Assembly: GCA_017482385.1 (NCBI GenBank)
Contig: JAFUNI010000014.1
Location: 1 to 64,000, forward strand
Source of the DNA: Oscillospiraceae bacterium
Lineage (GTDB): Bacteria; Bacillota; Clostridia; Oscillospirales; Oscillospiraceae
Length of the DNA stretch: 64,000 nt
Direction of reading: 5' to 3'
Position 1 is the stretch's first letter, and every line of letters begins with the position of its first letter. The position numbers and the translations under genes were made by a program. Below are positions 1-64,000 of the stretch, piece by piece. The notes beneath the pieces are model-generated. The model searched no databases. It saw only the letters and a program-made list of their open reading frames with translations, and had not been told where the DNA came from.

Positions 1-1
1 C

Positions 2-829
2 GACCAATTGGAGATGGGACACTTACTGGAACCCATTGCCGCACACTGGTATGGCAAGAAAAGCGGCAACTATGTCTATGAGGACACAGGTCTTTACCAG
101 CACGCCGACCACCCGTATGCACTGGCCAATTTTGACCGGAGGTATACGCGTGCCAGCGACGGTAAGCCCGGAATTCTGGAGTGCAAGAGCTGTACCTACC
201 ACAAGGCAGACAGCTGGGTAGACGACGCTATTCCCTTGTACTATGAATTCCAACTCCGCTTCTACCTTGCAGTTGCAGATGTGCACCACGGCGCCTTTTC
301 CTGTATCTGGGGTAACAACCCGGAGAACGACCTGGCAATGCCGGAGATCGAACGCGATTCCGCAAAGGAAGACATGATCTTTGAGCGCCTGGACGAATGG
401 ATCTGGAGCCTTGAGCACGATGTACCGCCCACCATGAGTGGAGTGAAACCCACACTGGCTATGGAGTCCCTTGCAAGGATCTATGGCAACAGCCAAGCCG
501 GCCTCCCAACCATTGAATTTCCTCCTAAGTTTGAGCATCCGCTGCGGCAGATCGCCATTCTGCAGGGAAAGATCAGGGATTGTGACGCCGACAGAAAACG
601 TTATGAAAAGGAGATCGAAGCACACTCCGTGCGGATTGCCGAAGTGATGAAGGATCATGAACACGGTATTTTGACGACTACCAAAGATAAGCTCCTCATC
701 GACTTCGTAACAAAAACCACCAAGCGGCCAAGTTCCGATGCACTGAAGGCAAAGTACCCCAGTGTCTATGCCGATGTGCTGAATGTTTCTACCAGCCGTA
801 AGGTGAAAGTCTCGGTTCAGCCGATTTAA
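2..829 (+). CDS. YqaJ-type PD-(D/E)XK nuclease, 5' end cut by the window
   Basis: The reading frame is open to the left edge, so the true start lies upstream; the TTG at 8 is probably internal. The 275 visible residues resemble YqaJ/lambda-exonuclease-type recombination nucleases. The motif MGHLLEP supplies the first conserved Glu, NFDRRY the Asp, and LECKSC the E-x-K pair of the PD-(D/E)XK active site. The C-terminal third is helical and charged, likely coiled coil. In phages and ICEs this family resects double-strand ends for recombination together with an annealing protein, and such a candidate lies at 4703. It is first in a + strand series of DNA-metabolism genes with short gaps. The family call is from motif recognition; activity is inferred. 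Confidence 0.72.
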   Translation, partial: DQLEMGHLLEPIAAHWYGKKSGNYVYEDTGLYQHADHPYALANFDRRYTRASDGKPGILECKSCTYHKADSWVDDAIPLYYEFQLRFYLAVADVHHGAFSCIWGNNPENDLAMPEIERDSAKEDMIFERLDEWIWSLEHDVPPTMSGVKPTLAMESLARIYGNSQAGLPTIEFPPKFEHPLRQIAILQGKIRDCDADRKRYEKEIEAHSVRIAEVMKDHEHGILTTTKDKLLIDFVTKTTKRPSSDALKAKYPSVYADVLNVSTSRKVKVSVQPI

Positions 830-844
830 CGAAGGAGAAGCTCT

Positions 845-1372
845 ATGTACACTATCTATGAAATGTGCTGCGACGGCTTTGATCAGAAGCTGGAACAGCA
901 GTTCCTTAAACCCAACCGACATCAGAAGAAGGTCTATATCTGCTCGCCTTACAGTGATCCTGATTTGGAAGTGCAGTTGGACAATATGCGCCGTGCTCGC
1001 CTGTATATGCTCTATGCTTTCGAGCATATGGGATACCTGGCCCGAGCACCTCACGCATATCTTCCGATGCTGGTCTGCGATCAGATCCCTACTGAGCGTG
1101 CAATGGCACTTCGGTTCGGTCTGGAGCTGCTGGAACGGTCAGATCTTCTGCTCGTATGCGGTACCACTCTGAGCAAAGGTATGAAGGGTGAGATCACCCA
1201 CGCTGCCAAACTCGGTATCCCCATTCAGGTATTCGATGACGACCTGTATGTGCAGGTGCGTAAGCTGGTCACCCAGACCGGCGCATCGAAGAAACTGGTG
1301 GAACTAAACCGTGAACACAGCGTTCTCGGTCTGGGGAAAGAACTGGTGGTACCTCAGCAAGGAGGTGGCTGA
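845..1372 (+). CDS. DUF4406/DUF7768-like nucleoside deoxyribosyltransferase-fold protein
   Basis: The ATG at 845 follows GAAGGAG with normal spacing. The 175-residue protein has the Rossmann-like pattern of DUF4406-type proteins: a first strand KKVYICSPYS around residue 30, a helix with ERAMALRFGLELLERSD, a strand LLLVCG around residue 100, and GMKGEITHAAKLGIPI. The family is distantly related to nucleoside 2-deoxyribosyltransferases and is common in phages and ICEs, where its substrate is mostly unknown. The gene sits 15 bases after the nuclease gene and 2 bases before the next, so all three are probably co-transcribed. The fold assignment is fairly secure; enzymatic function is not shown. 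Confidence 0.6.
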   Translation: MYTIYEMCCDGFDQKLEQQFLKPNRHQKKVYICSPYSDPDLEVQLDNMRRARLYMLYAFEHMGYLARAPHAYLPMLVCDQIPTERAMALRFGLELLERSDLLLVCGTTLSKGMKGEITHAAKLGIPIQVFDDDLYVQVRKLVTQTGASKKLVELNREHSVLGLGKELVVPQQGGG

Positions 1373-1374
1373 GA

Positions 1375-2040
1375 ATGCGAAAGTTCTCTGTGCCGGTGGA
1401 TATGCGTTCCCGGCGAGAGATGGAAAGCTTTCTGCGTGATCATTTCCGATACCCAACAATGAACTCCTGGAATCAAGCAACATCGTATGCCTGTAATCTC
1501 AAGGTCCACAGCTTAGGCTTGACCTCCGAGATCACAAGCAAGCTCTACGATATGCTCGATACCCAGGAGTTTTTTGATTTCCGGAATGATTTACTGGCAG
1601 AATTCAATCGCACCCACGGCTACCGCTGGCAGGCTGGTTTCAATGGCAGAAGCGGTGGATATCTGGTCCTCTATCAAGGGGAGCTGCGTTCTACCGGGTA
1701 TCTGTCCTACTGCACCCATTGCGGTCAGCGGAACTATCGCAGCACAGCCGAAACCGGCAATGTCTGCGGTACCTGCGGAAGCCCGACGCGAGTGGATTAC
1801 AGTACACCACCGAAACAACCCGTTACATTTCCCGGACGGGGTACGGATATGGATGAAGACTATGACGAGTGGTCTCTTTCCGAACTCCGGAACCGGGTAA
1901 AACTTGTACAGGAGCTGGATAGCCTGGCTGACTCCATTGTCAGTCAGGCGATTCATTTAGCGAATGCATATGAGGTTGTGGAGGAGGAATACTTTGTCCC
2001 CCAGACTCGGCATGTGCTTGTCGCTAAGAGTCCATCTTGA
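1375..2040 (+). CDS. Hypothetical protein with a zinc-ribbon motif
   Basis: The ATG at 1375 follows GCAAGGAGGTG. I do not recognise the 221-residue product. Its centre, around residues 115-140, has CTHCG followed about 16 residues later by CGTCG, a CxxC-x(n)-CxxC zinc-ribbon pattern that suggests nucleic-acid or protein binding. The C-terminal part is acidic and probably helical. Its stop overlaps the putative TTG frame upstream of the RecD-like helicase, and it sits inside the element's DNA-metabolism operon, so an accessory role in replication or recombination is plausible but unproven. Confidence 0.55.
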   Translation: MRKFSVPVDMRSRREMESFLRDHFRYPTMNSWNQATSYACNLKVHSLGLTSEITSKLYDMLDTQEFFDFRNDLLAEFNRTHGYRWQAGFNGRSGGYLVLYQGELRSTGYLSYCTHCGQRNYRSTAETGNVCGTCGSPTRVDYSTPPKQPVTFPGRGTDMDEDYDEWSLSELRNRVKLVQELDSLADSIVSQAIHLANAYEVVEEEYFVPQTRHVLVAKSPS

Positions 2041-2060
2041 AGCAGGAAAGGAGCAAACAA

Positions 2061-4226
2061 GTGCTATGTCAATTCGATAAACTTATCTACCCCAAAACAG
2101 CCGACATCTCAACGGTCGACTATATGATCGCGGTCTACCGTCCCTGCGGCGTTGTAAGGGATGCAGAAGGCGAAATGGTCAGCCAGATCAAAGCGGTCGG
2201 GTACTGTCTTCCCACCTCCGAGAAGCTCCGCTATCGGCTCAATGGTCACTGGAACAAGCATCCTCGTCACGGATTGCAATTCGAAGTTGAAGGGTATGAG
2301 GAAGTGATTTCTCACTCCAAGGAAGGTATTATCGGCTATCTGGCATCCGGTCAGATCAAAGGTGTTGGTCCAAAAATCGCAGAGAAGATCTACGATGCAT
2401 TTGGGCAGGATACACTGGAGATCCTTGATCATGAGCCGGAGAAGTTGATGACCATCCGAGGAATCAGCACCAAGAAGCTGGAGAAGATCCGAGATTCCTA
2501 TCTGGCCTCCAGAGGTGCCCGGGATGTGATCGCATTTCTGGCCCCTCATGGTGTCACTGCCCGCAGAGCCATTCAGATTTACCGTGAGTATGGGAATGAG
2601 ACACTGGATGTGGTCCGCAAGCACCCCTACCGTCTGGTAGAGATGGCCGGTATTGCATTCAAGACTGCCGACAAACTGGCGATGAGTCTGGGACTTCCAG
2701 CAGTGTCTCCGGAGCGAGTGGATGAAGCCCTCATGTATACCTTAGCGGATGCAGAAGTACAAGGCCACATGTGTCTGGAGAAGCATGATTTTCTCCGCAG
2801 ATGCTTGAAACTGCTGGAGACACCGGAAATCACGGAAGATATGGCAGCAGGCAGAGCATTCAGTTTGGTTCAGCAAAACCGACTGGTGTGCTATGACGGA
2901 TATGTCTACCGAAGCAGCTCTGCTACTGTGGAGAACAACATTGCATTCAACATCTATCAGATGCTGAATGCAGAAGTGGAACCCTATGAACACCTGGATC
3001 TGGCTATTCTCGGTGAAGAACGGAAGCTGAATATCAAGCTTGCTCCGGAGCAGAAGGATGCCATCAAAATGGCTCTAAACAACAAGTTTTCGGTCATTAC
3101 TGGCGGGCCTGGAACCGGGAAGACGGCCGTCCAACGGGCATTACTGGATCTGTACCTAGCGAAATACCCAGACGCAGATATTGTGTGCTGTGCCCCCACA
3201 GGACAGGCTGCTCAGCGGATGAAGGAATCCTCGGGATTACCGGCATCCACAATCCATAAGGCTCTGTGCATCAAGACACGGGAAGATGGAACATTGACCG
3301 AAGGTGGGCTATGCTATGCCGATCTCATCCTGGTGGATGAAGTCTCTATGATGGACGCCTTCCTAGCAGACAGGCTCTTTGCTGCAGTGTCACCCAAGAC
3401 CAGACTGGTTATCATTGGCGATGCAGATCAGCTTCCTTCTGTAGGACCCGGCAGTGTTCTCAAGGAGATCATCAACAGCGGTGTTGTACCCGTTGTCAGA
3501 CTGGACCATGTCTTCCGCCAGAGTGCTGGCAGCCGCATTGCTACCAATGCCCGGCTTATTAAGCACGGCAATCTGAGTATGGAGTACGGCCCGGATTTCC
3601 AGTTCTTTGATTCTACAGACCTTACTGTTTCCGCTGATATCATCGAGAACCTTTATATGCAGGAGGTAAGTAAGTTTGGCGTGGATGGAGTGGCATTTCT
3701 GACCCCCTTCCGCCATAAGACTGAGACCTCCGTGGATGCGATGAACGCACGGCTGCAGGCATTGGTGAATCCGCCGGCACTGGGAAAAGCAGAGGCTGTC
3801 TGTGGAGAGCTTCGCTTCCGTGTGGGCGATAAGGTCATGCAGATCAAGAACTACGACCAGGTCAGCAATGGAGATATTGGGTACATCCAGACGATCACCG
3901 GCGACGAGAACGATGCGACAATAGTGATCGACTTTGGCGATGGCCGGATCATGGAGTATGAGAATGACCAGCTGAAAATGCTGGATCTCGGATACGCTTC
4001 CACCATCCACAAATCGCAAGGATCTCAGTATAAGTCCGTCATTATGAACCTGCAATGCGCACACGCGATCATGTTGATTCGCGCCATTGTTTACACAGCT
4101 ATCACGCGTGCAAGACTTCGCCTTTCCATTGTAGGCGAACGCAAGGCTTTGTGTCGGGCCATCCGGAACACAAAAGCAGACCAACGCGGCACCCGCCTAG
4201 CGCGGAGAATTCAAGACTTCTTATAG
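2061..4226 (+). CDS. RecD2-like ATP-dependent DNA helicase
   Basis: About 721 residues. The N-terminal third carries helix-hairpin-helix-like repeats (SGQIKGVGPKIAEKIYDAFG, then MTIRGISTKKLEKI), as in RecD2. A superfamily 1 helicase core follows: Walker A GGPGTGKTAV near residue 350, Walker B LILVDEVSM near 422, then GDADQLPSVGPG and the late motif STIHKSQGSQ with TAITRAR. RecD2 proteins unwind DNA 5'-3' without RecBC. I chose GTG at 2061 because AGGAAAGGAG ends seven bases before it; an in-frame TTG at 2037 overlaps the previous stop and lacks this site. Slightly shorter than typical RecD2. It lies in a plasmid-like replication or recombination module, so the substrate is probably element DNA. 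Confidence 0.88.
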   Translation: MLCQFDKLIYPKTADISTVDYMIAVYRPCGVVRDAEGEMVSQIKAVGYCLPTSEKLRYRLNGHWNKHPRHGLQFEVEGYEEVISHSKEGIIGYLASGQIKGVGPKIAEKIYDAFGQDTLEILDHEPEKLMTIRGISTKKLEKIRDSYLASRGARDVIAFLAPHGVTARRAIQIYREYGNETLDVVRKHPYRLVEMAGIAFKTADKLAMSLGLPAVSPERVDEALMYTLADAEVQGHMCLEKHDFLRRCLKLLETPEITEDMAAGRAFSLVQQNRLVCYDGYVYRSSSATVENNIAFNIYQMLNAEVEPYEHLDLAILGEERKLNIKLAPEQKDAIKMALNNKFSVITGGPGTGKTAVQRALLDLYLAKYPDADIVCCAPTGQAAQRMKESSGLPASTIHKALCIKTREDGTLTEGGLCYADLILVDEVSMMDAFLADRLFAAVSPKTRLVIIGDADQLPSVGPGSVLKEIINSGVVPVVRLDHVFRQSAGSRIATNARLIKHGNLSMEYGPDFQFFDSTDLTVSADIIENLYMQEVSKFGVDGVAFLTPFRHKTETSVDAMNARLQALVNPPALGKAEAVCGELRFRVGDKVMQIKNYDQVSNGDIGYIQTITGDENDATIVIDFGDGRIMEYENDQLKMLDLGYASTIHKSQGSQYKSVIMNLQCAHAIMLIRAIVYTAITRARLRLSIVGERKALCRAIRNTKADQRGTRLARRIQDFL

Positions 4227-4244
4227 TAGAAAGGAATTATTACT

Positions 4245-4688
4245 ATGGCAACTACATTGGAACAGTATAACCAGATGAAGCAGCAGCTGACTGCTAAGAT
4301 CGCAGACGGCACGATGACCGTCGATCAGCTTTTGGGCTACCAGGAGCTGCTGTACCGCATTTCCGTCCTGGAAAGCTGTATGAATTTCGTGAAGACTGCC
4401 CCTGTGACCAATGACATGAAGGTCATGAGCTATCACTACCAGGTTGTCGAAGCCCTCTTTACCTGTCTGCTTCAGGAACGTCAATTCGGTATTCCTGCAG
4501 ATGATGTGGTCAGAAAGCAGCGTGCAACTGCACTGGAAAACCTGCAGACGGTGGTTAATTCCTTCCGTAAGCAGTTCCAGAGCTTCAAACCTGCTGCTCC
4601 TGAAGCCTATCGTGCGGCGGTAACCAAGATGGTCAACACCATCCTGCCGGCATGGCTCCAGTACCGGTTCACCTATATTCCGTTTTGA
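4245..4688 (+). CDS. Hypothetical helical protein of the element
   Basis: The ATG at 4245 follows AGAAAGGAATT. The 147-residue product is predominantly helical with several Gln- and Leu-rich stretches, has no signal peptide or membrane segment, and matches no family I know. The gene starts 18 bases after the helicase stop and ends 14 bases before the next start, so it is part of the same transcript. Its product may be a structural or accessory DNA-transaction protein; this is inferred from position only. Confidence 0.5.
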   Translation: MATTLEQYNQMKQQLTAKIADGTMTVDQLLGYQELLYRISVLESCMNFVKTAPVTNDMKVMSYHYQVVEALFTCLLQERQFGIPADDVVRKQRATALENLQTVVNSFRKQFQSFKPAAPEAYRAAVTKMVNTILPAWLQYRFTYIPF

Positions 4689-4702
4689 TGGGAGGTAGCG
4701 AT

Positions 4703-5476
4703 ATGAGTCAGAACAACATTCCGAATTCAATGACCGCTATTCTCAGTACCATCCATAAGGTGGACGGTTTCGATCCCACGCCGCTTGCAGTGGAGTATAT
4801 GGATCTGACCACACAGGAGAAACGGAAACGCCTTCCCGTTATGGCGCAGTTGGCTTGGTTCCGGCTTCGCTATCCGGAAGGTAAGATCGCTATCAGTGTG
4901 GAGGCAGTGAAAGATTACTTCGTTGCTGCTGCCCGGGTGTATGTCAGCTACAAGGATCCCGTGGATTGCTATCTTGCTGAGGCGACTGCTTCCCGGAAGT
5001 ATGACCCGTTAAAGCCTACCGTTTCTCCCCGGGAATGGGCACAGACGGCCGCTGTAGGTATTGCACTGCGCAATGCCGGTTTTGGCCTTCAGTTTGGTGC
5101 CGCCGGTGATGATTTTGAAAGCGATGTACCCGATGAGTTGGGTGCAGGCGCACATATCGCTCCGCCGGCTGTGCTACCTGCTGCGCCTGCTGTCCAGGGA
5201 GACGGTTCCCAGTCTGGAATGCCTGCAGCACCTGCAGCTCCGCCGGCCCCGGAGCCCGAACCCGAGGTTGTGGAACTGACTCCGGAACAGCGTTTTGAGC
5301 AGGCTTGCTCGATCGTCAGTCCCATCAAAAAGCACAATGGCAAGACCCTTGGTGAGATCCTGACAATGGAACCCAGAGCTATCAACTGGTTGGCAACCAA
5401 GTTCAGCGGCGATGAGACCATCAAAGCTGCAGCAGAGTTTATTTGTTCCTACTCTATGGCGCAGGCAACTGCATAA
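4703..5476 (+). CDS. Putative single-strand-annealing-type protein with ExoX-like C-terminal domain
   Basis: The start ATG at 4703 is preceded by GGGAGG with good spacing; an in-frame upstream codon at 4652 lies inside the previous gene. The 257-residue protein has two parts joined by a Pro/Ala-rich linker around residues 145-190. The N-terminal part has AQLAWFRLRYPEGKI, a strand VAAARVYVSY, and AQTAAVGIALRNAGFG, a layout like phage/ICE proteins of the annealing or ssDNA-binding type. The C-terminal part, with KKHNGKTLGEILTMEP and WLATKF, resembles the small domain at the end of ExoX-like proteins. With the YqaJ nuclease upstream, a nuclease-annealase pair is a reasonable guess but not proven. 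Confidence 0.45.
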   Translation: MSQNNIPNSMTAILSTIHKVDGFDPTPLAVEYMDLTTQEKRKRLPVMAQLAWFRLRYPEGKIAISVEAVKDYFVAAARVYVSYKDPVDCYLAEATASRKYDPLKPTVSPREWAQTAAVGIALRNAGFGLQFGAAGDDFESDVPDELGAGAHIAPPAVLPAAPAVQGDGSQSGMPAAPAAPPAPEPEPEVVELTPEQRFEQACSIVSPIKKHNGKTLGEILTMEPRAINWLATKFSGDETIKAAAEFICSYSMAQATA

Positions 5477-5491
5477 GCTGCTTATCAATTA

Positions 5492-5514
5492 GGGGGATGC
5501 ACATCGCATCCCCC
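5492..5514 (+). promoter_or_regulatory. Intercistronic hairpin before the primase-like gene
   Basis: GGGGGATGC and GCATCCCCC form a perfect 9-bp stem with a 5-base loop. No T run follows; the hairpin runs directly into the AAAGGAGG ribosome-binding site of the gene at 5529. It is more likely an mRNA processing or stability element than a terminator. Confidence 0.5.
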
Positions 5515-5528
5515 GGAAAGGAGGCTGC

Positions 5529-6617
5529 ATGGTCGAAATTCATATAACCGATATTATCCCTCTGATCGGCATTCCCGGTCCCCCCAATGGAAGACCCGTT
5601 TACAATATCAGTTGTCCTTGCTGTGATGATAATCCCAGGAAGAAGCATTTGAACATAAACCTGAATAAGGATGTGTTCTGCTGTCCACGGTGTCATTTCA
5701 GCGGTGGCGTATTTGATCTGTATTCCTATTACTCCGGTGTGGATCGAAAGTTGGCTCGTGAAGTGCTGATGGAAAAGCTCGGTCTGAAGGATAGCGGCTC
5801 AACCTATGAAGGCAGCAAGCAAAAGCAGGAACGGCGAACGATTACCAGACCCATTTTGCAGGATATCGAATTGCCTCTGACGGATATTGATGCAAGGCAC
5901 GAAACCTATGCGGCCTTGCTGGGCAAGCTTTCGCTGGCATCCGATCACCGAGAGAATCTTCTGTCCAGAGGATTGACGGATGAATTGATTCGGGACTACG
6001 GCTATAAGACAATGCCTGTTGTGGGCTTTTCTGCTCTGGCAAAGCAGCTTCAGTCAGAAGGCTATTACCTGGGTGGTGTTCCCGGCTTCTATCATACAAA
6101 GGAAGGAGCGTGGACATTCATTCACGAACGGCGCGGTATTCTGATCCCTGCCAGAGACCAGGACGGAAAGATCCAAGGGCTACAGATCCGGCTTGACAAT
6201 GTCAAAAAGGGTAAGTTCCGGTGGATCTCCAGCATTGGCAAGCAGGATGGCTGTAAAGCCGAGGGATGGACCCATCTGAAAGGTGAACCAACACAGACCG
6301 TGTTGCTGACAGAAGGGCCACTTAAAGCAGATGTAATTAACCACATCACAGGACTTACCGTTGTTGCAGTTCCCGGGGTAAATTCCCTGAAGCACCTGCA
6401 GAGCACACTGGAATATCTCCAATCACAGGGAACGACCAAGATCATGACCTGTTTTGATATGGACTATTTGAAGAATCCACATGTCCGGGATGGCTATTAC
6501 AACCTGGCAAATATTCTGGCGGGAGTCGGTATCGAATACGGAACCTATCTCTGGGATCCCCAATTCAAGGGTCTGGACGATTATGTCTGGCACTGCCGCA
6601 AGCAAGGAACATTATGA
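5529..6617 (+). CDS. CHC2 zinc-finger/Toprim (DUF3854-like) primase-related protein
   Basis: ATG at 5529 after AAAGGAGG. Residues 29-55 form a CHC2-like zinc finger (CPCC, then FCCPRCHFSGG), as at the N terminus of DnaG-type primases. The C-terminal half has the Toprim-like pattern of DUF3854 proteins: VLLTEGPLKADV with the conserved Glu near residue 260, VVAVPGVNS, and a DMD-type acidic motif near 315. At 362 residues it lacks a DnaB-interaction domain and a full DnaG catalytic core, so it may be a minimal primase or a primase-like regulator. It is the last gene before a terminator at 6629, closing the DNA-metabolism operon. Confidence 0.7.
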   Translation: MVEIHITDIIPLIGIPGPPNGRPVYNISCPCCDDNPRKKHLNINLNKDVFCCPRCHFSGGVFDLYSYYSGVDRKLAREVLMEKLGLKDSGSTYEGSKQKQERRTITRPILQDIELPLTDIDARHETYAALLGKLSLASDHRENLLSRGLTDELIRDYGYKTMPVVGFSALAKQLQSEGYYLGGVPGFYHTKEGAWTFIHERRGILIPARDQDGKIQGLQIRLDNVKKGKFRWISSIGKQDGCKAEGWTHLKGEPTQTVLLTEGPLKADVINHITGLTVVAVPGVNSLKHLQSTLEYLQSQGTTKIMTCFDMDYLKNPHVRDGYYNLANILAGVGIEYGTYLWDPQFKGLDDYVWHCRKQGTL

Positions 6618-6628
6618 CATCTAAGAAA

Positions 6629-6667
6629 GGGTGGAACCGTGCGATACGGTTTCCACTCTTTTTTTGT
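6629..6667 (+). terminator. Rho-independent terminator after the primase-like gene
   Basis: GTGGAACCGT and ACGGTTTCCAC pair with a single bulged A, followed by CTCTTTTTTTG. The hairpin sits 12 bases after the stop codon and separates the DNA-metabolism operon from the partition operon. Confidence 0.8.
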
Positions 6668-6697
6668 ACGCATTATCAAAAATTATAAGTATAACCG

Positions 6698-6726
6698 TTG
6701 CAAATACTCATTTGGGGCGGTGTAAT
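6698..6726 (+). promoter_or_regulatory. Candidate sigma-A promoter of the parMR-like operon
   Basis: TTGCAA (6698-6703) and TGTAAT (6721-6726) are separated by 17 bases and lie 31 bases before the start codon of the parM-like gene. I see no clear iterated direct repeats typical of a parC centromere here, so the centromere, if present, is elsewhere or degenerate. Confidence 0.5.
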
Positions 6727-6757
6727 ACAACAGAAATATTTATTAGGAGGATTCACT

Positions 6758-7675
6758 ATGTTAATCGCAATTGACCACGGGAACCATGCTTGTAAGAGCG
6801 TCCACTTCAACTTCGTCTCCGGTTTGGCGCAGCACTCTGTCCGGCCGCCCATGGCAGACGAAGTGCTGGAGTACAAAGAAGAGTTCTGGACCTTATCCGG
6901 CCAGCGGCTTCCTTACCGCAGGGATAAAACTCGGGATGAAAGCTTCTTCATTCTGACCCTGTTTGCCATTGCCAAGGAGTTGGCTTTTGCCGGTCCTCTG
7001 CCTTCTGCAGAGAAAATCGATCTGGCGGTGGGCTTGCCCCCGGAGCATTACGGATTGCTGAAGGATAAGTTCCGGGATTACTTCAAGCGAAACCAGTCTG
7101 TCCAGTTCACCTACAACGATAAGCCCATCACCATTATGATTCGGGATGTGTTTGTCTATCCTCAGGCGTTCGCCGCTATCGCACCTCAGAAGAGTCAGCT
7201 GAAGCACCACCTGCGACTGTTCCTGGTGGATATCGGCGGCTACACCACGGATGTACTGCTCCTGCGTCAGGGCAAGCCCGATATGCAGTTCTGCCGCAGC
7301 CTGGAGACCGGTGTGATCACCATGAACAATGACATTATCCGCCGGGTTGGTGCCCTGCATGATATGCAGATCGAGGATGAGCATATCAGTGCAGTGCTGG
7401 CCGGCAAGGAAACCATCCTCCCGGAGGAGGTAAAAGACACTATTCGTAAGTCTGCAGAACAGCACGCAAAGGACATTCTCAACCAGTTGCGTGAACTGAA
7501 GGTGGATCTGCGCTCTAATCCTGCTGTGTTCATCGGCGGCGGCAGCGCACTGTTCCGGGATTACCTGGAGAAATCTCCTCTGGTGGCATCCGCTACCTTC
7601 GTAGAGAGTGTCAATGCCAATGCCATCGGTTACCACGCCATGGCGGAAGGTCAGCTCTCTCTGTTGAGGACATAA
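6758..7675 (+). CDS. ParM/StbA-like actin-family plasmid segregation ATPase
   Basis: ATG at 6758 follows AGGAGG with a 7-base spacer; the frame extends 60 bases upstream without a better start. The 305-residue protein shows the actin/Hsp70 ATPase signatures: phosphate-1 IAIDHGNHACKS at the N terminus, phosphate-2 LVDIGGYTTDVLL near residue 157, and the adenosine motif FIGGGSALF near 255. Actin-like ParM proteins polymerise and push plasmid copies apart when coupled to a ParR adaptor bound to parC. The ParR-like gene follows 21 bases downstream. Its presence suggests the integrated element has, or descends from, an extrachromosomal form. Confidence 0.8.
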   Translation: MLIAIDHGNHACKSVHFNFVSGLAQHSVRPPMADEVLEYKEEFWTLSGQRLPYRRDKTRDESFFILTLFAIAKELAFAGPLPSAEKIDLAVGLPPEHYGLLKDKFRDYFKRNQSVQFTYNDKPITIMIRDVFVYPQAFAAIAPQKSQLKHHLRLFLVDIGGYTTDVLLLRQGKPDMQFCRSLETGVITMNNDIIRRVGALHDMQIEDEHISAVLAGKETILPEEVKDTIRKSAEQHAKDILNQLRELKVDLRSNPAVFIGGGSALFRDYLEKSPLVASATFVESVNANAIGYHAMAEGQLSLLRT

Positions 7676-7696
7676 GGGAAGCTGAGGTGAGTAACG

Positions 7697-8050
7697 ATGA
7701 TCAAGGATGGTAAATACCGTTACACCCTCCAGTTTGGTATGGAATCCGTAGAAGAGCAGCGAGCCGGTGAGCTACTGGAGAATATGGGCAACAAGAAGAG
7801 TCCGGTGATCGTTGCTGCCCTCAATGAATATCTCGACAGGCACCCGGAACTGCTCTCTGGCAAAGCAGTGATCCAGTACCGGCTCAGCACCCTGCCTCCG
7901 GAGCAACTGAAAGAGACGATCCGTCAGCTGATCGAGGAACGGCTGGGAGCCGGCATCCCGGTATCTAAGCAGGTAGACAGCACGCAAGATACTGCGCAGG
8001 TCAGCAGCGATATCCTCGATATGCTAAACGACTTGGATTGTTTCTCTTAG
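7697..8050 (+). CDS. ParR-like partition adaptor (putative)
   Basis: ATG at 7697, with a GAGGTGAG ribosome-binding site. The 117-residue protein begins with a beta-strand (YRYTLQFG) followed by two helices (EEQRAGELLENMG, and SPVIVAALNEYL), a ribbon-helix-helix-like arrangement as in ParR/StbB adaptors. The C-terminal half is polar and would carry the ParM-contact region in that family. It is the second and last gene of the parM-like operon, which ends in the terminator at 8068. The identification rests on this context and the predicted N-terminal fold rather than on strong sequence motifs. Confidence 0.6.
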   Translation: MIKDGKYRYTLQFGMESVEEQRAGELLENMGNKKSPVIVAALNEYLDRHPELLSGKAVIQYRLSTLPPEQLKETIRQLIEERLGAGIPVSKQVDSTQDTAQVSSDILDMLNDLDCFS

Positions 8051-8067
8051 CCCCAGAAACGCGCATG

Positions 8068-8099
8068 CCCCAGGACCAGTAAAATGGTCCTGGGGTTTT
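8068..8099 (+). terminator. Strong rho-independent terminator of the partition operon
   Basis: CCCCAGGACCA and TGGTCCTGGGG form a perfect 11-bp stem with a 6-base loop, followed by TTTTC. It lies 17 bases after the ParR-like stop. Confidence 0.9.
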
Positions 8100-8556
8100 C
8101 ATTTTCCAATTTGTATGTTTCAAAAATAGCCCGTTCTCACTTGTAACAGACAATCTTACTATTCAGTCGACACCTTTCGTGGGATTTTTCACCGCCAGTT
8201 TTCTATAAATAGAGTGTAAATGCGACACATGAGGCATGCCTCTTTGTCAGAATTTGATTATTATAGTAAAATTAGTATAGGTGATGCCATGAAAAGAAGT
8301 GATCGAAATGTAAATTTAAAGAGCGTTGAGGTGAAGCACTAAGCGCCTGCACCTTGCTCAAAATAGCAAAACCGACCTTACTCTTTGTCGCGTTTCCAAT
8401 TGGGCCCAAGCAAAGCGTAGAGTCTTTATAAGCATTTTTAGCACGCAGTTTAGTTTTACTCTAATACTGTGTGTTTTATTTTTTCCCATAAATCGTTGTC
8501 GTGGGCCTCCTCGTCCAGTTCCGTTTGAAACACCAAATTGAACTGGAGGAACAACT
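8100..8556. other. 457-base intergenic region between partition and recombination modules
   Basis: No convincing gene. It is more AT-rich than its surroundings. It contains a 12-bp palindrome GAGGCATGCCTC (8231-8242), a weak promoter-like pair TTGATT/TATAGG with a 16-base spacer (8254-8281), and a 17-codon frame (8289-8342) preceded by AGGTG that could be a leader peptide but has no other support. The last 20 bases hold the GGAGG site of the sigma-like gene. This could be a regulatory or origin region; I see no iterons. Confidence 0.4.
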
Positions 8557-8973
8557 ATGACAACAGAAAAAATGAGTCCAGAAGGCAAGTTGCGGGCCGA
8601 ATTTACAGCGTGGCTCGATACAACTTTAGCCCGGGCGAAGTGTAATTATCTCACTAAGGAAAACCGTGACAAGAAGGAGACATCCTTAGACGGTATCTCT
8701 GTGAACTTGATCCCAGACCCGCAGGATTGTTTCGCGGCAGTAGAACATAGTGCTGTTGATTTTGAATTTGAGGAAGAAAGACTTGCGAGAGCGTTTTCTG
8801 GACTTCCTCTGATGCGAAAGGAGGTACTTCGACTCCTTTTTGTGGAGGAGAAAGATCCAAACGAGATTGCTGCAATCCTTAACTGTTCGACGAACTATGT
8901 GCACCTACAGAAGTTCAGGGCATTGAAACGGTTGCGGCAGCTGTTGACGGAAGGTGGCGATGATTATGGATAA
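8557..8973 (+). CDS. Sigma-70 region 4-like regulator of the element
   Basis: ATG at 8557 after CTGGAGGAAC. The 138-residue protein has a sigma-70 region 4-like helix-turn-helix near residues 83-135: GLPLMRKEVLRLLFVEEKD, then NEIAAILNCSTNYV and ALKRLRQLL. The first 80 residues are not a recognisable region 2, so it may be a sigma-like activator rather than a full sigma factor. Proteins of this kind sit next to excision and integration genes in Firmicutes conjugative transposons. Its stop overlaps the start of the next HTH gene, suggesting translational coupling. A role in switching on excision or transfer genes is inferred. Confidence 0.72.
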   Translation: MTTEKMSPEGKLRAEFTAWLDTTLARAKCNYLTKENRDKKETSLDGISVNLIPDPQDCFAAVEHSAVDFEFEEERLARAFSGLPLMRKEVLRLLFVEEKDPNEIAAILNCSTNYVHLQKFRALKRLRQLLTEGGDDYG

Positions 8974-9157
8974 TGTGGAATTTGAACAGGTATTGCAGAG
9001 AGCAGTTGCCGGCAGTCATCGGGATTTGGAATTAATCCTGGAACTCTATGATCCCTTAATCCGCAAACACTCCCACGTTAACGGTGCATTCGATGTGGAA
9101 CTTAATCAGTATCTGCTAATACATATCGCATTAAACATCCATAAGTTCACCATTTGA
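8960..9157 (+). CDS. Small helix-turn-helix protein of the conjugative-transposon type (HTH_16-like)
   Basis: About 65 residues. ATG at 8960 follows GGAAGGTGG; a GTG at 8954 and an ATG at 8966 are alternatives. The sequence LQRAVAGSHRDLELILELYDPLIRKHS matches the N-terminal pattern of the short HTH proteins paired with sigma-like genes in Tn916-type and other Firmicutes elements. It overlaps the preceding gene by 14 bases, so the two are probably made together. The function in that family is regulatory, mostly uncharacterised. Confidence 0.6.
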   Translation: MIMDNVEFEQVLQRAVAGSHRDLELILELYDPLIRKHSHVNGAFDVELNQYLLIHIALNIHKFTI

Positions 9158-9162
9158 GGCTT

Positions 9163-9192
9163 GTGCCCCTGGAGAAATCCGGGGGCACTTTT
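9163..9192 (+). terminator. Rho-independent terminator after the HTH gene
   Basis: GTGCCCCTGG and CCGGGGGCAC pair with one wobble around a 6-base loop and are followed by TTTT. It lies 5 bases after the stop codon at 9157. Confidence 0.75.
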
Positions 9193-9576
9193 CGCCTCCA
9201 AAAAAATATTTTATTTTTTATCGGGAAAGTGAAAGATTTGCTGGTTTTGAAATTGTGGTTATTTAGCGAAAGGCATCCCCATGCCGCGCACCTTGAAAAT
9301 TTCATATTGCCAGTTCGGTACATCCCTTTGCTGAGGAGCGGCTATCCAGCTGACAGCCAATCAGAGACAGGAGCACTGATATGCGGGTGGCACCTGCATA
9401 ACGCGAGGATCCAGCAGAGGCACAATGGTACTTCCGTAATTCGCGGCCCGGTCATAATGAAGACGGGGAGATGAGATTTCTATGGACCTGTTCGCCACAG
9501 GCACCGGCTGGCACTGACTGTATATATTTAGCAAAAAAGGAAATACTTTCCTTGCAACAACAGAAGGGAGAGCACA
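9193..9576. other. 384-base intergenic stretch before the recombinase module
   Basis: No gene is convincing; an open frame at 9154-9474 starts inside the previous stop region, has no ribosome-binding site and no recognisable protein features. The part from about 9350 to 9520 is more GC-rich than its surroundings and has short complementary words (GGTGGCACC near 9386, GGCACCGGCTGGCAC near 9500), so a structured RNA or recombinase accessory site is possible. The last bases carry the GAAGGGAG site of the gene at 9577. Confidence 0.35.
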
Positions 9577-9801
9577 ATGAAACAAGTCCCTATTGACAAG
9601 GATATCTCGGAGCTGGTTGACATCAGAGATATTCATATTGACACTAGCCTCCCTGTTGAAGAGAGAGTTAAGTCATATCTTCAGCAGGTGAAGGACCCCT
9701 ATTGCTTTCGGGTAGGAGATGTGAAAGTAAGAGTCTCCTATGCGGATACCGACCGCACACTAACCGATAATTTTTGCGACATGCTGGCCAGAATAAAATG
9801 A
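9577..9801 (+). CDS. Small DUF6870-like protein of serine-recombinase elements
   Basis: ATG at 9577 after AGAAGGGAG. The 74-residue product reads as a conserved small protein: VDIRDIHIDTSLPVEERVKS, then a helix, then DPYCFRVGDVKVRVSY. I recall similar proteins (I believe DUF6870) encoded just upstream of large serine recombinases in clostridial elements; the name should be checked. No transmembrane segment or known DNA-binding motif is visible. The recombinase operon begins 127 bases downstream. Confidence 0.55.
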   Translation: MKQVPIDKDISELVDIRDIHIDTSLPVEERVKSYLQQVKDPYCFRVGDVKVRVSYADTDRTLTDNFCDMLARIK

Positions 9802-9847
9802 TCTTTCAAAACTCCATAAAATTCTTGTGGATTTTTGGTTTGTTCCA

Positions 9848-9856
9848 TGCTACAAT
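9848..9856 (+). promoter_or_regulatory. Candidate extended -10 promoter of the recombinase operon
   Basis: TGCTACAAT (9848-9856) is an extended -10 element. No good -35 lies 17 bases upstream, as expected for extended -10 promoters. It would give a leader of about 65 bases before the first recombinase. Confidence 0.4.
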
Positions 9857-9928
9857 GTGCTTGGACAAAATCAGCGACTACTCTGGCCTGTATGCGAGCT
9901 TTCGCAATATTCAGGAAGGAGTGGCGCA

Positions 9929-11620
9929 ATGAATGTAAACATTGACCAAATGATTCGGGTCGCCATCTATCTTCGTTTATCGAAGGATGATGGCGATTTT
10001 TCTTTGTCCGAAAATGGTAAAACCGAGAGTAACAGTATTCACAATCAGCGGGAATTGTTAATGAGCTTCCTGCAAAGCCATCCGGAGATGGAACTGGTTG
10101 GAGAATATAAAGACGATGGCTATACCGGGACCAACTTTGACCGTCCGGATTTTCAGAAAATGATCCAGGACATTCAAAAGGGTCTTATTAACTGCGTGAT
10201 TGTTAAGGACCTGTCCCGGTTCGGCAGAGATTATATTGAATGTGGCAGATACATCGAAAAGCTGTTCCCACAGCTTGGTGTGCGATTCATCGCGGTGAAC
10301 GACCACTTTGATACTGCCAGTGGAAACCAATCTGACAGTATAGTGGTTCCCTTTAAGAACTTGATCAACGATTCCTACAGCCGGGATATTTCCATCAAGG
10401 TCCGTAGCAATCTGGCAGTCAAGAGAAATAAGGGCGAGTTTATTGGCAACTTCACCGTGTACGGATATGTAAAGGATCCGGAGAATAAGAATCATCTGCT
10501 AATCGATGAGTATGCAGCATCTATTGTTCGGAATATCTTTCGCTGGAAACTGGAAGGCTTCAGTCCTGTAAGTATTGCGGACAAATTGAATAAGGCAGGA
10601 ATACTGTCTCCCATGGAGTACAAAAAGGCCAAGGGAAGTAGATATGAAACCTCATTCAAAAAGTCCGCATTAGCTGAATGGAGCCATGTTGCAGTTCGGC
10701 GGATTCTAAAAAATGAGATATATACTGGGGTTATGCTCCAAGGGAAAAGAACAACCCCAAACTATAAAACCAAAACGGAGATTAGGAAGGCAGAGAGCGA
10801 GTGGGCCCGCAAAGAGGGTACCCATGAGCCAATCGTTAGTAAAGCTGAGTTTGATCTAGTCCAGCGGCTGCTGCGCGAGGATACACGGGCCGGAACACCC
10901 TCTGCACCCGTTCATCCACTGTGCGGAAAACTGCTCTGCGGAAAATGCGGCGAACCGGTAGTACGGAAGTCCACTACTTCAGGCGGCAGACTCTATGCTT
11001 ACTATTTATGTAAGTCTTATGGAAGCAAGAAAAGTGGCTGTGCAAGTCGACGGTTCGGCGAAGATAAGCTCCACGGTCTGGTTCTTGCTGTCATAAAACA
11101 GGAAATAGATGTCCTCCTCGATATGGAAAAGGCGTTGAAATCCTATAAGGATGCAAGCTGGGAAGAATCTGAAATGAAGAAGATAGATACCAATATCGCA
11201 ATGCAGGAAGAGATCATCCGAAAAAACAACGATTTGCGAATGGGTGTTTATGAGGATTTTCAAGCAGGCATCCTCAGTCGGGAAGAATACGCAGAATACA
11301 GAGCAGACTTCACTGTCCGTATTGATACGGCACGGGAGGCGATTCGCCAGCTGCTTGCCGAAAAGAGCGAAATCCAAGACAGCCTGGGCAATCAAAAAAA
11401 CTGGCTTGAACAATTCCATGCATATGTTGGTATAAAGGAGCTGGATCGCCGCTATGTTGTGGCACTAATAGATAGGATATATCTGTTTGATGATGGGTCC
11501 ATTGAAATAGTATTTCGCCATAAGAACCAGAAGGAACGCATTTTGAACTTCATCCGAGAACAGGAAGCAGCACGAAAGCGAAAGCCCCTTGTTTTGGTAC
11601 CAACCGTGGAGGTGGTGTAA
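9929..11620 (+). CDS. Large serine recombinase 1 of 3
   Basis: ATG at 9929 follows CAGGAAGGAG; the frame is open 102 bases further upstream without a better start. The 563-residue protein has the serine-resolvase catalytic domain with YLRLS (Arg16, Ser18 nucleophile) and KDLSRFGRD, a recombinase domain around residues 180-300, a zinc-ribbon with CGKLLCGKCG near 330 and a second pair near 355-370, and a long C-terminal coiled coil. This is the TndX/phiC31-type architecture that integrates and excises elements between att sites. It abuts recombinase 2 with no gap, so the three are one operon. All catalytic residues visible to me are intact. Confidence 0.93.
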   Translation: MNVNIDQMIRVAIYLRLSKDDGDFSLSENGKTESNSIHNQRELLMSFLQSHPEMELVGEYKDDGYTGTNFDRPDFQKMIQDIQKGLINCVIVKDLSRFGRDYIECGRYIEKLFPQLGVRFIAVNDHFDTASGNQSDSIVVPFKNLINDSYSRDISIKVRSNLAVKRNKGEFIGNFTVYGYVKDPENKNHLLIDEYAASIVRNIFRWKLEGFSPVSIADKLNKAGILSPMEYKKAKGSRYETSFKKSALAEWSHVAVRRILKNEIYTGVMLQGKRTTPNYKTKTEIRKAESEWARKEGTHEPIVSKAEFDLVQRLLREDTRAGTPSAPVHPLCGKLLCGKCGEPVVRKSTTSGGRLYAYYLCKSYGSKKSGCASRRFGEDKLHGLVLAVIKQEIDVLLDMEKALKSYKDASWEESEMKKIDTNIAMQEEIIRKNNDLRMGVYEDFQAGILSREEYAEYRADFTVRIDTAREAIRQLLAEKSEIQDSLGNQKNWLEQFHAYVGIKELDRRYVVALIDRIYLFDDGSIEIVFRHKNQKERILNFIREQEAARKRKPLVLVPTVEVV

Positions 11621-13318
11621 ATGGCCAGAACATCAAGGAAAAGCGCAACAGCAGCACAGGCACCTGTTGTTCGGGAGGTTTTCAAGACAGCAATGTATCT
11701 CCGCTTATCGTTGGAGGATAACGGAAGGAAAGATGCGGATTCTCTGGAAAATCAACGGGCTGTTGTCGAAGCCTTTCTTGTAGATAAGCCTTATTTGGAA
11801 CTGGTAGATATCTATACCGACAACGGCTGCACAGGAACAGATTTCGATCGGCCTGATTTTCAGAGAATGATGAGAGACATCCAAAGCGGCAAGATCAACT
11901 GCATCGTTGTCAAGGATCTCTCCCGCTTAGGAAGAAACTATGTTGAAGTTGGTAATTATCTGGAAAAAGTATTCCCTTTTTTGGATGTGCGTTTTATCGC
12001 AGTTACAGACAACTATGACAGCAGAAGAAGCGATGCGTCTGATCAGTTAGCCGCTTCCCTAAAGAATCTGGTGAACGATGCCTACGCAAAAGACATTTCC
12101 AAGAAGATATGCTCCTCGATGAAGGAAAAACGGGAACGAGGAGATTTCCTCGGAGCTTACGCACCTTACGGTTACCTTCGGGATCCTATGAACCCAAACA
12201 AGTTGGTTATTGATCCTGAGATTGCACCAATAGTCCGTGAGATTTTTGAGATTCGCTCAACTGGTATTGGCATTGAAAGGCTGTGCAGGGAGCTGAATGC
12301 CAGAAATTATCCCTCCCCAGGAAGATTGCGCTATGAAAGGGGTATCGTTACCTGCAACAACAAGAAGGGCCAAGACCTTCCGTGGAATCGGCATGTGCTG
12401 AATGACTTGCTCCGTAATGTTGTCTATATTGGTAATCTTGCGCAAGGAAGGAGTGGGTGCAGCCTTCATCAAGGCATCCCGTTTCATTGGAAAAACGAAT
12501 CGGAATGGGTCGTTGTCGTAGGTACCCACGAACCTATTATCAGTATGGAACTGTGGGCGAAGGTGCAGACGCTGACAAAAAAACGCTCAAGGGAGACCAA
12601 GGAATCGTTTGGAAGACACGCCGATTTACCAAAGCGTCAAAACCCATATGGAAAAGTGTTGCGATGTGCTGACTGTGGGCGTGTAATTAAACAAGTGAGA
12701 ACCTATAGCAATAAGGGTACGAGGGATTACTACAACTATAAGTGCCCTCAATATATTGAACTTGGAGCTGAGGCTTGTCCACAAAAGAACATCAAAGCTG
12801 AGAAACTGGATGAAGCAGTTCTATGCATTATCAAGCGGCAGATGGAAGCGTTCTTGGATATCCAGCGGCTTCTTAAAGAACTGTCTGCCCAAAGAGATAC
12901 CCCGCAAAGAAAGAGATCTCTAAGAGAGCAGATGGCTCGTGTTCGTACAGACCTTGAAAAAAAGAAAAAACAGCGGACACAGGCTTATACCGATTATAAA
13001 AACGGCGTCCTCGACCAAGAGGACTACCTGTATGCGAAAGAGCAATACCAAAAGGATATTGACGCGTTGGACCAAGAGTTATATGAGCTTCAGCATGCAG
13101 AAAACAGGACTGTCGATGTCATTCTGGGTGAAAAGAACTGGACAGAGATCGTCCAGCAATACTATTCCGCTACCGAGGTGACAGCAGAGCTTATTGCAGC
13201 AACGATCGAAGAACTCCACCTGCACGCAGATTCTACGCTGTCCGTCAAATTCCGGTATGACACTGAATTTAAGGAACTTCTGAATGAGTATGAGTCTATA
13301 AGAAGGGAGGTTGCATAA
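11621..13318 (+). CDS. Large serine recombinase 2 of 3
   Basis: ATG at 11621 directly follows the stop of recombinase 1. 565 residues: catalytic motif YLRLS with Ser30 after a basic N-terminal extension of about 20 residues, DLSRLGRN, a recombinase domain, a zinc-ribbon with LRCADCG near residue 350 and a second Cys pair about 35-55 residues later, then a long Lys/Gln-rich coiled coil. It is clearly a diverged paralogue of its neighbours rather than a recent duplicate. In elements with several serine recombinases, all may be needed for integration and excision; which partner sites each binds is unknown here. Confidence 0.93.
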   Translation: MARTSRKSATAAQAPVVREVFKTAMYLRLSLEDNGRKDADSLENQRAVVEAFLVDKPYLELVDIYTDNGCTGTDFDRPDFQRMMRDIQSGKINCIVVKDLSRLGRNYVEVGNYLEKVFPFLDVRFIAVTDNYDSRRSDASDQLAASLKNLVNDAYAKDISKKICSSMKEKRERGDFLGAYAPYGYLRDPMNPNKLVIDPEIAPIVREIFEIRSTGIGIERLCRELNARNYPSPGRLRYERGIVTCNNKKGQDLPWNRHVLNDLLRNVVYIGNLAQGRSGCSLHQGIPFHWKNESEWVVVVGTHEPIISMELWAKVQTLTKKRSRETKESFGRHADLPKRQNPYGKVLRCADCGRVIKQVRTYSNKGTRDYYNYKCPQYIELGAEACPQKNIKAEKLDEAVLCIIKRQMEAFLDIQRLLKELSAQRDTPQRKRSLREQMARVRTDLEKKKKQRTQAYTDYKNGVLDQEDYLYAKEQYQKDIDALDQELYELQHAENRTVDVILGEKNWTEIVQQYYSATEVTAELIAATIEELHLHADSTLSVKFRYDTEFKELLNEYESIRREVA

Positions 13319-13321
13319 TCT

Positions 13322-14890
13322 ATGAACCAACACCTGGCCATATATTTAAGACTGTCACTTGAAGATATGGATGTAAGGACGAACAAGATTGCTGACGAAA
13401 GTAACAGTATCAAGAGTCAACGACTGCTCGTTCATAATTACATTGAAAGTCATCCGGAACTTTCTCAATATCCTGTTGTGGAATATGTTGACGATGGCTA
13501 TAGCGGAACGAACTTTGATAGGCCGGGTGTAAAGCGGTTGATTGAACAGGTAAAAACCGGGCAGATCGCTTGCATCGTTGTCAAGGATCTGTCCCGGTTT
13601 GGAAGAAACTATCTGGAGGTAGGTGACTACCTGGAGCATATCTTCCCGCTCCTGGGCGTTCGTTTTATTGCTGTTAATGACCGTTATGACAGTAATCAGC
13701 ACGTTGGAACTACTGGCGGAATTGATGTTGCCTTCAGAAATCTTGTAGCGGAAAGATATAGCCAGGACTTGTCCGAAAAGATCAAATCTTCCAGATACAT
13801 TCAAATGAAGAAAGGGAAATTTGTCAGCCATTGTCCTTACGGTTATATGCGGCATCCAACACAAAAGCACCAAATGGTTGTAGATCCACAGACGGCACCG
13901 ATTGTGAAGTGGATCTTCCGGCAGGCGATTGAAGGTAAGCGGTCCACAGAGATTGCTTCCATGCTGAATGAGCGAGGGATCATTACACCGCAGGCATACA
14001 AGAAGTGGGAAAACCCTCTGATAAAAAATGATATGATGTGGAGCCATCAGGCGGTGCTGAGGATTCTTAAGGATTACAAGTATACTGGAGCGATGGTCTC
14101 TTTTAAATGTGGTAACGAAACAGTGCGGGCAAAAGCGCAAAAGCAGTACAAGCCCGAAGACTGGGTGATCACAGAAGGTTGCCACGAAGCTATTATTTCC
14201 CACGAAGATTACCAAAAGGCCAACGAAACGATCAGAAAGGTCCGATACAATGGGCGCAAAAAAACATCGTGTGCGGATCGGATATATTACTGCGGAAGCT
14301 GTGGCAGGCGTCTTCGAAAGACCTTTGGTAATGACGAATACTTCTCCTGCCAGACACAGCTTTATCAGAAGGAAGCCCTTTGCGCAAGCATTTTCTGGGG
14401 CAAGCGTGAGCTTGAGAAGATCCTGATCGCTGCATACCGGGTTCAGCTCCAGGTGATGGAACAGGAGCTTCAGGCGCAGGCAGCGAAGGGTTCTGCGAAT
14501 CCTTTGGATGCTTGCAGGCGAAAGCAGCGAGAAACTGCGCAAAAACTTTCCTCTATGGAAGGCGGAAACCTGAAGCTCTATGAAATGTATCGTGAAGGAA
14601 AAATCAGCAGAGACCAGTTTGCAGAGCAGAAGAACAAGCACAAGGCCACTCAGGCGGCACTGCAGGAGAAACTGGCACTGCTACGTGAAGAGGAAAGCCG
14701 CTTGCTGGAGCAGGAAGCTTCCTCACGGAACCGCCTCCAATTGCTTAGGGAAAAGGTACAACACATTATTTTGACAGACGAAGCAATCGTGCCTTTCGTG
14801 TACGATGCAATAGAGCGGGTGGACATCTTCCCGTCCAAAGAATTAAAGATATCATGGAAGCATAACGATTCAATAAAAACTGATGAATAG
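13322..14890 (+). CDS. Large serine recombinase 3 of 3
   Basis: ATG at 13322, three bases after the previous stop, preceded by GGGAGG about 12 bases upstream. 522 residues: catalytic YLRLS at residues 8-12 (Ser12), KDLSRFGRN, GYMRHP in the recombinase domain, a zinc-ribbon IYYCGSCGRRL near 320 with later Cys residues, and a C-terminal coiled coil. It is the shortest of the three. It ends nine bases before the start of a small resolvase-fold gene that lacks the catalytic serine, so four recombinase-related proteins may be made from one message. Confidence 0.93.
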   Translation: MNQHLAIYLRLSLEDMDVRTNKIADESNSIKSQRLLVHNYIESHPELSQYPVVEYVDDGYSGTNFDRPGVKRLIEQVKTGQIACIVVKDLSRFGRNYLEVGDYLEHIFPLLGVRFIAVNDRYDSNQHVGTTGGIDVAFRNLVAERYSQDLSEKIKSSRYIQMKKGKFVSHCPYGYMRHPTQKHQMVVDPQTAPIVKWIFRQAIEGKRSTEIASMLNERGIITPQAYKKWENPLIKNDMMWSHQAVLRILKDYKYTGAMVSFKCGNETVRAKAQKQYKPEDWVITEGCHEAIISHEDYQKANETIRKVRYNGRKKTSCADRIYYCGSCGRRLRKTFGNDEYFSCQTQLYQKEALCASIFWGKRELEKILIAAYRVQLQVMEQELQAQAAKGSANPLDACRRKQRETAQKLSSMEGGNLKLYEMYREGKISRDQFAEQKNKHKATQAALQEKLALLREEESRLLEQEASSRNRLQLLREKVQHIILTDEAIVPFVYDAIERVDIFPSKELKISWKHNDSIKTDE

Positions 14891-14899
14891 GAGGATACA

Positions 14900-15214
14900 A
14901 TGAAGGTTGCAGTTTATATCCGGTTCGGAAATAGACCAGAGACGATTTCCTTTGAGAAGGCGCTTGCCGAGCACCGTCTACGTGAATACGCGGAGCAACA
15001 CAACTACCAGATATGTGATGAAGTGGTAGAGTTTGCATCTGCACAAGGTGGGCTACCCAAACTGAAACAACTGTTGAATAGATCACCAACAGATGTGCAA
15101 GGGGTTCTTTGTTTATCTCCTTCCACTGTTTGCCGACATCCAATAATGATGCCCCTCTGGGAGCATCGGGCTCGCAGGCATAACAAGAATTTTTTCTTTG
15201 CAGAGAGGCCTTGA
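14900..15214 (+). CDS. Small resolvase-fold protein lacking the catalytic serine
   Basis: ATG at 14900 after AGGAGG. The 104 residues align by eye with the N-terminal catalytic domain of serine recombinases: KVAVYIRFG matches the YIRVS motif but has Gly10 in place of the nucleophilic Ser, with Arg8 kept. EHRLREYAEQHNYQI matches the following helix. The DRLSR motif is replaced by a diverged CLSPSTVCRH segment. It has no recombinase domain, zinc-ribbon or coiled coil. It has an intact frame, a perfect ribosome-binding site and follows recombinase 3 by nine bases, so it looks like a maintained protein rather than debris. A regulatory partner or directionality factor for the recombinases is a hypothesis. 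Confidence 0.65.
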   Translation: MKVAVYIRFGNRPETISFEKALAEHRLREYAEQHNYQICDEVVEFASAQGGLPKLKQLLNRSPTDVQGVLCLSPSTVCRHPIMMPLWEHRARRHNKNFFFAERP

Positions 15215-15235
15215 ACACATATACACCCAACAAAC

Positions 15236-15270
15236 AATGGTGGACGGGCAACTGTCCACCATTTCTTATT
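15236..15270 (+). terminator. Hairpin between the recombinase operon and the excisionase-like gene
   Basis: AATGGTGGAC and GTCCACCATT form a perfect 10-bp stem with an 8-base loop followed by TCTTATT. It can act as a weak terminator or attenuator, placing the excisionase-like gene under reduced or separate expression. Confidence 0.65.
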
Positions 15271-15281
15271 AGGAGGCTATA

Positions 15282-15485
15282 ATGAAGGGCTTTTATAAAT
15301 CATTAGATGAATTACCGGTATTTCTTCGCGTGGAAGAGGTAGCTCTTGTTCTCAACATATCCAGAGCAACAGCATATAACTTGACTAAAAGTGGAGAGAT
15401 ACCGACGGTAAAAATTAAGCAAAAAAGGATTGTAGTTCCGAAAGAGGAATTACTGCGTTGGATCGAGAAAAATACGCAAAAATAG
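15282..15485 (+). CDS. Excisionase-like HTH protein (Xis/HTH_17 type)
   Basis: ATG at 15282, with AGGAGG five bases upstream. The 67-residue protein has a MerR/excisionase-type winged helix-turn-helix: FLRVEEVALVLNISRATAYNLTKSGEIPTVKI, then KRIVVPKEELLRWIEK. Such proteins bind att-region DNA and bias recombination towards excision. It is the last gene of the element, only about 155 bases from the junction with spoVT, and a long dyad begins four bases after its stop. This position supports a role as excisionase, though in serine-recombinase elements the directionality factor is often unrelated to this family. Confidence 0.75.
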   Translation: MKGFYKSLDELPVFLRVEEVALVLNISRATAYNLTKSGEIPTVKIKQKRIVVPKEELLRWIEKNTQK

Positions 15486-15488
15486 CGA

Positions 15489-15541
15489 TTTGGCATATTA
15501 TAACACGTTCTATTTTCGCTAATGTGTTAAGTTGTGCCAAA
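15489..15541. promoter_or_regulatory. 53-bp nested dyad at the element end, candidate recombinase or excisionase binding site
   Basis: TTTGGCA (15489-15495) and TGCCAAA (15535-15541) are perfect inverted copies; inside them TAACAC (15501-15506) and GTGTTA (15524-15529) are also perfect inverted copies, with 5-base spacers on both sides and a 17-base centre. The symmetry is about position 15515, roughly 125 bases inside the junction with spoVT. It has no T run and does not look like a terminator. Confidence 0.6.
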
Positions 15542-15629
15542 CGCGTTCAACTTTTGAGGTCGAAAAATGGCGGTTTTTCTGCAAAACTACGGGGTATTTA
15601 CCACGAAAAATTTTTTGTTGGCAGGGGTT

Positions 15630-15655
15630 GACACAATCAGACGATTTGGGAAGAA
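15630..15655. other. Right attachment junction of the integrated element in spoVT
   Basis: To the right, the sequence is spoVT from its DDLGR codons onward (GACGATTTGGG at 15640); to the left it is AT-rich element DNA. The match to SpoVT protein stops abruptly at this point. The left junction, with the missing first codons, is not in the window, so the shared core cannot be read directly; it should lie within or just before GACGATTTGGGAAG. Confidence 0.7.
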
Positions 15656-16152
15656 TTGTGATTCCGAAAGAAATCAGAAGAACCCTGCGCATTCGTGAGG
15701 GCGATCCACTTGAGATTTACACCGAAAAGGACGGGGGTGTGATCTTCCGGAAGTATTCCCCCATGAGCGATCTGCAGGATTTTGCCACACAGATCTGCGA
15801 GTCCATCGGTGACAGCACCGGGCGCATTGCCGCCGTGGCGGACCGGGACAGCATCATTGCCCTGTCCGGTGCGCCCAAGCGGGATCTGATGGACAAGCCC
15901 AACTCCCCGGAGCTGGAGAAGCTTATGGAGCAGCGCACCCACTACCGCTACAACCCCGGTGAGCCTGTGGTTCGTCCCACGGACAACACGGACAAGTACT
16001 CTCTGGGGGCGGCATCGCCTATTCTCAGCCAGGGAGATTTGATGGGGTGTGTGATGCTGCTGATGGGAGAAGACAGCGCTCCGGTCACGGAGGCGGATCA
16101 GAAGATCACTCAGACCATTGCCGGCTTCTTAGGCAAGCAGATGGAAAGCTGA
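15640..16152 (+). pseudogene. spoVT: spoVT interrupted by the element, first ~10 codons missing
   Basis: The 170 residues match stage V sporulation protein T: an AbrB-type swapped-hairpin start DDLGRIVIPKEIRRTLRIREGD, then a GAF-like domain ending in AAGFLGKQME-like sequence. SpoVT is a forespore regulator of sigma-G genes. Intact SpoVT begins with about ten residues (family pattern MKATGIVRRI) that are absent here and replaced by element sequence. The frame remains open upstream to a TTG at 15532, and another TTG lies at 15628, but neither has a proper ribosome-binding site. The AbrB domain's first strand is therefore lost unless the element supplies a fused start. Excision would be expected to restore the gene. 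Confidence 0.8.
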
Positions 16153-16194
16153 AAATTAGGGCCGTCGGGGACGCCGGCCCCTACATAAATGGTT

Positions 16195-16246
16195 GTAGGG
16201 GCGGGATAGTATCCCGCCCGCGGGAGGCATACTATGCCTCCCCTAC
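16195..16246. repeat. Palindromic intergenic repeat, copy 1
   Basis: Starts GTAGGGGCGGGATA, continues as a hairpin with TATCCCGCCC, then a second hairpin GGGAGGCATA/TATGCCTCCC, and ends CCCCTAC. The same two-hairpin layout recurs at 39847, 49192 and 51292. A further half-similar palindrome (GGGCCGT...CCGGCCCCTAC) precedes it at about 16159-16183. Confidence 0.85.
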
Positions 16247-16271
16247 GAGGAAGACCCAACATTGTTGCAAA

Positions 16272-16300
16272 AAAGGGAACGACCATCGGTCGTTCCCTTT
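16272..16300 (-). terminator. Terminator of the arginine operon (bidirectional hairpin)
   Basis: AAAGGGAACGACC and GGTCGTTCCCTTT form a perfect 13-bp stem with a 3-base loop. On the - strand the stem is followed by a T run (CCCTTTTTTGC), so it terminates argF transcription; on + it is weaker and would serve the spoVT remnant. Confidence 0.85.
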
Positions 16301-16330
16301 CATTATGCATTCAGCATTATGCATTAAGCA

Positions 16331-17308
16331 TTACAAAGTGGCAGCCATAACTGCCTTGATGGTGTGCATCCGGTTCTCGGCCTCGTCGAAGACGATGGAC
16401 TGGGGGCCTTCAAACACCTCGTCGGTGACTTCCATGCAGTCGATGCCGAACTTCTCGCCCATTTCCTTGCCGATCTTGGTGTTCAGATCGTGGAAAGCGG
16501 GCAGACAGTGCATGAATTTGCACTGGGGACCTGCGATGTCCATCAGCTCCTGGGTCACCCGGTAAGCTGTCAGCTCCCGGATACGGTAGCCCCAAACCTC
16601 GGCAGGCTCACCCATGGACACCCAAACGTCGGTGTAGATCACGTGGGCGCCCTTGACGGCTTCCTTGGGATCTTCGATGAACTCCAGCTTTGCGCCGGTT
16701 TCCTTGGCGATTTCCTGGCAGGTGGCGATCAGCTCCTTGTTGGGGAAGTAGTCTGCAGGGGCGCAGGCCACGAAGTGCATACCCAGCTTGGCGCAGCCCA
16801 CCATGAGGGAGTTGCCCATATTGAAGCCTGCATCACCCATAAACACTAACTTTTTGCCCTTGAGCTCGCCGAAATGCTCCCGGATGGTGAGCATATCCGC
16901 CAAAATCTGGGTGGGGTGGAATTCGTTGGTCAGGCCATTCCAAACAGGCACGCCTGCGTACTTGGCCAGTTCTTCCACGATCTCCTGGCCGTAACCGCGG
17001 TACTCAATACCGTCGTACATACGGCCCAGCACCCGGGCGGTGTCGGCGATGGATTCCTTCTTGCCCATCTGAGAGCCGGAGGGTCCCAAATAGGTCACGG
17101 ACATACCCAGATCAGAGCCTGCAACCTCGAAGGCGCAGCGGGTACGGGTGGAGTCCTTTTCAAACAGGAGAACGATGTTCTTGCCCTCACACATTTTGTG
17201 GGGGATGCCGGCTTTTTTCTTGGCCTTCAGATCAGCAGCCAAATCGATCAGCTGCGTAATTTCTGCCGGGGTGTAGTCCAGCAGCTTCAGAAAATTTCTG
17301 CCTTTCAT
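16331..17308 (-). CDS. argF: Ornithine carbamoyltransferase
   Basis: 325 residues; makes citrulline from ornithine and carbamoyl phosphate in the cytoplasm. Carbamoyl-phosphate motif STRTR at residues 53-57 with CAFE, HPTQ in the middle, and the ornithine/catalytic HCLPAFH near 265 are all present. The start at 17308 (MKGRNF) is chosen because AAGGAG lies eight bases upstream; an in-frame upstream start at 17338 would overlap the ABC ATPase gene. The gene is the last of the - strand arginine cluster. Anabolic and catabolic forms cannot be told apart by sequence alone, but linkage to argG and argH favours biosynthesis. Confidence 0.95.
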
Positions 17309-17321
17309 CTTCGAATCTCCT

Positions 17322-18101
17322 TTACAGCACTTTTGCAAGGAAGGATTTCAGGCGCTCGCTTTGGGGGTTGCCAAAGAACTCAGCGGGGGTGTTTTCCTCG
17401 GCGATGACACCGTCATCGATGAAGATCACCCGGTTGGAGACTTCACGGGCAAAGCCCATTTCGTGGGTAACAACCACCATGGTCATACCCTGCTTGGCCA
17501 GCTCCTTCATAACATCCAGCACCTCGCCGACCATTTCCGGGTCAAGGGCGGAGGTGGGCTCGTCAAAGAGAATGACCTTGGGATTCATAGCTAAGGCCCG
17601 GACGATGGCCACACGCTGCTTCTGACCGCCGGAGATCTGAGAAGGATAGGCGGCTGCCTTGTCTTCCAGGCCGATGGCCTTCAGCAGCTCCATAGCCCGC
17701 TTTTCAGCCTCCGCCTTTACATCGGCAACGGTCTTACCCTGGGCCCGCAAGGCTTTTTTGTTCTTCTTGGCGATGGTAACAGGCGCGAGGGTGATATTGT
17801 CCAGCACGCACAGGTTGTTGAACAGATTAAACTGCTGGAACACCATGCCGATCTTTTGCCGGTGGATATTGATGTCCACCTTCATATCGGCCAGATCCTC
17901 GCCGTCGAACATAATAGAGCCGCCGGAGGGGTCTTCCAGGCAGTTGATGCAACGCAGGAAGGTGGATTTACCGCAGCCGGAAGGGCCGATGATCGCTACC
18001 ACATCGCCTTCGTAAACATCTAAGTCGATGCCCTTCAGAACTTGGTTGTCCCCAAACTGCTTGGTCAGATTTTTAACCGATAAAACTAACTGTTTTTCCA
18101 T
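17322..18101 (-). CDS. Polar amino-acid ABC transporter, ATP-binding subunit (GlnQ/ArtP type)
   Basis: About 259 residues with Walker [10 protein letters not shown] near residue 40, the Q-loop QFNLFNNL, signature [15 protein letters not shown], Walker [15 protein letters not shown] and the switch His in VVVTHEM. It powers the permease encoded upstream. Start is ATG at 18101; an in-frame GTG at 18113 overlaps the permease stop and is an alternative. Unlike many GlnQ proteins it has an insert rich in Lys/Ala ([21 protein letters not shown]) between the Q-loop and signature. It is followed 13 bases later by argF, so amino-acid import and arginine synthesis are co-expressed. Confidence 0.92.
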
Positions 18102-18102
18102 A

Positions 18103-18807
18103 TTATCTTTCACTCTTCTTCATTTTTGCTTCCAGCGCTCTCACGCCCCAGGAGATCAGCAGCACCATGATCAAATAGGTCAGTGCCAGCATCAGATAGG
18201 GCATGGTGTAATCGTAGGTGGGATCACCCAGCTGCTTGAAGGATTTGTAAAGGTCGGTCACCGCAATAAAGCTGACGATGGAGGTTTCCTTGATCAGCAC
18301 GATGAACTCGTTGCCCAAGGTGGGCAGGATGTTCTTGACGGCCTGGGGCACCACGATTTTCAGCATGGTGGTGGCGTAGGTTAGACCGACAGCTCTGCCG
18401 GCCTCCATTTGGCCGGGGTCTACGGATTGGATGCCGCTGCGCATAATCTCACTGACATAAGCGCCGCTGTTCAGACCGAACATAATAATGGCAACCGGAA
18501 CACCGGAGTCCACGGTGATGCCCAACGCAGGCAGCAGTACCCAGTAGCCGATCAGCAGCTGCACCACCATAGGTGTGCCCCGGAAGAGTTCAATATAGCA
18601 TACGCAGATCTTGTCCAAGATCCGGGGAAGCCTCTTATACTTGGGCATCACCCGGACAACGGCAATGATAGTACCGATCAAAATACCGATCAGCAAGCCG
18701 CCAACGGCGATCTGCACGGTGATCCACAGGCCGTTCAGCACATTTTCATATCCCTTTAGGGTGATGAACTGCTTGATAAATTCATTCCACATTTGAGTTA
18801 TAGTCAT
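18103..18807 (-). CDS. Polar amino-acid ABC transporter permease
   Basis: About 234 residues (start ATG at 18807; an in-frame TTG at 18819 is less likely). Around five membrane segments; the first is [20 protein letters not shown]. The EAA loop [20 protein letters not shown] near residue 140 is the contact with the ATPase. This is the His/Glu/Gln/Arg permease family. The gene is separated from the binding-protein gene upstream by a stable hairpin, and its stop touches the ATPase start. The substrate is probably a basic or arginine-related amino acid given the flanking arg genes, but that is inference. Confidence 0.92.
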
Positions 18808-18820
18808 ATTTTTAACCAAA

Positions 18821-18852
18821 GTGAAGGCTTAGCCAAAGCGCTAAGCCTTCAC
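18821..18852 (-). promoter_or_regulatory. Intercistronic hairpin between binding-protein and permease genes
   Basis: GTGAAGGCTTAGC and GCTAAGCCTTCAC form a perfect 13-bp stem with a 6-base loop. On the - strand it is followed by CTTTGG rather than a T run, so it is more likely to protect the upstream binding-protein message or give partial termination, a common way of making more binding protein than permease. Confidence 0.75.
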
Positions 18853-18876
18853 CTTACCTTTTCTGATTTACTTAAA

Positions 18877-19692
18877 TTACTTTGCGCAGATGACGTTCAG
18901 CATGTCAACAACAGTGCCGGCGGAATCCAGCTCGGTGTAGGCAGTGGGAACAACGCAGACGATGGACTCGGTGTAGTAGGGCTCGGAGAAGTTGATAACG
19001 CCCAGACGCTCGGTGGTGATGGTGATACCGGACATAGCGATGTCAACATTCTGCTTGCCAACAGCGCCCACAACAGCGTCGAACTCCATATCGTCGATAA
19101 CCAGCTCCAGACCCAGCTCGTCAGCGATCAGCTTAGCGATCTCCATGTCGATGCCGTAGAACTGATTGCCTTCCTTGTACTCCCAGGGAGCGAACTCAGC
19201 GTTGGTAGCAACAACCAGCTGCTCAGCTGCCTTGCTGCCGTCCTTGGTGCCGGAGGTCACGCCAACATACTTGGCCTCTTCGCCATTCATGTACTTTTCC
19301 TTGATGGCGTCGATCTCGGTAGCCTTGTCTTTCAGAATGTTGTCGATCTTGGTCTTCAGGTCAGCCTGGTTCTTGTCGATACCGATGCCGTAGTTCTCGC
19401 TGGACAGAGCGATCTCGATGATCTTCAGACCCTCGATCTCCTTAGCCAGGGACTTAGCGGTGGTCTTGTCAACGAACAGGTAATCAGCGTTGCCGTTGAT
19501 CATGTCCTTTGCAGCCAGTGCGAAGGTGTCATAGGAAGTGGTCTTGGTGTTGGCCAGCTTGTCAGCGTACATAAAGCTGGTGGTGCCCTTCTGGGCAGCG
19601 ATCTTAGCGCCGGCCTCGTCCTTAGCGCCGCAAGCAGCGAACAGGGACAGGCACAGAACCAGTGCCAGGGTCAATGCGATAAACTTTTTCAT
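18877..19692 (-). CDS. Amino-acid ABC transporter substrate-binding lipoprotein, apparently circularly permuted
   Basis: 271 residues with a lipoprotein signal peptide ending LFAAC. The domain order is inverted relative to the SBP_bac_3 family. Right after the signal comes what is normally the second lobe and C-terminal helices (AKIAAQKGTTS, DMINGNADYLFVD, ENYGIGIDKN, IDAIKEKYM). A Gly/Lys/Ser-rich linker around residues 135-160 follows. Then comes what is normally the mature N terminus and lobe 1 (LVVATNAEFAPWEY, DMEFDAVVGAV, VDIAMSGITIT, INFSEPYYTES). The protein ends shortly after the usual first crossover. All canonical pieces are present once. Its gene is first of the transporter genes, downstream of argH, and the permease and ATPase are normal. 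Confidence 0.85.
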   Translation of the reverse strand: MKKFIALTLALVLCLSLFAACGAKDEAGAKIAAQKGTTSFMYADKLANTKTTSYDTFALAAKDMINGNADYLFVDKTTAKSLAKEIEGLKIIEIALSSENYGIGIDKNQADLKTKIDNILKDKATEIDAIKEKYMNGEEAKYVGVTSGTKDGSKAAEQLVVATNAEFAPWEYKEGNQFYGIDMEIAKLIADELGLELVIDDMEFDAVVGAVGKQNVDIAMSGITITTERLGVINFSEPYYTESIVCVVPTAYTELDSAGTVVDMLNVICAK

Positions 19693-19710
19693 TTTGGTTT
19701 CCTCCTAAAA

Positions 19711-21081
19711 TTAAATAAATTTTTGAATGTACTTTATTTGCTCGTCGGCGGAAGCCTGATTGGTGCCGCCGGCGGAGATTCTGCTTTCCACACATCGTCG
19801 CAGGTCGATGGCTTCAAAAACATCGTCTTCAAACTGGGTGTCGAATTCTTTGTATTCTGCGATGGTCATTTCTTCCAGCACCTTGTTATTTGCGATACAG
19901 TAGGCCACGATCTGACCGGTAGTTTTATAAGCACTGCGGAAGGGCTCGCCCTTCTTGGTGAGATAGTCAGCCAGGTCGGTGGCATTGATGAAGCCCTTCT
20001 GTGCGGCCCGGAGCATATTCTCGGGCAGGGGCTTCATGGTGCGGATCATGGGCGGGAATACGGTTAAGCACTGCTTGACGGTGTCGATTGCGTCGAAGAT
20101 GGACTCCTTATCCTCCTGCATATCCTTGTTATATGCCAAGGGCAGGCCCTTCAGTACTGTGAGCATTCCCATGAGATCGCCGTAGACGCGGCCCGTTTTG
20201 CCTCGCACCAATTCGGCGATATCAGGGTTCTTCTTCTGGGGCATAATACTCGACCCGGTGGTGTAGCTGTCATCCAGCTCGATGAACTTGAATTCCCAGC
20301 TTGCCCAGAGGATGACCTCCTCGGAGAAACGGGACAAATGCATCATCACCGTGGCGAAGGCACTCAGCAGCTCCACGCAGAAGTCCCGGTCGGACACGCC
20401 GTCAATGCTGTTGAGGGTAATGCCGTCGAAGCCTAACTTGGCTGCTACCATTTCCCGGTTGGTGGGATAGGTAGTGCCGGCCAAGGCGCAAGAGCCGAGG
20501 GGAGAATAGTTCATCCGCTTCACCGCATCCTCGATGCGGCCAATGTCCCGGGTGAACATCATACCGTATGCCAACAGATGGTGGGCAAAGGTGATGGGCT
20601 GGGCTCTTTGCAGGTGGGTGTAACCGGGCATAATGGTGTTTTTATGCTGCTCTGCCTGGAAGAGAATGTCCTCCAGCAGACCCTTAAGCATTGCCACAAT
20701 GCCGGCTGCCTCTTCTTTTAAGTACAGACGCACATCCAGGGCAACCTGGTCGTTGCGGCTGCGGGCGGTGTGGAGCTTTTTGCCAATGTCGCCAATGCGC
20801 TTGGTGAGCTCCGCCTCCACAAACATATGGATATCTTCCGCGGTCATATCGATTGCCAGTTTGCCGCTTTCCAAATCCGCCAAGATCTTTTCCAGCTCAG
20901 CGATGATGGTGTCGGCATCAGCGGAGGGGATGATCCCCTGGGCTGAGAGCATTGCCGCGTGGGCCATAGAGCCCTTGATATCCTGCCGGAACATCCGGCA
21001 GTCAAAGTGAATGGAGGAGTTGAAGTCGTCGGCCTGTTGGTCCAGCGCCTTGCTGAACCGGCCTTCCCACATCTTAGCCAT
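19711..21081 (-). CDS. argH: Argininosuccinate lyase
   Basis: 456 residues, the usual length. Cleaves argininosuccinate to arginine and fumarate. The fumarase/aspartase superfamily signature [12 protein letters not shown] is at about residues 280-292, and the N-terminal MWEGRFSK and [12 protein letters not shown] motifs are present. Its ATG overlaps the argG stop by eight bases, so translation is coupled. It is followed 18 bases after its stop by the start of the binding-lipoprotein gene, which has its own AGGAGG site. Confidence 0.96.
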
Positions 21082-22303
21082 TGTTCAGCTTACCCTGTTC
21101 CATAAGAGCCTGGGTCTGGGTGGGCAGGCCCCACAGGTTGATAAAGCCGGTGGCCTGGGACTGATCGTAGTCGCTTTCGCCGAAGGTGCAGATCTCTTCG
21201 GAGTACAGGGAGAAGGGACTCTTCACGCCTGCGTTGATCATATTGCCCTTGTACAGCTTCAGCCGGACAGTACCGGTGACATTCTTCTGCGTCTCGGTCA
21301 CGAAAGCGGACAGAGCCTCACGCAGGGGGGTGTACCACTGGCCGTTGTACAAAAGCTCTGCAAAGCAAACGCTCAGCTCCTGCTTCTTGTGGGCGGTCAT
21401 CTTATCCAGGCAGATGGTCTCCAAAACTCTGTGAGCCTTGTACAGGATGGTGCCGCCGGGAGTCTCGTAAACGCCTCTGCACTTCATACCGACCAAACGG
21501 TTCTCAACAATGTCCAACAAACCGATGCCGTTCTTGCCGCCGATCTCGTTCAGCTTCCAGATCATATCGGTGGCGGACATCTTCTGACCGTCCAGAGCAA
21601 CGGGAACGCCCTTCTCAAAGTCGATGGTCACATAGGTGGGCTCGTCGGGAGCCAGCATGGGAGAAATGGTCATCTCCAGGAAGCCGGGCTTCTCGTACTG
21701 GGGCTCGTTCCAGGGATCTTCCAGGTCCAGGCCCTCGTGGCTCAAGTGCCACAGGTTCTTGTCCTTGGAGTAGTTGGTCTCCCGGTTGATCTTCAGAGGT
21801 ACGTTGTGAGCCTCGGCGTAGTCGATTTCTTCTTCACGGGACTTGATATCCCACTCACGCCAGGGAGCGATGATCTTCATATCGGGAGCGAAGCGCTTGA
21901 TAGCCAGCTCGAAACGAACCTGGTCGTTGCCCTTACCGGTGCAGCCGTGGGCGATAGCGTCAGCGCCCTCAGCCAAAGCGATCTCCACCAGAGCCTTAGC
22001 GATGATGGGACGGGCGAAGGCAGTACCCATCAGGTACTCTTCGTAGATGCAGCCGGCCTGCATGGAGGGAATGATGATCTCGTCAACCATAGCCTCGCTG
22101 AGGTCTGCAGCGTAGAACTTGTGAGCGCCGGTCTTGTAGGCCTTCTCTTCCAGGCCTTCCAGCTCGTCGGCCTGGCCAACGTTACCGGCCACAGCGATGA
22201 TGTAAGGATCGTTGTAGTTTTCCTTCAGCCAGGGAATGATGATGGAAGTGTCCAGGCCACCGGAGTAGGCCAAAACAATCTTCTTGATGTCTTTCTTATC
22301 CAT
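21074..22303 (-). CDS. argG: Argininosuccinate synthase
   Basis: 409 residues. Joins citrulline and aspartate using ATP. N-terminal P-loop-like AYSGGLDTS at residues 11-19 identifies the family, with the later citrulline/aspartate-binding segments (ACTGKGNDQ-like [14 protein letters not shown]) intact. The start at 22303 (MDKKD) follows AGGAGG by eight bases. It is the first gene of the arginine cluster, with a promoter and ArgR-like box 57-85 bases upstream. No argCJBD genes are in the window, so citrulline could come from imported ornithine via argF or from genes elsewhere. Confidence 0.96.
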
Positions 22304-22359
22304 TTTAGTTTCCTCCTGATATCCGCGGGGATAGCCCGTGTAATTTATGTTATGGCAAG

Positions 22360-22388
22360 ATTGTAGCACAGCTTGAATAAATATGCAA
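22360..22388 (-). promoter_or_regulatory. argG promoter overlapped by an ArgR-box-like sequence
   Basis: Read on the - strand: -35 TTGCAT (22383-22388), 17-base spacer, -10 TACAAT (22360-22365). On the + strand, TGAATAAATATGCA at 22374-22387 matches the ArgR half-palindrome pattern TGAAT-n4-ATTCA at nine of ten defined positions and covers the -35 and spacer. Repression by an arginine-bound ArgR/AhrC is the natural reading. Confidence 0.65.
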
Positions 22389-22486
22389 GCCCATATTCAT
22401 TATTTTCATTCCAAAAGTTAATGAAAAAACCGAGTTTGTTTTGGTAACTATGCACAAAAACCGAGCATTTTACCCGTGTATGCGCA

Positions 22487-22515
22487 GAAAAGCAGGGCGC
22501 ACAGCCCTGCTTTTC
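22487..22515 (-). terminator. Terminator of the exopolysaccharide operon
   Basis: GAAAAGCAGGGC and GCCCTGCTTTTC form a perfect 12-bp stem with a 5-base loop, 41 bases after the flippase stop. It contains its own T-run (GCTTTTC) on both strands. Confidence 0.8.
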
Positions 22516-22555
22516 AATGTATAAAATGCATAAATTTTTTGGAAAATTGTATATT

Positions 22556-23953
22556 TTAGACGGAAGCCTTATCCTTGCGCATTTGCTTCAGCAAATAAAG
22601 GGATACGGGAATGACCATCACAGCGCATATACCCCAGCGTAGCAGAATGCTGTCCACAAACAGCAGCTGCCAGGCGGCCATTGCAGCCACAGCGGCGCAG
22701 ACACCCAGCATCCGGCTGGGAGGCACCACAAAGAACTTTAATAGCTTTCCGGAGATGAAATAATGCACCGCCGCAAACAGCAAATAAGACGCCAAGGTGG
22801 TGTACGCTGCGGCTACAAAGCCGTAGAGCTTGATGAACACATAGTTTAAGACAATGTTTACCACCGCGGCAGCCACAGTGCCGTACATAATGTAGGTGGT
22901 CTTCTTGGCATAGTACTGGGCGGGGACGACCAAATTATAAAGAAACAGCGCAAAGGCATCCAGCACCAGGGGGATCGCCACATATTTACCCAATGTGTAT
23001 TTTGCACCGCCCAGAAGCTGCACCAGCTCCGGCGACAGTGCCATAAGGCCGGAGGTCAGGACAAAGAACAGCAAAAGCAGCTGGGTCGCCCGCTTTTGAA
23101 TGGCGTTCTTTTCCCCCTTGTCCATCTGGGAATAGAACCAGGTGGTCCAGGCGGTGGTGACGGACTCGGTGATGATCACCAAAATCAGCTTGATATTGCC
23201 GGCCAAAGAGTAAATACCTGCGGCAGCATCGCTGACCATTTTGCTGATCATGATCCGGTCGCATTGATTCAGCAGCATTTGGGAAATGCCGTGGGGTACG
23301 ATGGGCAGGCTGTATTTGATGCCGAAATTCCAATAGGTCTTGGAAATTCGGGGCTTTGCCTTCCGGAAAAAGCTAATTAGCAGCACCACCGAAATAAGGA
23401 ATGCCGGCAGCGATGCGCCGATGATCCGGCCCATAGCCCGGTTTTCGGAAAATACCGTCAGAATCAGCACCAAAGAAAGGGTGATATTCAATATAGAGCT
23501 GCAGGCAGAAACCAGCAGATATTTTTTATAGGAATAGTCTAAGCTGATACGGGTGTTGTACAGCTGGATCACAGCTGTGGAAAAACTGCCCAGCACCAGC
23601 ATGGTGAGGGATGCGGGAGGCAGCGCCAAAACCTGTCCCAGCGCCCGGCGGAACAAAACAGCCACAGCAAGCGCCACCAGTCCGTTCAGAATATAGATCA
23701 GACTGATGGAGGAGGTATAGCTGTTGATTTTGCCCCGGAATTCCAAATTTGCGCTTTGGATACTGGTGTGCAGGGCCAGGCCGATGAGCACGAACAGTAT
23801 CATATCGTAGGACGCAAATACATTATAAACACCAAACTCCTCCGGGGAGAGGAGTCGGCTGAAAATGGGCAGCGTCAGGAAATTGATACCCTTGATTAAA
23901 ATGTTACCAAGGGTGTAACCAACTCCGGAGCGCAGCGCCTTGCTTTCTGACAT
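22556..23953 (-). CDS. Wzx-type oligosaccharide flippase
   Basis: 465 residues with about 12-14 hydrophobic segments and the polysaccharide-biosynthesis-protein N terminus (SGVGYTLGNILIKGINFLTLP, then FSRLLSPEEFGVYN). These MOP-superfamily proteins translocate lipid-linked repeat units across the membrane. It is the last gene of the operon, nine bases after rfbC, and has a start at 23953. With the Wzy-like polymerase at 27722 it points to Wzx/Wzy-dependent polymer assembly. Confidence 0.88.
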   Translation of the reverse strand: MSESKALRSGVGYTLGNILIKGINFLTLPIFSRLLSPEEFGVYNVFASYDMILFVLIGLALHTSIQSANLEFRGKINSYTSSISLIYILNGLVALAVAVLFRRALGQVLALPPASLTMLVLGSFSTAVIQLYNTRISLDYSYKKYLLVSACSSILNITLSLVLILTVFSENRAMGRIIGASLPAFLISVVLLISFFRKAKPRISKTYWNFGIKYSLPIVPHGISQMLLNQCDRIMISKMVSDAAAGIYSLAGNIKLILVIITESVTTAWTTWFYSQMDKGEKNAIQKRATQLLLLFFVLTSGLMALSPELVQLLGGAKYTLGKYVAIPLVLDAFALFLYNLVVPAQYYAKKTTYIMYGTVAAAVVNIVLNYVFIKLYGFVAAAYTTLASYLLFAAVHYFISGKLLKFFVVPPSRMLGVCAAVAAMAAWQLLFVDSILLRWGICAVMVIPVSLYLLKQMRKDKASV

Positions 23954-23962
23954 AGTTTCACC

Positions 23963-24562
23963 TTAAATCTGGGCAATACCCAACCATTTTTGATCTTTTT
24001 CGCTTAAATTGAGGGGTGTGCCGTCGGAGAGGGTGTAGCCCTCAGCAGAAGCACTGCCCTTGTACTGACCGACAACTTCCGGCCAGGTGATGCCGATGGC
24101 AGGGTCGTTCCAGGCAAGACCGCCCTCGTCATTGGCGTGGTAGAAGTCATCGCATTTGTAGCAGAACTCGGCAGTGTCGCTCAGCACCAAAAAACCGTGG
24201 GCAAAGCCCCGGGGAATGAGAAACTGCTTTTTGTTTTCCGCGGTCAGCTCCACGCCGTACCACTTGCCGTAGGTGGCAGAGCCGGGGCGCAGGTCCACAG
24301 CCACATCAAAAACAGATCCCTGGATCACCCGCACCAGCTTGGTTTGGGGGAAATTCTTTTGGAAGTGGAGGCCTCGCAGCACGCCCTTTACGGACATAGA
24401 TTGGTTGTCCTGGACAAAATTGATGTCAATACCTGCTTCCTGCATATCCCGCAGGCTGTAGGTCTCCATAAAGTAGCCCCGGTTGTCGCCGTGGACGGCG
24501 GGGGTGATAACGCAGAGGCCGTCAATACCGCCTACATTCTTTTCAACAGTGATCTGTCCCAT
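23963..24562 (-). CDS. rfbC: dTDP-4-dehydrorhamnose 3,5-epimerase
   Basis: 199 residues of the RmlC cupin family. RGLHFQ near residue 64 carries the catalytic His, VAVDLRPGSATYG follows, and IPRGFAHGF is the conserved cupin segment. Third enzyme of dTDP-L-rhamnose synthesis. Its start codon overlaps the rfbD stop (TAATG), so the two are coupled. The C-terminal 25 residues beyond the cupin are as in other firmicute RmlC proteins. Confidence 0.94.
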   Translation of the reverse strand: MGQITVEKNVGGIDGLCVITPAVHGDNRGYFMETYSLRDMQEAGIDINFVQDNQSMSVKGVLRGLHFQKNFPQTKLVRVIQGSVFDVAVDLRPGSATYGKWYGVELTAENKKQFLIPRGFAHGFLVLSDTAEFCYKCDDFYHANDEGGLAWNDPAIGITWPEVVGQYKGSASAEGYTLSDGTPLNLSEKDQKWLGIAQI

Positions 24563-25473
24563 TATGCCATCTCCTTCAGGTAGCGGGCCAAGGCATCCTG
24601 CCAGGTGGGCAGGGGTTCAAAGCCCATTTGGGTCAATTTGGATTTATCCAGCCGGCTGTTATAGGGCCGGGCGGCCTTACTTAGGCCGTATTCTGCGGTG
24701 GTGACAGGCACGACCTTGGTGGTGTAGCCCGCCTGGCGGAAAATTTCACAGGTGAAATCGTACCAGCTGATGTAGCCGCCGGAGTTGGTGGCGTGATAGT
24801 AGCCGTATTTTTCACTTTCCAGCATATCCACCAACAGCCGGGAAAGGTCATAGGTGTAGGTGGGTGTGCCAATTTGATCGTTTACCACCCGGACGGTGTC
24901 GTGGTTCTTGCCCACGTTCAGCATAGTCTTAATGAAGTTCTTGCCGTTGAGACCGAACACCCAGGCGATACGGACAATGAAGTATTTTTCCAAAGTCCCG
25001 GAAACGGCCAGCTCGCCTTCCAGCTTGGTCTGTCCGTACACATTGAGGGGCTTATAGTCCTTGCAATCCGGCTGCCAGGGAGTGTCGCCCTGTCCGTTAA
25101 ACACATAGTCGGTTGAGATGTAGAGCATTTTGCAATCCAGCGCCTCGCAAGCCTCAGCAATATGCGCCGTGCCGCCGGCATTGATGGCCCGGACTTTTTC
25201 CCGGTTGTCAGCATCTTCTGCCAGGTCTACAGCTGTCCAGGCGGCGCAATGCACCACCGCATCCGGGGCAAGGACCATGAGCGTTTTATTGACAGCGGCC
25301 TTGTCCGTGATGTCCAGGCTCACATAGGGGCAGGTGGTGACAGGGCTACCGTCAGCGATGCCACTGTATTGGGGGGCTAAGTCGCTGCCGATGGCTTGAT
25401 GGCCACGGGAAATCAGCTCATTTACCACATCGTGGCCCAACTGCCCAGCCACACCGGTTACAAATACTTTCAT
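24562..25473 (-). CDS. rfbD: dTDP-4-dehydrorhamnose reductase
   Basis: 303 residues from ATG at 25473 (AAGAGG upstream); a longer frame to 25575 has no ribosome-binding site. The N terminus has the NAD(P)-binding pattern FVTGVAGQLGHDV, and the catalytic YxxxK is YGQTKLEGE near residue 140. Final step of dTDP-rhamnose synthesis. It is separated from rfbB by a 320-base non-coding stretch, unusual within this otherwise tightly packed operon. Confidence 0.94.
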   Translation of the reverse strand: MKVFVTGVAGQLGHDVVNELISRGHQAIGSDLAPQYSGIADGSPVTTCPYVSLDITDKAAVNKTLMVLAPDAVVHCAAWTAVDLAEDADNREKVRAINAGGTAHIAEACEALDCKMLYISTDYVFNGQGDTPWQPDCKDYKPLNVYGQTKLEGELAVSGTLEKYFIVRIAWVFGLNGKNFIKTMLNVGKNHDTVRVVNDQIGTPTYTYDLSRLLVDMLESEKYGYYHATNSGGYISWYDFTCEIFRQAGYTTKVVPVTTAEYGLSKAARPYNSRLDKSKLTQMGFEPLPTWQDALARYLKEMA

Positions 25474-25793
25474 AAACAATCCTCTTGCTTGGATAGGAAT
25501 TTTTGAAATCTTAAACTTATGCCTATCTCCCAATAATGCGCCCGGAGGGGTACATAGGGGAGGGGCGGTTCGCAAGCGGGAGTTGCGGCTCAGCCTTTTC
25601 CTGTTGCGGTACCCAAAATTTCTTGTTCGCTATTCGCTCACAAAATTTTGACCGCGGCCACTCGCTCAGGTCGCTTTATCCGCCACTGGCGGCGCTCCCA
25701 TCGCTCCCCCTATATCGCATTCTTTGGATACTTTCTTGGCGAAACAAGAAAGTATCGCCAACCGCAGGCATAAAAGGGAAAGGTCGAAGAGAT
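25474..25793. other. 320-base non-coding insertion inside the dTDP-rhamnose genes
   Basis: Between rfbB and rfbD, where neighbouring gaps are under 15 bases. The stretch is rich in short inverted and repeated words (TTCGCTATTCGCTCAC, CACTCGCTCAGGTCGC; AGGGGAG near 25556 opposite CTCCCCCTAT near 25705) and holds a strong hairpin at 25728. No protein-coding frame on the - strand is credible. It looks like an inserted repeat element rather than operon sequence. Confidence 0.55.
25728..25755 (-). terminator. Strong hairpin downstream of rfbB, possible attenuator
   Basis: ATACTTTCTTG and CAAGAAAGTAT form a perfect 11-bp stem with a GCGAAA loop. No long T run follows on the - strand (CCAAAGAATG), so termination would be partial; it may only stabilise the rfbA-rfbB message. 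Confidence 0.5.
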
Positions 25794-26813
25794 TTAGCGG
25801 TTGCCGTACATCTTTTCGTAGTAGTTCTGATACTCGCCGGAGATGATGGTCTCCCACCACTGCTTGTTGTCCAAGTACCACTGGATGGTCTTCTGAATGC
25901 CGTCGGCAAATTTGGTCTCCGGCAGCCAGCCCAGCTCCGTGTGGATCTTGGTAGGGTCGATGGCGTAACGCATATCGTGGCCCTTCCGGTCGGCAACATA
26001 GGTAATGAGACTTTCGGGCTTACCCAAAGCCTTGCAGATGATCTTCACAATGTCGATGTTCTTCATTTCGTTGTGGCCGCCGATGTTGTATACCTCGCCC
26101 ACACGGCCATTGTGAATGATCAGATCGATGGCCTTGCAGTGGTCTTCCACATACAGCCAGTCCCGGACATTCAGTCCCTCGCCGTACACAGGCAGGGGCT
26201 TGTCGTTCAAGGCATTGGCGATCATCAAAGGAATCAGCTTCTCGGGGAAGTGATAAGGGCCGTAGTTGTTGGAGCAGCGGCTGATGGTCACAGGCAGACC
26301 GAAGGTGCGGTGATAAGCCAGCACCAGCAGGTCTGCGCCTGCCTTGGAAGAAGAATAGGGAGAGGAGGTGTGAATGGGGGTCTCCTCGGTAAAGAACAGG
26401 TCGGGGCGGTCCAGGGGCAGATCGCCGTAGACCTCGTCGGTGGAGACCTGGTGGTAGCGGGTGATGCCGTACTTCCGACAGGCATCCATCAGCACCTGCG
26501 TACCTAAGATATTGGTCTGCAGGAACACCTCGGGATTCTCAATGGAGCGGTCCACATGGCTCTCTGCGGCGAAGTTCACCACCACATCGGGCTTCTCTTC
26601 CTCGAACAGCTTGTAAACACCGGCCCGGTCGCAGATATCCAGCTTCACAAAACGGAAGTTGGGGTTGTCCATCACACTTGCCAGAGTGCTCAGGTTGCCT
26701 GCATAGGTCAGCTTGTCCAGGCAGATGATCCGATAGTCGGGATACTTGCCCAGCATATGGAAAATGAAATTACTGCCGATAAAGCCGGCGCCGCCGGTAA
26801 CAATAATCGTCAT
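25794..26813 (-). CDS. rfbB: dTDP-glucose 4,6-dehydratase
   Basis: 339 residues, normal length. Extended SDR motifs: TGGAGFIGSNF at the N terminus, STDEVYGD near residue 125, and YSSSKAGAD with catalytic Tyr/Lys near 155. Oxidises C4 and dehydrates dTDP-glucose to the 4-keto-6-deoxy sugar. Twelve bases after rfbA. Confidence 0.96.
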   Translation of the reverse strand: MTIIVTGGAGFIGSNFIFHMLGKYPDYRIICLDKLTYAGNLSTLASVMDNPNFRFVKLDICDRAGVYKLFEEEKPDVVVNFAAESHVDRSIENPEVFLQTNILGTQVLMDACRKYGITRYHQVSTDEVYGDLPLDRPDLFFTEETPIHTSSPYSSSKAGADLLVLAYHRTFGLPVTISRCSNNYGPYHFPEKLIPLMIANALNDKPLPVYGEGLNVRDWLYVEDHCKAIDLIIHNGRVGEVYNIGGHNEMKNIDIVKIICKALGKPESLITYVADRKGHDMRYAIDPTKIHTELGWLPETKFADGIQKTIQWYLDNKQWWETIISGEYQNYYEKMYGNR

Positions 26814-26825
26814 AGTTCTCTCTCC

Positions 26826-27722
26826 TTAGTGTTTATGAATGAAACGGTGCTTGTCGTCTGCCACACGGCGCAGGTGGTCGCCGTAGGGGGATTTGCCGTA
26901 GGCCTCTGCGGCCTGCAAAAGCTGGTCTCTGTTGATCCAGCCCTTTACATAGGCGATCTCCTCGGGGGCGGAGATCTGCACATTTTGCCGGCTTTGGTTC
27001 ATTTCCACGAACTCAGCAGCCTCCAAAAGGCTCTTGAATGTACCGGTGTCCAGCCAGGCAAAGCCCCGGCCCAGCAGCTCCACGCTCAGCGTGCCTTCCT
27101 GCAGGTACATCTCGTTCAATGTGGTGATCTCCAGCTCGCCCCGCTTGGAGGGCTTGACCTGCTTGGCCTTGGCAGCTACACCCTTGGGGTAGAAGTAAAG
27201 GCCGGTGACAGCATAGTTGGACTTGGGCTTTAAGGGCTTTTCCTCAATGGAAATGGCGCAGCCTGCATCGTCAAATTCCACCACGCCAAACCGCTCGGGA
27301 TCGTGGACATGGTAGCCGAAGACGGTAGCCCGGCCGTTTTCTGCATTTTCGCAGGCACGGGCCAAAATGGCGGAAAAGCCGTTGCCGTAGAAGATGTTGT
27401 CGCCTAAGACCATAGCGCAGGGCTCGTCGCCGGCAAATTCCTCACCGATGATAAAGGCCTGTGCCAAGCCGTCGGGAGAGGGCTGCACCGCATAGCTTAA
27501 ATTCACGCCGTAGCGGCTGCCGTCACCCAAAAGGGCCTGGAAACGGGGGGTGTCGGTGGGGGTGGAGATGATGAGAATGTCCTTGATGCCGGCCAGCATC
27601 AAAGTGGACATGGGGTAGTAGATCATGGGCTTGTCATACACCGGCAGCAGCTGCTTGGAGGTGACAAGGGTCAAAGGATACAGACGGGTGCCGGAGCCAC
27701 CGGCCAAAATGATACCTTTCAT
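26826..27722 (-). CDS. rfbA: Glucose-1-phosphate thymidylyltransferase
   Basis: 298 residues. Nucleotidyltransferase signature [13 protein letters not shown] at the N terminus and VLGDNIFYG with metal-binding Asp near residue 110. Activates glucose-1-phosphate with dTTP, the first step of dTDP-rhamnose synthesis. Its start overlaps the polymerase stop (TGATG). Confidence 0.96.
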
Positions 27723-29155
27723 CAGAAATCTCCTTTGTCTTTATGATTTTTGGTTACGGTTGCCAAAAGGAACAGGATCAGCACAAAGCCCCAGTGCATC
27801 CAGTGGGAGAAAATGCTCATCCAAGATTCAAAGAAGCAAAGCACCACCGGGGTCATGGTATTGCCCAAAGCCATCAGACCGAAGGGGCCGTCGGACTCCA
27901 GCGCAATGCCCTGGATCATGCCGAAGGCAATGGCCCACAGGAGCATCAGCAAAATCACGCCGATGGCGCCGAAATCGTAGTAAGCCTCGCCAACCAAGTT
28001 GGTGGTGTTCAGATGGGGGCGGACAAAATTGTGGCCCACTTCTTCCACGGTCTTATCAATGGCGCCAATGCGCAGGATCACATTGAAAGGCAGCAGCTGC
28101 CGCAGGCCGTAGGTGTAGGTATCCACCGTGCGGACAGCCTCGTTGAAATTATCGTGGCTGACGGTGAGATAGGAGTAGATAAAGGCGGCAGAGCCGGACA
28201 GCTGGAAGCCGGGATTTTCGTTGGGGGTCTCCTCCGGCGTTTCTGTGGGAGCGGAGGGATCGGTGCTGTCGGAATCTTCCTTGTCGGGAGCAATGACAGA
28301 GGGCTCAAAGAAAGCGTTCAGCTGATCCTCGGAATAGCCCCGGGCCTTGGTGCCCTCCATATAGAAAGCGCCGATGACGGCGATGCTCAGCACCAAAAGC
28401 AGAAACCGCCGCTTGTTCAGGTAGAATACCACTGTGGTCAGGGACAGCGCAGCAGTCAAGAACATACCTCTGGACACCACCAGCATGGGGTACAGGAAGG
28501 TGGAGTACACAATGCTGAACCACAGGAAGATCTTCTGCCAGACAGAGAGCTTTTGGGTCTTCAAGGTGTAGTAGCTGAGGCCCGAGATGCCGGTACCGGC
28601 GGTGCAGAAAATGTAGAACTTGCTGTAAAAGCCTACATAGGTATCGCCGGATCTTGCAAAGTAAGGGATATAACCCCGCAGGGCAATGTTGGCGGCAAAG
28701 CAAAGCATACAGAAAACGGTCACGCCGAAGCAGATCCAAAACAGCCGCTGGCCTTGCAGGCGGAAAGTGAAATTTTTGATGGTAATGCCGCGCTTGCACC
28801 GGGCATAGGATTTTTGACCCAGCCGGATGCCAAGGGTAGCGCCTGCATAGAATAGTGCGTAGCTTGCAGCTACCAGCAGCCAGGTGGCTGTTTCCCAGGG
28901 CCGCTGATAATCCGTCAGCCGCAGGCAGGCAAGGCCGATGGTGAACAGCCAAATGGCGGAAAAGAGCGCACGGATATCCCACCAGTTACGCTTTCCGGGA
29001 ATGAAGGCAGTGTAAAAATACATAGCTACCGCGCAAACCGTCAGCATCAGCGCACAGGCATAGTGGTTTATGGGATTTATCACTGCGCACAGGCCGAGGG
29101 CAAGAGTGCCCACCAGCAGGCTGGGGATATGTTTCAGCAGTTCCTTTCGCTCCAT
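27722..29155 (-). CDS. Wzy-like oligosaccharide repeat unit polymerase
   Basis: About 477 residues from ATG at 29155 (GTGAGG seven bases upstream). Roughly ten to twelve hydrophobic segments, with a large hydrophilic loop near residues 285-325 that is acidic and Pro/Thr-rich ([20 protein letters not shown]). This is the usual layout of O-antigen/EPS polymerases, which have little sequence conservation. The position between glycosyltransferases and the rhamnose genes supports this. It would polymerise lipid-linked repeats after flipping by the Wzx protein at 22556. Confidence 0.75.
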
Positions 29156-29172
29156 ATTGGTCCTCACAATCT

Positions 29173-29961
29173 TTATCGCATAGCCTTCAAAAAGGCAAGG
29201 GTCTTGTACCGGGCAGTCAGCCGCAAAGCCCGCTTGCCAACCAAACGGTAGTAGGCGGCTTTGTTATCCCGCAAAATATAAGCGTAATCCTTTGCATAGA
29301 TCTTGAACCGCACCAAAGCCGCGGCCTTGGGGGGCGTTTCCACACCGGAGAAGGCGTGGTTGCAGCGGTAATCTATCATGGTGATCTTTTCGCCCCGGGC
29401 TTTCATCGCCTGGGTGAAATTGTGATCTATGCCGTCTAAGAAAATATTTTCATCATAGCGGAAATCGTCAAAGATCCCCAAATCAATAGCCATACAGGAA
29501 TTGATGGCGCTAAGATTCTCACCGGAATAAGCCCTGGCTTCTTCCTCACTGGCAAATGTCCGAACTTTGTGGCCGGAATCCAGAATACAGGGAGAAATCA
29601 AAGAGCCGCCGGCAAAAACGGTGGGCACGAAGATCCGGCCACCCTGGGCCCGGGCTTTTTCCAAAGCATCGAAGTAAGCGGGCTCTAAATCGGTATCGTC
29701 ATCAAACAGGCATAGAATATCTGCCACAGGCTTGTCTTTTAAGTAGTCGATACAGGCATTATATGCCTTGGACAGGCCCAAATTGCCCTGTCCGCCCAAA
29801 TAGACCCAACCGGCTTTCTCGCAGTATTCCCGGTTTCCGAAATCCCGGGTGCTGTTGTCATAAATGAGAACGGTAATGCCGGAGAGTTTCTCCAGTGCCC
29901 GGCAGGTGGGGCTGTCTTGGCAGGCGGTGTTATAAATAACCACAGCGGCCGCAAAGGACAT
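29173..29961 (-). CDS. Family 2 glycosyltransferase (rhamnosyltransferase-like)
   Basis: About 262 residues from ATG at 29961, preceded by AAAGGAG. GT-A features: AAVVIYN at the N terminus, GGQGNLGLSKAYNACI, and the DxD-type CLFDDDTDLEP near residue 90, followed by DGIDHNFTQAMKARG. The GNLGLSKAYN segment is common in rhamnosyltransferases, which fits the dTDP-rhamnose genes in the same operon. Donor and acceptor are not determinable by eye. Confidence 0.82.
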   Translation of the reverse strand: MSFAAAVVIYNTACQDSPTCRALEKLSGITVLIYDNSTRDFGNREYCEKAGWVYLGGQGNLGLSKAYNACIDYLKDKPVADILCLFDDDTDLEPAYFDALEKARAQGGRIFVPTVFAGGSLISPCILDSGHKVRTFASEEEARAYSGENLSAINSCMAIDLGIFDDFRYDENIFLDGIDHNFTQAMKARGEKITMIDYRCNHAFSGVETPPKAAALVRFKIYAKDYAYILRDNKAAYYRLVGKRALRLTARYKTLAFLKAMR

Positions 29962-29962
29962 A

Positions 29963-30682
29963 TTATTTTCTCCTTTCACGGCGGATCCGCCGGCGAAGAT
30001 TCTGTAAAAGCGTCCATCTTGCCCCCAAGATCACTTTCAAAGAACGGGTGCTCACGGGGGTCACATTGTTATCGTGGAGCCGATGGTAGAGCAAGATCCG
30101 GTCCTCGTAGGCAATCTTGCCCATAAATTCGCCCACAGTGCCGATCCAGTGATCGTAGGCATCCAGGTTCATGGGCATAGGCATAATCTTTTCTGCCATA
30201 GCCCGGGTGAAGGCGGTGCAGCAGCCGCTGTAACGGGGCTTGAGGATGTTCTTCAGCTTGCCATCGCCGATGCGGTAAAGGGTAAAGAACGGCTCAGAAA
30301 TGACTTCGCCCTGGGTGTTAATATGGACACCGTTGTGGATCACCATATCCGCGCCGGTTTTCTCAAAGGTTTCCAAAACGGCACTGCGCTTGTTCTCTGC
30401 CCAGCGGTCGTCCTGGTCGCAGATGAAGATGTAATCGCCGGTGCAGCCGGCAATGGCATTATTGAAATTCCCGTTGATGCCGGGGTGAGTGTTTTCCAGC
30501 ACCCGGACCTGGGGATATTTTTCTTTGTAAGACTGGATCAGCTGCCAAGTACCGTCCCGCGACTTATCGTAAGAGATCACGATCTCGTCCTGGGGCTCCA
30601 GCTGGGACAAAATAGAGTCCAGCTGCTCGGGAAGATAGGTTTCGCCGTTGTATACGGCCATGGCTACGGAAATACTTGCCAT
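29963..30682 (-). CDS. Family 2 glycosyltransferase
   Basis: About 239 residues from ATG at 30682 immediately after the acyltransferase stop; an upstream in-frame start at 30712 overlaps that gene. GT-A motifs: VAMAVYNGETYLPEQLDSIL at the N terminus, EIVISYDKSRDGT, and the metal-binding FICDQDDRW near residue 85. It resembles WfaO/rhamnosyl-type transferases that act in surface polysaccharide assembly. Sugar specificity unknown. Confidence 0.85.
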   Translation of the reverse strand: MASISVAMAVYNGETYLPEQLDSILSQLEPQDEIVISYDKSRDGTWQLIQSYKEKYPQVRVLENTHPGINGNFNNAIAGCTGDYIFICDQDDRWAENKRSAVLETFEKTGADMVIHNGVHINTQGEVISEPFFTLYRIGDGKLKNILKPRYSGCCTAFTRAMAEKIMPMPMNLDAYDHWIGTVGEFMGKIAYEDRILLYHRLHDNNVTPVSTRSLKVILGARWTLLQNLRRRIRRERRK

Positions 30683-30683
30683 A

Positions 30684-31250
30684 TCAGCAACGCTCCCATA
30701 CTTTGGTTTCAAAATTATATTTCTTCACAGGCTTTGCCGGAGAGCCCACCGCCATGGTGTAAGGGGGGATCTCACCCTTGACCACCGCGTGAGCGCCGAT
30801 GACACAGCCGTCACCGATCTTAGAGCCGGGCAGGACTGCCACATTCTCCCCCAGCCAAACCTTGCTGCCGATACAAACCGGTTGGGTGGTCAGCGGACGG
30901 CTGTCCGGGGCGGTGGTGGGGTCATCCTGCAAAGTGCCGTGGTTGGTATCGCTGATGAAAATATGGCTGGCAAACAGGCAATCGTCGCCCACAGTAACGG
31001 ATTCCGATGCGGTGATATGCACATAGTCACCCAATTTGCAGTTCTTGCCGATTTGCAGGGTTTTTCCCTTGCCGAACATTTCAAAGCGGCAGCGATAGCC
31101 GGTGGTAAAGCCCGGGCCGAAGGTCATACCCTGCTTGCCCCGGATATAGACCGGTCTTCTCACCAGCCGGGCAGGCCGGTAGAAAAGCTTGGTGCAGAAA
31201 AGCGCCCAGCAATTTTTGATAAATTCCGAAGGACTGTACCGATTGGCCAC
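30684..31250 (-). CDS. Left-handed beta-helix acyltransferase (WcaF/Maa-like)
   Basis: 188 residues. Hexapeptide repeats are visible in IGKNCKLGDYVHI, VTVGDDCLFASHIFI, VCIGSKVWLGENVAVLPGSKIG and CVIGAHAVVKG, with the catalytic-type His in SDTNHG. Such enzymes O-acetylate sugars using acetyl-CoA. Inside the polysaccharide operon it probably decorates the repeat unit. Confidence 0.88.
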   Translation of the reverse strand: MANRYSPSEFIKNCWALFCTKLFYRPARLVRRPVYIRGKQGMTFGPGFTTGYRCRFEMFGKGKTLQIGKNCKLGDYVHITASESVTVGDDCLFASHIFISDTNHGTLQDDPTTAPDSRPLTTQPVCIGSKVWLGENVAVLPGSKIGDGCVIGAHAVVKGEIPPYTMAVGSPAKPVKKYNFETKVWERC

Positions 31251-31253
31251 AGC

Positions 31254-32093
31254 TTATTCCTCACATTCTGCCAAAATTTTCTGAATCAGAGTGGCATCTC
31301 CCCATACGCCGGGAGAGTCATAGGGTCTGTCCGGGAATGCGCCGTACTGGAGCTTGATCTTAAGACCGTTATCCCGGATGAATTTCTCAGCCATTTCAGC
31401 TAAGCTGATGGGAACACCGGAGCAGCAGTTGATGATGCCGGTGTATTTATCCTGCACAGATGCAGCCACGATCTGCCGGGCCAGCTCTGTAACGCTAATG
31501 TAGTCATAGAGGTTTTTGCCGGAGGTGAAGGGGAAGAACTCCTTGCCTTCTTTGTCGGCGGCCAGGATCTTACCCAGTACGGAGCTGCTCTTGGCGTCAT
31601 TGCCGTAAATATAGTAGCCCCGGAGCCAGTGGAAGCTTACATCTTTCCCCTTGGTAAAGACCTCCAAGGCCTGCCGGAGGGAATTCTTGGCAATGCCGTA
31701 AAGGGACAGAGGATTGGTGGGAGAATCTGCGGTGATCGCACCTTCCCAGTAGCCCACCTCATGCATACTGCCCATAACGGACAACTGCTTGCAGCCGGCT
31801 TCCACCATCTTCTTCAAAAAAGCAAAATGGTGGGGCAGATCCTGCAGGTGGGTATCGGCATTGTGCTGAAAGCCGTTGCGCCAAGCCAAATGGATGAGGC
31901 AATCGGGCTGACCGGCCAGATCGTAGATGTCCACATCCGGGTCAAAGATATCAGCTGCCAGCTTATCCACATTGCCGGGGAGATTGGTGAAAGCCACATC
32001 GCAGGCCACGACCTGGCAGCCACGCTTTTGCAATTCTGCCACTACGCAGGTGCCGATATAGCCGTTAGCGCCGGTGACTAAAACTTTGCTCAT
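31254..32093 (-). CDS. NAD-dependent epimerase/dehydratase
   Basis: 279 residues. Rossmann motif VTGANGYIGTCV at the N terminus and YxxxK as YGIAKNS near residue 135, the extended-SDR pattern. The substrate is probably a nucleotide sugar needed for the polymer, but motifs do not say which. Three bases separate it from the acyltransferase and three from the glycosyltransferase before it. Confidence 0.85.
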   Translation of the reverse strand: MSKVLVTGANGYIGTCVVAELQKRGCQVVACDVAFTNLPGNVDKLAADIFDPDVDIYDLAGQPDCLIHLAWRNGFQHNADTHLQDLPHHFAFLKKMVEAGCKQLSVMGSMHEVGYWEGAITADSPTNPLSLYGIAKNSLRQALEVFTKGKDVSFHWLRGYYIYGNDAKSSSVLGKILAADKEGKEFFPFTSGKNLYDYISVTELARQIVAASVQDKYTGIINCCSGVPISLAEMAEKFIRDNGLKIKLQYGAFPDRPYDSPGVWGDATLIQKILAECEE

Positions 32094-32096
32094 GGT

Positions 32097-33089
32097 TTAC
32101 TCCTTCACTTCGAACAGCTCCCGGACAAAAGACTCCAGGGAGTATCGGTTAATAATCTCTTGGGGGATCGGCTCATAGGCACTGTCCCAAAATTCTGCAG
32201 GAATTTGGGGATTATCCCGGTCAAGAATGAGAATGTTTTTGGGGTTGTAGAAATCGTACTTTTGGATGCCGGTGTTGGTGGTAATGAGCTTTTTGCCCAT
32301 ACCGATCATCTCAATGGTGCGGATGGTCAGTCCCCGCTGCTGTATATGCTCCACATCCAGAATGCACCGGCTGGTATCGTAAATGCGGCGTACCTCGTCG
32401 GCGCTGATGGAGGTGAAATGGATATCCCCCTTGCGGACGTGGCGGTATGCCTTGTTAAACAGCTTGTTGTAGAAATACACCAGCTTGCTGGGCAGGAACA
32501 GGTACTGGAAGCACTTTCGGTTTTCTTTTTTGCAGATTTCCTCCATAGCCTTTACCATCTTGGGGCGGATGGAGTGAGCCGTGCCGATGAAGGAAACATC
32601 GTAATCGTAGTGGTCGGGCTCTGCGGAGGGCTTTGCGTATTCTTTCCGGAAGAACAGCGGCCGCAGGATCAGACCGTACTTTTCCGCATCCTCATGGTCG
32701 AAGGTCAGCACCCGGTCATAAAGGCACAGCCGCTGTGTGCCGCTGGGGATATTGTCCAGGCCGTCCCACATATAGAGAATGCATTGGGCTCTGGGAAAAT
32801 GCTCCCGGAGCATTTTCATAATATTAGCATCCACGCATTCGCTTTTGATGACAAAAATGTAATCATAGTCTTTGCCCTTGTTTTCTTCCGCTGCGTTCCG
32901 GTAATAGGCTACCACCTTAGGGTAGTAGGCCTTCACCTGGTAGCGGACCAGGGCCTTGCAAATGCCGCTGTTGTTGGGGCGGTCATTGTAAAAATCCACC
33001 TGTGCGCCCATGGCTTTTAGCTGCGCAACGATACATTCGGCATATCCAAAATAAGACGGGCCAAACATCAAGACTTTTTTGTTCTGCAT
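32097..33089 (-). CDS. CgeB/Eps11J-like putative glycosyltransferase
   Basis: About 330 residues; ATG at 33089 chosen because GGAGG lies six bases upstream, whereas the ATG at 33095 abuts it. GT-B-like features: VLMFGPSYFGYAECIVAQLKAMG at the start, YDYIFVIKSE, CILYMWDGLDNI, then RGLTIRTIEMIGMGKKLITTN near residue 255, typical of CgeB-like capsule/LPS transferases. Specificity unknown. Confidence 0.7.
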   Translation of the reverse strand: MQNKKVLMFGPSYFGYAECIVAQLKAMGAQVDFYNDRPNNSGICKALVRYQVKAYYPKVVAYYRNAAEENKGKDYDYIFVIKSECVDANIMKMLREHFPRAQCILYMWDGLDNIPSGTQRLCLYDRVLTFDHEDAEKYGLILRPLFFRKEYAKPSAEPDHYDYDVSFIGTAHSIRPKMVKAMEEICKKENRKCFQYLFLPSKLVYFYNKLFNKAYRHVRKGDIHFTSISADEVRRIYDTSRCILDVEHIQQRGLTIRTIEMIGMGKKLITTNTGIQKYDFYNPKNILILDRDNPQIPAEFWDSAYEPIPQEIINRYSLESFVRELFEVKE

Positions 33090-33110
33090 TTGCATCCTCC
33101 GGGGAAGCGT

Positions 33111-34505
33111 TTATTTGCTTGCAACAGCATCCTCTTCCTTAGTGGCGTTTTCTTCTTGGGCATTGAAGCCCTCGGTGCTTTCTTTCTTGAACAGGATCCG
33201 CAGGGTCAGGAAAATCAGCTTCAGATCCTGGATAATGGAGTAGTTTTCAATATACATCAGATCCAGGCGGAGCTTATCGTAGGCGGAAGTGTTGTACTTG
33301 CCGTAGATCTGGGCATAGCCGGTGAGGCCGCCCTTGACCTTGGTGCGGTAAATAAACTCGGGAATCTCCTCGGAGTACTTTTCCATATGCTCCACCCGCT
33401 CGGGCCGGGGGCCAACGATGCTCATATCGCCCTTGATGATATTCAGCAGCTGGGGCAGCTCGTCAATACGGCAGGGCCGGATAATATTGCCCACCTTGGT
33501 GATGCGGGGATCTTTGTCGGTGGCGGGGATGGCATAGCCTTCCTTCTCTGCATCCACGATCATACTGCGAAACTTGAGAATATTGAACACATCGCCGTGG
33601 AGGGTAGCCCGGGCCTGTTTGAAGAACACAGGGCCGCCGTCTTCCAGTTTAATGGCAATAGCAGTTACCAGCATAATGGGCGAAGCAATGATGACTGCGG
33701 GTATGCAGATGGCCAAGTCCAAAACCCGTTTAAAAAACCGCTGCATGGGGGTCAGACCGGTGCCCTTTACCAAAAGCAGAGGGGTGTCAAACAGGGTGAT
33801 ATCCGTAGAACCCCGGACAATGATATCGGAAAGCTTGGGGGTCACATAGGTGCGGATCTCATGCTCATAGCAGAATTTCAAAATCCGGTTGCGGACCTCA
33901 GAGGGAACATCGTTGATGATGACGGACTCATATCCGGCAAGCTGCATGCAGATGCTGGCAAAATTGTCATCAGCATCGATGATTTTTTCGATATGGTACT
34001 TGTCGGGCCGGGTTTCCATCTTGAATTTCAGAGAAATGGCGTTCCGGCGGCCGATGACCATAGCCATCTTCTTGGGGGCATAGATCTTGTGGTAGATCCA
34101 GGTGTAGAAGTACACGCAGGCAAAGATCAGCACCACATCGGCAATCATCAGATTCACCATGGGCATGGCGGGCAACAGAGCATCGCCGATCAGGCACAGC
34201 TGCCAGTAAGTGACGAAGTTGACGATGAGCATGCACAACGACTGGGACAAAAGCATATCGGACATCCGCAAATAACCGAACAGCAGGCCGTCAAAGGCCG
34301 AGAGCATCACCATGGTCAGCACCGCATAGATTGCGATAATGATCCAGTGACCATAGCCATTGAAGGCAGACAGGATGTGCAGATTGTTATAATCGTCTGA
34401 CCAGAAGGAAAAGTAAAGGAATGTCAGAGCTACAACTTCCGTCAAGCCCTCCAGGCCGCGAATCAAGCCTTTTATGCCGGAAACGGAATGTTTTTTACAA
34501 TTCAT
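33111..34505 (-). CDS. Polyprenyl-phosphate sugar-1-phosphate transferase (initiating, WbaP/EpsL type)
   Basis: 464 residues. The N-terminal half has four or five membrane segments and a CoA-binding-like domain; the C-terminal half is the bacterial sugar transferase domain with KRVLDLAICIPAVIIASP, GGPVFFKQARAT, FNILKFRSM, and DELPQLLNIIKGDMSIVGPRPE. It attaches the first sugar phosphate to undecaprenyl phosphate and so starts repeat-unit synthesis. It is the first gene of the operon, about 76 bases after the likely transcription start. Confidence 0.93.
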   Translation of the reverse strand: MNCKKHSVSGIKGLIRGLEGLTEVVALTFLYFSFWSDDYNNLHILSAFNGYGHWIIIAIYAVLTMVMLSAFDGLLFGYLRMSDMLLSQSLCMLIVNFVTYWQLCLIGDALLPAMPMVNLMIADVVLIFACVYFYTWIYHKIYAPKKMAMVIGRRNAISLKFKMETRPDKYHIEKIIDADDNFASICMQLAGYESVIINDVPSEVRNRILKFCYEHEIRTYVTPKLSDIIVRGSTDITLFDTPLLLVKGTGLTPMQRFFKRVLDLAICIPAVIIASPIMLVTAIAIKLEDGGPVFFKQARATLHGDVFNILKFRSMIVDAEKEGYAIPATDKDPRITKVGNIIRPCRIDELPQLLNIIKGDMSIVGPRPERVEHMEKYSEEIPEFIYRTKVKGGLTGYAQIYGKYNTSAYDKLRLDLMYIENYSIIQDLKLIFLTLRILFKKESTEGFNAQEENATKEEDAVASK

Positions 34506-34587
34506 AGCAGTTACCTACTCTCTTATTTTTCTATATAAATCAAAGTATCGTCAGGTACGCATATTATCAGCAATTATAGTCCTTGCC

Positions 34588-34616
34588 ATTATAGCATATT
34601 GTTTTAATGAATGCAA
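34588..34616 (-). promoter_or_regulatory. Promoter of the exopolysaccharide operon
   Basis: On the - strand: -35 TTGCAT (34611-34616), 17-base spacer, -10 TATAAT (34588-34593) with TGC just before it. A second TATAAT lies 16 bases downstream on the - strand. The leader to the first gene is about 75 bases and contains no obvious terminator. Confidence 0.75.
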
Positions 34617-34644
34617 CCTTTTGCCGAAAATTGGCAAAGCAAGA

Positions 34645-34669
34645 CCCCCAACGGGAAACCCGTTGGGGG
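34645..34669 (-). terminator. Terminator of the orphan peptide-binding lipoprotein gene
   Basis: CCCCCAACGGG and CCCGTTGGGGG form a perfect 11-bp stem with a 3-base loop, five bases after the stop codon on the - strand. Confidence 0.8.
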
Positions 34670-34674
34670 CAGTG

Positions 34675-36219
34675 TTATTCTTTTGTTTCCAGCTTGGCAT
34701 TTTCCAGGGTCTTGCCGGTGGAATAGTAGAACAGATTGTCCCGGGCGGGGGCTAAATCGGGGATCACGCCCCGGTCGGTAAAGATGGCGTAATTGCGGAA
34801 CAGGACGGGAATCAGCAGGCCTTGATCCATGATCTGCTTGTGGAGGGTGAAATAGTTGCCGTGGTTCTCCAAAGCCTGCAGGCACAAAGCGTAAGTGCCG
34901 GCATCATTCACGCCGCCCCAGCTCAGCTCGCCGTAGGTGTGGAAGAAGGCGGACAGATCCATATTGGGAGAGAGCCGGGTCTGTCCCAAATAGATGTCGT
35001 ACTGCCGGTTCTTCAGGGCATAGAGATAGCTGTTGCCGCTAAGCTCCTTCATGGTCACATTGAGGCCGCCGTCTTTGAGCATCTTCTGGATGCTCCGGGA
35101 GACCCGCAGACGCAGGCTGTCGTCCTTGTTTACCAGGAAGATGACCTCCGTCTGCTCTAAATTTGCCATAGTCACGGCCTGGGAGAATTTGCCCGGATCG
35201 TAGCTGTAGCGCTGGGCCAAAACATCGCTGTAATAGGGAGAGCTGGGAGAGGCGGGCAAGGTGGCTGCCGCAGCGAAGCCCCGGTAAAACTCCTTGACGA
35301 TGGTGGCCCGGTCGATGGCATAGGTGAGTGAAGAGCGGACAGAGACGTTCTGGAACACCTCGCTGTCCTTGGAGGTGGCCAGGTACAGGAATGTGCCGTT
35401 TTCCGCATCCCAAAGCTCATAGTCGCACCGGTAGTCAACATACCGGTCACTGCCCGGGTCGGCGCAGGCCAGGGTCAGATCGGAAAATTCAAACTGATCC
35501 CGGATATCCGTCGCATTGGTTGCGGCGAACAGGGCAATGGTGTTGGCGTTGATAGGAAGCTTTGCCTTGCACCACCAATTTTCCCGCTTTTGTAGGCTGT
35601 CGCCCACGGCGGCGGAGTGGAGCACATAAGGGCCGGAGCCGATGGGCCGTTCCGAGCCTACCTGGCTTTCCGGCAGGATGGGAATGTCCAACAGCATGGG
35701 CAGGTCTTCGTAGGGAACATTTAAGGTGATGATAACGCTCTGACCCTGGACGGAGATCTCATTGATGTGGAAGAAGCGACCCTTGTAGTAATCGCTTTCC
35801 TTGGCGGCGGTAAGGCTTGCCACCACATCCTTGGCGGTGACGGGCTTTCCGTCGGAGAAGGTTGCGTTTTCCAAGGTGAAGGTGTAGGTCTTCATGTCCT
35901 GGGAAACGGTATAATTCTTGCAAAGCTGGGGCTGTACATTGTATTCCCGGTCAATGGAAAACAGGCTTTGATACAGCAGGGAAAACAGCGCCCGGTTGGT
36001 AAAATCGTTGCATTGGTAGGGGTTCAGCGTCTTTTCCTTGTAGTAAGCCAGGCTGAAGCTTTCGGGCGTATCGTTCTGCTCGGGAGTCGTTTGCGGACCG
36101 GTGTGTTCCGGGCCGTAGTCCAAGCCGTCACCGGTGGGTTTATAGGAATCAACACCGGACTTTCCGCAGCCGCAAAGCAAAAGACACAGGCACAAAACCG
36201 TGGCTAAGAGCCGTTTCAT
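34675..36219 (-). CDS. Family 5 (peptide/nickel type) substrate-binding lipoprotein
   Basis: 514 residues; lipoprotein signal with lipobox LLCGC. SBP_bac_5 pattern: TLNPYQCNDFTNR, QPQLCKNYTVSQDMKTYTFTL, FSDGKPVTAKDVVASL, IGSGPYVLHS, and SVRSSLTYAIDRATIVKEFYRGFA. Such proteins feed oligopeptide or similar ABC importers. No permease or ATPase is adjacent, so it is an orphan here; it may share a transporter encoded elsewhere or have a sensing role. Twelve bases downstream of pgeF, so probably co-transcribed with it. Confidence 0.88.
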   Translation of the reverse strand: MKRLLATVLCLCLLLCGCGKSGVDSYKPTGDGLDYGPEHTGPQTTPEQNDTPESFSLAYYKEKTLNPYQCNDFTNRALFSLLYQSLFSIDREYNVQPQLCKNYTVSQDMKTYTFTLENATFSDGKPVTAKDVVASLTAAKESDYYKGRFFHINEISVQGQSVIITLNVPYEDLPMLLDIPILPESQVGSERPIGSGPYVLHSAAVGDSLQKRENWWCKAKLPINANTIALFAATNATDIRDQFEFSDLTLACADPGSDRYVDYRCDYELWDAENGTFLYLATSKDSEVFQNVSVRSSLTYAIDRATIVKEFYRGFAAAATLPASPSSPYYSDVLAQRYSYDPGKFSQAVTMANLEQTEVIFLVNKDDSLRLRVSRSIQKMLKDGGLNVTMKELSGNSYLYALKNRQYDIYLGQTRLSPNMDLSAFFHTYGELSWGGVNDAGTYALCLQALENHGNYFTLHKQIMDQGLLIPVLFRNYAIFTDRGVIPDLAPARDNLFYYSTGKTLENAKLETKE

Positions 36220-36231
36220 CTGTTTCCCTCC

Positions 36232-37020
36232 TTATCTGATAATCACAGCGATCTGAGAGCCTCGCTTGCCCTTGGTTACCCGGTGGGACCAAAAGCGGTG
36301 AGATTCACAGACAGTACATTCTGTGGCGATTTCGATGTTTTCTACGCCGGCACGGCGCAGGAAATGGGCATTGATGCCCTTTAAGTCCACCCGGAATTTT
36401 TCGCCGTGGGGCAAAATATAGGGTTTGGCATCCGCACCCAAAGCGGCAAGCATTGCATCCGGCACATCTGCGTGGGTCTCAAAGCAGCAAACGCCGATAT
36501 TTGGACCGATGGCAGCCCGGATATCCGATCGCTTGCAGCCGAAGGCGGCAACCATGGTGTCCACCACATTGGCGGCAATGCCGGCGGCAGTACCCCGCCA
36601 GCCTGCGTGGGCAGCGCCCACTGCGCCGGTGACAGGGTCATGGTACAAAATGGGGGTGCAGTCGGCGGAGAATACGGCGAGGGCAACGCCGGGCGTATTG
36701 GTCACAAGGGCATCGCATTGGGGGTAGGCTTGATGGGACAGGCTGCCCACGCAGTCCTTTTCCGTCACCACCCGGACAATATCCGAGTGGATTTGGTTGG
36801 CAAGCACCAACTTCTTGGGCGAAAAACCCAGGGCATTTCCCACGATGTCGTAGTTTTTTGCCACATTCTCCGGGTCGTCGCCCCGGTGCATACCCAAATT
36901 GAGACTGCTGAGATACCCCTCACTCACACCGCCCATACGGCCGGTAAAGGCATGGGAAACCGGGATATTCTCCGCAACAAGATATTCAAATGAACCTTGC
37001 GTTTTTGTAATAATAGACAT
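36232..37020 (-). CDS. pgeF: PgeF/YfiH (LACC1) family purine nucleoside phosphorylase-like enzyme
   Basis: 262 residues, typical length. Family motifs: LVLANQIHSDIV, SADCTPILYHDP, AAHAGWRGTAAGI and IGPNIGVCCFE, giving the zinc-binding His/Cys/His set. Members are described as multi-copper-oxidase-like by old annotation, as purine nucleoside enzymes, and as peptidoglycan-editing factors; which activity matters here is not known. It lies four bases after the secA stop. Confidence 0.88.
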   Translation of the reverse strand: MSIITKTQGSFEYLVAENIPVSHAFTGRMGGVSEGYLSSLNLGMHRGDDPENVAKNYDIVGNALGFSPKKLVLANQIHSDIVRVVTEKDCVGSLSHQAYPQCDALVTNTPGVALAVFSADCTPILYHDPVTGAVGAAHAGWRGTAAGIAANVVDTMVAAFGCKRSDIRAAIGPNIGVCCFETHADVPDAMLAALGADAKPYILPHGEKFRVDLKGINAHFLRRAGVENIEIATECTVCESHRFWSHRVTKGKRGSQIAVIIR

Positions 37021-37024
37021 GTTT

Positions 37025-39751
37025 TTAATTGAGTTTATCTTTCTGCATACAGCATTTTTTATACTTTTTGCCGCTGCCGCAGGGGCAGGGGTCGTTGGGG
37101 CCGGCCTTCTTTTCGCTGCGGACAGGCTTCTGCTTCATTACAGAATCCCCGCTGGTACCGGTCTCCTTGGCCACCTTTTCCCGCTTGATCTCCTGGGCAG
37201 GCCGCAGCTGTGCCAGGAAAATGCGGCGGAGAGTCTCCTCACGGATAGAGGCCACCATAGCCTCAAACATCTGATAGCCCTCTTCCTTATAGGCAATGAC
37301 AGGATCGTGCTGGCCGTAAGCCCGCAGGGTAATGCCCTGCTTCAGCTCGTCCATGGCATCGATGTTGTCCATCCAGTATTCGTCCACCACCCGGAGCATG
37401 ATCACCCGCTCCAGCTCCCGCATCATGGGAGAGCCAATGGCGGTTTCCTTTTCCTCGTAAACCTTGAGCGCCAGGTTGTAGATCTCCTCGGACAGGTCCT
37501 GGGCATTGTCGCTTGTGAGCTTGGCGTCCTTGGGAATGTACAGACCGCCCATGGTCTTTTCCAAAGTGTTCAGTACATCATCGTTTACAATACCCGCATT
37601 TTCGCTGAGGGCCTCGGCAACAGCGGTGTCCACCTGATCCTTAAGGATCGTGAGCATATTCTCCCGCAGATCCTCGCCGTCCAGCACTTTCTGTCGCTGG
37701 GCATAGATGACCTCACGCTGGGTGTTCATCACGTTATCGTATTCCAGCACATTCTTTCTGGAACGGAAATGGCGGCTTTCCACACTGGATTGGGCATTTT
37801 CCACTGCGCCGGAGAGGATCTTGGCATCGATGGGAGTGTCCTCGTCCAAGCCCAACGCGTTCATCATATTCATGATCCGGTCGGAGGAGAATAGACGCAT
37901 CAAATCGTCCTCCAGGCTCAGATAGAACCGGCTCTCACCGGGGTCACCCTGACGGCCGGAACGGCCACGGAGCTGGTTGTCGATACGGCGGGATTCGTGG
38001 CGCTCGGTGCCGATGATATAAAGACCGCCGGCCTGGCGCACCTGCTCGGCCTCCTCTGCCATTTCTTTCTTGTACTTGGCGTGGAGTTCTGCATACTTTG
38101 CCCGGATAGCCAAAATCTCCGGGTCATCGGTCTCAGAGTAGGCATTGGCCTGCTGCAAAAGCTCCTCGGAATAGTCCTCTTTCCGCAGCTCGCTCATAGC
38201 CATAAATTCCGGGTTGCCGCCCAGCATAATATCCGTACCACGGCCTGCCATATTGGTGGCGATGGTTACAGCGCCCAGCTTACCGGCCTGGGCCACGATC
38301 TGCGCTTCCTGCTCGTGGAATTTTGCATTCAGAACATTGTGGGGAATGCCGGTGCGCTTGAGAAGCTTGCTGAGGATCTCACTCTTCTCAATAGAAATCG
38401 TACCTACCAGCACAGGCTGACCCTTCCGGTGACACTCTGCAACCTGGGCAATGATGGCGCGGAATTTGCCGGCCTCGGTCTTGTAGACCACATCGGGCAT
38501 ATCCTTCCGGGCAATGGGCCGGTTGGTGGGGATCTCCACCACGTCCAGCAGGTAGATGGCATTGAATTCTTCTTCTTCGGTCAGTGCTGTACCGGTCATA
38601 CCGGACAGCTTATCGTAAAGACGGAAGAAGTTCTGGAAGGTGATGGTAGCCAGGGTCTTGCTTTCGCTGGCGACCTTGACCTTTTCCTTGGCCTCGATGG
38701 CCTGGTGCAGCCCCTCGTTGTAGCGGCGGCCGTACATCAGTCGGCCGGTGAACTCGTCAACAATGATAATTTCTCCGTCTTTGACCACATAGTCAATATC
38801 CCGCTTCATAATGCCCCGGGCCTTCATAGCCTGGTTGATATGGTGGGAGATGGTGGTGTTTTCCGCATCGGCTAAGTTTTCCAGGTTAAAGAACTTCTCA
38901 GCCTTGGCAATACCGGCGGCGGTGAGGGTGACGGAACGGGATTTTTCGTCCACCACATAGTCGCAATCCAAGCTGTCCTGCTCCTCTTTCTCGTCGGTCT
39001 TGGCAAAAACCTGCTTGCGCATGGAGGCAACCAGCTGGTCAGCCAGCTCATACAGCTGAGAGGAGTTTTCGCCCTGGCCGGAAATGATCAAAGGAGTACG
39101 GGCTTCGTCGATAAGAATGGAGTCCACCTCGTCCACAATGGCAAAGGCATGTCCCCGCTGGACAAGCTCGGATTTGTAGATCGCCATGTTGTCCCGGAGG
39201 TAGTCAAAGCCCAGCTCGTTGTTGGTGCAGTAGGTGATGTCGGCGGCATAGGCCTCTTTCCGCTCGGGGGGCTTCATGCCGGGCACCACCAGGCCTACGG
39301 TAAGGCCCATAAATTTATAGACTTTTCCCATCCACTGGGAGTCACGGGTCGCCAAATAGTCATTGACAGTAACCACGTGGACGCCTTGGCCGGTGAGGGC
39401 ATTTAAGTAGCAGGGCAGAATGGCCACCAGAGTTTTACCTTCGCCGGTCTTCATTTCTGCGATACGGCCCTGGTGCAGGACAATACCGCCAATGAGCTGC
39501 ACAGGATAGGGGCGCATACCCAGTACACGCCAGGCTGCCTCCCGGATGGCAGCGAATGCCTCCGGCAGCAGATCATCCAAGGTTTCGCCATTTGCATAGC
39601 GCTCCTTGAAGATAGCGGTCTTTCCCTGCAGTTCGGGGGTGGAGAGGGCTTTATATTCTTCCTCCAGCGCCAAAATCTTGTCAACAAGAGGTTGGATCTT
39701 TTTGATTTCCCGCTGCGAACGGGTGCCGAAAATTTTAGAAACAAGTCCCAT
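37025..39751 (-). CDS. secA: Preprotein translocase ATPase SecA
   Basis: 908 residues, normal length. Drives protein export through SecYEG. Visible: Walker [10 protein letters not shown] near residue 100, [19 protein letters not shown] near 210, the MAGRGTDI motif near 495, [10 protein letters not shown], and the C-terminal zinc-binding [13 protein letters not shown] that binds SecB or ribosome in other species. ATG at 39751 follows AAAGGAG. An extended -10 promoter lies about 30 bases upstream. Confidence 0.97.
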
Positions 39752-39780
39752 AACGGTCTCCTTTGGGCATAATTTTAATC

Positions 39781-39789
39781 ATTATAGCA
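39781..39789 (-). promoter_or_regulatory. Extended -10 promoter of secA
   Basis: On the - strand TGCTATAAT, a perfect extended -10, sits 30 bases before the secA start codon; the -35 region is weak. Confidence 0.55.
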
Positions 39790-39846
39790 CACATCGCAGG
39801 AAAATAACAGACAATTTTGTAAATATTCCAAAAAGAAATATCCTTT

Positions 39847-39917
39847 GTAGGGGAGGGATACTATCCCTCCCGCAAATATACGAAAAGGTAACGGGAGGCA
39901 TAGTATGCCTCCCCTAC
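39847..39917. repeat. Palindromic intergenic repeat, copy 2
   Basis: GTAGGGGAGGGATA pairs locally with TATCCCTCCC, a variable 18-base centre follows, then GGGAGGCATA/TATGCCTCCC and CCCCTAC. It lies between secA and the DUF1576 gene terminator. Confidence 0.9.
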
Positions 39918-39928
39918 GAATACGGCAA

Positions 39929-39956
39929 AAAAGGAACGGCACAAGCCGTTCCTTTT
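39929..39956 (-). terminator. Terminator of the DUF1576 gene
   Basis: AAAAGGAACGGC and GCCGTTCCTTTT form a perfect 12-bp stem with a 4-base loop; on the - strand it is followed by TTTTTTGCC. It is seven bases after the stop. Confidence 0.85.
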
Positions 39957-39963
39957 AAGGGCT

Positions 39964-41283
39964 TTATTTTGCAGCGTTGATAAGCTTGCGTTCTTCCTTG
40001 GTATTGCAGAATTTTTCCAGAACAGGCACCAAAATGATGCATACGAAGATAGCCGTGAAGCCACCGTTGTACAGGCAGGCACCGCCGTGGAGACTGGGAA
40101 CAAGGGTCACAAAAGCGTAGTGGATCATACCACCCACAAAGGCATACTGCCAGCCGTACTTGTCAGCGATGGGGCTCAGGCCGTTGGCATAGCAAAGGCC
40201 AATGCAGATAGCGGCTGCGTTGATCTGCAGGGAGAAATCGCCGCCCATCCATTGGGCGTAATACTTTGCGCCGAAGGATGCCACCACATAGCCGGCCATA
40301 ATGGGCCATACATTGGTGGGGCGAGAGCCGGAATTACAGGTGCAGAGCATACAGAAAATAAGACCCAGCTGCACGCTGTTGAAGGTTGCGCCGATGGCAT
40401 TGTAGTAAGCCAGAATGAACAGGCCGTAAACGCCGGCATTCATTAAGAATACGCCGTTGCCGCAGGTGCCGGAAACATTTGCCACCTGGTTGCGGTTTGT
40501 CAGCAGCTTCCAGTAGTCCTTGGCTGCGCCCATCAGGAGCGCCACCAGAATGAACAGGCCGAACAGCGCGCCGTAGAAAATATTGGCGGTAGCTGCGCTG
40601 GCAACGGCAGCATCACCGGTGGCAATAGGGCCGGGAACGCCGGGAACTTTATACAAAATGGCGTTGAGCAAGAAAGCCACCATACCCACAGGCAATGCGG
40701 CAGAGTAAAGATTCATACCCTTGTGCACATTGGGAGAATGGGGAAGGCCGGCAGTTACTACCACACCTACAATCAGGCCCATAACCAAAGCTAACCCTAA
40801 GCCCAGCCAGTTGAAGCCGACGGTTTCTGCATTGGGATAGCACACCAGCAGATTGGAAATAAAGGGTGCAACACCGGTGGTAAAGAGCATTGCATTTACA
40901 TTGGCACCCAGCTTTTGCTTTTTCAGCAGGGTAACCACTGCAACACCCAACATGGTGGGCCACATATTCAGCACATTGATACCCCAGGAGCAGAAGCCCA
41001 GGGTCAGCAGAAATGCCAGGGTAGACACATTATTAACGGTTGCGCCGGTGACGCAGAACAAAAGGGTCATAATGGCGGCAACCAGACCCATATTCAGGAA
41101 GGTAGCTGCATAGCCGCCCTCGCTGGTATAGAACTTGGCAGGACTTTTGAGAATCTTCCACAGGCCGGTGAACATGGTATCCCTGTCGGGCATACACACA
41201 GCCGCAATCAACAAGGAAAGGGAAATAACGGCGAAGAACAGCTTCAGAAAGCTGCTTTCGTTCATAGTTTTGAGTTTCTTCAT
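39964..41283 (-). CDS. DUF1576 family integral membrane protein
   Basis: 439 residues with about ten to twelve hydrophobic segments. The sequence pattern (LLFCVTGATVNNVSTLAFLLTLGFCSWG, GGMIHYAFVTLVPSLHGG) matches what I know as DUF1576, a membrane family of unknown function in Clostridia. No signal or catalytic motif stands out; a transporter is the likely class. It is last in the folD cluster but is separated from folD by a 129-base region with a terminator-like hairpin, so it may be independently controlled. Confidence 0.7.
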   Translation of the reverse strand: MKKLKTMNESSFLKLFFAVISLSLLIAAVCMPDRDTMFTGLWKILKSPAKFYTSEGGYAATFLNMGLVAAIMTLLFCVTGATVNNVSTLAFLLTLGFCSWGINVLNMWPTMLGVAVVTLLKKQKLGANVNAMLFTTGVAPFISNLLVCYPNAETVGFNWLGLGLALVMGLIVGVVVTAGLPHSPNVHKGMNLYSAALPVGMVAFLLNAILYKVPGVPGPIATGDAAVASAATANIFYGALFGLFILVALLMGAAKDYWKLLTNRNQVANVSGTCGNGVFLMNAGVYGLFILAYYNAIGATFNSVQLGLIFCMLCTCNSGSRPTNVWPIMAGYVVASFGAKYYAQWMGGDFSLQINAAAICIGLCYANGLSPIADKYGWQYAFVGGMIHYAFVTLVPSLHGGACLYNGGFTAIFVCIILVPVLEKFCNTKEERKLINAAK

Positions 41284-41302
41284 AATACACCTCAGTTAAA
41301 AA

Positions 41303-41412
41303 TCTGGGCAATCCGAGCCCAAAAGTTCGAATTGCCCAGACAGTCGGCTTTCTTCTCCCATACTCCCACGCGGTACTCCGCAAATTCTGTCAGTCATATG
41401 GGATGCTATTTT
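41303..41412 (-). ncRNA. Structured leader or small RNA before the DUF1576 gene, with terminator
   Basis: Read on the - strand after the folD stop: TCCCATA (41397-41403) pairs with TATGGGA (41356-41362), enclosing a GCGG-AGTA-CCGC hairpin (41370-41381). A large terminator follows (TCTGGGCAAT and ATTGCCCAGA, 41303-41340, with TTTTT on the - strand) 20 bases before the DUF1576 start codon. The segment with GCGGAGTACCGC and TGGGAGTATGGGA also resembles the 3' part of 5S rRNA (about 22 of 28 positions by eye), so a 5S remnant is the alternative to a cis-regulatory leader. Confidence 0.45.
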
Positions 41413-42285
41413 TTAGATCTTCTCAGCAGCCTCGACCACGTGCTTCATGAGCACGGTGGTGGTAACAGCGCCTACGCCGCCGGGAACGGGGGTGATAGCG
41501 CCAACGATGGGCTCGACCTCGTCAAAGACGCAGTCACCGGACATACCGCCCTTGCCCTTGGAGGTGATCTTCTCGGGATTCCAGTTCATGGAAACATCGA
41601 TGACGATCTGACCTTCGCTGACAAAATCCTTGGTCAGGCTGCCCAGCACGCCGGCAGCGGTGACAATGATGTCTGCCTTCTTGCAGATCTCAGCGGTGTT
41701 GACAGTCTTGGTGTGGCAGACGGTAACGGTGGCGTTCTTACCCATCAGCATCATAGCTGCGGGCTTGCCGACAACCAAAGAGCGGCCAATGACCACTGCG
41801 TTCTTGCCCTTGCAGTCGATGCCGTAGTAGTCCAGAATTTCCATACAAGCGGCGGGGGTGCAGGGAGCATAGCCCAGATCCTGGCCCTCGAACACGCCGG
41901 CGTTGGACATGTGGGTCATGGAGTCCACGTCCTTCTTGGGGTCCAGGCGGTTGCAGATCTCGTCCTGGTCAGCCTTCAGATGCTTGGGCAGAGGACGGAA
42001 CATCAGCACGCCGTGAACGCTGTCATCGGCATTGATGCCGTCAATGACCTTCAGCAGCTCTTCCTTGGTGGTTTCCTCGGGCAGGATGTAGTTCTTGATG
42101 GCTACGCCCACTTCCTCAGCACGCTTGGTAGCGCCCTTTTCATAGCTCAGGTCGGAGGGGTTCTCGCCCAGACGGATGATGCCCAAAGTGGGGGTAACAC
42201 CCTTTTCCTTCAAAGCTCTAGTGCGGCCCTGCAGAGCAGCAACCAAAGCTTCGTTAACTTCTTTACCTAACAGCTGTTTTGCCAT
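41413..42285 (-). CDS. folD: Bifunctional methylene-THF dehydrogenase/methenyl-THF cyclohydrolase
   Basis: 290 residues from ATG at 42285 (MAKQLLG); an upstream in-frame start has no support. Interconverts 5,10-methylene- and 10-formyl-tetrahydrofolate. The active-site Lys lies in the YEKGATKR-like segment near residue 50, and NAD(P)-binding GRSLVVGKPAAMMLM is near 165; PVPGGVGAVTT is the family signature. Together with fchA and fhs it completes the formate-to-methylene-THF path. Confidence 0.95.
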   Translation of the reverse strand: MAKQLLGKEVNEALVAALQGRTRALKEKGVTPTLGIIRLGENPSDLSYEKGATKRAEEVGVAIKNYILPEETTKEELLKVIDGINADDSVHGVLMFRPLPKHLKADQDEICNRLDPKKDVDSMTHMSNAGVFEGQDLGYAPCTPAACMEILDYYGIDCKGKNAVVIGRSLVVGKPAAMMLMGKNATVTVCHTKTVNTAEICKKADIIVTAAGVLGSLTKDFVSEGQIVIDVSMNWNPEKITSKGKGGMSGDCVFDEVEPIVGAITPVPGGVGAVTTTVLMKHVVEAAEKI

Positions 42286-42404
42286 TGTAGTTTTCTCCTT
42301 CAAAAGAAATTCTTGTTTATAAAATGGATCGATACCGAGCACAATCAGGATGCGTTACGATACGCTCCGCACTGTGCACGAAATGCCCGCGGGGGCATCC
42401 CCGC

Positions 42405-43025
42405 TTATACACCGAAGCCGGCCTTGACGGTATTGAAGATCTCGTCGGCCATTGCGCCGTACTTGTCCAGCATGCCCAAAGCCTTTGCGTTCATTTCCTC
42501 GGCGACCTCACGGTTCTTCAGGGTCTTGGTGTTGATGAACACATTGAGGGATGCGGCCTGCAGAGCGGCCTTGCAGATGGTTGCGCCGCAGCCAGCGTCA
42601 GATACAGCCAGGCGGCTGCCCTTAGCGGCAAACACAGCGATGTACTCAATAGCCTGGCAGCACAGCTCCATGATCTTCATGGGGGTGGAGCAGGCGATGA
42701 TGGTGGCCTCTTCCATAACAGCGTCACGGGTGGGGTCATCCTTGGGGATGCCGTAAGCCTTGGCCAGGGGCAGGAAGTTCACTTCGTCAGCTTCCACCTG
42801 GTCCAGCAGTTCCTTCTGCAAAGCATCGCACTTAGCCTTCAGCTCGATGATCTCGGCTTCCACATCTGCGTACTTCTTCTTGCCAACGGTCAAAGAACCG
42901 ACCATATTGCCCAGAGCAGTGCCGATAGCACCGACCAAAGCAGCAGCGCCGCCGCCGCCGGGAGCGGGAGCGTCAGATGCCAGAACCTCCACAAACTTGC
43001 GGCAGGTTTCCATAGTCATATCCAT
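42405..43025 (-). CDS. fchA: Cyclodeaminase/cyclohydrolase family protein (methenyl-THF cyclohydrolase)
   Basis: 206 residues of the FTCD C-terminal family, with APAPGGGGAAALVGAIGTAL near residue 20 as the family hallmark. Catalyses formimino- or methenyl-THF conversion. The ATG at 43025 has AGGAG nine bases upstream. It lies between folD and fhs in the same orientation. FolD already has a cyclohydrolase activity, so presence of both suggests high one-carbon flux or formimino-group use. Confidence 0.88.
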   Translation of the reverse strand: MDMTMETCRKFVEVLASDAPAPGGGGAAALVGAIGTALGNMVGSLTVGKKKYADVEAEIIELKAKCDALQKELLDQVEADEVNFLPLAKAYGIPKDDPTRDAVMEEATIIACSTPMKIMELCCQAIEYIAVFAAKGSRLAVSDAGCGATICKAALQAASLNVFINTKTLKNREVAEEMNAKALGMLDKYGAMADEIFNTVKAGFGV

Positions 43026-43054
43026 AATATGTATCTCCTAATTCAAAATTGATG

Positions 43055-43114
43055 TTGTAGAGCAGGGGTTTACACCTGCCAATGTACCGGCAGGAGCAAG
43101 CCCCTACCCTACAA
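43055..43114. repeat. Diverged palindromic repeat related to the GTAGGGG family
   Basis: TTGTAG...AGGGG at the left end and CCCCT...CTACAA at the right end are inverted copies, with an inner CCTGCC/GGCAGG stem. It resembles the four clear copies in outer ends only. Confidence 0.55.
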
Positions 43115-43126
43115 TAAATGCCCCAA

Positions 43127-43154
43127 AAGCAGAGGCGGAAATCCGCCTCTGCTT
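43127..43154 (-). terminator. Rho-independent terminator upstream of fchA
   Basis: AAGCAGAGGCGG and CCGCCTCTGCTT form a perfect 12-bp stem with an AAAT loop; on the - strand TTTTGGGG follows. It would end fhs transcription before fchA, so fchA needs read-through or its own promoter, which I cannot identify. Confidence 0.8.
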
Positions 43155-43187
43155 ATCAGGTCACATAAGCACTTTCGAAAAAGCGCC

Positions 43188-43355
43188 AGGTAAGCTCCGG
43201 AAATATGTTGTCTGATGGGCAGCGAGGATTTTTGGCGCAGAGCAAGCAGGAAAGACGCAGGAATACTTTGTGTATTTCAAGGCTTTCCTGTGCGGCTGTG
43301 GGTCAAAAGGCCCGCTGTTTCGCAGACATAAATGTTTTCGGAGTTTACCAAAAAC
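43188..43355. repeat. Long imperfect palindrome (MITE-like) just after fhs
   Basis: The left end (GGTAAGCTCCGGAAA) and the reverse complement of the right end (GGTAAACTCCGAAAA) match, and the match continues inward with interruptions (GTCTG, CAGCG, CAGGAAAG) to a centre near 43275 with AATAC-TTTGT-GTATT. The whole element of about 168 bases can fold on itself. It is non-coding and ends one base before the fhs stop codon. Confidence 0.55.
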
Positions 43356-43356
43356 A

Positions 43357-45168
43357 TTAGAACAGGCCAGACACCTTGCCGGTCTCGACGTCAACGTCAA
43401 CACGGCGGTATGCGGGGTCAGCAGCAGTACCGGGCATCATGGAGATAGTACCGGCCATGGGGCACAGGAACTTAGCGCCGCCGTACTCCAGAATGTCACG
43501 AACGGTCAGCTTCCAACCGGTGGGCACGCCCTTCTTGGTGGGATCGTCGGACAAAGACAGGTGGGTCTTAACCATCATGGTGCAGTAGTCAGCGTACTTG
43601 GGATCCTTCTCGAAGCGCTCAGCCTTCTCAACAGCCAGGGGCAGCCAGACAACGCCGTCAGCGCCGTAGACTTCCTTAGCGATCAGCTCAACGCGCTGAC
43701 GCAGAGGCATCTCCAGATCGTACAGGAACTTAACTTCGTTCTTGGACTCGCAGGCCTCAACAACGACCTGAGCCAGCTCAGCAGCGCCCTCGCCGCCGTA
43801 ACGCCAGTGGTTAGACTCAGCGCAGCGGATGCCCTTCTCAGCACACAGCTTCTTCAGCAGAGCGACTTCAGCGTCGGTATCGGTGTAGAAGCGGTTGATG
43901 CAGACAACGGGAGTGATGCCGGACTTCAGAATGGTGTTAACATGGTGGAACAGGTTGCAGGTACCCTTCTCCAGCAGTTCCAGGTTCTCCTCCTTGTACT
44001 CCTTGGGCAGGGGTGCGCCGGGGGTAACCTTGGGGCCGCCGCCGTGCATCTTCAAGGAACGGACGGTAGCAACCAGAACGGAAACGTTGGGAGTCAGACC
44101 GGACAGACGGGTCTTAACGTTCCAGAACTTCTCGAAGCCGATATCAGCAGCGAAGCCGGACTCGGTAACATGGTAGTCAAACAGCTTCAGAGCCAGACGG
44201 TCAGCGATAACGGAGGACTGGCCGATAGCGATGTTAGCGAAGGGGCCAGCGTGGATCAGCACGGGCTGATGCTCAACAGAGTAGCACATGGTGGGGTTGA
44301 TGGCGTTACGCATCCAAGCGGTCATAGCGCCGGCAACGTCCAGATCCTCACAGGTAACGGGGTCGCCGTTCTTGGAGTAAGCAACAACGATCTTGCCGAT
44401 ACGCTCACGCAGATCCTTCAGATCCTTGGCAACAGCCAGGATAGCCATCAGCTCGGAACCAACAGCGATACCGAACTTGCTTTCCATCATGAAGCCGTCC
44501 AGACGGCCGCCGATACCGATGATGATGTTACGCAGGCTCTGTGCGCAGAAGTCGATGATCCAGCCCATCTCCACACGCTTGGGGTCGATGTCCAGACGCT
44601 TCAGGCCCTTCTTAGCCAGCCACTCGTCGTTGTTGTTACGCTCGTGCTGCATACGGGCAGTCAGAGCAACCATAGCCAGGTTGTGAGCGTTCATGATGTC
44701 GTTGATGTCGCCGGTCAGACCCAGGGAGAACTCGGTCATGGGCATCAGCAGAGCGTTGCCGCCGCCGGCAGCAGTACCCTTAACGTTCATGGTGGGGCCG
44801 CCGGAGGGCTGACGCAGAGCGCCGCCGGCGTTCTTGCCGATGTAGCCCAGGCCTTCGATCAGACCCAGAGAAACGGTGGACTTACCTTCACCGAAGGGGG
44901 TGGGGGTAACAGCGGTAACCTCGATGAACTTGCCGTCGGGCTTGTCCTTCAGACGGTTCATAACCTTGATGAAGTCGATCTTGGGGGTCTTGCCGTAGGG
45001 GATGATTTCATCTTCCAGCAGGCCCAACTTCTCACGGAAGTAGTCAACAGAGGGCAGAGTCTTTTCAGCCTCTTCTGCGATCTGCCAGTCAGCGAACTTG
45101 GTGGGGTCCAGCTTGGTGAAGCCCTTCTCGTCCACATACTTGCCGTTTTCGTCAAAAACGATTGCCAT
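43357..45168 (-). CDS. fhs: Formate-tetrahydrofolate ligase
   Basis: 603 residues from ATG at 45168 (MAIVFDENG); longer than the roughly 556 of typical bacterial enzymes, mainly by an N-terminal extension of about 40 residues. ATP-binding [10 protein letters not shown] near residue 90 and the [10 protein letters not shown] / LTGDIN segments identify the family. Makes 10-formyl-THF from formate and ATP, the entry step of the methyl branch of acetogenesis or of purine/one-carbon supply. With fchA and folD it forms a one-carbon cluster; no other Wood-Ljungdahl genes are seen. Confidence 0.95.
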
Positions 45169-45222
45169 AATATGTTTCCTCCTTGTTTTGGGTGCCGCTT
45201 TGCGACACAAATATTAACAAAC

Positions 45223-46170
45223 TTATTTTACTTCGGTAACGGTGGCTGCGTCCCGGATGAGACGAAGTACCTTACCGGTAAGTACACTGTTGATGACCAC
45301 CTGCTCCAGGCCGGCGTCATACTGCTCTTTCAGCTGCTCCATGGTAATGCCGTTGTGGCGGCAGATGATGGCCAGCGCCTTGGAAATATCCTCCTGGTCG
45401 GCCTCTAAGCCTTCAGCCATCACGATCTCGTCGATGGCGGCCCGGGTGCGAATGGAAGCCTTGGCAGATTCCGTAGCATCCTCACGGATCTGCTCGGGAG
45501 TTACATTCATAAACTGGCAGTACATTTCCAGGGTCAGACCCTGCTGCGCCAGCTGGGCTTTTAAGTTATCTACCTGCTCGTCAAGCGCGCTTTCCAGCAT
45601 CTTGTCGGTGATGGTCAGCTCCAAAGAGTCCGCAGCCTGCTGGAGCAACCGGTCCTGCAGGTCCATCTCGCCACGCTCGTCGGCGTAGTTCTGCAGGCTC
45701 TCCTGCATCTTCTGCCGCATTTCCTCCAGGGTTTCGCAGTGACCCACTTCCTTGGCGAAGGTGTCGTCCAGCTCGTAGGGGGTCTTAATGCGGATGGCTT
45801 TGATCTTGCACTGGAACTGGGCGGCCTTGCCGGCTAAGTTCTCAGCGTGGTACTGCTGGGGGAAGGTGACCTCCACCATGACCTCCTGGCCGGGAACCTT
45901 GTCCAAAAGCTGCTCCTCAAAGCCGGGAATGAACATACCGCTGCCCAGCACCAAAGTCTGATTCTCGGCGGTGCCGCCGGGGAACTGTTCTCCGTCGCAG
46001 AAGCCTGCGTAGTCCAAAACCACTTCGTCGCCGTTTTCAGTGGGGCGGTCGGTGACCTCGGCAATGCGGGGGTTCTGCTCCATCAGCCGGTGCATGTTCT
46101 TGTCTACTTCCTCGGAAGTTACGATGTGTCTTGTGTATTCAGCGGTCAAACCGCGGTATGTAAATGCCAT
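45223..46170 (-). CDS. Trigger-factor-like FKBP chaperone lacking the ribosome-binding domain
   Basis: 315 residues from ATG at 46170 (CAGGAG eight bases upstream). About 35 residues precede the FKBP domain (TENGDEVVLDYAGFCDGEQFPGG, LGSGMFIPGFEEQLLDKVPGQ) at residues 45-125, followed by the trigger-factor C-terminal helical region to the end. The usual N-terminal ribosome-docking domain with GFRxGKxP, about 110 residues, is absent. The frame upstream is not a hidden domain: it contains the promoter. It is therefore probably a free peptidyl-prolyl isomerase/chaperone, perhaps besides a full-length Tig elsewhere. Confidence 0.85.
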   Translation of the reverse strand: MAFTYRGLTAEYTRHIVTSEEVDKNMHRLMEQNPRIAEVTDRPTENGDEVVLDYAGFCDGEQFPGGTAENQTLVLGSGMFIPGFEEQLLDKVPGQEVMVEVTFPQQYHAENLAGKAAQFQCKIKAIRIKTPYELDDTFAKEVGHCETLEEMRQKMQESLQNYADERGEMDLQDRLLQQAADSLELTITDKMLESALDEQVDNLKAQLAQQGLTLEMYCQFMNVTPEQIREDATESAKASIRTRAAIDEIVMAEGLEADQEDISKALAIICRHNGITMEQLKEQYDAGLEQVVINSVLTGKVLRLIRDAATVTEVK

Positions 46171-46225
46171 GGTGAAATCTCCTGCTGTTTCGGCAAAATT
46201 TGAATTTTTTCTTGCGACAGAAGAG

Positions 46226-46254
46226 ATTATACAAGTTTCTCTTGCAAAAAACAA
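46226..46254 (-). promoter_or_regulatory. Promoter of the trigger-factor-like gene
   Basis: On the - strand: -35 TTGTTT (46249-46254), 17-base spacer, -10 TATAAT (46226-46231). The -35 overlaps the -35/spacer of the divergent LysR promoter, so a single regulator could affect both genes. Confidence 0.6.
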
Positions 46255-46294
46255 TATAGTTATGATATTATATCTATAGTTTCTATCTATAGAT
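46242..46294 (+). promoter_or_regulatory. LysR-gene promoter with adjacent dyad operator
   Basis: -35 TTGCAA (46242-46247), 18-base spacer, -10 TATTAT (46266-46271). A perfect inverted repeat ATCTATAG / CTATAGAT (46272-46279 and 46287-46294) begins right after the -10, a position suited to autorepression by the encoded LysR protein. Confidence 0.65.
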
Positions 46295-46307
46295 TTGAGG
46301 TATTGAT

Positions 46308-47195
46308 ATGAACTACAACTATCTGCGATATTTCTCCGTGCTGGCGCAGACGGAGCATTATACCCTTGCTGCGGCCCGGTTGGGCATCTCCCAGCCCTCT
46401 TTGAGCGCGGCTATTCACCATTTGGAGGAAGAGCTGGGGGATGTAAGGCTTTTTGAAAAGGTGGGCCGGAATATCCGTCTGACGGAAGAGGGCCGCTACT
46501 ACCAGGAAAAGGTGGATGCGGCTCTGCAGGAGCTGAACGATGCTTCCGCCACCCTGCGGGAAAGTAAGATCAGCGCCCCGGTGGTGGTCCGGTTGGGTGT
46601 GGTTTCCGGATCTGTGGAAAAGACCGTGGCAAAAGGGATCATGTCCCACATCCTCCAAAATGAGCGGCTTCGTTTCCGTATCACAGAAAGCTCCGCCGAG
46701 GATCTGATGGATCTTGTCCGTGACGAGAAATTGGATATGGCCATTGTGGATACCACCGCCCGGGACAGAAGTTTGCATTTCCGGAAGCTGGGGGAACGGA
46801 ATTTCTGTGTTGCCCTGCCGGCAGGACATCCTTTGGCCATGCAGGACCATTTGGTGCCCCACCAGATCGCAAGAGAGCCCCAAATCGTTTTCAATTACGA
46901 TACGGAAAACAGCTTTGAGCAATGGGCCAACGGCACATCCGCCGCTGAGAATATCGTATGCACCGTCAATACCGCCCAATCCGCTTTGGCGTTGGTTGCG
47001 GAGGGCGTGGGCGTGTGTGTGATGTCGGAGGAATGCGCTACCCCCAAGGCGGGTGTGGAATATGTCCCCATTTGGAACTGGCACCAGGCCCTGTATATGT
47101 GTATGCTCTATGATAAATGGTTAGAGCCCCTCATTTGGGACTTCCTGGAATATCTTGTAAAAACGATCAGAGAAGAAGAAAACGGTCAAGCCTAA
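46308..47195 (+). CDS. LysR family transcriptional regulator
   Basis: 295 residues. N-terminal winged HTH in residues 1-60 (FSVLAQTEHYTLAAARLGISQPSLSAAIHHLEEELG, then LFEKVGRNIRLTEEG) and a C-terminal effector-binding domain with the ITESSAEDLMDLVRDEKLDMAIVD pattern. Divergent from the trigger-factor-like gene with a shared 137-base intergenic region. LysR regulators commonly control the divergent gene and themselves; the inducer cannot be guessed. Confidence 0.9.
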   Translation: MNYNYLRYFSVLAQTEHYTLAAARLGISQPSLSAAIHHLEEELGDVRLFEKVGRNIRLTEEGRYYQEKVDAALQELNDASATLRESKISAPVVVRLGVVSGSVEKTVAKGIMSHILQNERLRFRITESSAEDLMDLVRDEKLDMAIVDTTARDRSLHFRKLGERNFCVALPAGHPLAMQDHLVPHQIAREPQIVFNYDTENSFEQWANGTSAAENIVCTVNTAQSALALVAEGVGVCVMSEECATPKAGVEYVPIWNWHQALYMCMLYDKWLEPLIWDFLEYLVKTIREEENGQA

Positions 47196-47209
47196 AGCTT
47201 GACCGTTTT
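47179..47209. terminator. Bidirectional terminator between the LysR and esterase genes
   Basis: AAAACGGTCAAGC and GCTTGACCGTTTT form a perfect 13-bp stem with a 5-base loop. It contains the LysR stop codon and sits two bases before the convergent esterase stop; A and T runs on either side serve both strands. Confidence 0.9.
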
Positions 47210-47210
47210 G

Positions 47211-47993
47211 TTAATTCTGTGTTGCCAGCCACTCCAAAAGCTCCTGTGTCCAGGTTTGTACATGGGGCACATCGGTGGCAAGTCCCAGGCCGTGTTGGCC
47301 GTGGGGGTAGATATGCAGCTCCGTGCTGACACCCATTTGATGCAACCGCTGAGCATACCGCAGGGAATTGGCGACACTCACGCCCGGGTCGTCAAAAGTA
47401 TGCCAAATAAAGGCGGGGGGTGTGGAGCTGTCAGCGATGTTGTAGGGGGTAAGAGCATCTCCCAGCTCTTCGTGGCGAGAGCCCAAAAAGTTCTGGCCGG
47501 ATCCCTGGTGGGCAATGCCCTCTTCCCAAAGGGCGATTACCGGATAGCACAGAATCTGCCCGTTGGGCTTGGCACTTTCCTTGTCAATTTCGTCCAGGCC
47601 CTCAAAATCAATGGTATTATAATAGGTAGAAGTCAGCGCTGCCAGGTGACCGCCGGCGGAAGAACCCATAACATATACCTTGTCCTTGCAGATGCCGAAT
47701 TCCTCGCTGTGGTAGCGCACGTAGCGCATTGCCCGCCGGGCATCCAGCAGGGGCAAGGGAAAATGATGGGGAGCCCGTCGGTAATTGCATACGAAGGCGG
47801 CAATGCCGTGGCTGTTGAGAAATTCTGCATAGCCCTTACCCTCGTACTCGGCCAGATTCGCATAGCCGCCGCCGGGGAAGACAACCACGGAAATGGGGCT
47901 GGTTCTTTCTTCCGGCAGGTAAATATCTAAGGTGGGGGCTTCCTGGCACAATCCCGGTGTATGCTCCCAAAGGGGAACAGATCGAATCCACAT
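47211..47993 (-). CDS. Alpha/beta hydrolase, acetyl-esterase/BD-FAE-like
   Basis: 260 residues, no signal peptide. Oxyanion motif FPGGGYANL near residue 40, nucleophile elbow GSSAGGH near 110, a DD near 200 and catalytic His in PHGQHGLGL near 230. These cytoplasmic enzymes remove acetyl or other ester groups from sugars or small esters. It follows rpiB in the same direction after 21 bases. Substrate unknown. Confidence 0.85.
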   Translation of the reverse strand: MWIRSVPLWEHTPGLCQEAPTLDIYLPEERTSPISVVVFPGGGYANLAEYEGKGYAEFLNSHGIAAFVCNYRRAPHHFPLPLLDARRAMRYVRYHSEEFGICKDKVYVMGSSAGGHLAALTSTYYNTIDFEGLDEIDKESAKPNGQILCYPVIALWEEGIAHQGSGQNFLGSRHEELGDALTPYNIADSSTPPAFIWHTFDDPGVSVANSLRYAQRLHQMGVSTELHIYPHGQHGLGLATDVPHVQTWTQELLEWLATQN

Positions 47994-48014
47994 ACCAATG
48001 TTACCTCTTGCTGT

Positions 48015-48455
48015 TTACTTTTCCAGAGCCATCATTTTGTCAATGCGGCGCTGATGGCGCTCGTCGTGAGAGAACTCTGTGCCCAGCCAGGTGTCCACGA
48101 TCTGCAGAGCCTGCAGCTGACCTACCATACCTGCGCCAATGGCCATCATATTGGTATCGTTATGCTCTCTCGTCATACGGGCGCTGACCACATCGGACAA
48201 AAGAGCGCAGCGGATGCCGGGGACTTTGTTGGCGGTGATGGAAACACCGATGCCGGTGGTGCAAAGGACGATGCCCTTGTCACACTCACCGCTGGCCACG
48301 GCCTTGGCGGCGGGGGCGGCAAAGTCCGGGTAGTCGCAGCTATCCAAAGTGTAAGTGCCGAAGTCCTTGACTTCATAGCCCTTTGCTTCCAAATGGGGAA
48401 TCAATGCGTTTTTCAGCGCCAAAGCGCCGTGGTCACAACCCAATGCGATTTTCAT
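48015..48455 (-). CDS. rpiB: Ribose-5-phosphate isomerase B
   Basis: 146 residues, typical. LacAB/RpiB family motifs: IALGCDHGALALKN at the start, CDYPDFA, the catalytic Cys in IVLCTTGIGVSI near residue 66, and NKVPGIRCAL, TREHNDTNMMAIG. Interconverts ribose-5- and ribulose-5-phosphate in the pentose phosphate pathway; rpe is also in this window but in a separate operon. Fourteen bases after the SDR gene. Confidence 0.94.
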   Translation of the reverse strand: MKIALGCDHGALALKNALIPHLEAKGYEVKDFGTYTLDSCDYPDFAAPAAKAVASGECDKGIVLCTTGIGVSITANKVPGIRCALLSDVVSARMTREHNDTNMMAIGAGMVGQLQALQIVDTWLGTEFSHDERHQRRIDKMMALEK

Positions 48456-48469
48456 AAGTATATCCTCCT

Positions 48470-49165
48470 TTATAATACAAACCCGCCGTTCACCGGCAGA
48501 ACCTGTCCGGTGACAAAATCGGCATCTGCCAAATAAAGCATAGCGTCAGCCACATCCTTGGGTGTGCCGTTGCGGCCGATTGGGGTCTGTTCTTTGAGTT
48601 CTTCCATAATTGCGGGGTCTACAGTTGCGCACATATCCGTGCAGATGACCCCGGGGGCAATGCAGTTGCACCGAATGCCCGAGGGTCCCAATTCCTGGGC
48701 CAAAGCCTTGGTCAGAGCGATCACTGCGCCCTTGGTGGCGGAGTAGGCTGCCTCGCAGGATGCGCCCACCTGCCCCCACATGGAGCTGACGGTGATGATT
48801 GCCCCAGCCTGCTTTTGCAGAAAATAGGGGGTGGCTGCGTTAATGCAATTGTACATGCCCTTTACATTCACAGCAAAGAGCCTGTCCCAATCTTCTTCGG
48901 TGATTTGGCTGAGAAGCCCGGTGTGGCAGATGCCTGCGTTGCAGATGAGCACGTCCACATCGGGGATTTGGGAAAATGCAGCTTTTACAGCCTGCTTATC
49001 TGCCACATCGCAGCAGATGGCGGTAGCGCCGGTATCGGCTGCCACAGCGGCGGCAGCATCGTGGGACTTTTCATATAAAAAGTATACCTTGTCGCCACGC
49101 TGAGAAAACTGCCGCACTGCCTGGGCACCAATGCCCCGGCTTCCACCGGTGATTACGATTGTCAT
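48470..49165 (-). CDS. SDR family oxidoreductase, FabG-like
   Basis: 231 residues from ATG at 49165 (GGAG eight bases upstream). Cofactor motif TGGSRGIG near residue 8, NAG near 80, and the catalytic YxxxK is YSATKGAV near 145 with Ser in TVSSMWG. FabG-like ketoreductase pattern, but the context (rpiB, esterase) suggests sugar or secondary metabolism rather than the main fatty-acid operon. Cofactor preference not determined. Confidence 0.85.
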   Translation of the reverse strand: MTIVITGGSRGIGAQAVRQFSQRGDKVYFLYEKSHDAAAAVAADTGATAICCDVADKQAVKAAFSQIPDVDVLICNAGICHTGLLSQITEEDWDRLFAVNVKGMYNCINAATPYFLQKQAGAIITVSSMWGQVGASCEAAYSATKGAVIALTKALAQELGPSGIRCNCIAPGVICTDMCATVDPAIMEELKEQTPIGRNGTPKDVADAMLYLADADFVTGQVLPVNGGFVL

Positions 49166-49191
49166 AAGCACTCTCCAATGAGGGATCTTTT

Positions 49192-49267
49192 GTAGGGGAG
49201 GGATATTATCCCTCCCGCCGGCAATGATGATTGTAAGGTTACGGGAGGCATACTATGCCTCCCCTAC
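49192..49267. repeat. Palindromic intergenic repeat, copy 3
   Basis: GTAGGGGAGGGATA/TATCCCTCCC hairpin, variable centre, GGGAGGCATA/TATGCCTCCC hairpin, end CCCCTAC. Located between the SDR gene and yabR. Confidence 0.9.
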
Positions 49268-49282
49268 TGGCTGCCAACGGCT

Positions 49283-49711
49283 TTATCTCCTGCGGCTTCT
49301 GGTCCGGTGGTCGGAATACTGCCGGATGGAGGAGATCTTGCTGTCGGACTCGCTCATAAACTGCTTCAGCTTCTCTTCGAAAAGCTGGTCTGCGGTTTTG
49401 GGGGCAGGAGGAGGCGTGGGCGCAGTGCGGGCAGGCCGGGGGGCAGTACGGGCAGGACGGTCCTCCCGCTGCTGAGGCTTTGCTTCCAGCCGTTTGATGG
49501 ACAGATTCACCTTGCCGTTATCCAGGCTCAGGACGACCACCTTCACATCCTGACCCTCGGTCAGATGCTGACGGATGTCGCTGACATAGGTGTTGGCCAC
49601 CTCGGAAATATGTACCAAGCCGGTCTTGTCATCCGGAAGGCTGATGAACGCGCCGAAATTTGTGATAGATTTTACCTTGCCGTCCAAAACGGCTCCAACG
49701 GTTAACTCCAT
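49283..49711 (-). CDS. yabR: S1-domain RNA-binding protein, YabR/GSP13-like
   Basis: 142 residues. An S1 domain occupies residues 1-75 (VGAVLDGKVKSITNFGAFISL, GLVHISEVANTYV, VKVVVLSLDNGKVNLSIKRL). A Pro/Ala/Arg-rich linker and a short basic tail follow. Proteins of this type bind RNA or ribosomes. It is the gene after divIC, as in the conserved yabP-yabQ-divIC-yabR arrangement of Bacillus and Clostridia. Confidence 0.88.
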   Translation of the reverse strand: MELTVGAVLDGKVKSITNFGAFISLPDDKTGLVHISEVANTYVSDIRQHLTEGQDVKVVVLSLDNGKVNLSIKRLEAKPQQREDRPARTAPRPARTAPTPPPAPKTADQLFEEKLKQFMSESDSKISSIRQYSDHRTRSRRR

Positions 49712-49743
49712 AGTTTAATTTGCTTCCTCCATTTGTTTCACGG

Positions 49744-50055
49744 TTAATTGCCGGGGGTAAAGAATTGGGTATTGGGGTCTACCAGACCCAGCTCAGTTTC
49801 CGCGATGCGCCTTATGCTTTCTGCGGTGCCAAGCTTTGCGATGTTTTGGGTGAGGGCTTTGTTTTCCTGCACCAGCTGAATGGCCTGCTGCTGCAGATCC
49901 TGCTGCCGCTGTCTGTTTTGCAGAATGTTTACCCTTAGAGCGATCAGCGCCACGGTGCAGGCCACGATGGCGGTGAGTACCACGCATTTCATCAGCGGGG
50001 AGGTCCGGCGGAAAATGATCCGAATATGACTGAAAGGATGATTCTTTTTGTCCAT
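49744..50055 (-). CDS. divIC: Septum formation initiator DivIC/FtsL-like
   Basis: 103 residues: a basic N terminus, one membrane segment (CVVLTAIVACTVALIAL) near residues 24-40, then a coiled coil of Gln/Leu repeats (RQQDLQQQAIQLVQENKALT) and the conserved AETELGLVDP end. DivIC, FtsL and DivIB form the division-septum subcomplex. Preceded by GAAAGGAG. It overlaps the end of the yabQ frame by 263 bases in a different frame. Confidence 0.9.
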   Translation of the reverse strand: MDKKNHPFSHIRIIFRRTSPLMKCVVLTAIVACTVALIALRVNILQNRQRQQDLQQQAIQLVQENKALTQNIAKLGTAESIRRIAETELGLVDPNTQFFTPGN

Positions 50056-50476
50056 GAGGGGCTCCTTTCGGTGATGTGGGGATTCCTTTTTTTATTGTAA
50101 CCCATTTTTTTGCGGTTGCAAAGAAAAATTTTATAAAATTTCGTATTTTTTTGAAAATTTTCTTCACAGGAGGCACAAATCCCGCCAAAAACCGCCAAAA
50201 TCCCCCGAAAACAGGCCTTAACCACCGGCCAAAGCTCTGATCCCAGCCCACAGCCCCCACCCCGGCGGCAAAGAGATACCCCATCCGCAGGTCGCCCCGG
50301 CACACGGCAAACCCATAGTACACCAACACCCACCCGGCAAAAATTGCGAAGACTGTATCTGCCAAGATGGCCCGGCCTTTATGCACCGGGCGCAAAAATC
50401 CGTAGAAAAGACCGATGACACAGCCAAGCAATATCCCAATCACAAACCGCCCAAAGGCGACAGAAGGTGTGGTCAT
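49793..50476 (-). CDS. yabQ: Spore cortex biosynthesis protein YabQ, with an unusual C-terminal overlap
   Basis: The ATG at 50476 overlaps the yabP stop (ATGA). The first 115 residues are the YabQ part: membrane segments FVIGILLGCVIGLFYGFL and DTVFAIFAGWVLVYYGF, then a basic amphipathic stretch. YabQ is a membrane protein of the mother cell needed for cortex formation. The frame does not stop there; it runs through divIC in another frame and ends at 49793, giving a His/Arg/Lys/Gly-rich tail that looks like an out-of-frame translation. An A7 tract near 50092 is a possible frameshift or assembly-error site. Confidence 0.7.
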   Translation of the reverse strand: MTTPSVAFGRFVIGILLGCVIGLFYGFLRPVHKGRAILADTVFAIFAGWVLVYYGFAVCRGDLRMGYLFAAGVGAVGWDQSFGRWLRPVFGGFWRFLAGFVPPVKKIFKKIRNFIKFFFATAKKWVTIKKGIPTSPKGAPHGQKESSFQSYSDHFPPDLPADEMRGTHRHRGLHRGADRSKGKHSAKQTAAAGSAAAGHSAGAGKQSPHPKHRKAWHRRKHKAHRGN

Positions 50477-50742
50477 CCCATCAGCCGCCGCCAGAAAGAG
50501 CCGGTGGGGCGGGGTTCTTCATAGATGAGGGCGCAGATATGTCCGTCCACGCAGACCTGTCCACCATCGGGCTGGAGGGTCTTTAATTGGAGGCCCTTGC
50601 CCTGCACCACCAAGGTGCCGCTTTCTGTACGGGCAATGACAGCGGTTTCGTCAAAGCTCACAACTTCGGTGACACCGGTGACGGTGAGGCTTTTCCGTTC
50701 GTTTAAGGTCAGCTTGTGGGGCAAGATAGGTTTGTCGGTCAT
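50473..50742 (-). CDS. yabP: Sporulation protein YabP
   Basis: 89 residues from ATG at 50742 (AAGGAG eight bases upstream); longer in-frame upstream starts have no support. The YabP/YqfC family pattern is present: HKLTLNERKSLTVTGVTEVVSFDETAVIARTESGTLVV, an all-beta small domain. Expressed in the mother cell in Bacillus and needed for cortex. First gene of the cluster yabP-yabQ-divIC-yabR. Confidence 0.9.
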   Translation of the reverse strand: MTDKPILPHKLTLNERKSLTVTGVTEVVSFDETAVIARTESGTLVVQGKGLQLKTLQPDGGQVCVDGHICALIYEEPRPTGSFWRRLMG

Positions 50743-50777
50743 AGTAATCACTCCTTGTATGTACAGGCTATGCGTCA

Positions 50778-50806
50778 TTGACAAGAAAGATTCCAACGGG
50801 TATACT
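50778..50806 (+). promoter_or_regulatory. Promoter of the phosphopantetheinyl transferase gene
   Basis: TTGACA (50778-50783), 17-base spacer, TATACT (50801-50806): a near-perfect sigma-A promoter 28 bases before the start codon. Confidence 0.8.
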
Positions 50807-50833
50807 TAATATAATATAAAAGGAGGGGCGGCT

Positions 50834-51295
50834 ATGAAGCTTTTATCTGAAAAATTAAATGGCCTGGATCCCCATGAAGCCGGGCTGTCCCTGCTTCAAA
50901 AGCTATACGGCGCGCCCTTGCCGGAGATAAAGCGCACCCCTTTGGGCAAGCCCTATTTCCCCGGAGAAGATGTGCATTTTTCCATATCCCATACGAAAAA
51001 CTATGTTTTTTGCGCCATAGGAGAACACCCCATCGGCATCGATGCGGAGGAGCTTGACCGGGATATCCGCCTTTCTTTGGCGGAGAAATTTCTCTCTCCC
51101 GGGGAGCTTAAGCAATTTCAGAATGCCCCGGATAAAAAACGGGCTTTGCTGACCTTTTGGGTGCTGAAGGAGGCCGCCGGCAAATGCACCGGGGAAGGCC
51201 TGCAGCTTTGGCCCAACCATACGGATTTTGCCCTGAATGACCCCCGTGTCCGGGAGTTGGACGGCTGTTTGGTTGCTGTGATTGAAGCTTTGTAG
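50834..51295 (+). CDS. 4'-phosphopantetheinyl transferase (Sfp/AcpT-like)
   Basis: 153 residues, shorter than Sfp and nearer the compact type. Motifs: FSISHTKNYV near residue 51, GIDAEEL with Mg-binding Asp/Glu near 75, and WVLKEAAGKCTGEGL near 110. Transfers phosphopantetheine from CoA to carrier proteins. No polyketide or peptide synthetase is nearby, so the partner is probably the fatty-acid ACP or elsewhere. The TAG stop is supplied by the first bases of the palindromic repeat at 51292. Confidence 0.85.
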   Translation: MKLLSEKLNGLDPHEAGLSLLQKLYGAPLPEIKRTPLGKPYFPGEDVHFSISHTKNYVFCAIGEHPIGIDAEELDRDIRLSLAEKFLSPGELKQFQNAPDKKRALLTFWVLKEAAGKCTGEGLQLWPNHTDFALNDPRVRELDGCLVAVIEAL

Positions 51296-51368
51296 GGGAG
51301 GGTTATCAACCCTCCCGCAAGCAAATTGCTGTGCGGCGGTTGCGGGAGGCATAGTATGCCTCCCCTAC
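51292..51368. repeat. Palindromic intergenic repeat, copy 4
   Basis: GTAGGGGAGGGTTA hairpin with CAACCCTCCC, a variable centre, then GGGAGGCATA/TATGCCTCCC and CCCCTAC. The first hairpin has a different centre (GGTTATCAACC) from copies 2 and 3. It begins inside the codon before the stop of the upstream gene. Confidence 0.9.
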
Positions 51369-51399
51369 GACCATCATCGAAAAATATAAGGAGAAAATT

Positions 51400-52173
51400 A
51401 TGTTACTGTTTGATACCCATGCCCATCTGAATGACCCGGCTTTTGATCCGGACCGGGAGGCGCTGATGAATGGCCTTGCCGCCAAAGGTGTCGGCCTTGT
51501 GATGAATGCCGGCTGCAGTCTGGAAAGCTCCCGGGATATTGTGAATATGACCGCCAAATACCCCTGGCTCTACGGCTCTGTGGGCAGCCACCCGGACGCC
51601 GCCGACGAGGTAAATGAGGAAGTTATCGAGGAATACCGCAAGCTTTGCCAAAACGAAAAGATCAAGGCCATCGGTGAGATCGGCTTAGACTATTATTACG
51701 AGGATATCCCCCGTGAGATTCAGCAGAAAGCATTCCGGATGCAGATGCAGCTTGCCAAGGAATTGGATATGCCTGTGATCGTTCATGAGCGGGAGGCCCA
51801 CGATGACGGTATGCGCATCGTAAAGGAATTCCCCGGTGTGACCGGTGTGTTCCATTGCTATTCCGGCTCGGCGGAAATGGCCCGGCAGCTGGTGAAAATG
51901 GGCTGGTACATCGGCTTTACCGGTGTTCTGACCTTCAAGAATGCCCGCAAGGCTGTGGAAACTGCCGCCAGCATCCCCTTGGAGCGGATCGTCATTGAAA
52001 CCGACTGTCCCTTTATGGCCCCCGAGCCCTTCCGGGGCAAGCGGAACGACCCCGGCTACCTGTACCGTATGGCAGAAAGATTGGCAGAAATTCGTGGTAT
52101 TACCGTCGAAGAAGCGGCTGCTGCCACCACCGAAAACGCAAAGCGGCTGTACAGAATCGAAACCGCCCGCTGA
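51400..52173 (+). CDS. tatD: TatD family metal-dependent hydrolase
   Basis: 257 residues, typical. Metal-binding HAHLND at residues 7-12, the Glu in AIGEIGLDYYYED near 90, VIVHEREAHDD near 127, VFHCYSGS near 150, and ETDCPFMAPEP near 203 complete the TatD/YcfH site. Members have DNase activity in bacteria. Starts at 51400 with AAGGAG upstream, alone on its transcript after the repeat. Confidence 0.93.
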   Translation: MLLFDTHAHLNDPAFDPDREALMNGLAAKGVGLVMNAGCSLESSRDIVNMTAKYPWLYGSVGSHPDAADEVNEEVIEEYRKLCQNEKIKAIGEIGLDYYYEDIPREIQQKAFRMQMQLAKELDMPVIVHEREAHDDGMRIVKEFPGVTGVFHCYSGSAEMARQLVKMGWYIGFTGVLTFKNARKAVETAASIPLERIVIETDCPFMAPEPFRGKRNDPGYLYRMAERLAEIRGITVEEAAAATTENAKRLYRIETAR

Positions 52174-52217
52174 TGCAAATATCGATTTTTCTGATAAATA
52201 ATATCAAAATAATCAAT

Positions 52218-52246
52218 TTTACAAATCAAAGCCCGTATGCTACGAT
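52218..52246 (+). promoter_or_regulatory. Candidate promoter of the tandem lipoprotein genes
   Basis: TTTACA (52218-52223), 17-base spacer, TACGAT (52241-52246), 25 bases before the start codon, in an AT-rich stretch after tatD. Confidence 0.5.
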
Positions 52247-52270
52247 AATACAAAAAGGAGCGTAGCAGCT

Positions 52271-53890
52271 ATGAAAAGAATTTGTGCGTTTTTATTGGCG
52301 ATAGCCTGTTGCCTGTCGCTGTTTGGCTGTAAAAAGCAAGCAGAACCGACCCCTACCCAAGAGCCGTCGGAAGTAACAACAAAAGCCACCGTTTCCGATG
52401 CTACCCAAGCACCCACGGAAGAGGAAGACGGGGAGGAAGTTACCACCAAGGCTACCGAGGATGCAAAGGAGCCGGTCAATAAGCGGCCCACCACCACGAA
52501 ATCCTCCAAGGCAACCAAAGTAACCAAAGCTACCGAGGCTATAACCAAGACGACCCAAGCAACCAAGGCGACCAAAGTGCCTGCCAGCACTCCTATCAAA
52601 ACTCCGGAAGCCACCCAAGCAGTTGCGACGCAGTCTACCCAGGCAGCCGGTCACGAGCATACCTTTGGAGAGTGGGTATTGCAGGAGGCTGCTTCCTGCA
52701 TCGCGGAGGGAAAGGAAGTCCGTCGCTGCAGTGTGTGCGGCTTTGCAGAAAACCGTGCCCTGCCCCTGGAAGACCACAAGTTAAACGACTCCAATTTGTG
52801 CAAGACCTGCCGAAAGGTGATTTTTGACGACAATGCGCCTTTGGTGGAACTGGGCGTTGTGAGTGATGCTTTGTACGGCAGCGGCGCAAAAGCAAATACC
52901 CCTTGGGATGTGAAATGCTGGAACGGCAAGGTCTACCGGGCATCCGGTGACTACGACAAAAACTCCGGCGCCAGCATTCTTGCCTATGATGTTGCCAACC
53001 GCGTATGGGATACCGCCTATAAGGTCAAGGACGAGGCCATTCACGGCTTCGTGGAGATCGGCGGCAAGCTGGTCGCCCCCGGCATCGATGCCACCCAGAG
53101 TTGGGAATACGGCAACTACTATGAACTGCAGGCAGACGGAAAGTGGAAGCAAATCCGCAATCTTCCCAACGGCGTCCACTGCTTTGATATGATCGAATGC
53201 GGCGGCAAGATCTTTGCCGGTTTGGGTACGGAAAAGGTCGGTAATACCGTGGCTGTGTCCGAAGACGGCGGCAAGACCTTTACCTTTGTGCCCCTGTATA
53301 AGGACGGTAAGCTCTGCGACCTGTCCAAGTACGATCACTCCCGTACCTATGAATTTGCACAGCTGCAGGACACCGCTTATGCCCTTGTGGCTTTCTATAC
53401 CAAATCCGGCAGCGCCACCTGGGAGATCTACCGCTATGAAGATGGCAAGATGCACTATGCGGCAGAGGGAAAAACGCTGTTGGATGGCTCGGAATTCTCC
53501 CGGAAGTATTTTGGCGGTGACTTTGAATTTAACGGCACCTGCTACCTCACCGCCCGCAGACTGTATGCTATCAAGGACTTTTCCGATCCTTCTTCCTGGC
53601 AGCACATCAGTATGCCCAACTCCGGAAAGGTGTCCGATGCCATTTTGCACGATGGGGCAATCTATGTACTGTCCTCCCGGCAGGATATCAAAACGAAGAT
53701 CTATCACGTTATCATTTACAAGAGCACTACCGGCGAGGCCGGTTCCTTTGCGGAAGTGGCCAGCTACGATTACAGCGGTTTCCCCCTGAGCTTTGACTAT
53801 GACGGAGAGCATTTCTATGTGGGATGCAGCCTGAATTCCATAGACCAGAGCAAGATGGGTATGCTCCTGCGGATTAAGCCTCAGAAATAA
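52271..53890 (+). CDS. Surface lipoprotein with Thr/Lys-rich stalk and putative beta-propeller (paralogue 1)
   Basis: 539 residues. Signal peptide with lipobox LFGC, then a stalk of about 100 residues rich in T-K-A repeats, a domain at about residues 125-175 starting HEHTFGEWVLQEAASC with further Cys pairs (CSVCG, CKTC), then a C-terminal region of about 350 residues. That region is built of repeated WNGKVYRASGDYD / IEIGGKLVAPG / VSEDGGKTFTFVPLYKDGKL elements resembling beta-propeller blades of sialidase- or Kelch-type. I do not recognise a catalytic residue set. The stalk would hold the domain away from the membrane in a Gram-positive wall. A close paralogue follows. Confidence 0.7.
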   Translation: MKRICAFLLAIACCLSLFGCKKQAEPTPTQEPSEVTTKATVSDATQAPTEEEDGEEVTTKATEDAKEPVNKRPTTTKSSKATKVTKATEAITKTTQATKATKVPASTPIKTPEATQAVATQSTQAAGHEHTFGEWVLQEAASCIAEGKEVRRCSVCGFAENRALPLEDHKLNDSNLCKTCRKVIFDDNAPLVELGVVSDALYGSGAKANTPWDVKCWNGKVYRASGDYDKNSGASILAYDVANRVWDTAYKVKDEAIHGFVEIGGKLVAPGIDATQSWEYGNYYELQADGKWKQIRNLPNGVHCFDMIECGGKIFAGLGTEKVGNTVAVSEDGGKTFTFVPLYKDGKLCDLSKYDHSRTYEFAQLQDTAYALVAFYTKSGSATWEIYRYEDGKMHYAAEGKTLLDGSEFSRKYFGGDFEFNGTCYLTARRLYAIKDFSDPSSWQHISMPNSGKVSDAILHDGAIYVLSSRQDIKTKIYHVIIYKSTTGEAGSFAEVASYDYSGFPLSFDYDGEHFYVGCSLNSIDQSKMGMLLRIKPQK

Positions 53891-53900
53891 GGAGTAAAGT

Positions 53901-55484
53901 ATGAAAAGAGTTTATGCACTGATTCTGGCGCTGGCCTGCTGCCTGTCGCTGTTTGGCTGTAAACAGCAAGAGAAGCCGGCACCTACGCAAGCCACAACCG
54001 AGGCAACTACGGAAACCACCGCCCAGACGGAAGCGCCCACCGAAGCGCCCGCCACTGCGCCTACCCAAAAGCCTACCAAGGCCACAAAGGCTACCACCAA
54101 GGCGACGGAGCCTATCAATAAGCGGCCTGCCGCCGCAACCAAGGCATCTGCCGGTGTGACTACCAAGGCGACCAAAGCCCCCACCAAAGCGACCGTTACG
54201 GCCACCGTGCAAACCGTCATGGAAGCGACCGAGGCCCACGAGCATACCTTTGGAGAGTGGGTATTGCAGGAGGCCTCTACCTGCGTTGTGGCGGGTAAGG
54301 AGCTGCGCCGGTGCAGCCAGTGCGAATTTGCGGAAATCCGCGATCTTCCCATGGAAGAACACAGCCTCAGCGCCGGCAATGTGTGCAAGACCTGCCGCCA
54401 GGTGATTTTTGACGACAATGCACCCTTGGTGGAGCTGGGCGTGGTGTGCGATGCCTGGTATGGCGTTGGCGCAGATGCCAATTTCGCCTGGGATATTAAG
54501 TACTGGAAGGGCAAGATCTACCGGGGCGCTGGTGACTATGACAAAAATTCCGGTTCTACTATCATCATGGCCTATAATATTGAAAAGCATATCTGGGAGA
54601 ATACCGGCAGCGTCAGCGACGAGGCTGTCCACAGCTTTATTGAGATCGGCGGCACCCTGTATGTCCCCGGCATCGACCCCCGGGAGGGCTGGGAACAGGG
54701 CAATTTCTATGTGCTTCAGGAAGACGGAAAGTGGAAACAGGTCCGCAATTTGAAAAACGGCATTCACAATTTTGATATGATCGAATGTGGTGGTAAAATT
54801 TTCGCCGGTCTGGGCACGGAAACCGTTGGTCAGACTGTGGCTGTGTCCGAAGATGGCGGCAAGACCTTCAAATTTGTGCCTCTGTATAAGGACGGCAAGT
54901 TGATGGATCTGTCCGGTTATAAGTCTTCCCGTACCTATGAATTTGTGAAATATAATGGCGAAGTGTATGCCCTGGTGCGGTTCACTTTGGGATTTGGCGG
55001 CGAATGGGCTGTGTTCCGCTATGCAGATGGCAAGATGCACTATTTAACCAACGGCGTCAAGCTCCTTGGCTCCAGCACCAGCCGGAAGTACTTCGGCGGT
55101 GAATTTGAGTTTGACGGCGCTTGCTATATCGCCACCGGCGGACTTACCGTGGTCACGGATTTTGCAAATCAGGAGAACTGGAAGCAGATCCCCATGCCCG
55201 GTGGGGAGACCGTGGTGGATGCGTTCTTGCGGGACGGCGTGATCTACACCCTGGCCTATGCCCAGAACAGAAACCCCAGCACCCATAATGTGGAGAGCTA
55301 CAGGACTGCGATCTATAAGAGCACCACCGGCAAGGAGGGCTCTTTCCAGGAGGTCCTCAGCTTTGATTATACCAATACTCCGATGAGTTTCGATTGGGAC
55401 GGAAAGCATTTCTACATCGGTACAGGACCCGGTAAGGAAAGCGCTAAGGTGGGTATGATCCTGCGGGCCACCCCTGCTGCATAA
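53901..55484 (+). CDS. Surface lipoprotein, paralogue 2
   Basis: 527 residues, the same architecture as the gene upstream: signal with LFGC, TKATKAT-rich stalk, HEHTFGEWVLQEASTC domain with CSQC and CKTC, and the propeller-like C-terminal domain. The two share many blocks, for example DDNAPLVELGVV and GGKIFAGLGTE, and a 38-base exact DNA match at 52652/54237. The stalk is shorter than in paralogue 1 and the propeller part is more acidic and Gly-rich. Only ten bases separate the genes, so they are probably co-expressed. Ends before a strong terminator. Confidence 0.7.
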   Translation: MKRVYALILALACCLSLFGCKQQEKPAPTQATTEATTETTAQTEAPTEAPATAPTQKPTKATKATTKATEPINKRPAAATKASAGVTTKATKAPTKATVTATVQTVMEATEAHEHTFGEWVLQEASTCVVAGKELRRCSQCEFAEIRDLPMEEHSLSAGNVCKTCRQVIFDDNAPLVELGVVCDAWYGVGADANFAWDIKYWKGKIYRGAGDYDKNSGSTIIMAYNIEKHIWENTGSVSDEAVHSFIEIGGTLYVPGIDPREGWEQGNFYVLQEDGKWKQVRNLKNGIHNFDMIECGGKIFAGLGTETVGQTVAVSEDGGKTFKFVPLYKDGKLMDLSGYKSSRTYEFVKYNGEVYALVRFTLGFGGEWAVFRYADGKMHYLTNGVKLLGSSTSRKYFGGEFEFDGACYIATGGLTVVTDFANQENWKQIPMPGGETVVDAFLRDGVIYTLAYAQNRNPSTHNVESYRTAIYKSTTGKEGSFQEVLSFDYTNTPMSFDWDGKHFYIGTGPGKESAKVGMILRATPAA

Positions 55485-55489
55485 CTTAA

Positions 55490-55532
55490 AAAATACCCCC
55501 CAAAAAGAATTGACTTTTTTGGGGGGTATTTT
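55490..55532 (+). terminator. Terminator of the tandem lipoprotein operon
   Basis: AAAATACCCCCCAAAAA and TTTTTGGGGGGTATTTT pair over 17 bp around a 9-base loop. The TATTTTA end also helps form a downstream -10 element. Confidence 0.9.
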
Positions 55533-55537
55533 ATAAT
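55511..55537 (+). promoter_or_regulatory. Candidate promoter embedded in the terminator, for the 875-residue gene
   Basis: TTGACT (55511-55516) and a perfect TATAAT (55532-55537) with a 15-base spacer, shorter than ideal. The -35 lies in the loop of the upstream terminator, so termination and initiation may interact. The start codon is 39 bases after the -10. Confidence 0.35.
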
Positions 55538-55575
55538 GAGAGAAAAACGGGACATTCCTCAAAGGAGAAAACGCT

Positions 55576-58203
55576 ATGGCTAAATTTTTTGAAACCGATA
55601 CCGATATTCTCTTAGAAAACAAATACGCGCAGATCGTGCTTTCCAAGCAGGATGCATCGGTTTTGCGGATCTGGGATAAAACCGGTCAGAAAGAACTACG
55701 TGGCGAGAAGACTTGCTTTTTTGCCCTTTTGCAGAAAGATTTGACAGAGGTATCCCCTACGGGACTTTCCTTGCAGGGGGATCTGCTCAAAGTAACCACA
55801 CCGCTGGGTGATTTTTCGGTGCAGGTAGGCGCAGAGGAAGATTATTTTACCTTTACCCTCACTACGGCTTTGCCGGAGGGCGCTTTTCAGTGTCTGATCG
55901 CCAACGCAAAGTATGAGTATGACTATACCGACAAGAAAAATACCGGCGCATGCGGCATTGCCATGACCTACTGGGTAAATCCCGTGTTTTACCCCGATGC
56001 CAAAAGCCTGCAGACCCGGGGTGAGATCACCCGGCATTTGCAGGATGTAAATGGTAAATACGCGCTGATCATTGCGCCCATTGCTGAGCAGCGGGATATC
56101 ATCAAAAAGGTTTCGCTGACAATTGACCGCAAGGTGGGTATTATGTCCCAAATTGGCGGCGCGTGGGGTCGGGACAGCCGGATGAATTTCGGCAACTATC
56201 TGATCGAATTTGAAACGTCTGCCGAATACATTCAGCAGACAAAGGATTACTTTTGCTCTGCAGGTATTGATCAGGTGGATTTCCATCAGGGCGCGGGCAC
56301 GTTCCGTCAGGGCGATTTCAAATTTGACCGGTATGCATCGGCGGCGGAATTTAAGGAAAACGTGTCCGATGTGCTGGCAGAACAGGGCATCCAGGTGGGT
56401 CTGCATACCTATGCCTTTTACATTGATTATAACTGCGACACGATCCTGTCCGATCCGGTTTGGCAGAAGGATCTGAGTGTGCTGGAGACCTTTACGCTGG
56501 CCCGGGATATCGGCCCGGAGGAAATGTTCGTCCCTACGGCAGAGTCTACGCAGATCGTCTCCGATGACTTTGCCTTTATGGCCAGAAACACGCCCTTCAT
56601 TTTGGTGGGTGAGGAGCTGATCCGCTTTGAAGATTCCCGGGAGGGATTCAAGGTTGCCCAGCGTGGCGTAGCGGGAACGAAAGCCACCGCCCACAAAGCG
56701 GGAGAGAAAATCAAGCACATTGACGGCTATTACCGGGTGATCGCACCGATTCCCGGCAGTCCGCTGTTTTTCCACATCGCCCGGGATACCGCAAGAGCCT
56801 TCAATGAGGGCGGTTTCAGCATGATCTATCTGGATGCGCTGGATGGCATCCGGATCCACTGCGGAGAGAACGAAAACTGGTATTATGCAGCCATGTTTAT
56901 CTGTGAGCTGCTGCAGTACTGCGACAAATTGCCCTTGATCGAGTATTCTACCATTTTTCCGTCCATTTGGCCTGCCCGTGGCCGGGTAGGCGCCTACGAT
57001 TTCCCCAACCGGGGTTACAGGGATTTCCTGCGGATACACGCCAAGGATAACATCAAATACATAGACCGGTATTCCGCACCCACCCTGGGCTGGTATAATT
57101 TCTACCCTGTCAGCGAAAACTTCCCGGGCAATGAGCATGTGAAGTACAACCATACCGATGCCATAGAGTTTATGGGAACTTTGGCGGTGACCTATGATTT
57201 CAGTACCGTGCATACCACAACCGTGCCGAAGTTCCTGGACCGGTATGCAGGCCTGCGGCGGAATGTGGCCCTTTACAAAAAGTACGATGACCTGCGGAAA
57301 CAGCAGTATTTTGCGCCGGAATATCTGGAAAAGGTGAAGGAAAGCCCCTGGGAGTGCCATCTGAAGGAAACGGAGCAAGGATACGTATTTGAGGAAAAAG
57401 ACTATCAGACGGCGAAGCTGTACGATTTGCAGGATTCTGAGAGAAACAACAAAAAATTCACCAATCCTTTTGCTGAGCAAGTGCCCTTTATTCGCATTGA
57501 GGCGCTGTTGTCCTCCGCAGGCAGAAACCCCATTGAGCTGATCAGCCTGGATGAGAACAAGGACTTAACAGACCAGCCCTTGGTGAAAGAGCATACCCAG
57601 GACGTGGATTTGAACAAAAAACTTGCCAAAAAGGTGCGGGTGCTGGGCAACGGAAAGCCGGGCAGCGCCATCGCCATTGAGAACCGCTGGGAGACCTTCA
57701 AGAGCAACCGCAGCTACCTGGATTATATCATTGATACGGATTTTGAGGGCTGGCGGGAGTTTGTGCTGGTGGAAACCGACACCGGCGAGCGGCCGGACCT
57801 TCCCTTTGATGAGGGGGAAAACATCTATGCCTGCTACCGTTCCCAGATGAATAACCGAATGGTCAGCAAGACCCAGATCCGTACGGCAGGAGATGTGACC
57901 GGTGTGCGAATGAGCAGTGTGGTGGCCTGCGAGCATTGCTACGAGGTGCTGAAAAATCCCACGGTTCAGATCGGGGATACAAAGGTCGTGTTTGAATGTG
58001 AGCTCATGTCCACGGATTATTTGGAATTTGACGGGAAAACCGCAAAGGTGTTTGACCGCAACGGCAACGAAAAGCAAATTTGGTATCAGACCAATCTTGC
58101 GGCGCCGGCAGGAGAATTCACAGCATCGCTGACAGCGGATCCGCTGAACGGAAATCCTGCAAGAGCAATACTGACACTGGGCTTTACCGGAAAAGAAATA
58201 TAA
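55576..58203 (+). CDS. Large glycoside-hydrolase-like protein of unknown specificity
   Basis: 875 residues with no signal peptide, so probably cytoplasmic. The N-terminal 230 residues are beta-rich (supersandwich-like). The middle holds TIM-barrel-like segments: DQVDFHQGAGTFRQGDF, GIQVGLHTYAFYIDY, GGFSMIYLDALDGI with acidic candidates for catalysis, and ARGRVGAYDFP. Inserted near residue 345 is a segment FILVGEELIRFEDSREGF, then VAGTKATAHKAG, that resembles a small beta-domain seen in other carbohydrate and phage proteins. The C-terminal region is beta-rich. I do not recognise a specific GH family. It may act on a glycan taken up or recycled with the neighbouring lipoproteins, but this is only a guess from position. 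Confidence 0.5.
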   Translation: MAKFFETDTDILLENKYAQIVLSKQDASVLRIWDKTGQKELRGEKTCFFALLQKDLTEVSPTGLSLQGDLLKVTTPLGDFSVQVGAEEDYFTFTLTTALPEGAFQCLIANAKYEYDYTDKKNTGACGIAMTYWVNPVFYPDAKSLQTRGEITRHLQDVNGKYALIIAPIAEQRDIIKKVSLTIDRKVGIMSQIGGAWGRDSRMNFGNYLIEFETSAEYIQQTKDYFCSAGIDQVDFHQGAGTFRQGDFKFDRYASAAEFKENVSDVLAEQGIQVGLHTYAFYIDYNCDTILSDPVWQKDLSVLETFTLARDIGPEEMFVPTAESTQIVSDDFAFMARNTPFILVGEELIRFEDSREGFKVAQRGVAGTKATAHKAGEKIKHIDGYYRVIAPIPGSPLFFHIARDTARAFNEGGFSMIYLDALDGIRIHCGENENWYYAAMFICELLQYCDKLPLIEYSTIFPSIWPARGRVGAYDFPNRGYRDFLRIHAKDNIKYIDRYSAPTLGWYNFYPVSENFPGNEHVKYNHTDAIEFMGTLAVTYDFSTVHTTTVPKFLDRYAGLRRNVALYKKYDDLRKQQYFAPEYLEKVKESPWECHLKETEQGYVFEEKDYQTAKLYDLQDSERNNKKFTNPFAEQVPFIRIEALLSSAGRNPIELISLDENKDLTDQPLVKEHTQDVDLNKKLAKKVRVLGNGKPGSAIAIENRWETFKSNRSYLDYIIDTDFEGWREFVLVETDTGERPDLPFDEGENIYACYRSQMNNRMVSKTQIRTAGDVTGVRMSSVVACEHCYEVLKNPTVQIGDTKVVFECELMSTDYLEFDGKTAKVFDRNGNEKQIWYQTNLAAPAGEFTASLTADPLNGNPARAILTLGFTGKEI

Positions 58204-58207
58204 AAGA

Positions 58208-58236
58208 CGGGAGCACCGCCAATGGCAGTGCTCCCG
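58208..58236. terminator. Bidirectional terminator between the 875-residue gene and rpe
   Basis: CGGGAGCAC and GTGCTCCCG form a 9-bp stem, extended by GCC/GGC after one mismatch. It separates the two convergent genes. T runs are short (ATTTC on +, TCTTTT on -). Confidence 0.7.
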
Positions 58237-58251
58237 ATTTCTATGCAGTTT

Positions 58252-58902
58252 TTATGCTTCCATCTGTTCGGTGAATGCCTTCTTGTCGGCTGCGCCGAAG
58301 TAGGCAGAGCCTGCTACGAACACATTTGCGCCGTTTTCCTTGCAGGTGACCACGGTGTTCAGGTCCACACCGCCGTCCACTTCCAAATGGCAGGCAGGAT
58401 TCACCTTGTCCAGCATTTCGCGGAGCTTCTTCACCTTGGGCATCATATCGGCCATAAACTTCTGACCGCCAAAGCCGGGCTCCACAGTCATGACCAGCAC
58501 CATGTCAACGAGCGGCAGGTACTCTTCAATGGCCTCTGCGGGGGTCTTGGGCTTGACCACGATGCCGGGCTTTACGCCCAGGCTGCGGATCAGCTCTAAG
58601 GTCTTGCGGATGTTCTCGGGGGTGTCAGCCTCCACGTGAATGGTTAAGTAGTCAGCGCCGGCTTTGCAGAAGTTCTCTGCGTACTTGATGGGGGTGTCGA
58701 TCATCAGATGTACATCCAGCACCAGGTCGGTGACAGGCCGCATGGACTTGACCAAAGAGTAGCCGAAGGACAGGTTGGGTACGAAATGACCGTCCATAAT
58801 GTCAACGTGCAGCCACTTGACGCCGTTTTCCTTGCAGGCTTCAAAATCCCGCTGCATATTCATATAGTCACAGGAGAGAATGGAAGGGGCTAAAATGTTC
58901 AT
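58252..58902 (-). CDS. rpe: Ribulose-phosphate 3-epimerase
   Basis: 216 residues, normal. TIM-barrel motifs: APSILSCDYMNM at the start, WLHVDIMDGHFVPNLSFG with metal/catalytic residues near 32-45, VLVMTVEPGFGGQKF near 135 and EVDGGVDLNT near 173. Interconverts ribulose-5- and xylulose-5-phosphate. Unusually, it is the last gene of an Fe-S cluster operon, ten bases after the Rrf2 regulator gene; whether that is regulation or chance is open. Confidence 0.94.
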   Translation of the reverse strand: MNILAPSILSCDYMNMQRDFEACKENGVKWLHVDIMDGHFVPNLSFGYSLVKSMRPVTDLVLDVHLMIDTPIKYAENFCKAGADYLTIHVEADTPENIRKTLELIRSLGVKPGIVVKPKTPAEAIEEYLPLVDMVLVMTVEPGFGGQKFMADMMPKVKKLREMLDKVNPACHLEVDGGVDLNTVVTCKENGANVFVAGSAYFGAADKKAFTEQMEA

Positions 58903-58912
58903 TTTATTTTCC

Positions 58913-59335
58913 TCACTTTATGTTGTTTTTGGATTCTTCCAAGAGATCTGCCAGGGTAATACCCTCAAAAAAACTGTCGATCATTGCGTCCAGCCGATCC
59001 CACATGGGCTTGGTCTGGCAGCAGGTGGAACGGGAGCAGGCGGCAGGTCCCTGGCTGGTGCAGGAAACGGCGGCCAAATTGCCCTCGGTGAGCTTTAAGA
59101 TACTGCCCACAGTATAGTCCTTCGGCTCTCGGTTGAGGCGGTAGCCGCCGCCCTTGCCGTGGACTGCGTCCACAAAACCGGCTTTAGATAGCACGGTCAT
59201 AATGGATTCCAAATACTTCTGAGAAATGTTCTCCGCCTCGGCAATTTCTTTCAGCGGAATGTAGTTCCCAGCGCCCTTGGTGGCAAAATGCACCATCACC
59301 CGCAGGGCGTAGCGGCCCTTCGTGGATACGATCAT
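58913..59335 (-). CDS. Rrf2 family (IscR-like) Fe-S-responsive regulator
   Basis: 140 residues. Winged HTH with the Rrf2 start STKGRYALRVMVHFA, QKYLESIMTVLSKAGFV recognition helix and GKGGGYRLNREP wing. The Cys residues 92, 100, 105 and 106 in SCTSQGPAACSRSTCC match the three-cysteine [2Fe-2S] ligand set of IscR in spacing, so a cluster-binding IscR-type regulator is likely. It lies third in the isc operon and is expected to act on the half-site array at 60999-61056. A CymR-type regulator is less likely given the cysteines. Confidence 0.88.
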   Translation of the reverse strand: MIVSTKGRYALRVMVHFATKGAGNYIPLKEIAEAENISQKYLESIMTVLSKAGFVDAVHGKGGGYRLNREPKDYTVGSILKLTEGNLAAVSCTSQGPAACSRSTCCQTKPMWDRLDAMIDSFFEGITLADLLEESKNNIK

Positions 59336-59338
59336 AGC

Positions 59339-59770
59339 TTATTCGTGGCAGTGATCGCAGTTTTCGCAGTCGGGGAAAATGCTGTGATCGTATTCGATGC
59401 CGTTTTTGTCATAGTAGTCCTTCAGAGCGGACTTGATGGCCTCTTCTGCCAGCACGGAGCAGTGCATCTTGTGGGCGGGCAGACCGTCCAGCGCCTCAGC
59501 CACAGCCGCATTGGTCAGCTTCAGCGCATCTTCGATGGGCTTGCCCTTGATCATCTCCGTAGCCATAGAGGAGGAGGCGATGGCAGAGCCACAGCCAAAG
59601 GTCTCAAACTTCACATCCACGATGGTGTCGTTCTCGATCTTCAGATAGATCTTCATAATGTCGCCGCACTTGGCGTTGCCCACAGTGCCAACGCCATCGG
59701 CATTTTCAATCACGCCCACATTCCGGGGGTGCATAAAATGGTCCATAACGACCTCAGAATAAAGTGCCAT
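59339..59770 (-). CDS. iscU: Fe-S cluster scaffold IscU/NifU-like
   Basis: 143 residues. Cluster-binding Cys35 (AKCGD), Cys60 (FGCGSAIASSS) and Cys104 (KMHCSVL), with Asp37, as in IscU. The C terminus ends CENCDHCHE, an added Cys/His tail that may bind metal. Receives sulfur from the cysteine desulfurase encoded just upstream and transfers clusters to apo-proteins. Confidence 0.94.
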   Translation of the reverse strand: MALYSEVVMDHFMHPRNVGVIENADGVGTVGNAKCGDIMKIYLKIENDTIVDVKFETFGCGSAIASSSMATEMIKGKPIEDALKLTNAAVAEALDGLPAHKMHCSVLAEEAIKSALKDYYDKNGIEYDHSIFPDCENCDHCHE

Positions 59771-59787
59771 AATGATTTCTCCTTATC

Positions 59788-60975
59788 TTACAAAATGTAT
59801 TCTCTTTCGCCGTTTTGCAGGTCGCGCCAAACCGGGCTCATATTCCGCAGCAGCTCCACCACCTGGGGAACAGCCTGCAGGATATAGTCGATTTCTTCCT
59901 CGGTGTTATCGTGGCTCAGTGACAGCCGCAGAGAGCCGTGGGCCACATCGTGGACCCGGCCAATGGCCAGCAGCACGTGGCTGGGATCCAAAGAGCCGGA
60001 GGTGCAGGCAGAGCCGGAAGAGGCGCTGATGCCCTGGGCATCCAGATACAGCAGCAGGCTTTCGCCCTCGATGCCCTCAAAGCAGAAGCTCACATTGTTA
60101 GGCAGGCGGTTTACCCGGTCGCCATTGAGGGCGCAGTGGGGGATCTTTTCCAGTCCTGCGATCAGCTTGTCCCGCAGGTCAGTGACTTTCTTGGTGTTTT
60201 CTTCCAAATTGTTGCAGGCATCTTCCAGTGCGGCAGCCATACCCACAATGGCGGGCAGGTTTTCCGTACCGGCGCGCTTGCCCCGCTCCTGTGCGCCGCC
60301 GTCGATGAGATTGCGCAGGGGAATGCCCCGGCGGACATACAGTGCGCCCACGCCCTTAGGGCCATGGAACTTATGACCGGACAGGCTGAGCATATCGATG
60401 TTCTGCGCCTTTACGTCGATGGCAATGTGGCCTGCGGCCTGGACAGCATCGGTGTGGAAAGGCACACCGGCCTCTTTACAAATAGCGCCGATCTGGGCAA
60501 TGGGCAGCACGGAGCCGATCTCGTTGTTGGCGTACATACAGGTCACAAGGCAGGTATCCTCCCGGATCGCATCCTTTACCTGCTGGGCGGTGATGTTGTG
60601 GCCCTCTTTCACATCCAAAAGAGTAACTTCAAAGCCCTCTTTTTCCAAAACATTCAAGGTGTGCAGCACTGCGTGATGCTCAAATGCGGTGGAAATGATG
60701 TGCTTTTTGCCTTTTTTTGCGCCGTAGAAGGCAGCGGAGCGAATGGCCTGGTTGTCAGCCTCACTGCCGCCGGAGGTGAAGTAGATTTCTCTTGCCTCAC
60801 AGCCTAAGCACTTGGCAACGGTTTCTCTTGCCTGATCCAGCACTTCTTTGGCCTCCTGGCCCACGGTGTGCAGGCTGGAAGGGTTGCCGTAATAGGTTTC
60901 AAAGCAGGGCAGCATTGCCTGCAAAGCGTGTTTGCTTATTTTCGTAGTAGCAGCATTATCTGCGTAAACTTGCAT
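59788..60975 (-). CDS. iscS: Cysteine desulfurase IscS/NifS
   Basis: 395 residues. PLP-dependent class V aminotransferase fold; PLP-binding Lys202 in SLSGHKFHG, the mobile active-site Cys324 in [16 protein letters not shown], and [10 protein letters not shown] near 150. Removes sulfur from cysteine for Fe-S and thio-cofactor synthesis. First gene of the operon; ATG at 60975 with AGGAGG six bases upstream. The remaining Isc partners (HscA/B, Fdx) are not here, as is usual in Clostridia. Confidence 0.95.
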
Positions 60976-60998
60976 CGTAATTCCTCCTCGGGGGTATT

Positions 60999-61056
60999 TA
61001 CCTATTTGGTGTATAGGTAATATACCAGTTATTACCTACTTTGTCAATGGGTAAAT
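60999..61056 (-). promoter_or_regulatory. iscS promoter with an array of Rrf2-type half-sites
   Basis: On the - strand: -35 TTGACA (61042-61047), 17-base spacer, -10 TATATT (61019-61024). Two overlapping palindromes cover it: TAGGTAATA / TATTACCTA (61014-61022 and 61030-61038, 7-base spacer) and TACCTAT / ATAGGTA (60999-61005 and 61013-61019, 7-base spacer), sharing one half-site. A further GGTAAATA lies at 61050-61057. The layout fits autorepression by the Rrf2 protein of the operon. Confidence 0.75.
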
Positions 61057-61161
61057 AAAAATTAAAATACCAGTTCCTTCCTGTTTTTTCGACTTTTGCA
61101 AGGGTTACAAAACATATCGTCGAGGCATATTAACAAAGCAGACGTGAAGGAGGGCTGGAAA

Positions 61162-62127
61162 ATGAAACGACTTAGTCATTATATAATAAGCGCAGCGCTG
61201 ATTTTTTGTTTGACAGTGACCGCTGATGCGGCGCAGATGCTGATTCCCGTGGGCCAGGTGGTGGGTCTGGAGCTGGTGGACAACACGGTGACCATAGCAT
61301 CTTTTGATGAAAAATTGGGGCAGGCAGCAAAAGAAGCAGGCTTGCAGGTGGGTGACCGGATCTTGACGGTAAACGGACAAGAAATACAAAATGCCGAAGA
61401 TGTGCGTTTTGCTCTAAATAGAGCCGATGGCCCGGTGGAGCTGGGTGTTCAGCGAAACAAAAAAACCGATACTTTGCACATTGATCCCACGGTGACTTCC
61501 GACGGGCCCAAATTGGGTGTGTATCTGAAGCAGGGCGTTACCGGTGTGGGTACGGTGACTTGGTATGACCCGGACAGCAAAAAATTCGGCACATTGGGTC
61601 ATGGCGTGAACAATTCCCGGGGGGAGCTGCTGAGTATGGTGTCCGGTTCTGCCTATAAGGCCGGGGTGGTTTCTGTGCGAAAGGGAGAATGCGGTGCGCC
61701 GGGGCAGCTGATGGGCGCGCTGAAGGAGGCAACACCCATCGGTACTTTATATAAAAACACCAACCGGGGCGTTTTCGGCACAGCCAATACCGGCTGGGAA
61801 GGCGCGCCTTTGCCGGTGGGTACTGCATCAGATGTAAAAGCCGGGCCGGCAACCATTCGCTCCACGGTGGAAGGGGAAAGCACCCGGGAATATTCTGTGG
61901 AGATTTTGAAGGTTTATCCCAACGCAGGCGAAGCCGGGCGGAATATGCTCCTGCGGATCACGGACGCAGAACTTCTGAACACCACCGGCGGCATCGTGCA
62001 AGGCATGTCCGGCAGCCCCATTATCCAAGACGGCAAACTGGTGGGTGCGGTGACGCATGTGCTGGTGAATGACCCCACTACCGGCTATGGTATCTTTATT
62101 GAAAATATGTTAGATGCCGCGGCATAA
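61162..62127 (+). CDS. spoIVB: SpoIVB-type S55 peptidase
   Basis: 321 residues from ATG at 61162, preceded by GAAGGAGGG; shorter than the Bacillus protein. A signal-anchor (HYIISAALIFCLTVTADA), a PDZ-like domain around residues 35-105, then the S55 peptidase domain with His147 (TLGHGVNN), Asp268 (RITDAE) and Ser283 (GMSGSPIIQ) as the expected triad. SpoIVB is secreted from the forespore and cleaves SpoIVFA to trigger pro-sigma-K processing. Its promoter is not clear; CATATTA at about 61125 fits a sigma-F/G -10 but no matching -35 was found. Confidence 0.93.
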   Translation: MKRLSHYIISAALIFCLTVTADAAQMLIPVGQVVGLELVDNTVTIASFDEKLGQAAKEAGLQVGDRILTVNGQEIQNAEDVRFALNRADGPVELGVQRNKKTDTLHIDPTVTSDGPKLGVYLKQGVTGVGTVTWYDPDSKKFGTLGHGVNNSRGELLSMVSGSAYKAGVVSVRKGECGAPGQLMGALKEATPIGTLYKNTNRGVFGTANTGWEGAPLPVGTASDVKAGPATIRSTVEGESTREYSVEILKVYPNAGEAGRNMLLRITDAELLNTTGGIVQGMSGSPIIQDGKLVGAVTHVLVNDPTTGYGIFIENMLDAAA

Positions 62128-62134
62128 GGTATTC

Positions 62135-62171
62135 AAATGCTCGTTTATGGTTTATAAGCGAGCATTTTTAT
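62135..62171 (+). terminator. Terminator of spoIVB
   Basis: AAATGCTCGTTTAT and ATAAGCGAGCATTT pair over about 14 bp with a 5-base loop, followed by TTTTA. Eight bases after the stop. Confidence 0.85.
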
Positions 62172-62283
62172 ATTCTGCAGCATGGGAACTGTGGAATTTC
62201 GAGCGCAATTTAATAAAAAACGATATTTATTTAAGCTTCGCTCGTGTTTTTGGCAATCTATTTTAATTTCTGAATTGTTATAT

Positions 62284-62289
62284 TATAAT
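62284..62289 (+). promoter_or_regulatory. Probable -10 box of the Lrp-amidohydrolase operon
   Basis: TATAAT at 62284-62289, 27 bases before the Lrp start. The -35 (TTTTAA, 17 bases upstream) is weak, as for an activator-dependent or self-regulated promoter. Confidence 0.4.
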
Positions 62290-62316
62290 TAGCTTAATAC
62301 GAAAGGAGCGACGCAT

Positions 62317-62787
62317 ATGGATACGATCGACAAAAAAATTCTGAAACTACTCTCCGAAAATGCCAATACCACTGCAACAGAAATCGGCAACACAGTCAAT
62401 TTATCAGTGCCGGCTGTTAATAAGAGGATCTCCCGTATGCAAAAGGAAGGGATAATTGATTTCTTTACCATTGTAACCAATGCAAATAAACTAAATAAAA
62501 CAGTGACAGCCTTTGTTTTTATCGTGATGCAATACGGCGATAGCATTGCGTCACTTTTGGAATATGCAAAAAAAGAGCCGGATGTACTGGAGTGCTATGC
62601 TGTTACGGGAGAGTATGATTATATGCTTAAAATCTGTGCAAAGGATATCGAATCCCTGGAGGAGAAAATCCTGCGCATTAAAAACAACAAAGGTGTTATG
62701 AAGAGTCATACAATGATTTCCTTGATGGAGCACAAGCTTATGCCCACTGTTTTGCCGGATATGGACGAGGAGGTATGCAGGAAATGA
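62317..62787 (+). CDS. Lrp/AsnC family regulator
   Basis: 156 residues. N-terminal HTH (DTIDKKILKLLSENANTTATEIGNTVNLSVPAVNKRISRMQKEGII) and C-terminal RAM ligand domain (VLECYAVTGEYDYMLKICAKDIESLEE). The ATG at 62317 follows GAAAGGAG. Its stop overlaps the amidohydrolase start (ATGA), so it is translationally coupled and probably controls the amino-acid enzymes downstream in response to an amino acid. Confidence 0.92.
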   Translation: MDTIDKKILKLLSENANTTATEIGNTVNLSVPAVNKRISRMQKEGIIDFFTIVTNANKLNKTVTAFVFIVMQYGDSIASLLEYAKKEPDVLECYAVTGEYDYMLKICAKDIESLEEKILRIKNNKGVMKSHTMISLMEHKLMPTVLPDMDEEVCRK

Positions 62788-63926
62788 TCAATAAGCTTTA
62801 TGAATATGCAGTCGCATTGCGGCGGGAGCTGCATCAGTATCCGGAAGTGGGCTTTGATCTGGACCGAACGGTGAAGCTGGTGTCCGGCGAGTTGGATAAA
62901 ATCGGCATTGCATACACATACGCCTATGGCAAAGGCAGCGTTGTTGCTGAACTGGGACAAGGCAAAAAACTGATCGCCCTCAGAGCGGATATGGATGCGC
63001 TCCCGGTGGAAGAAAAAATAGACCTGCCCTATAAGTCAAAGATCCCCGGGCAAATGCATGCCTGCGGTCACGATTCCCACACGGCAATTCTGCTGGCTGT
63101 TGCCAAGTACCTAAAGGAAAACGAAAAAGACCTTGCTTGCAGAGTAAGGCTGATTTTTCAACCCAGCGAAGAGGGTGCCGTCAGCGGTGCCAAGATGCTG
63201 GTGGATAACGGCGTTATGGACGGGGTGGAGCATATTCTCTGCACCCATTGTGAAAATGCGATGGAAACAGGCAATATCGGAATCTGTTATGGCGATTATA
63301 TGGCAGCCTGTATTCCTGCCACCATACGCTTTCGTGGTCGAACAGCCCATGCCGCGTTATCTGAGTTTGGCATTGATGCTGTGGCAATGGCAGTAGAGGC
63401 TTATGGAAAAATGAAGACCATGGTTGCCGATGAAGCTGGGCAGACCAAGTACATTTGGTCTGTTGGCCGTTTTCAAGGCGGACATGTGCATAATGTGATT
63501 GCGGATCTGTGTGAGATGGATATTTCTTTCCGCTTTTATGATATGGAATTTGCAAAGCGCGTTGAAAAAAATGTTCGTTCCATCTGCAACGAAATTGCAA
63601 CCAGGTATGGCGGCAGCGTAGAAATCATATGGAATATGAGTACGGGAGCAGTTTATAATGATCCCGCAATCGTGGAAACTTTTGCACAAACAGCAAGAAA
63701 CGCGGGACTAAACCTCCAGCCTATGCCGCAAAGAATGAGCTCAGAGGACTTTGGCTGGTATCTTACCAAAGCGCCCGGTATGATCTTCCGCTTCGGCACA
63801 AGAAATGAGAAGCTGGGTTGTACAGCCCTTGCCCATAGAAACGATTTCTGCATAGATGAGGAAGGTATGAAAGCCGCCATACAGGCATTTTGTACCTATG
63901 TTATGAATTGGCAAAAGGAGATATAA
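62784..63926 (+). CDS. M20 family amidohydrolase (N-acyl-amino-acid/IAA-Leu-resistance type)
   Basis: 380 residues, start ATG at 62784 overlapping the Lrp stop; an ATG at 62775 is too close to its GGAGG. Family signatures: ELHQYPEVGFDL, LRADMDALPVEE, QMHACGHDSHTAILLA with metal ligands, IFQPSEEGAVSGAKML, RGRTAHAA and the SSEDFGWYL end. Such enzymes hydrolyse N-acyl or N-aryl amino acids or related amides. Followed three bases later by the start of an aminotransferase, suggesting release and transamination of an amino acid. Confidence 0.92.
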   Translation: MINKLYEYAVALRRELHQYPEVGFDLDRTVKLVSGELDKIGIAYTYAYGKGSVVAELGQGKKLIALRADMDALPVEEKIDLPYKSKIPGQMHACGHDSHTAILLAVAKYLKENEKDLACRVRLIFQPSEEGAVSGAKMLVDNGVMDGVEHILCTHCENAMETGNIGICYGDYMAACIPATIRFRGRTAHAALSEFGIDAVAMAVEAYGKMKTMVADEAGQTKYIWSVGRFQGGHVHNVIADLCEMDISFRFYDMEFAKRVEKNVRSICNEIATRYGGSVEIIWNMSTGAVYNDPAIVETFAQTARNAGLNLQPMPQRMSSEDFGWYLTKAPGMIFRFGTRNEKLGCTALAHRNDFCIDEEGMKAAIQAFCTYVMNWQKEI

Positions 63927-63929
63927 ACT

Positions 63930-64000
63930 ATGCAATGCAGAAACATATTAAGCACCGCAGCGCAAAATGCCCTGCCTTCGGGTGTCAGAAGGATGTTTGA
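63930..64000 (+). CDS. Start of a PLP-dependent aminotransferase (cut by the window)
   Basis: ATG at 63930 after AAAGGAG. Only 23 residues are visible: after a short lead they read NALPSGVRRMF, the pattern at the N terminus of class I/II aminotransferases (typically S-G-I-R-K-x-F). The 3' part lies outside. The context of Lrp and amidohydrolase genes supports amino-acid metabolism. Confidence 0.5.
   Translation, partial: MQCRNILSTAAQNALPSGVRRMF

Follow-up and report, generated by a model that had tools for sequence, protein, structure and literature searches.

A probable natural circular permutation in a lipid-anchored SBP_bac_3 protein of an Oscillospiraceae amino acid importer, with signs of repeated permutation in its family

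Substrate-binding proteins (SBPs) of the SBP_bac_3 family include GlnH and ArtJ, which we take to be type II, or cluster F, proteins, and in canonical members the N and C ends both lie in lobe 1. Circular permutation is tolerated in this protein class in engineering, and Clifton et al. 2017 is said to describe engineered permutants of binding proteins for sensors. The crystal structure of TpMglB-2 (Tp0684) of Treponema pallidum, in turn, shows a type I sugar-binding protein with a circular permutation, classed as type Ic or cluster Bc; the protein binds glucose and changes shape (PMC4990184). In the part of that paper available here, tethering is suggested by its authors as possibly favouring the TpMglB-2 topology, and homologues are reported from Gram-positive, often gut, bacteria (PMC4990184). 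A literature search with most subscription journals outside its scope yielded, among the matches listed, no description of natural permutation in an SBP_bac_3 protein; in the available portions of two further papers, engineered permutation appears as a citation only (PMC7683729), or two of the searched terms occur unrelated to each other (PMC2912341).

Here, a gene in the window, that is, the whole stretch of 64,000 nucleotides of Oscillospiraceae DNA that was analysed, was compared with these systems (Table 1). With a probability of roughly 0.88, it encodes a natural, circularly permuted, lipid-anchored SBP of a polar amino acid ABC importer, an estimate that takes in the proposed fold, ligand and origin.

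Table 1. Permuted SBP gene, its parts and its neighbours, in window coordinates
Feature	Position	Strand	Basis and remarks
Circularly permuted SBP_bac_3 lipoprotein gene	18877..19692	(-)	271 residues, ATG start; open reading frame, phmmer and doubled-profile alignment
Signal peptide to lipobox-like Cys21, residues 1-21	19630..19692	(-)	Sequence; several close relatives have LAAC
Normal second half, residues 24-135	19288..19623	(-)	Corresponds to 4prs_A 113-225; holds Q34, G36, T38, D75; covers most of lobe 2, then crossover 2 and the final passage back into lobe 1
Polar linker from old C end to old N end, residues 136-157	19222..19287	(-)	phmmer alignment
Normal first half, residues 158-248	18949..19221	(-)	Pfam, phmmer, alignment; covers the N part of lobe 1 with crossover 1; holds N164, F167, F204, G222, T224, R229
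C-terminal tail, residues 249-271 and stop	18877..18948	(-)	Read as equivalent of the DDL-helix loop of lobe 2; alignments by eye
Permease of polar amino acid ABC importer, normal order	18103..18819	(-)	TIGR01726, 76.3 bits (cut-off 42.2)
Importer ATPase, GlnQ-like	17322..18113	(-)	Best NCBIfam match GlnQ, 309 bits, below cut-off 379
argF, ornithine carbamoyltransferase	16331..17311	(-)	TIGR00658, 425.9 bits (cut-off 280.85)
argH, argininosuccinate lyase	19711..21081	(-)	TIGR00838, 631.5 bits (cut-off 279.5)
argG, argininosuccinate synthase	21074..22303	(-)	NF001770, 564.8 bits (cut-off 334)

The original prediction held that the halves of this protein are swapped, with the second part directly after the signal peptide, that a polar linker of about 20 residues joins the normal C and N termini, that every expected block is present once, that the break lies in lobe 2, and that the neighbouring permease and ATPase are normal; on each of these points the alignments and domain matches agree with it. 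Among PDB sequences, phmmer aligned residues 154-248 of the window protein with residues 6-101 of 4prs_A (61.5 bits) and residues 24-135 with residues 113-225 (40.3 bits), each block appearing once, and the three matches listed as alignments (4prs, 6svf and 6ggv) all fall into two pieces in swapped order. When two copies of a canonical profile, derived from 43 canonical relatives, were set end to end, the window gene aligned to this doubled profile in a single stretch (positions 109-327 of 454, 181 bits), whereas the single canonical profile needs two pieces, of 61 and 123 bits. Between Cys21 and the first residue aligned with the canonical profile there are 3 residues, and the linker amounts to about 22. 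Beyond the matched N half the chain continues for 23 residues and stops at what corresponds to the 'DDL' helix, which places the break in lobe 2 by lobe limits that we take from GlnBP. Pfam SBP_bac_3 (PF00497) matched residues 159-251 over profile positions 1-93 of 132 (88.5 bits, cut-off 26.4); both halves of that domain are present, their usual order of lobe 1, lobe 2 and return to lobe 1 is swapped, and the protein is accordingly filed as a permuted variant of SBP_bac_3 rather than as an ordinary member. No other convincing match to either half was found in the 64 kb window (next best E 0.12), and the two other SBP_bac_3 genes of the genome are on other contigs. Residues 70-149, extending into the linker, also gave weak matches to RnfC (TIGR01945, E 4e-6, 25.6 bits, cut-off 246) and Complex1_51K (PF01512, E 1e-4, 22.6 bits, cut-off 31.2), both under the curated cut-offs and perhaps due to chance.

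The permease and ATPase encoded alongside, both with normal domain matches, are the partners of a polar amino acid ABC importer, and the flanking genes belong to arginine synthesis. In the window genome, which is 95% complete, no match to ArgJ was found, and ArgC (36.7 bits, cut-off 233.6) and ArgB (32.5 bits, cut-off 151.3) scored far below their cut-offs; ArgJ is absent also from 4 of 14 control genomes. Given these low scores, the genome may need imported ornithine or citrulline, or may import arginine. The ligand is therefore likely, from the neighbouring genes, to be ornithine, citrulline or arginine, with which the importer would feed the adjacent arginine steps.

The search for orthologues with the same order, proposed as a check in the original prediction, was successful. 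The order recurs in six separately assembled contigs (L032-L037; here L denotes loci and G genomes), five of them at 87-99% identity and one at 67%, and two genomes of the same genus carry it at 88-89% identity; G014 and G051 probably correspond to the genomes from which L034 and L033 come, because those rows fell together in the classification of open reading frames. The gene order argG-argH-SBP-permease-ATPase-argF is found in L034, L035 and L036, and in L033 as far as the contig extends; argH adjoins the SBP gene in L003, L004 and L032, and the more distant L037 is without an arg gene. Permuted chains were sorted into frames A1, A2, B and C by the canonical position at which the chain starts, the window gene being of frame A2. 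A more distant relative of the same order is present in the isolate Ruminococcus bromii ATCC 27255 (36% identity), an A1 protein is joined in one chain with the permease in two R. bromii isolates, and G301, a genome of one contig, has one A1-type and one B-type gene. An assembly artefact might be suspected in a window drawn from a draft genome of 35 contigs, but the same order at 87-99% identity in separately assembled contigs speaks against misassembly, and the order is shared by more distant relatives in the two R. bromii isolates and the one-contig genome, making such an artefact extremely improbable.

The window gene is under purifying selection. For the whole gene, dN/dS was 0.10-0.19 in 6 comparisons; by segment, values were at most 0.22 for the C half, at most 0.29 for the N half except for 0.58 against L035 (where dS was 0.016), at most 0.40 for the linker and at most 0.58 for the tail, the highest of these being that against L003. 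The Pfam match to just 93 of 132 positions could be taken to mark a truncated or decaying remnant. Against this reading stand, however, the low dN/dS with selection on both halves, the kept gene cluster and the kept site residues, and it is rejected as very improbable. The real circular permutation, as opposed to truncation, that had been foreseen is thus upheld by same-order orthologues, site positions, selection and gene context.

Beyond the window gene, permutation is widespread and of more than one origin. A script classified 183 SBP-like open reading frames in 178 loci as 62 canonical, 48 A1, 22 A2, 36 B, 4 C, 10 arrays and 1 other; the 48 include L122, in truth a canonical tandem array, and after moving it to the arrays 109 of 171 single-domain frames are permuted, at four cut regions, with some loci represented twice among the 109. 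Calls were made by first aligned position, by which L111 was assigned to A1 yet sits in the A2 clade, and L169, with a first aligned position of 142, was assigned with uncertainty to C. Divergent and weakly matched rows are L161, L162, L163, L169, L173 and L174-L176, together with L135, L141 and L170-L172, which form one family. Permuted genes were confirmed, from up to 30 loci per search and 36 chosen regions, in at least 53 of 295 genomes of the order sample and at least 15 of 398 genomes of the phylum sample, the window genome being counted in both. Among the first set of 36 permuted loci, a permease is beside or fused to the SBP in 36 of 36 and an ATPase is present in 35 of 36, the contig piece of L041 ending before one. 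In two scanned single-domain permuted proteins, Pfam annotation shows a partial domain, covering 93 of 132 positions in an A2 and 96 of 132 in an A1 protein. At L166:3488-5270 (genome G323), permuted SBP genes of frames B and A2 lie adjacent, about 46 bases apart.

The median canonical position of the chain start is 101 for A1, 111 for A2, 133 for C and 174 for B, and all four cut regions are in lobe 2 by the GlnBP limits. Insertions totalling at least 8 residues occur among the 43 canonical sequences after positions 26, 100, 110, 128, 132 and 173, such that each median cut adjoins an indel-tolerant loop. No cut at the lobe 1 loop (position 26) was found among the 171 single-domain frames; since most later loci were picked by score to the permuted profile, these counts are not frequencies, and lobe 1 cuts are perhaps under-sampled. 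The cut region near position 133 was seen in L121, L125 and L128, of family f98 in the phylum sample, outside the class of the window.

The putative alpha-amino acid site, as read from the sequence, is kept in the window protein, with R229 and D75 at what we take, after GlnBP, to be its Arg and Asp. The ten residues listed for the two halves in Table 1 occupy presumed ligand-contact positions, after GlnBP structures, and are invariant in 18 frame-A sequences. Following removal of near-duplicates (95 permuted and 58 canonical rows remaining), F or Y occupies the F167 position in 92 of 95 permuted rows and in 57 of the 58 canonical ones; R is found at the R229 position in 91 of 95 permuted and in 56 of 58 canonical rows, and D at the D75 position in 93 of 94 and in all 58, respectively. 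Looser positions in the permuted rows are those of N164 (N in 72/93), F204 (79/95), G222 (G in 77/95) and T224 (T in 78/95), and in the second half the counts are 84/94 for Q34, 83/95 for G36 and 86/95 for T38.

For the SBP trees, domains were put in canonical order, giving 154 rows, and then 98 rows with a careful search from which long-branch rows (all of frame C and the family of L135) and near-duplicates had been taken out. Trees of the permease, the unpermuted neighbour, had 143 rows, no permease having been found for 11 of the 154, and then 101 rows with the careful search, thinned likewise, with 2 short rows out and 9 arrays in. The SBP and permease trees agree in that permuted and canonical genes are mixed and do not form two clades. 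The minimum number of changes between the two states is 8 in the 98-row SBP tree and 10 in the 101-row permease tree; a return to canonical order is a change too, so these figures leave the number of gains unfixed. The window gene lies inside an all-permuted clade of A2 and B genes (SBP 100/100; permease 96/95), and canonical genes surround a second B group and many A1 genes. One subclade, of Ruminococcus type and 16 rows in size, has 9 canonical and 7 A1 members (permease 100/99; SBP 97/95), its closest permuted and canonical pair being 77% identical (82% in the N half, 72% in the C half). On the SBP tree, descent of every permuted gene from a single old permutation was rejected: constraining all 63 permuted rows to one group gave p 0.00016 in the AU test, and constraining all 27 B rows to one group was likewise rejected (p 2.5e-5). 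These data suggest that permutation arose more than once in this protein family, at four places.

Within the window clade, which holds frames A2 and B, the careful SBP tree shows the A2 genes (with L111) as one clade, whereas in the careful permease tree 16 B genes form one clade and A2 is a grade; L157, of frame B, is outermost in both. Derivation of frame A2 from frame B, as first read from the SBP trees, is unsupported by the careful permease tree.

A permuted order could feasibly also arise if the second half of one SBP gene were fused to the first half of a different one. Adjacent SBP genes do exist, as with the B-type and A2-type pair at L166 with its gap of about 46 bases, and the window protein is not equally far from canonical proteins in its two halves (51% and 33% identity to the nearest). 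When the two halves were used for separate trees, however, the window clade appeared in each (88 and 98*); this result speaks against later mixing and is still compatible with two parents at the root of the clade. Two further groups are each lost in one of the half-trees, the 16-row Ruminococcus group being missed by the C half and a 7-row B group by the N half, in trees of few columns. Since, moreover, the halves of L040 share their nearest canonical protein, L056, and tandem genes with near-identical units exist, a fusion of two different genes is held to be unlikely.

Permutation of a single gene by tandem duplication and loss of the ends is the most likely route, and we infer the deletion step. 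In this scheme, an SBP domain would be duplicated in frame and then lose sequence at both ends, more than once in the family and at four lobe 2 loops. The duplication and trimming that had been offered as an example in the original prediction gains weight from tandem SBP genes with units 80-94% identical and from arrays whose first piece is a C half and whose last is an N half. L126, an open frame of 528 residues, carries two entire SBP domains that are 80% identical and does not match a permease, and the two domains of L113 and L177, 89% and 94% identical, are joined to a permease; genes of this tandem kind resemble the intermediates through which duplication and trimming would pass. That a tandem chain holds the permuted order in its middle is illustrated by 6h30_A, named in its record as a glutamine ABC transporter permease and binding protein and presumably GlnP with two canonical substrate-binding domains in a row: the permuted profile matches it in one stretch (24-256 with chain 97-326), and it is the sole one-stretch best match among the best 60 of 101 PDB sequences.

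Long chains with a C half first and an N half as the last SBP piece were found in L118, L156, L168, L178, L073 and L082, with a Pfam permease, among those scanned, in L178, L082, L168 and L118. In the permease tree, four A1 genes fall together with six arrays, namely five C-half-first chains and L123 (98/88). The chain at L082:3119-6148 (1010 residues), from Nitrosomonas communis and thus an array outside Firmicutes, comprises a C half, two full SBP domains, an N half and a permease; that at L178:833-4270 (1146 residues) combines an SBP array, permease and ATPase, and looks like a whole importer in one polypeptide; that at L073:2297-5797 (1167 residues) has five SBP pieces, C half first, and no permease match in the chain.

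The distance from the lipobox Cys to the first aligned residue has a median of 15 in 54 canonical rows (range 1-48); in 86 permuted rows (range 1-46) the class medians run from 4 to 6, and the two ranges overlap. As the profile begins a few residues before the first strand, these lengths serve as comparisons and not as absolute distances. A lipobox was not found in 4 canonical and 9 permuted rows. For the linker between the old C and N ends, the median is 14-17 unaligned residues, depending on the class. Such lengths are in keeping with duplication and trimming, the linker having the look of a former tether.

As to the fold, we infer one two-lobed fold per chain. The chain would start near Cys21 with most of lobe 2 and then pass back to lobe 1, a linker of about 22 residues would join the old C and N ends, and lobe 1 would then be completed before the chain ends in lobe 2. 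The usual two-lobed trap is expected, in which R229 would hold the carboxylate of the ligand and D75 its amino group. The lipid anchor would presumably sit on lobe 2 instead of lobe 1, by a very short tether. A permuted chain might alternatively be incomplete alone, with halves exchanged between two chains, and arrays in which C half, N half, C half and N half follow one another could in principle fold in two ways. Such a domain swap is nevertheless judged distinctly unlikely, since the linkers of median 14-17 residues bridge two ends that canonical proteins keep in the one lobe, lobe 1, and single-domain permuted frames outnumber arrays among those fetched (109 against 11).

To our knowledge, a protein family with natural circular permutation usually shows a single old event. 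In the present family, canonical and permuted forms that reach 77% identity coexist with tandem intermediates and several cut points, and the duplication-and-trimming route, the rules by which a hinge-bending protein can be opened, and anchoring by lobe 2 as against lobe 1 thereby become testable. It seems reasonably probable that one domain family of gut Firmicutes has been permuted repeatedly, by independent events at four lobe 2 cuts with a change of frame within a clade and perhaps returns to the canonical order, by way of tandem-gene intermediates, and that the shift of the anchor or permease fusion from lobe 1 to lobe 2 may have been selected.

Compared with GlnH/ArtJ-type SBP_bac_3 proteins, the window protein has the same sequence blocks, site positions, lipoprotein signal and partner permease and ATPase, but its halves are reversed, its chain ends in lobe 2 and its lipid tether is short. 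In the tandem substrate-binding domains of GlnP (6h30_A), the C half of domain 1 and the N half of domain 2 together resemble the permuted order; that chain nonetheless has two canonical domains in a row and no permuted single domain. Engineered sensor permutants are man-made, whereas the permutation in the window protein is natural. Like the window protein, TpMglB-2 is, in the available part of its description, a natural circularly permuted and tethered binding protein of an ABC importer. It differs in having a type I, cluster B fold, glucose as ligand and a single topology permuted in the N lobe, whereas the window family is, by sequence, SBP_bac_3, with lobe 2 cuts at four places and more than one origin; of the features that define type Ic or cluster Bc, the window protein accordingly shares the permuted SBP and, judged by its sequence and its lobe 2 cut, not the type I fold cut in the N lobe. 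As far as that part of the description extends, TpMglB-2 is the nearest precedent for the window protein.
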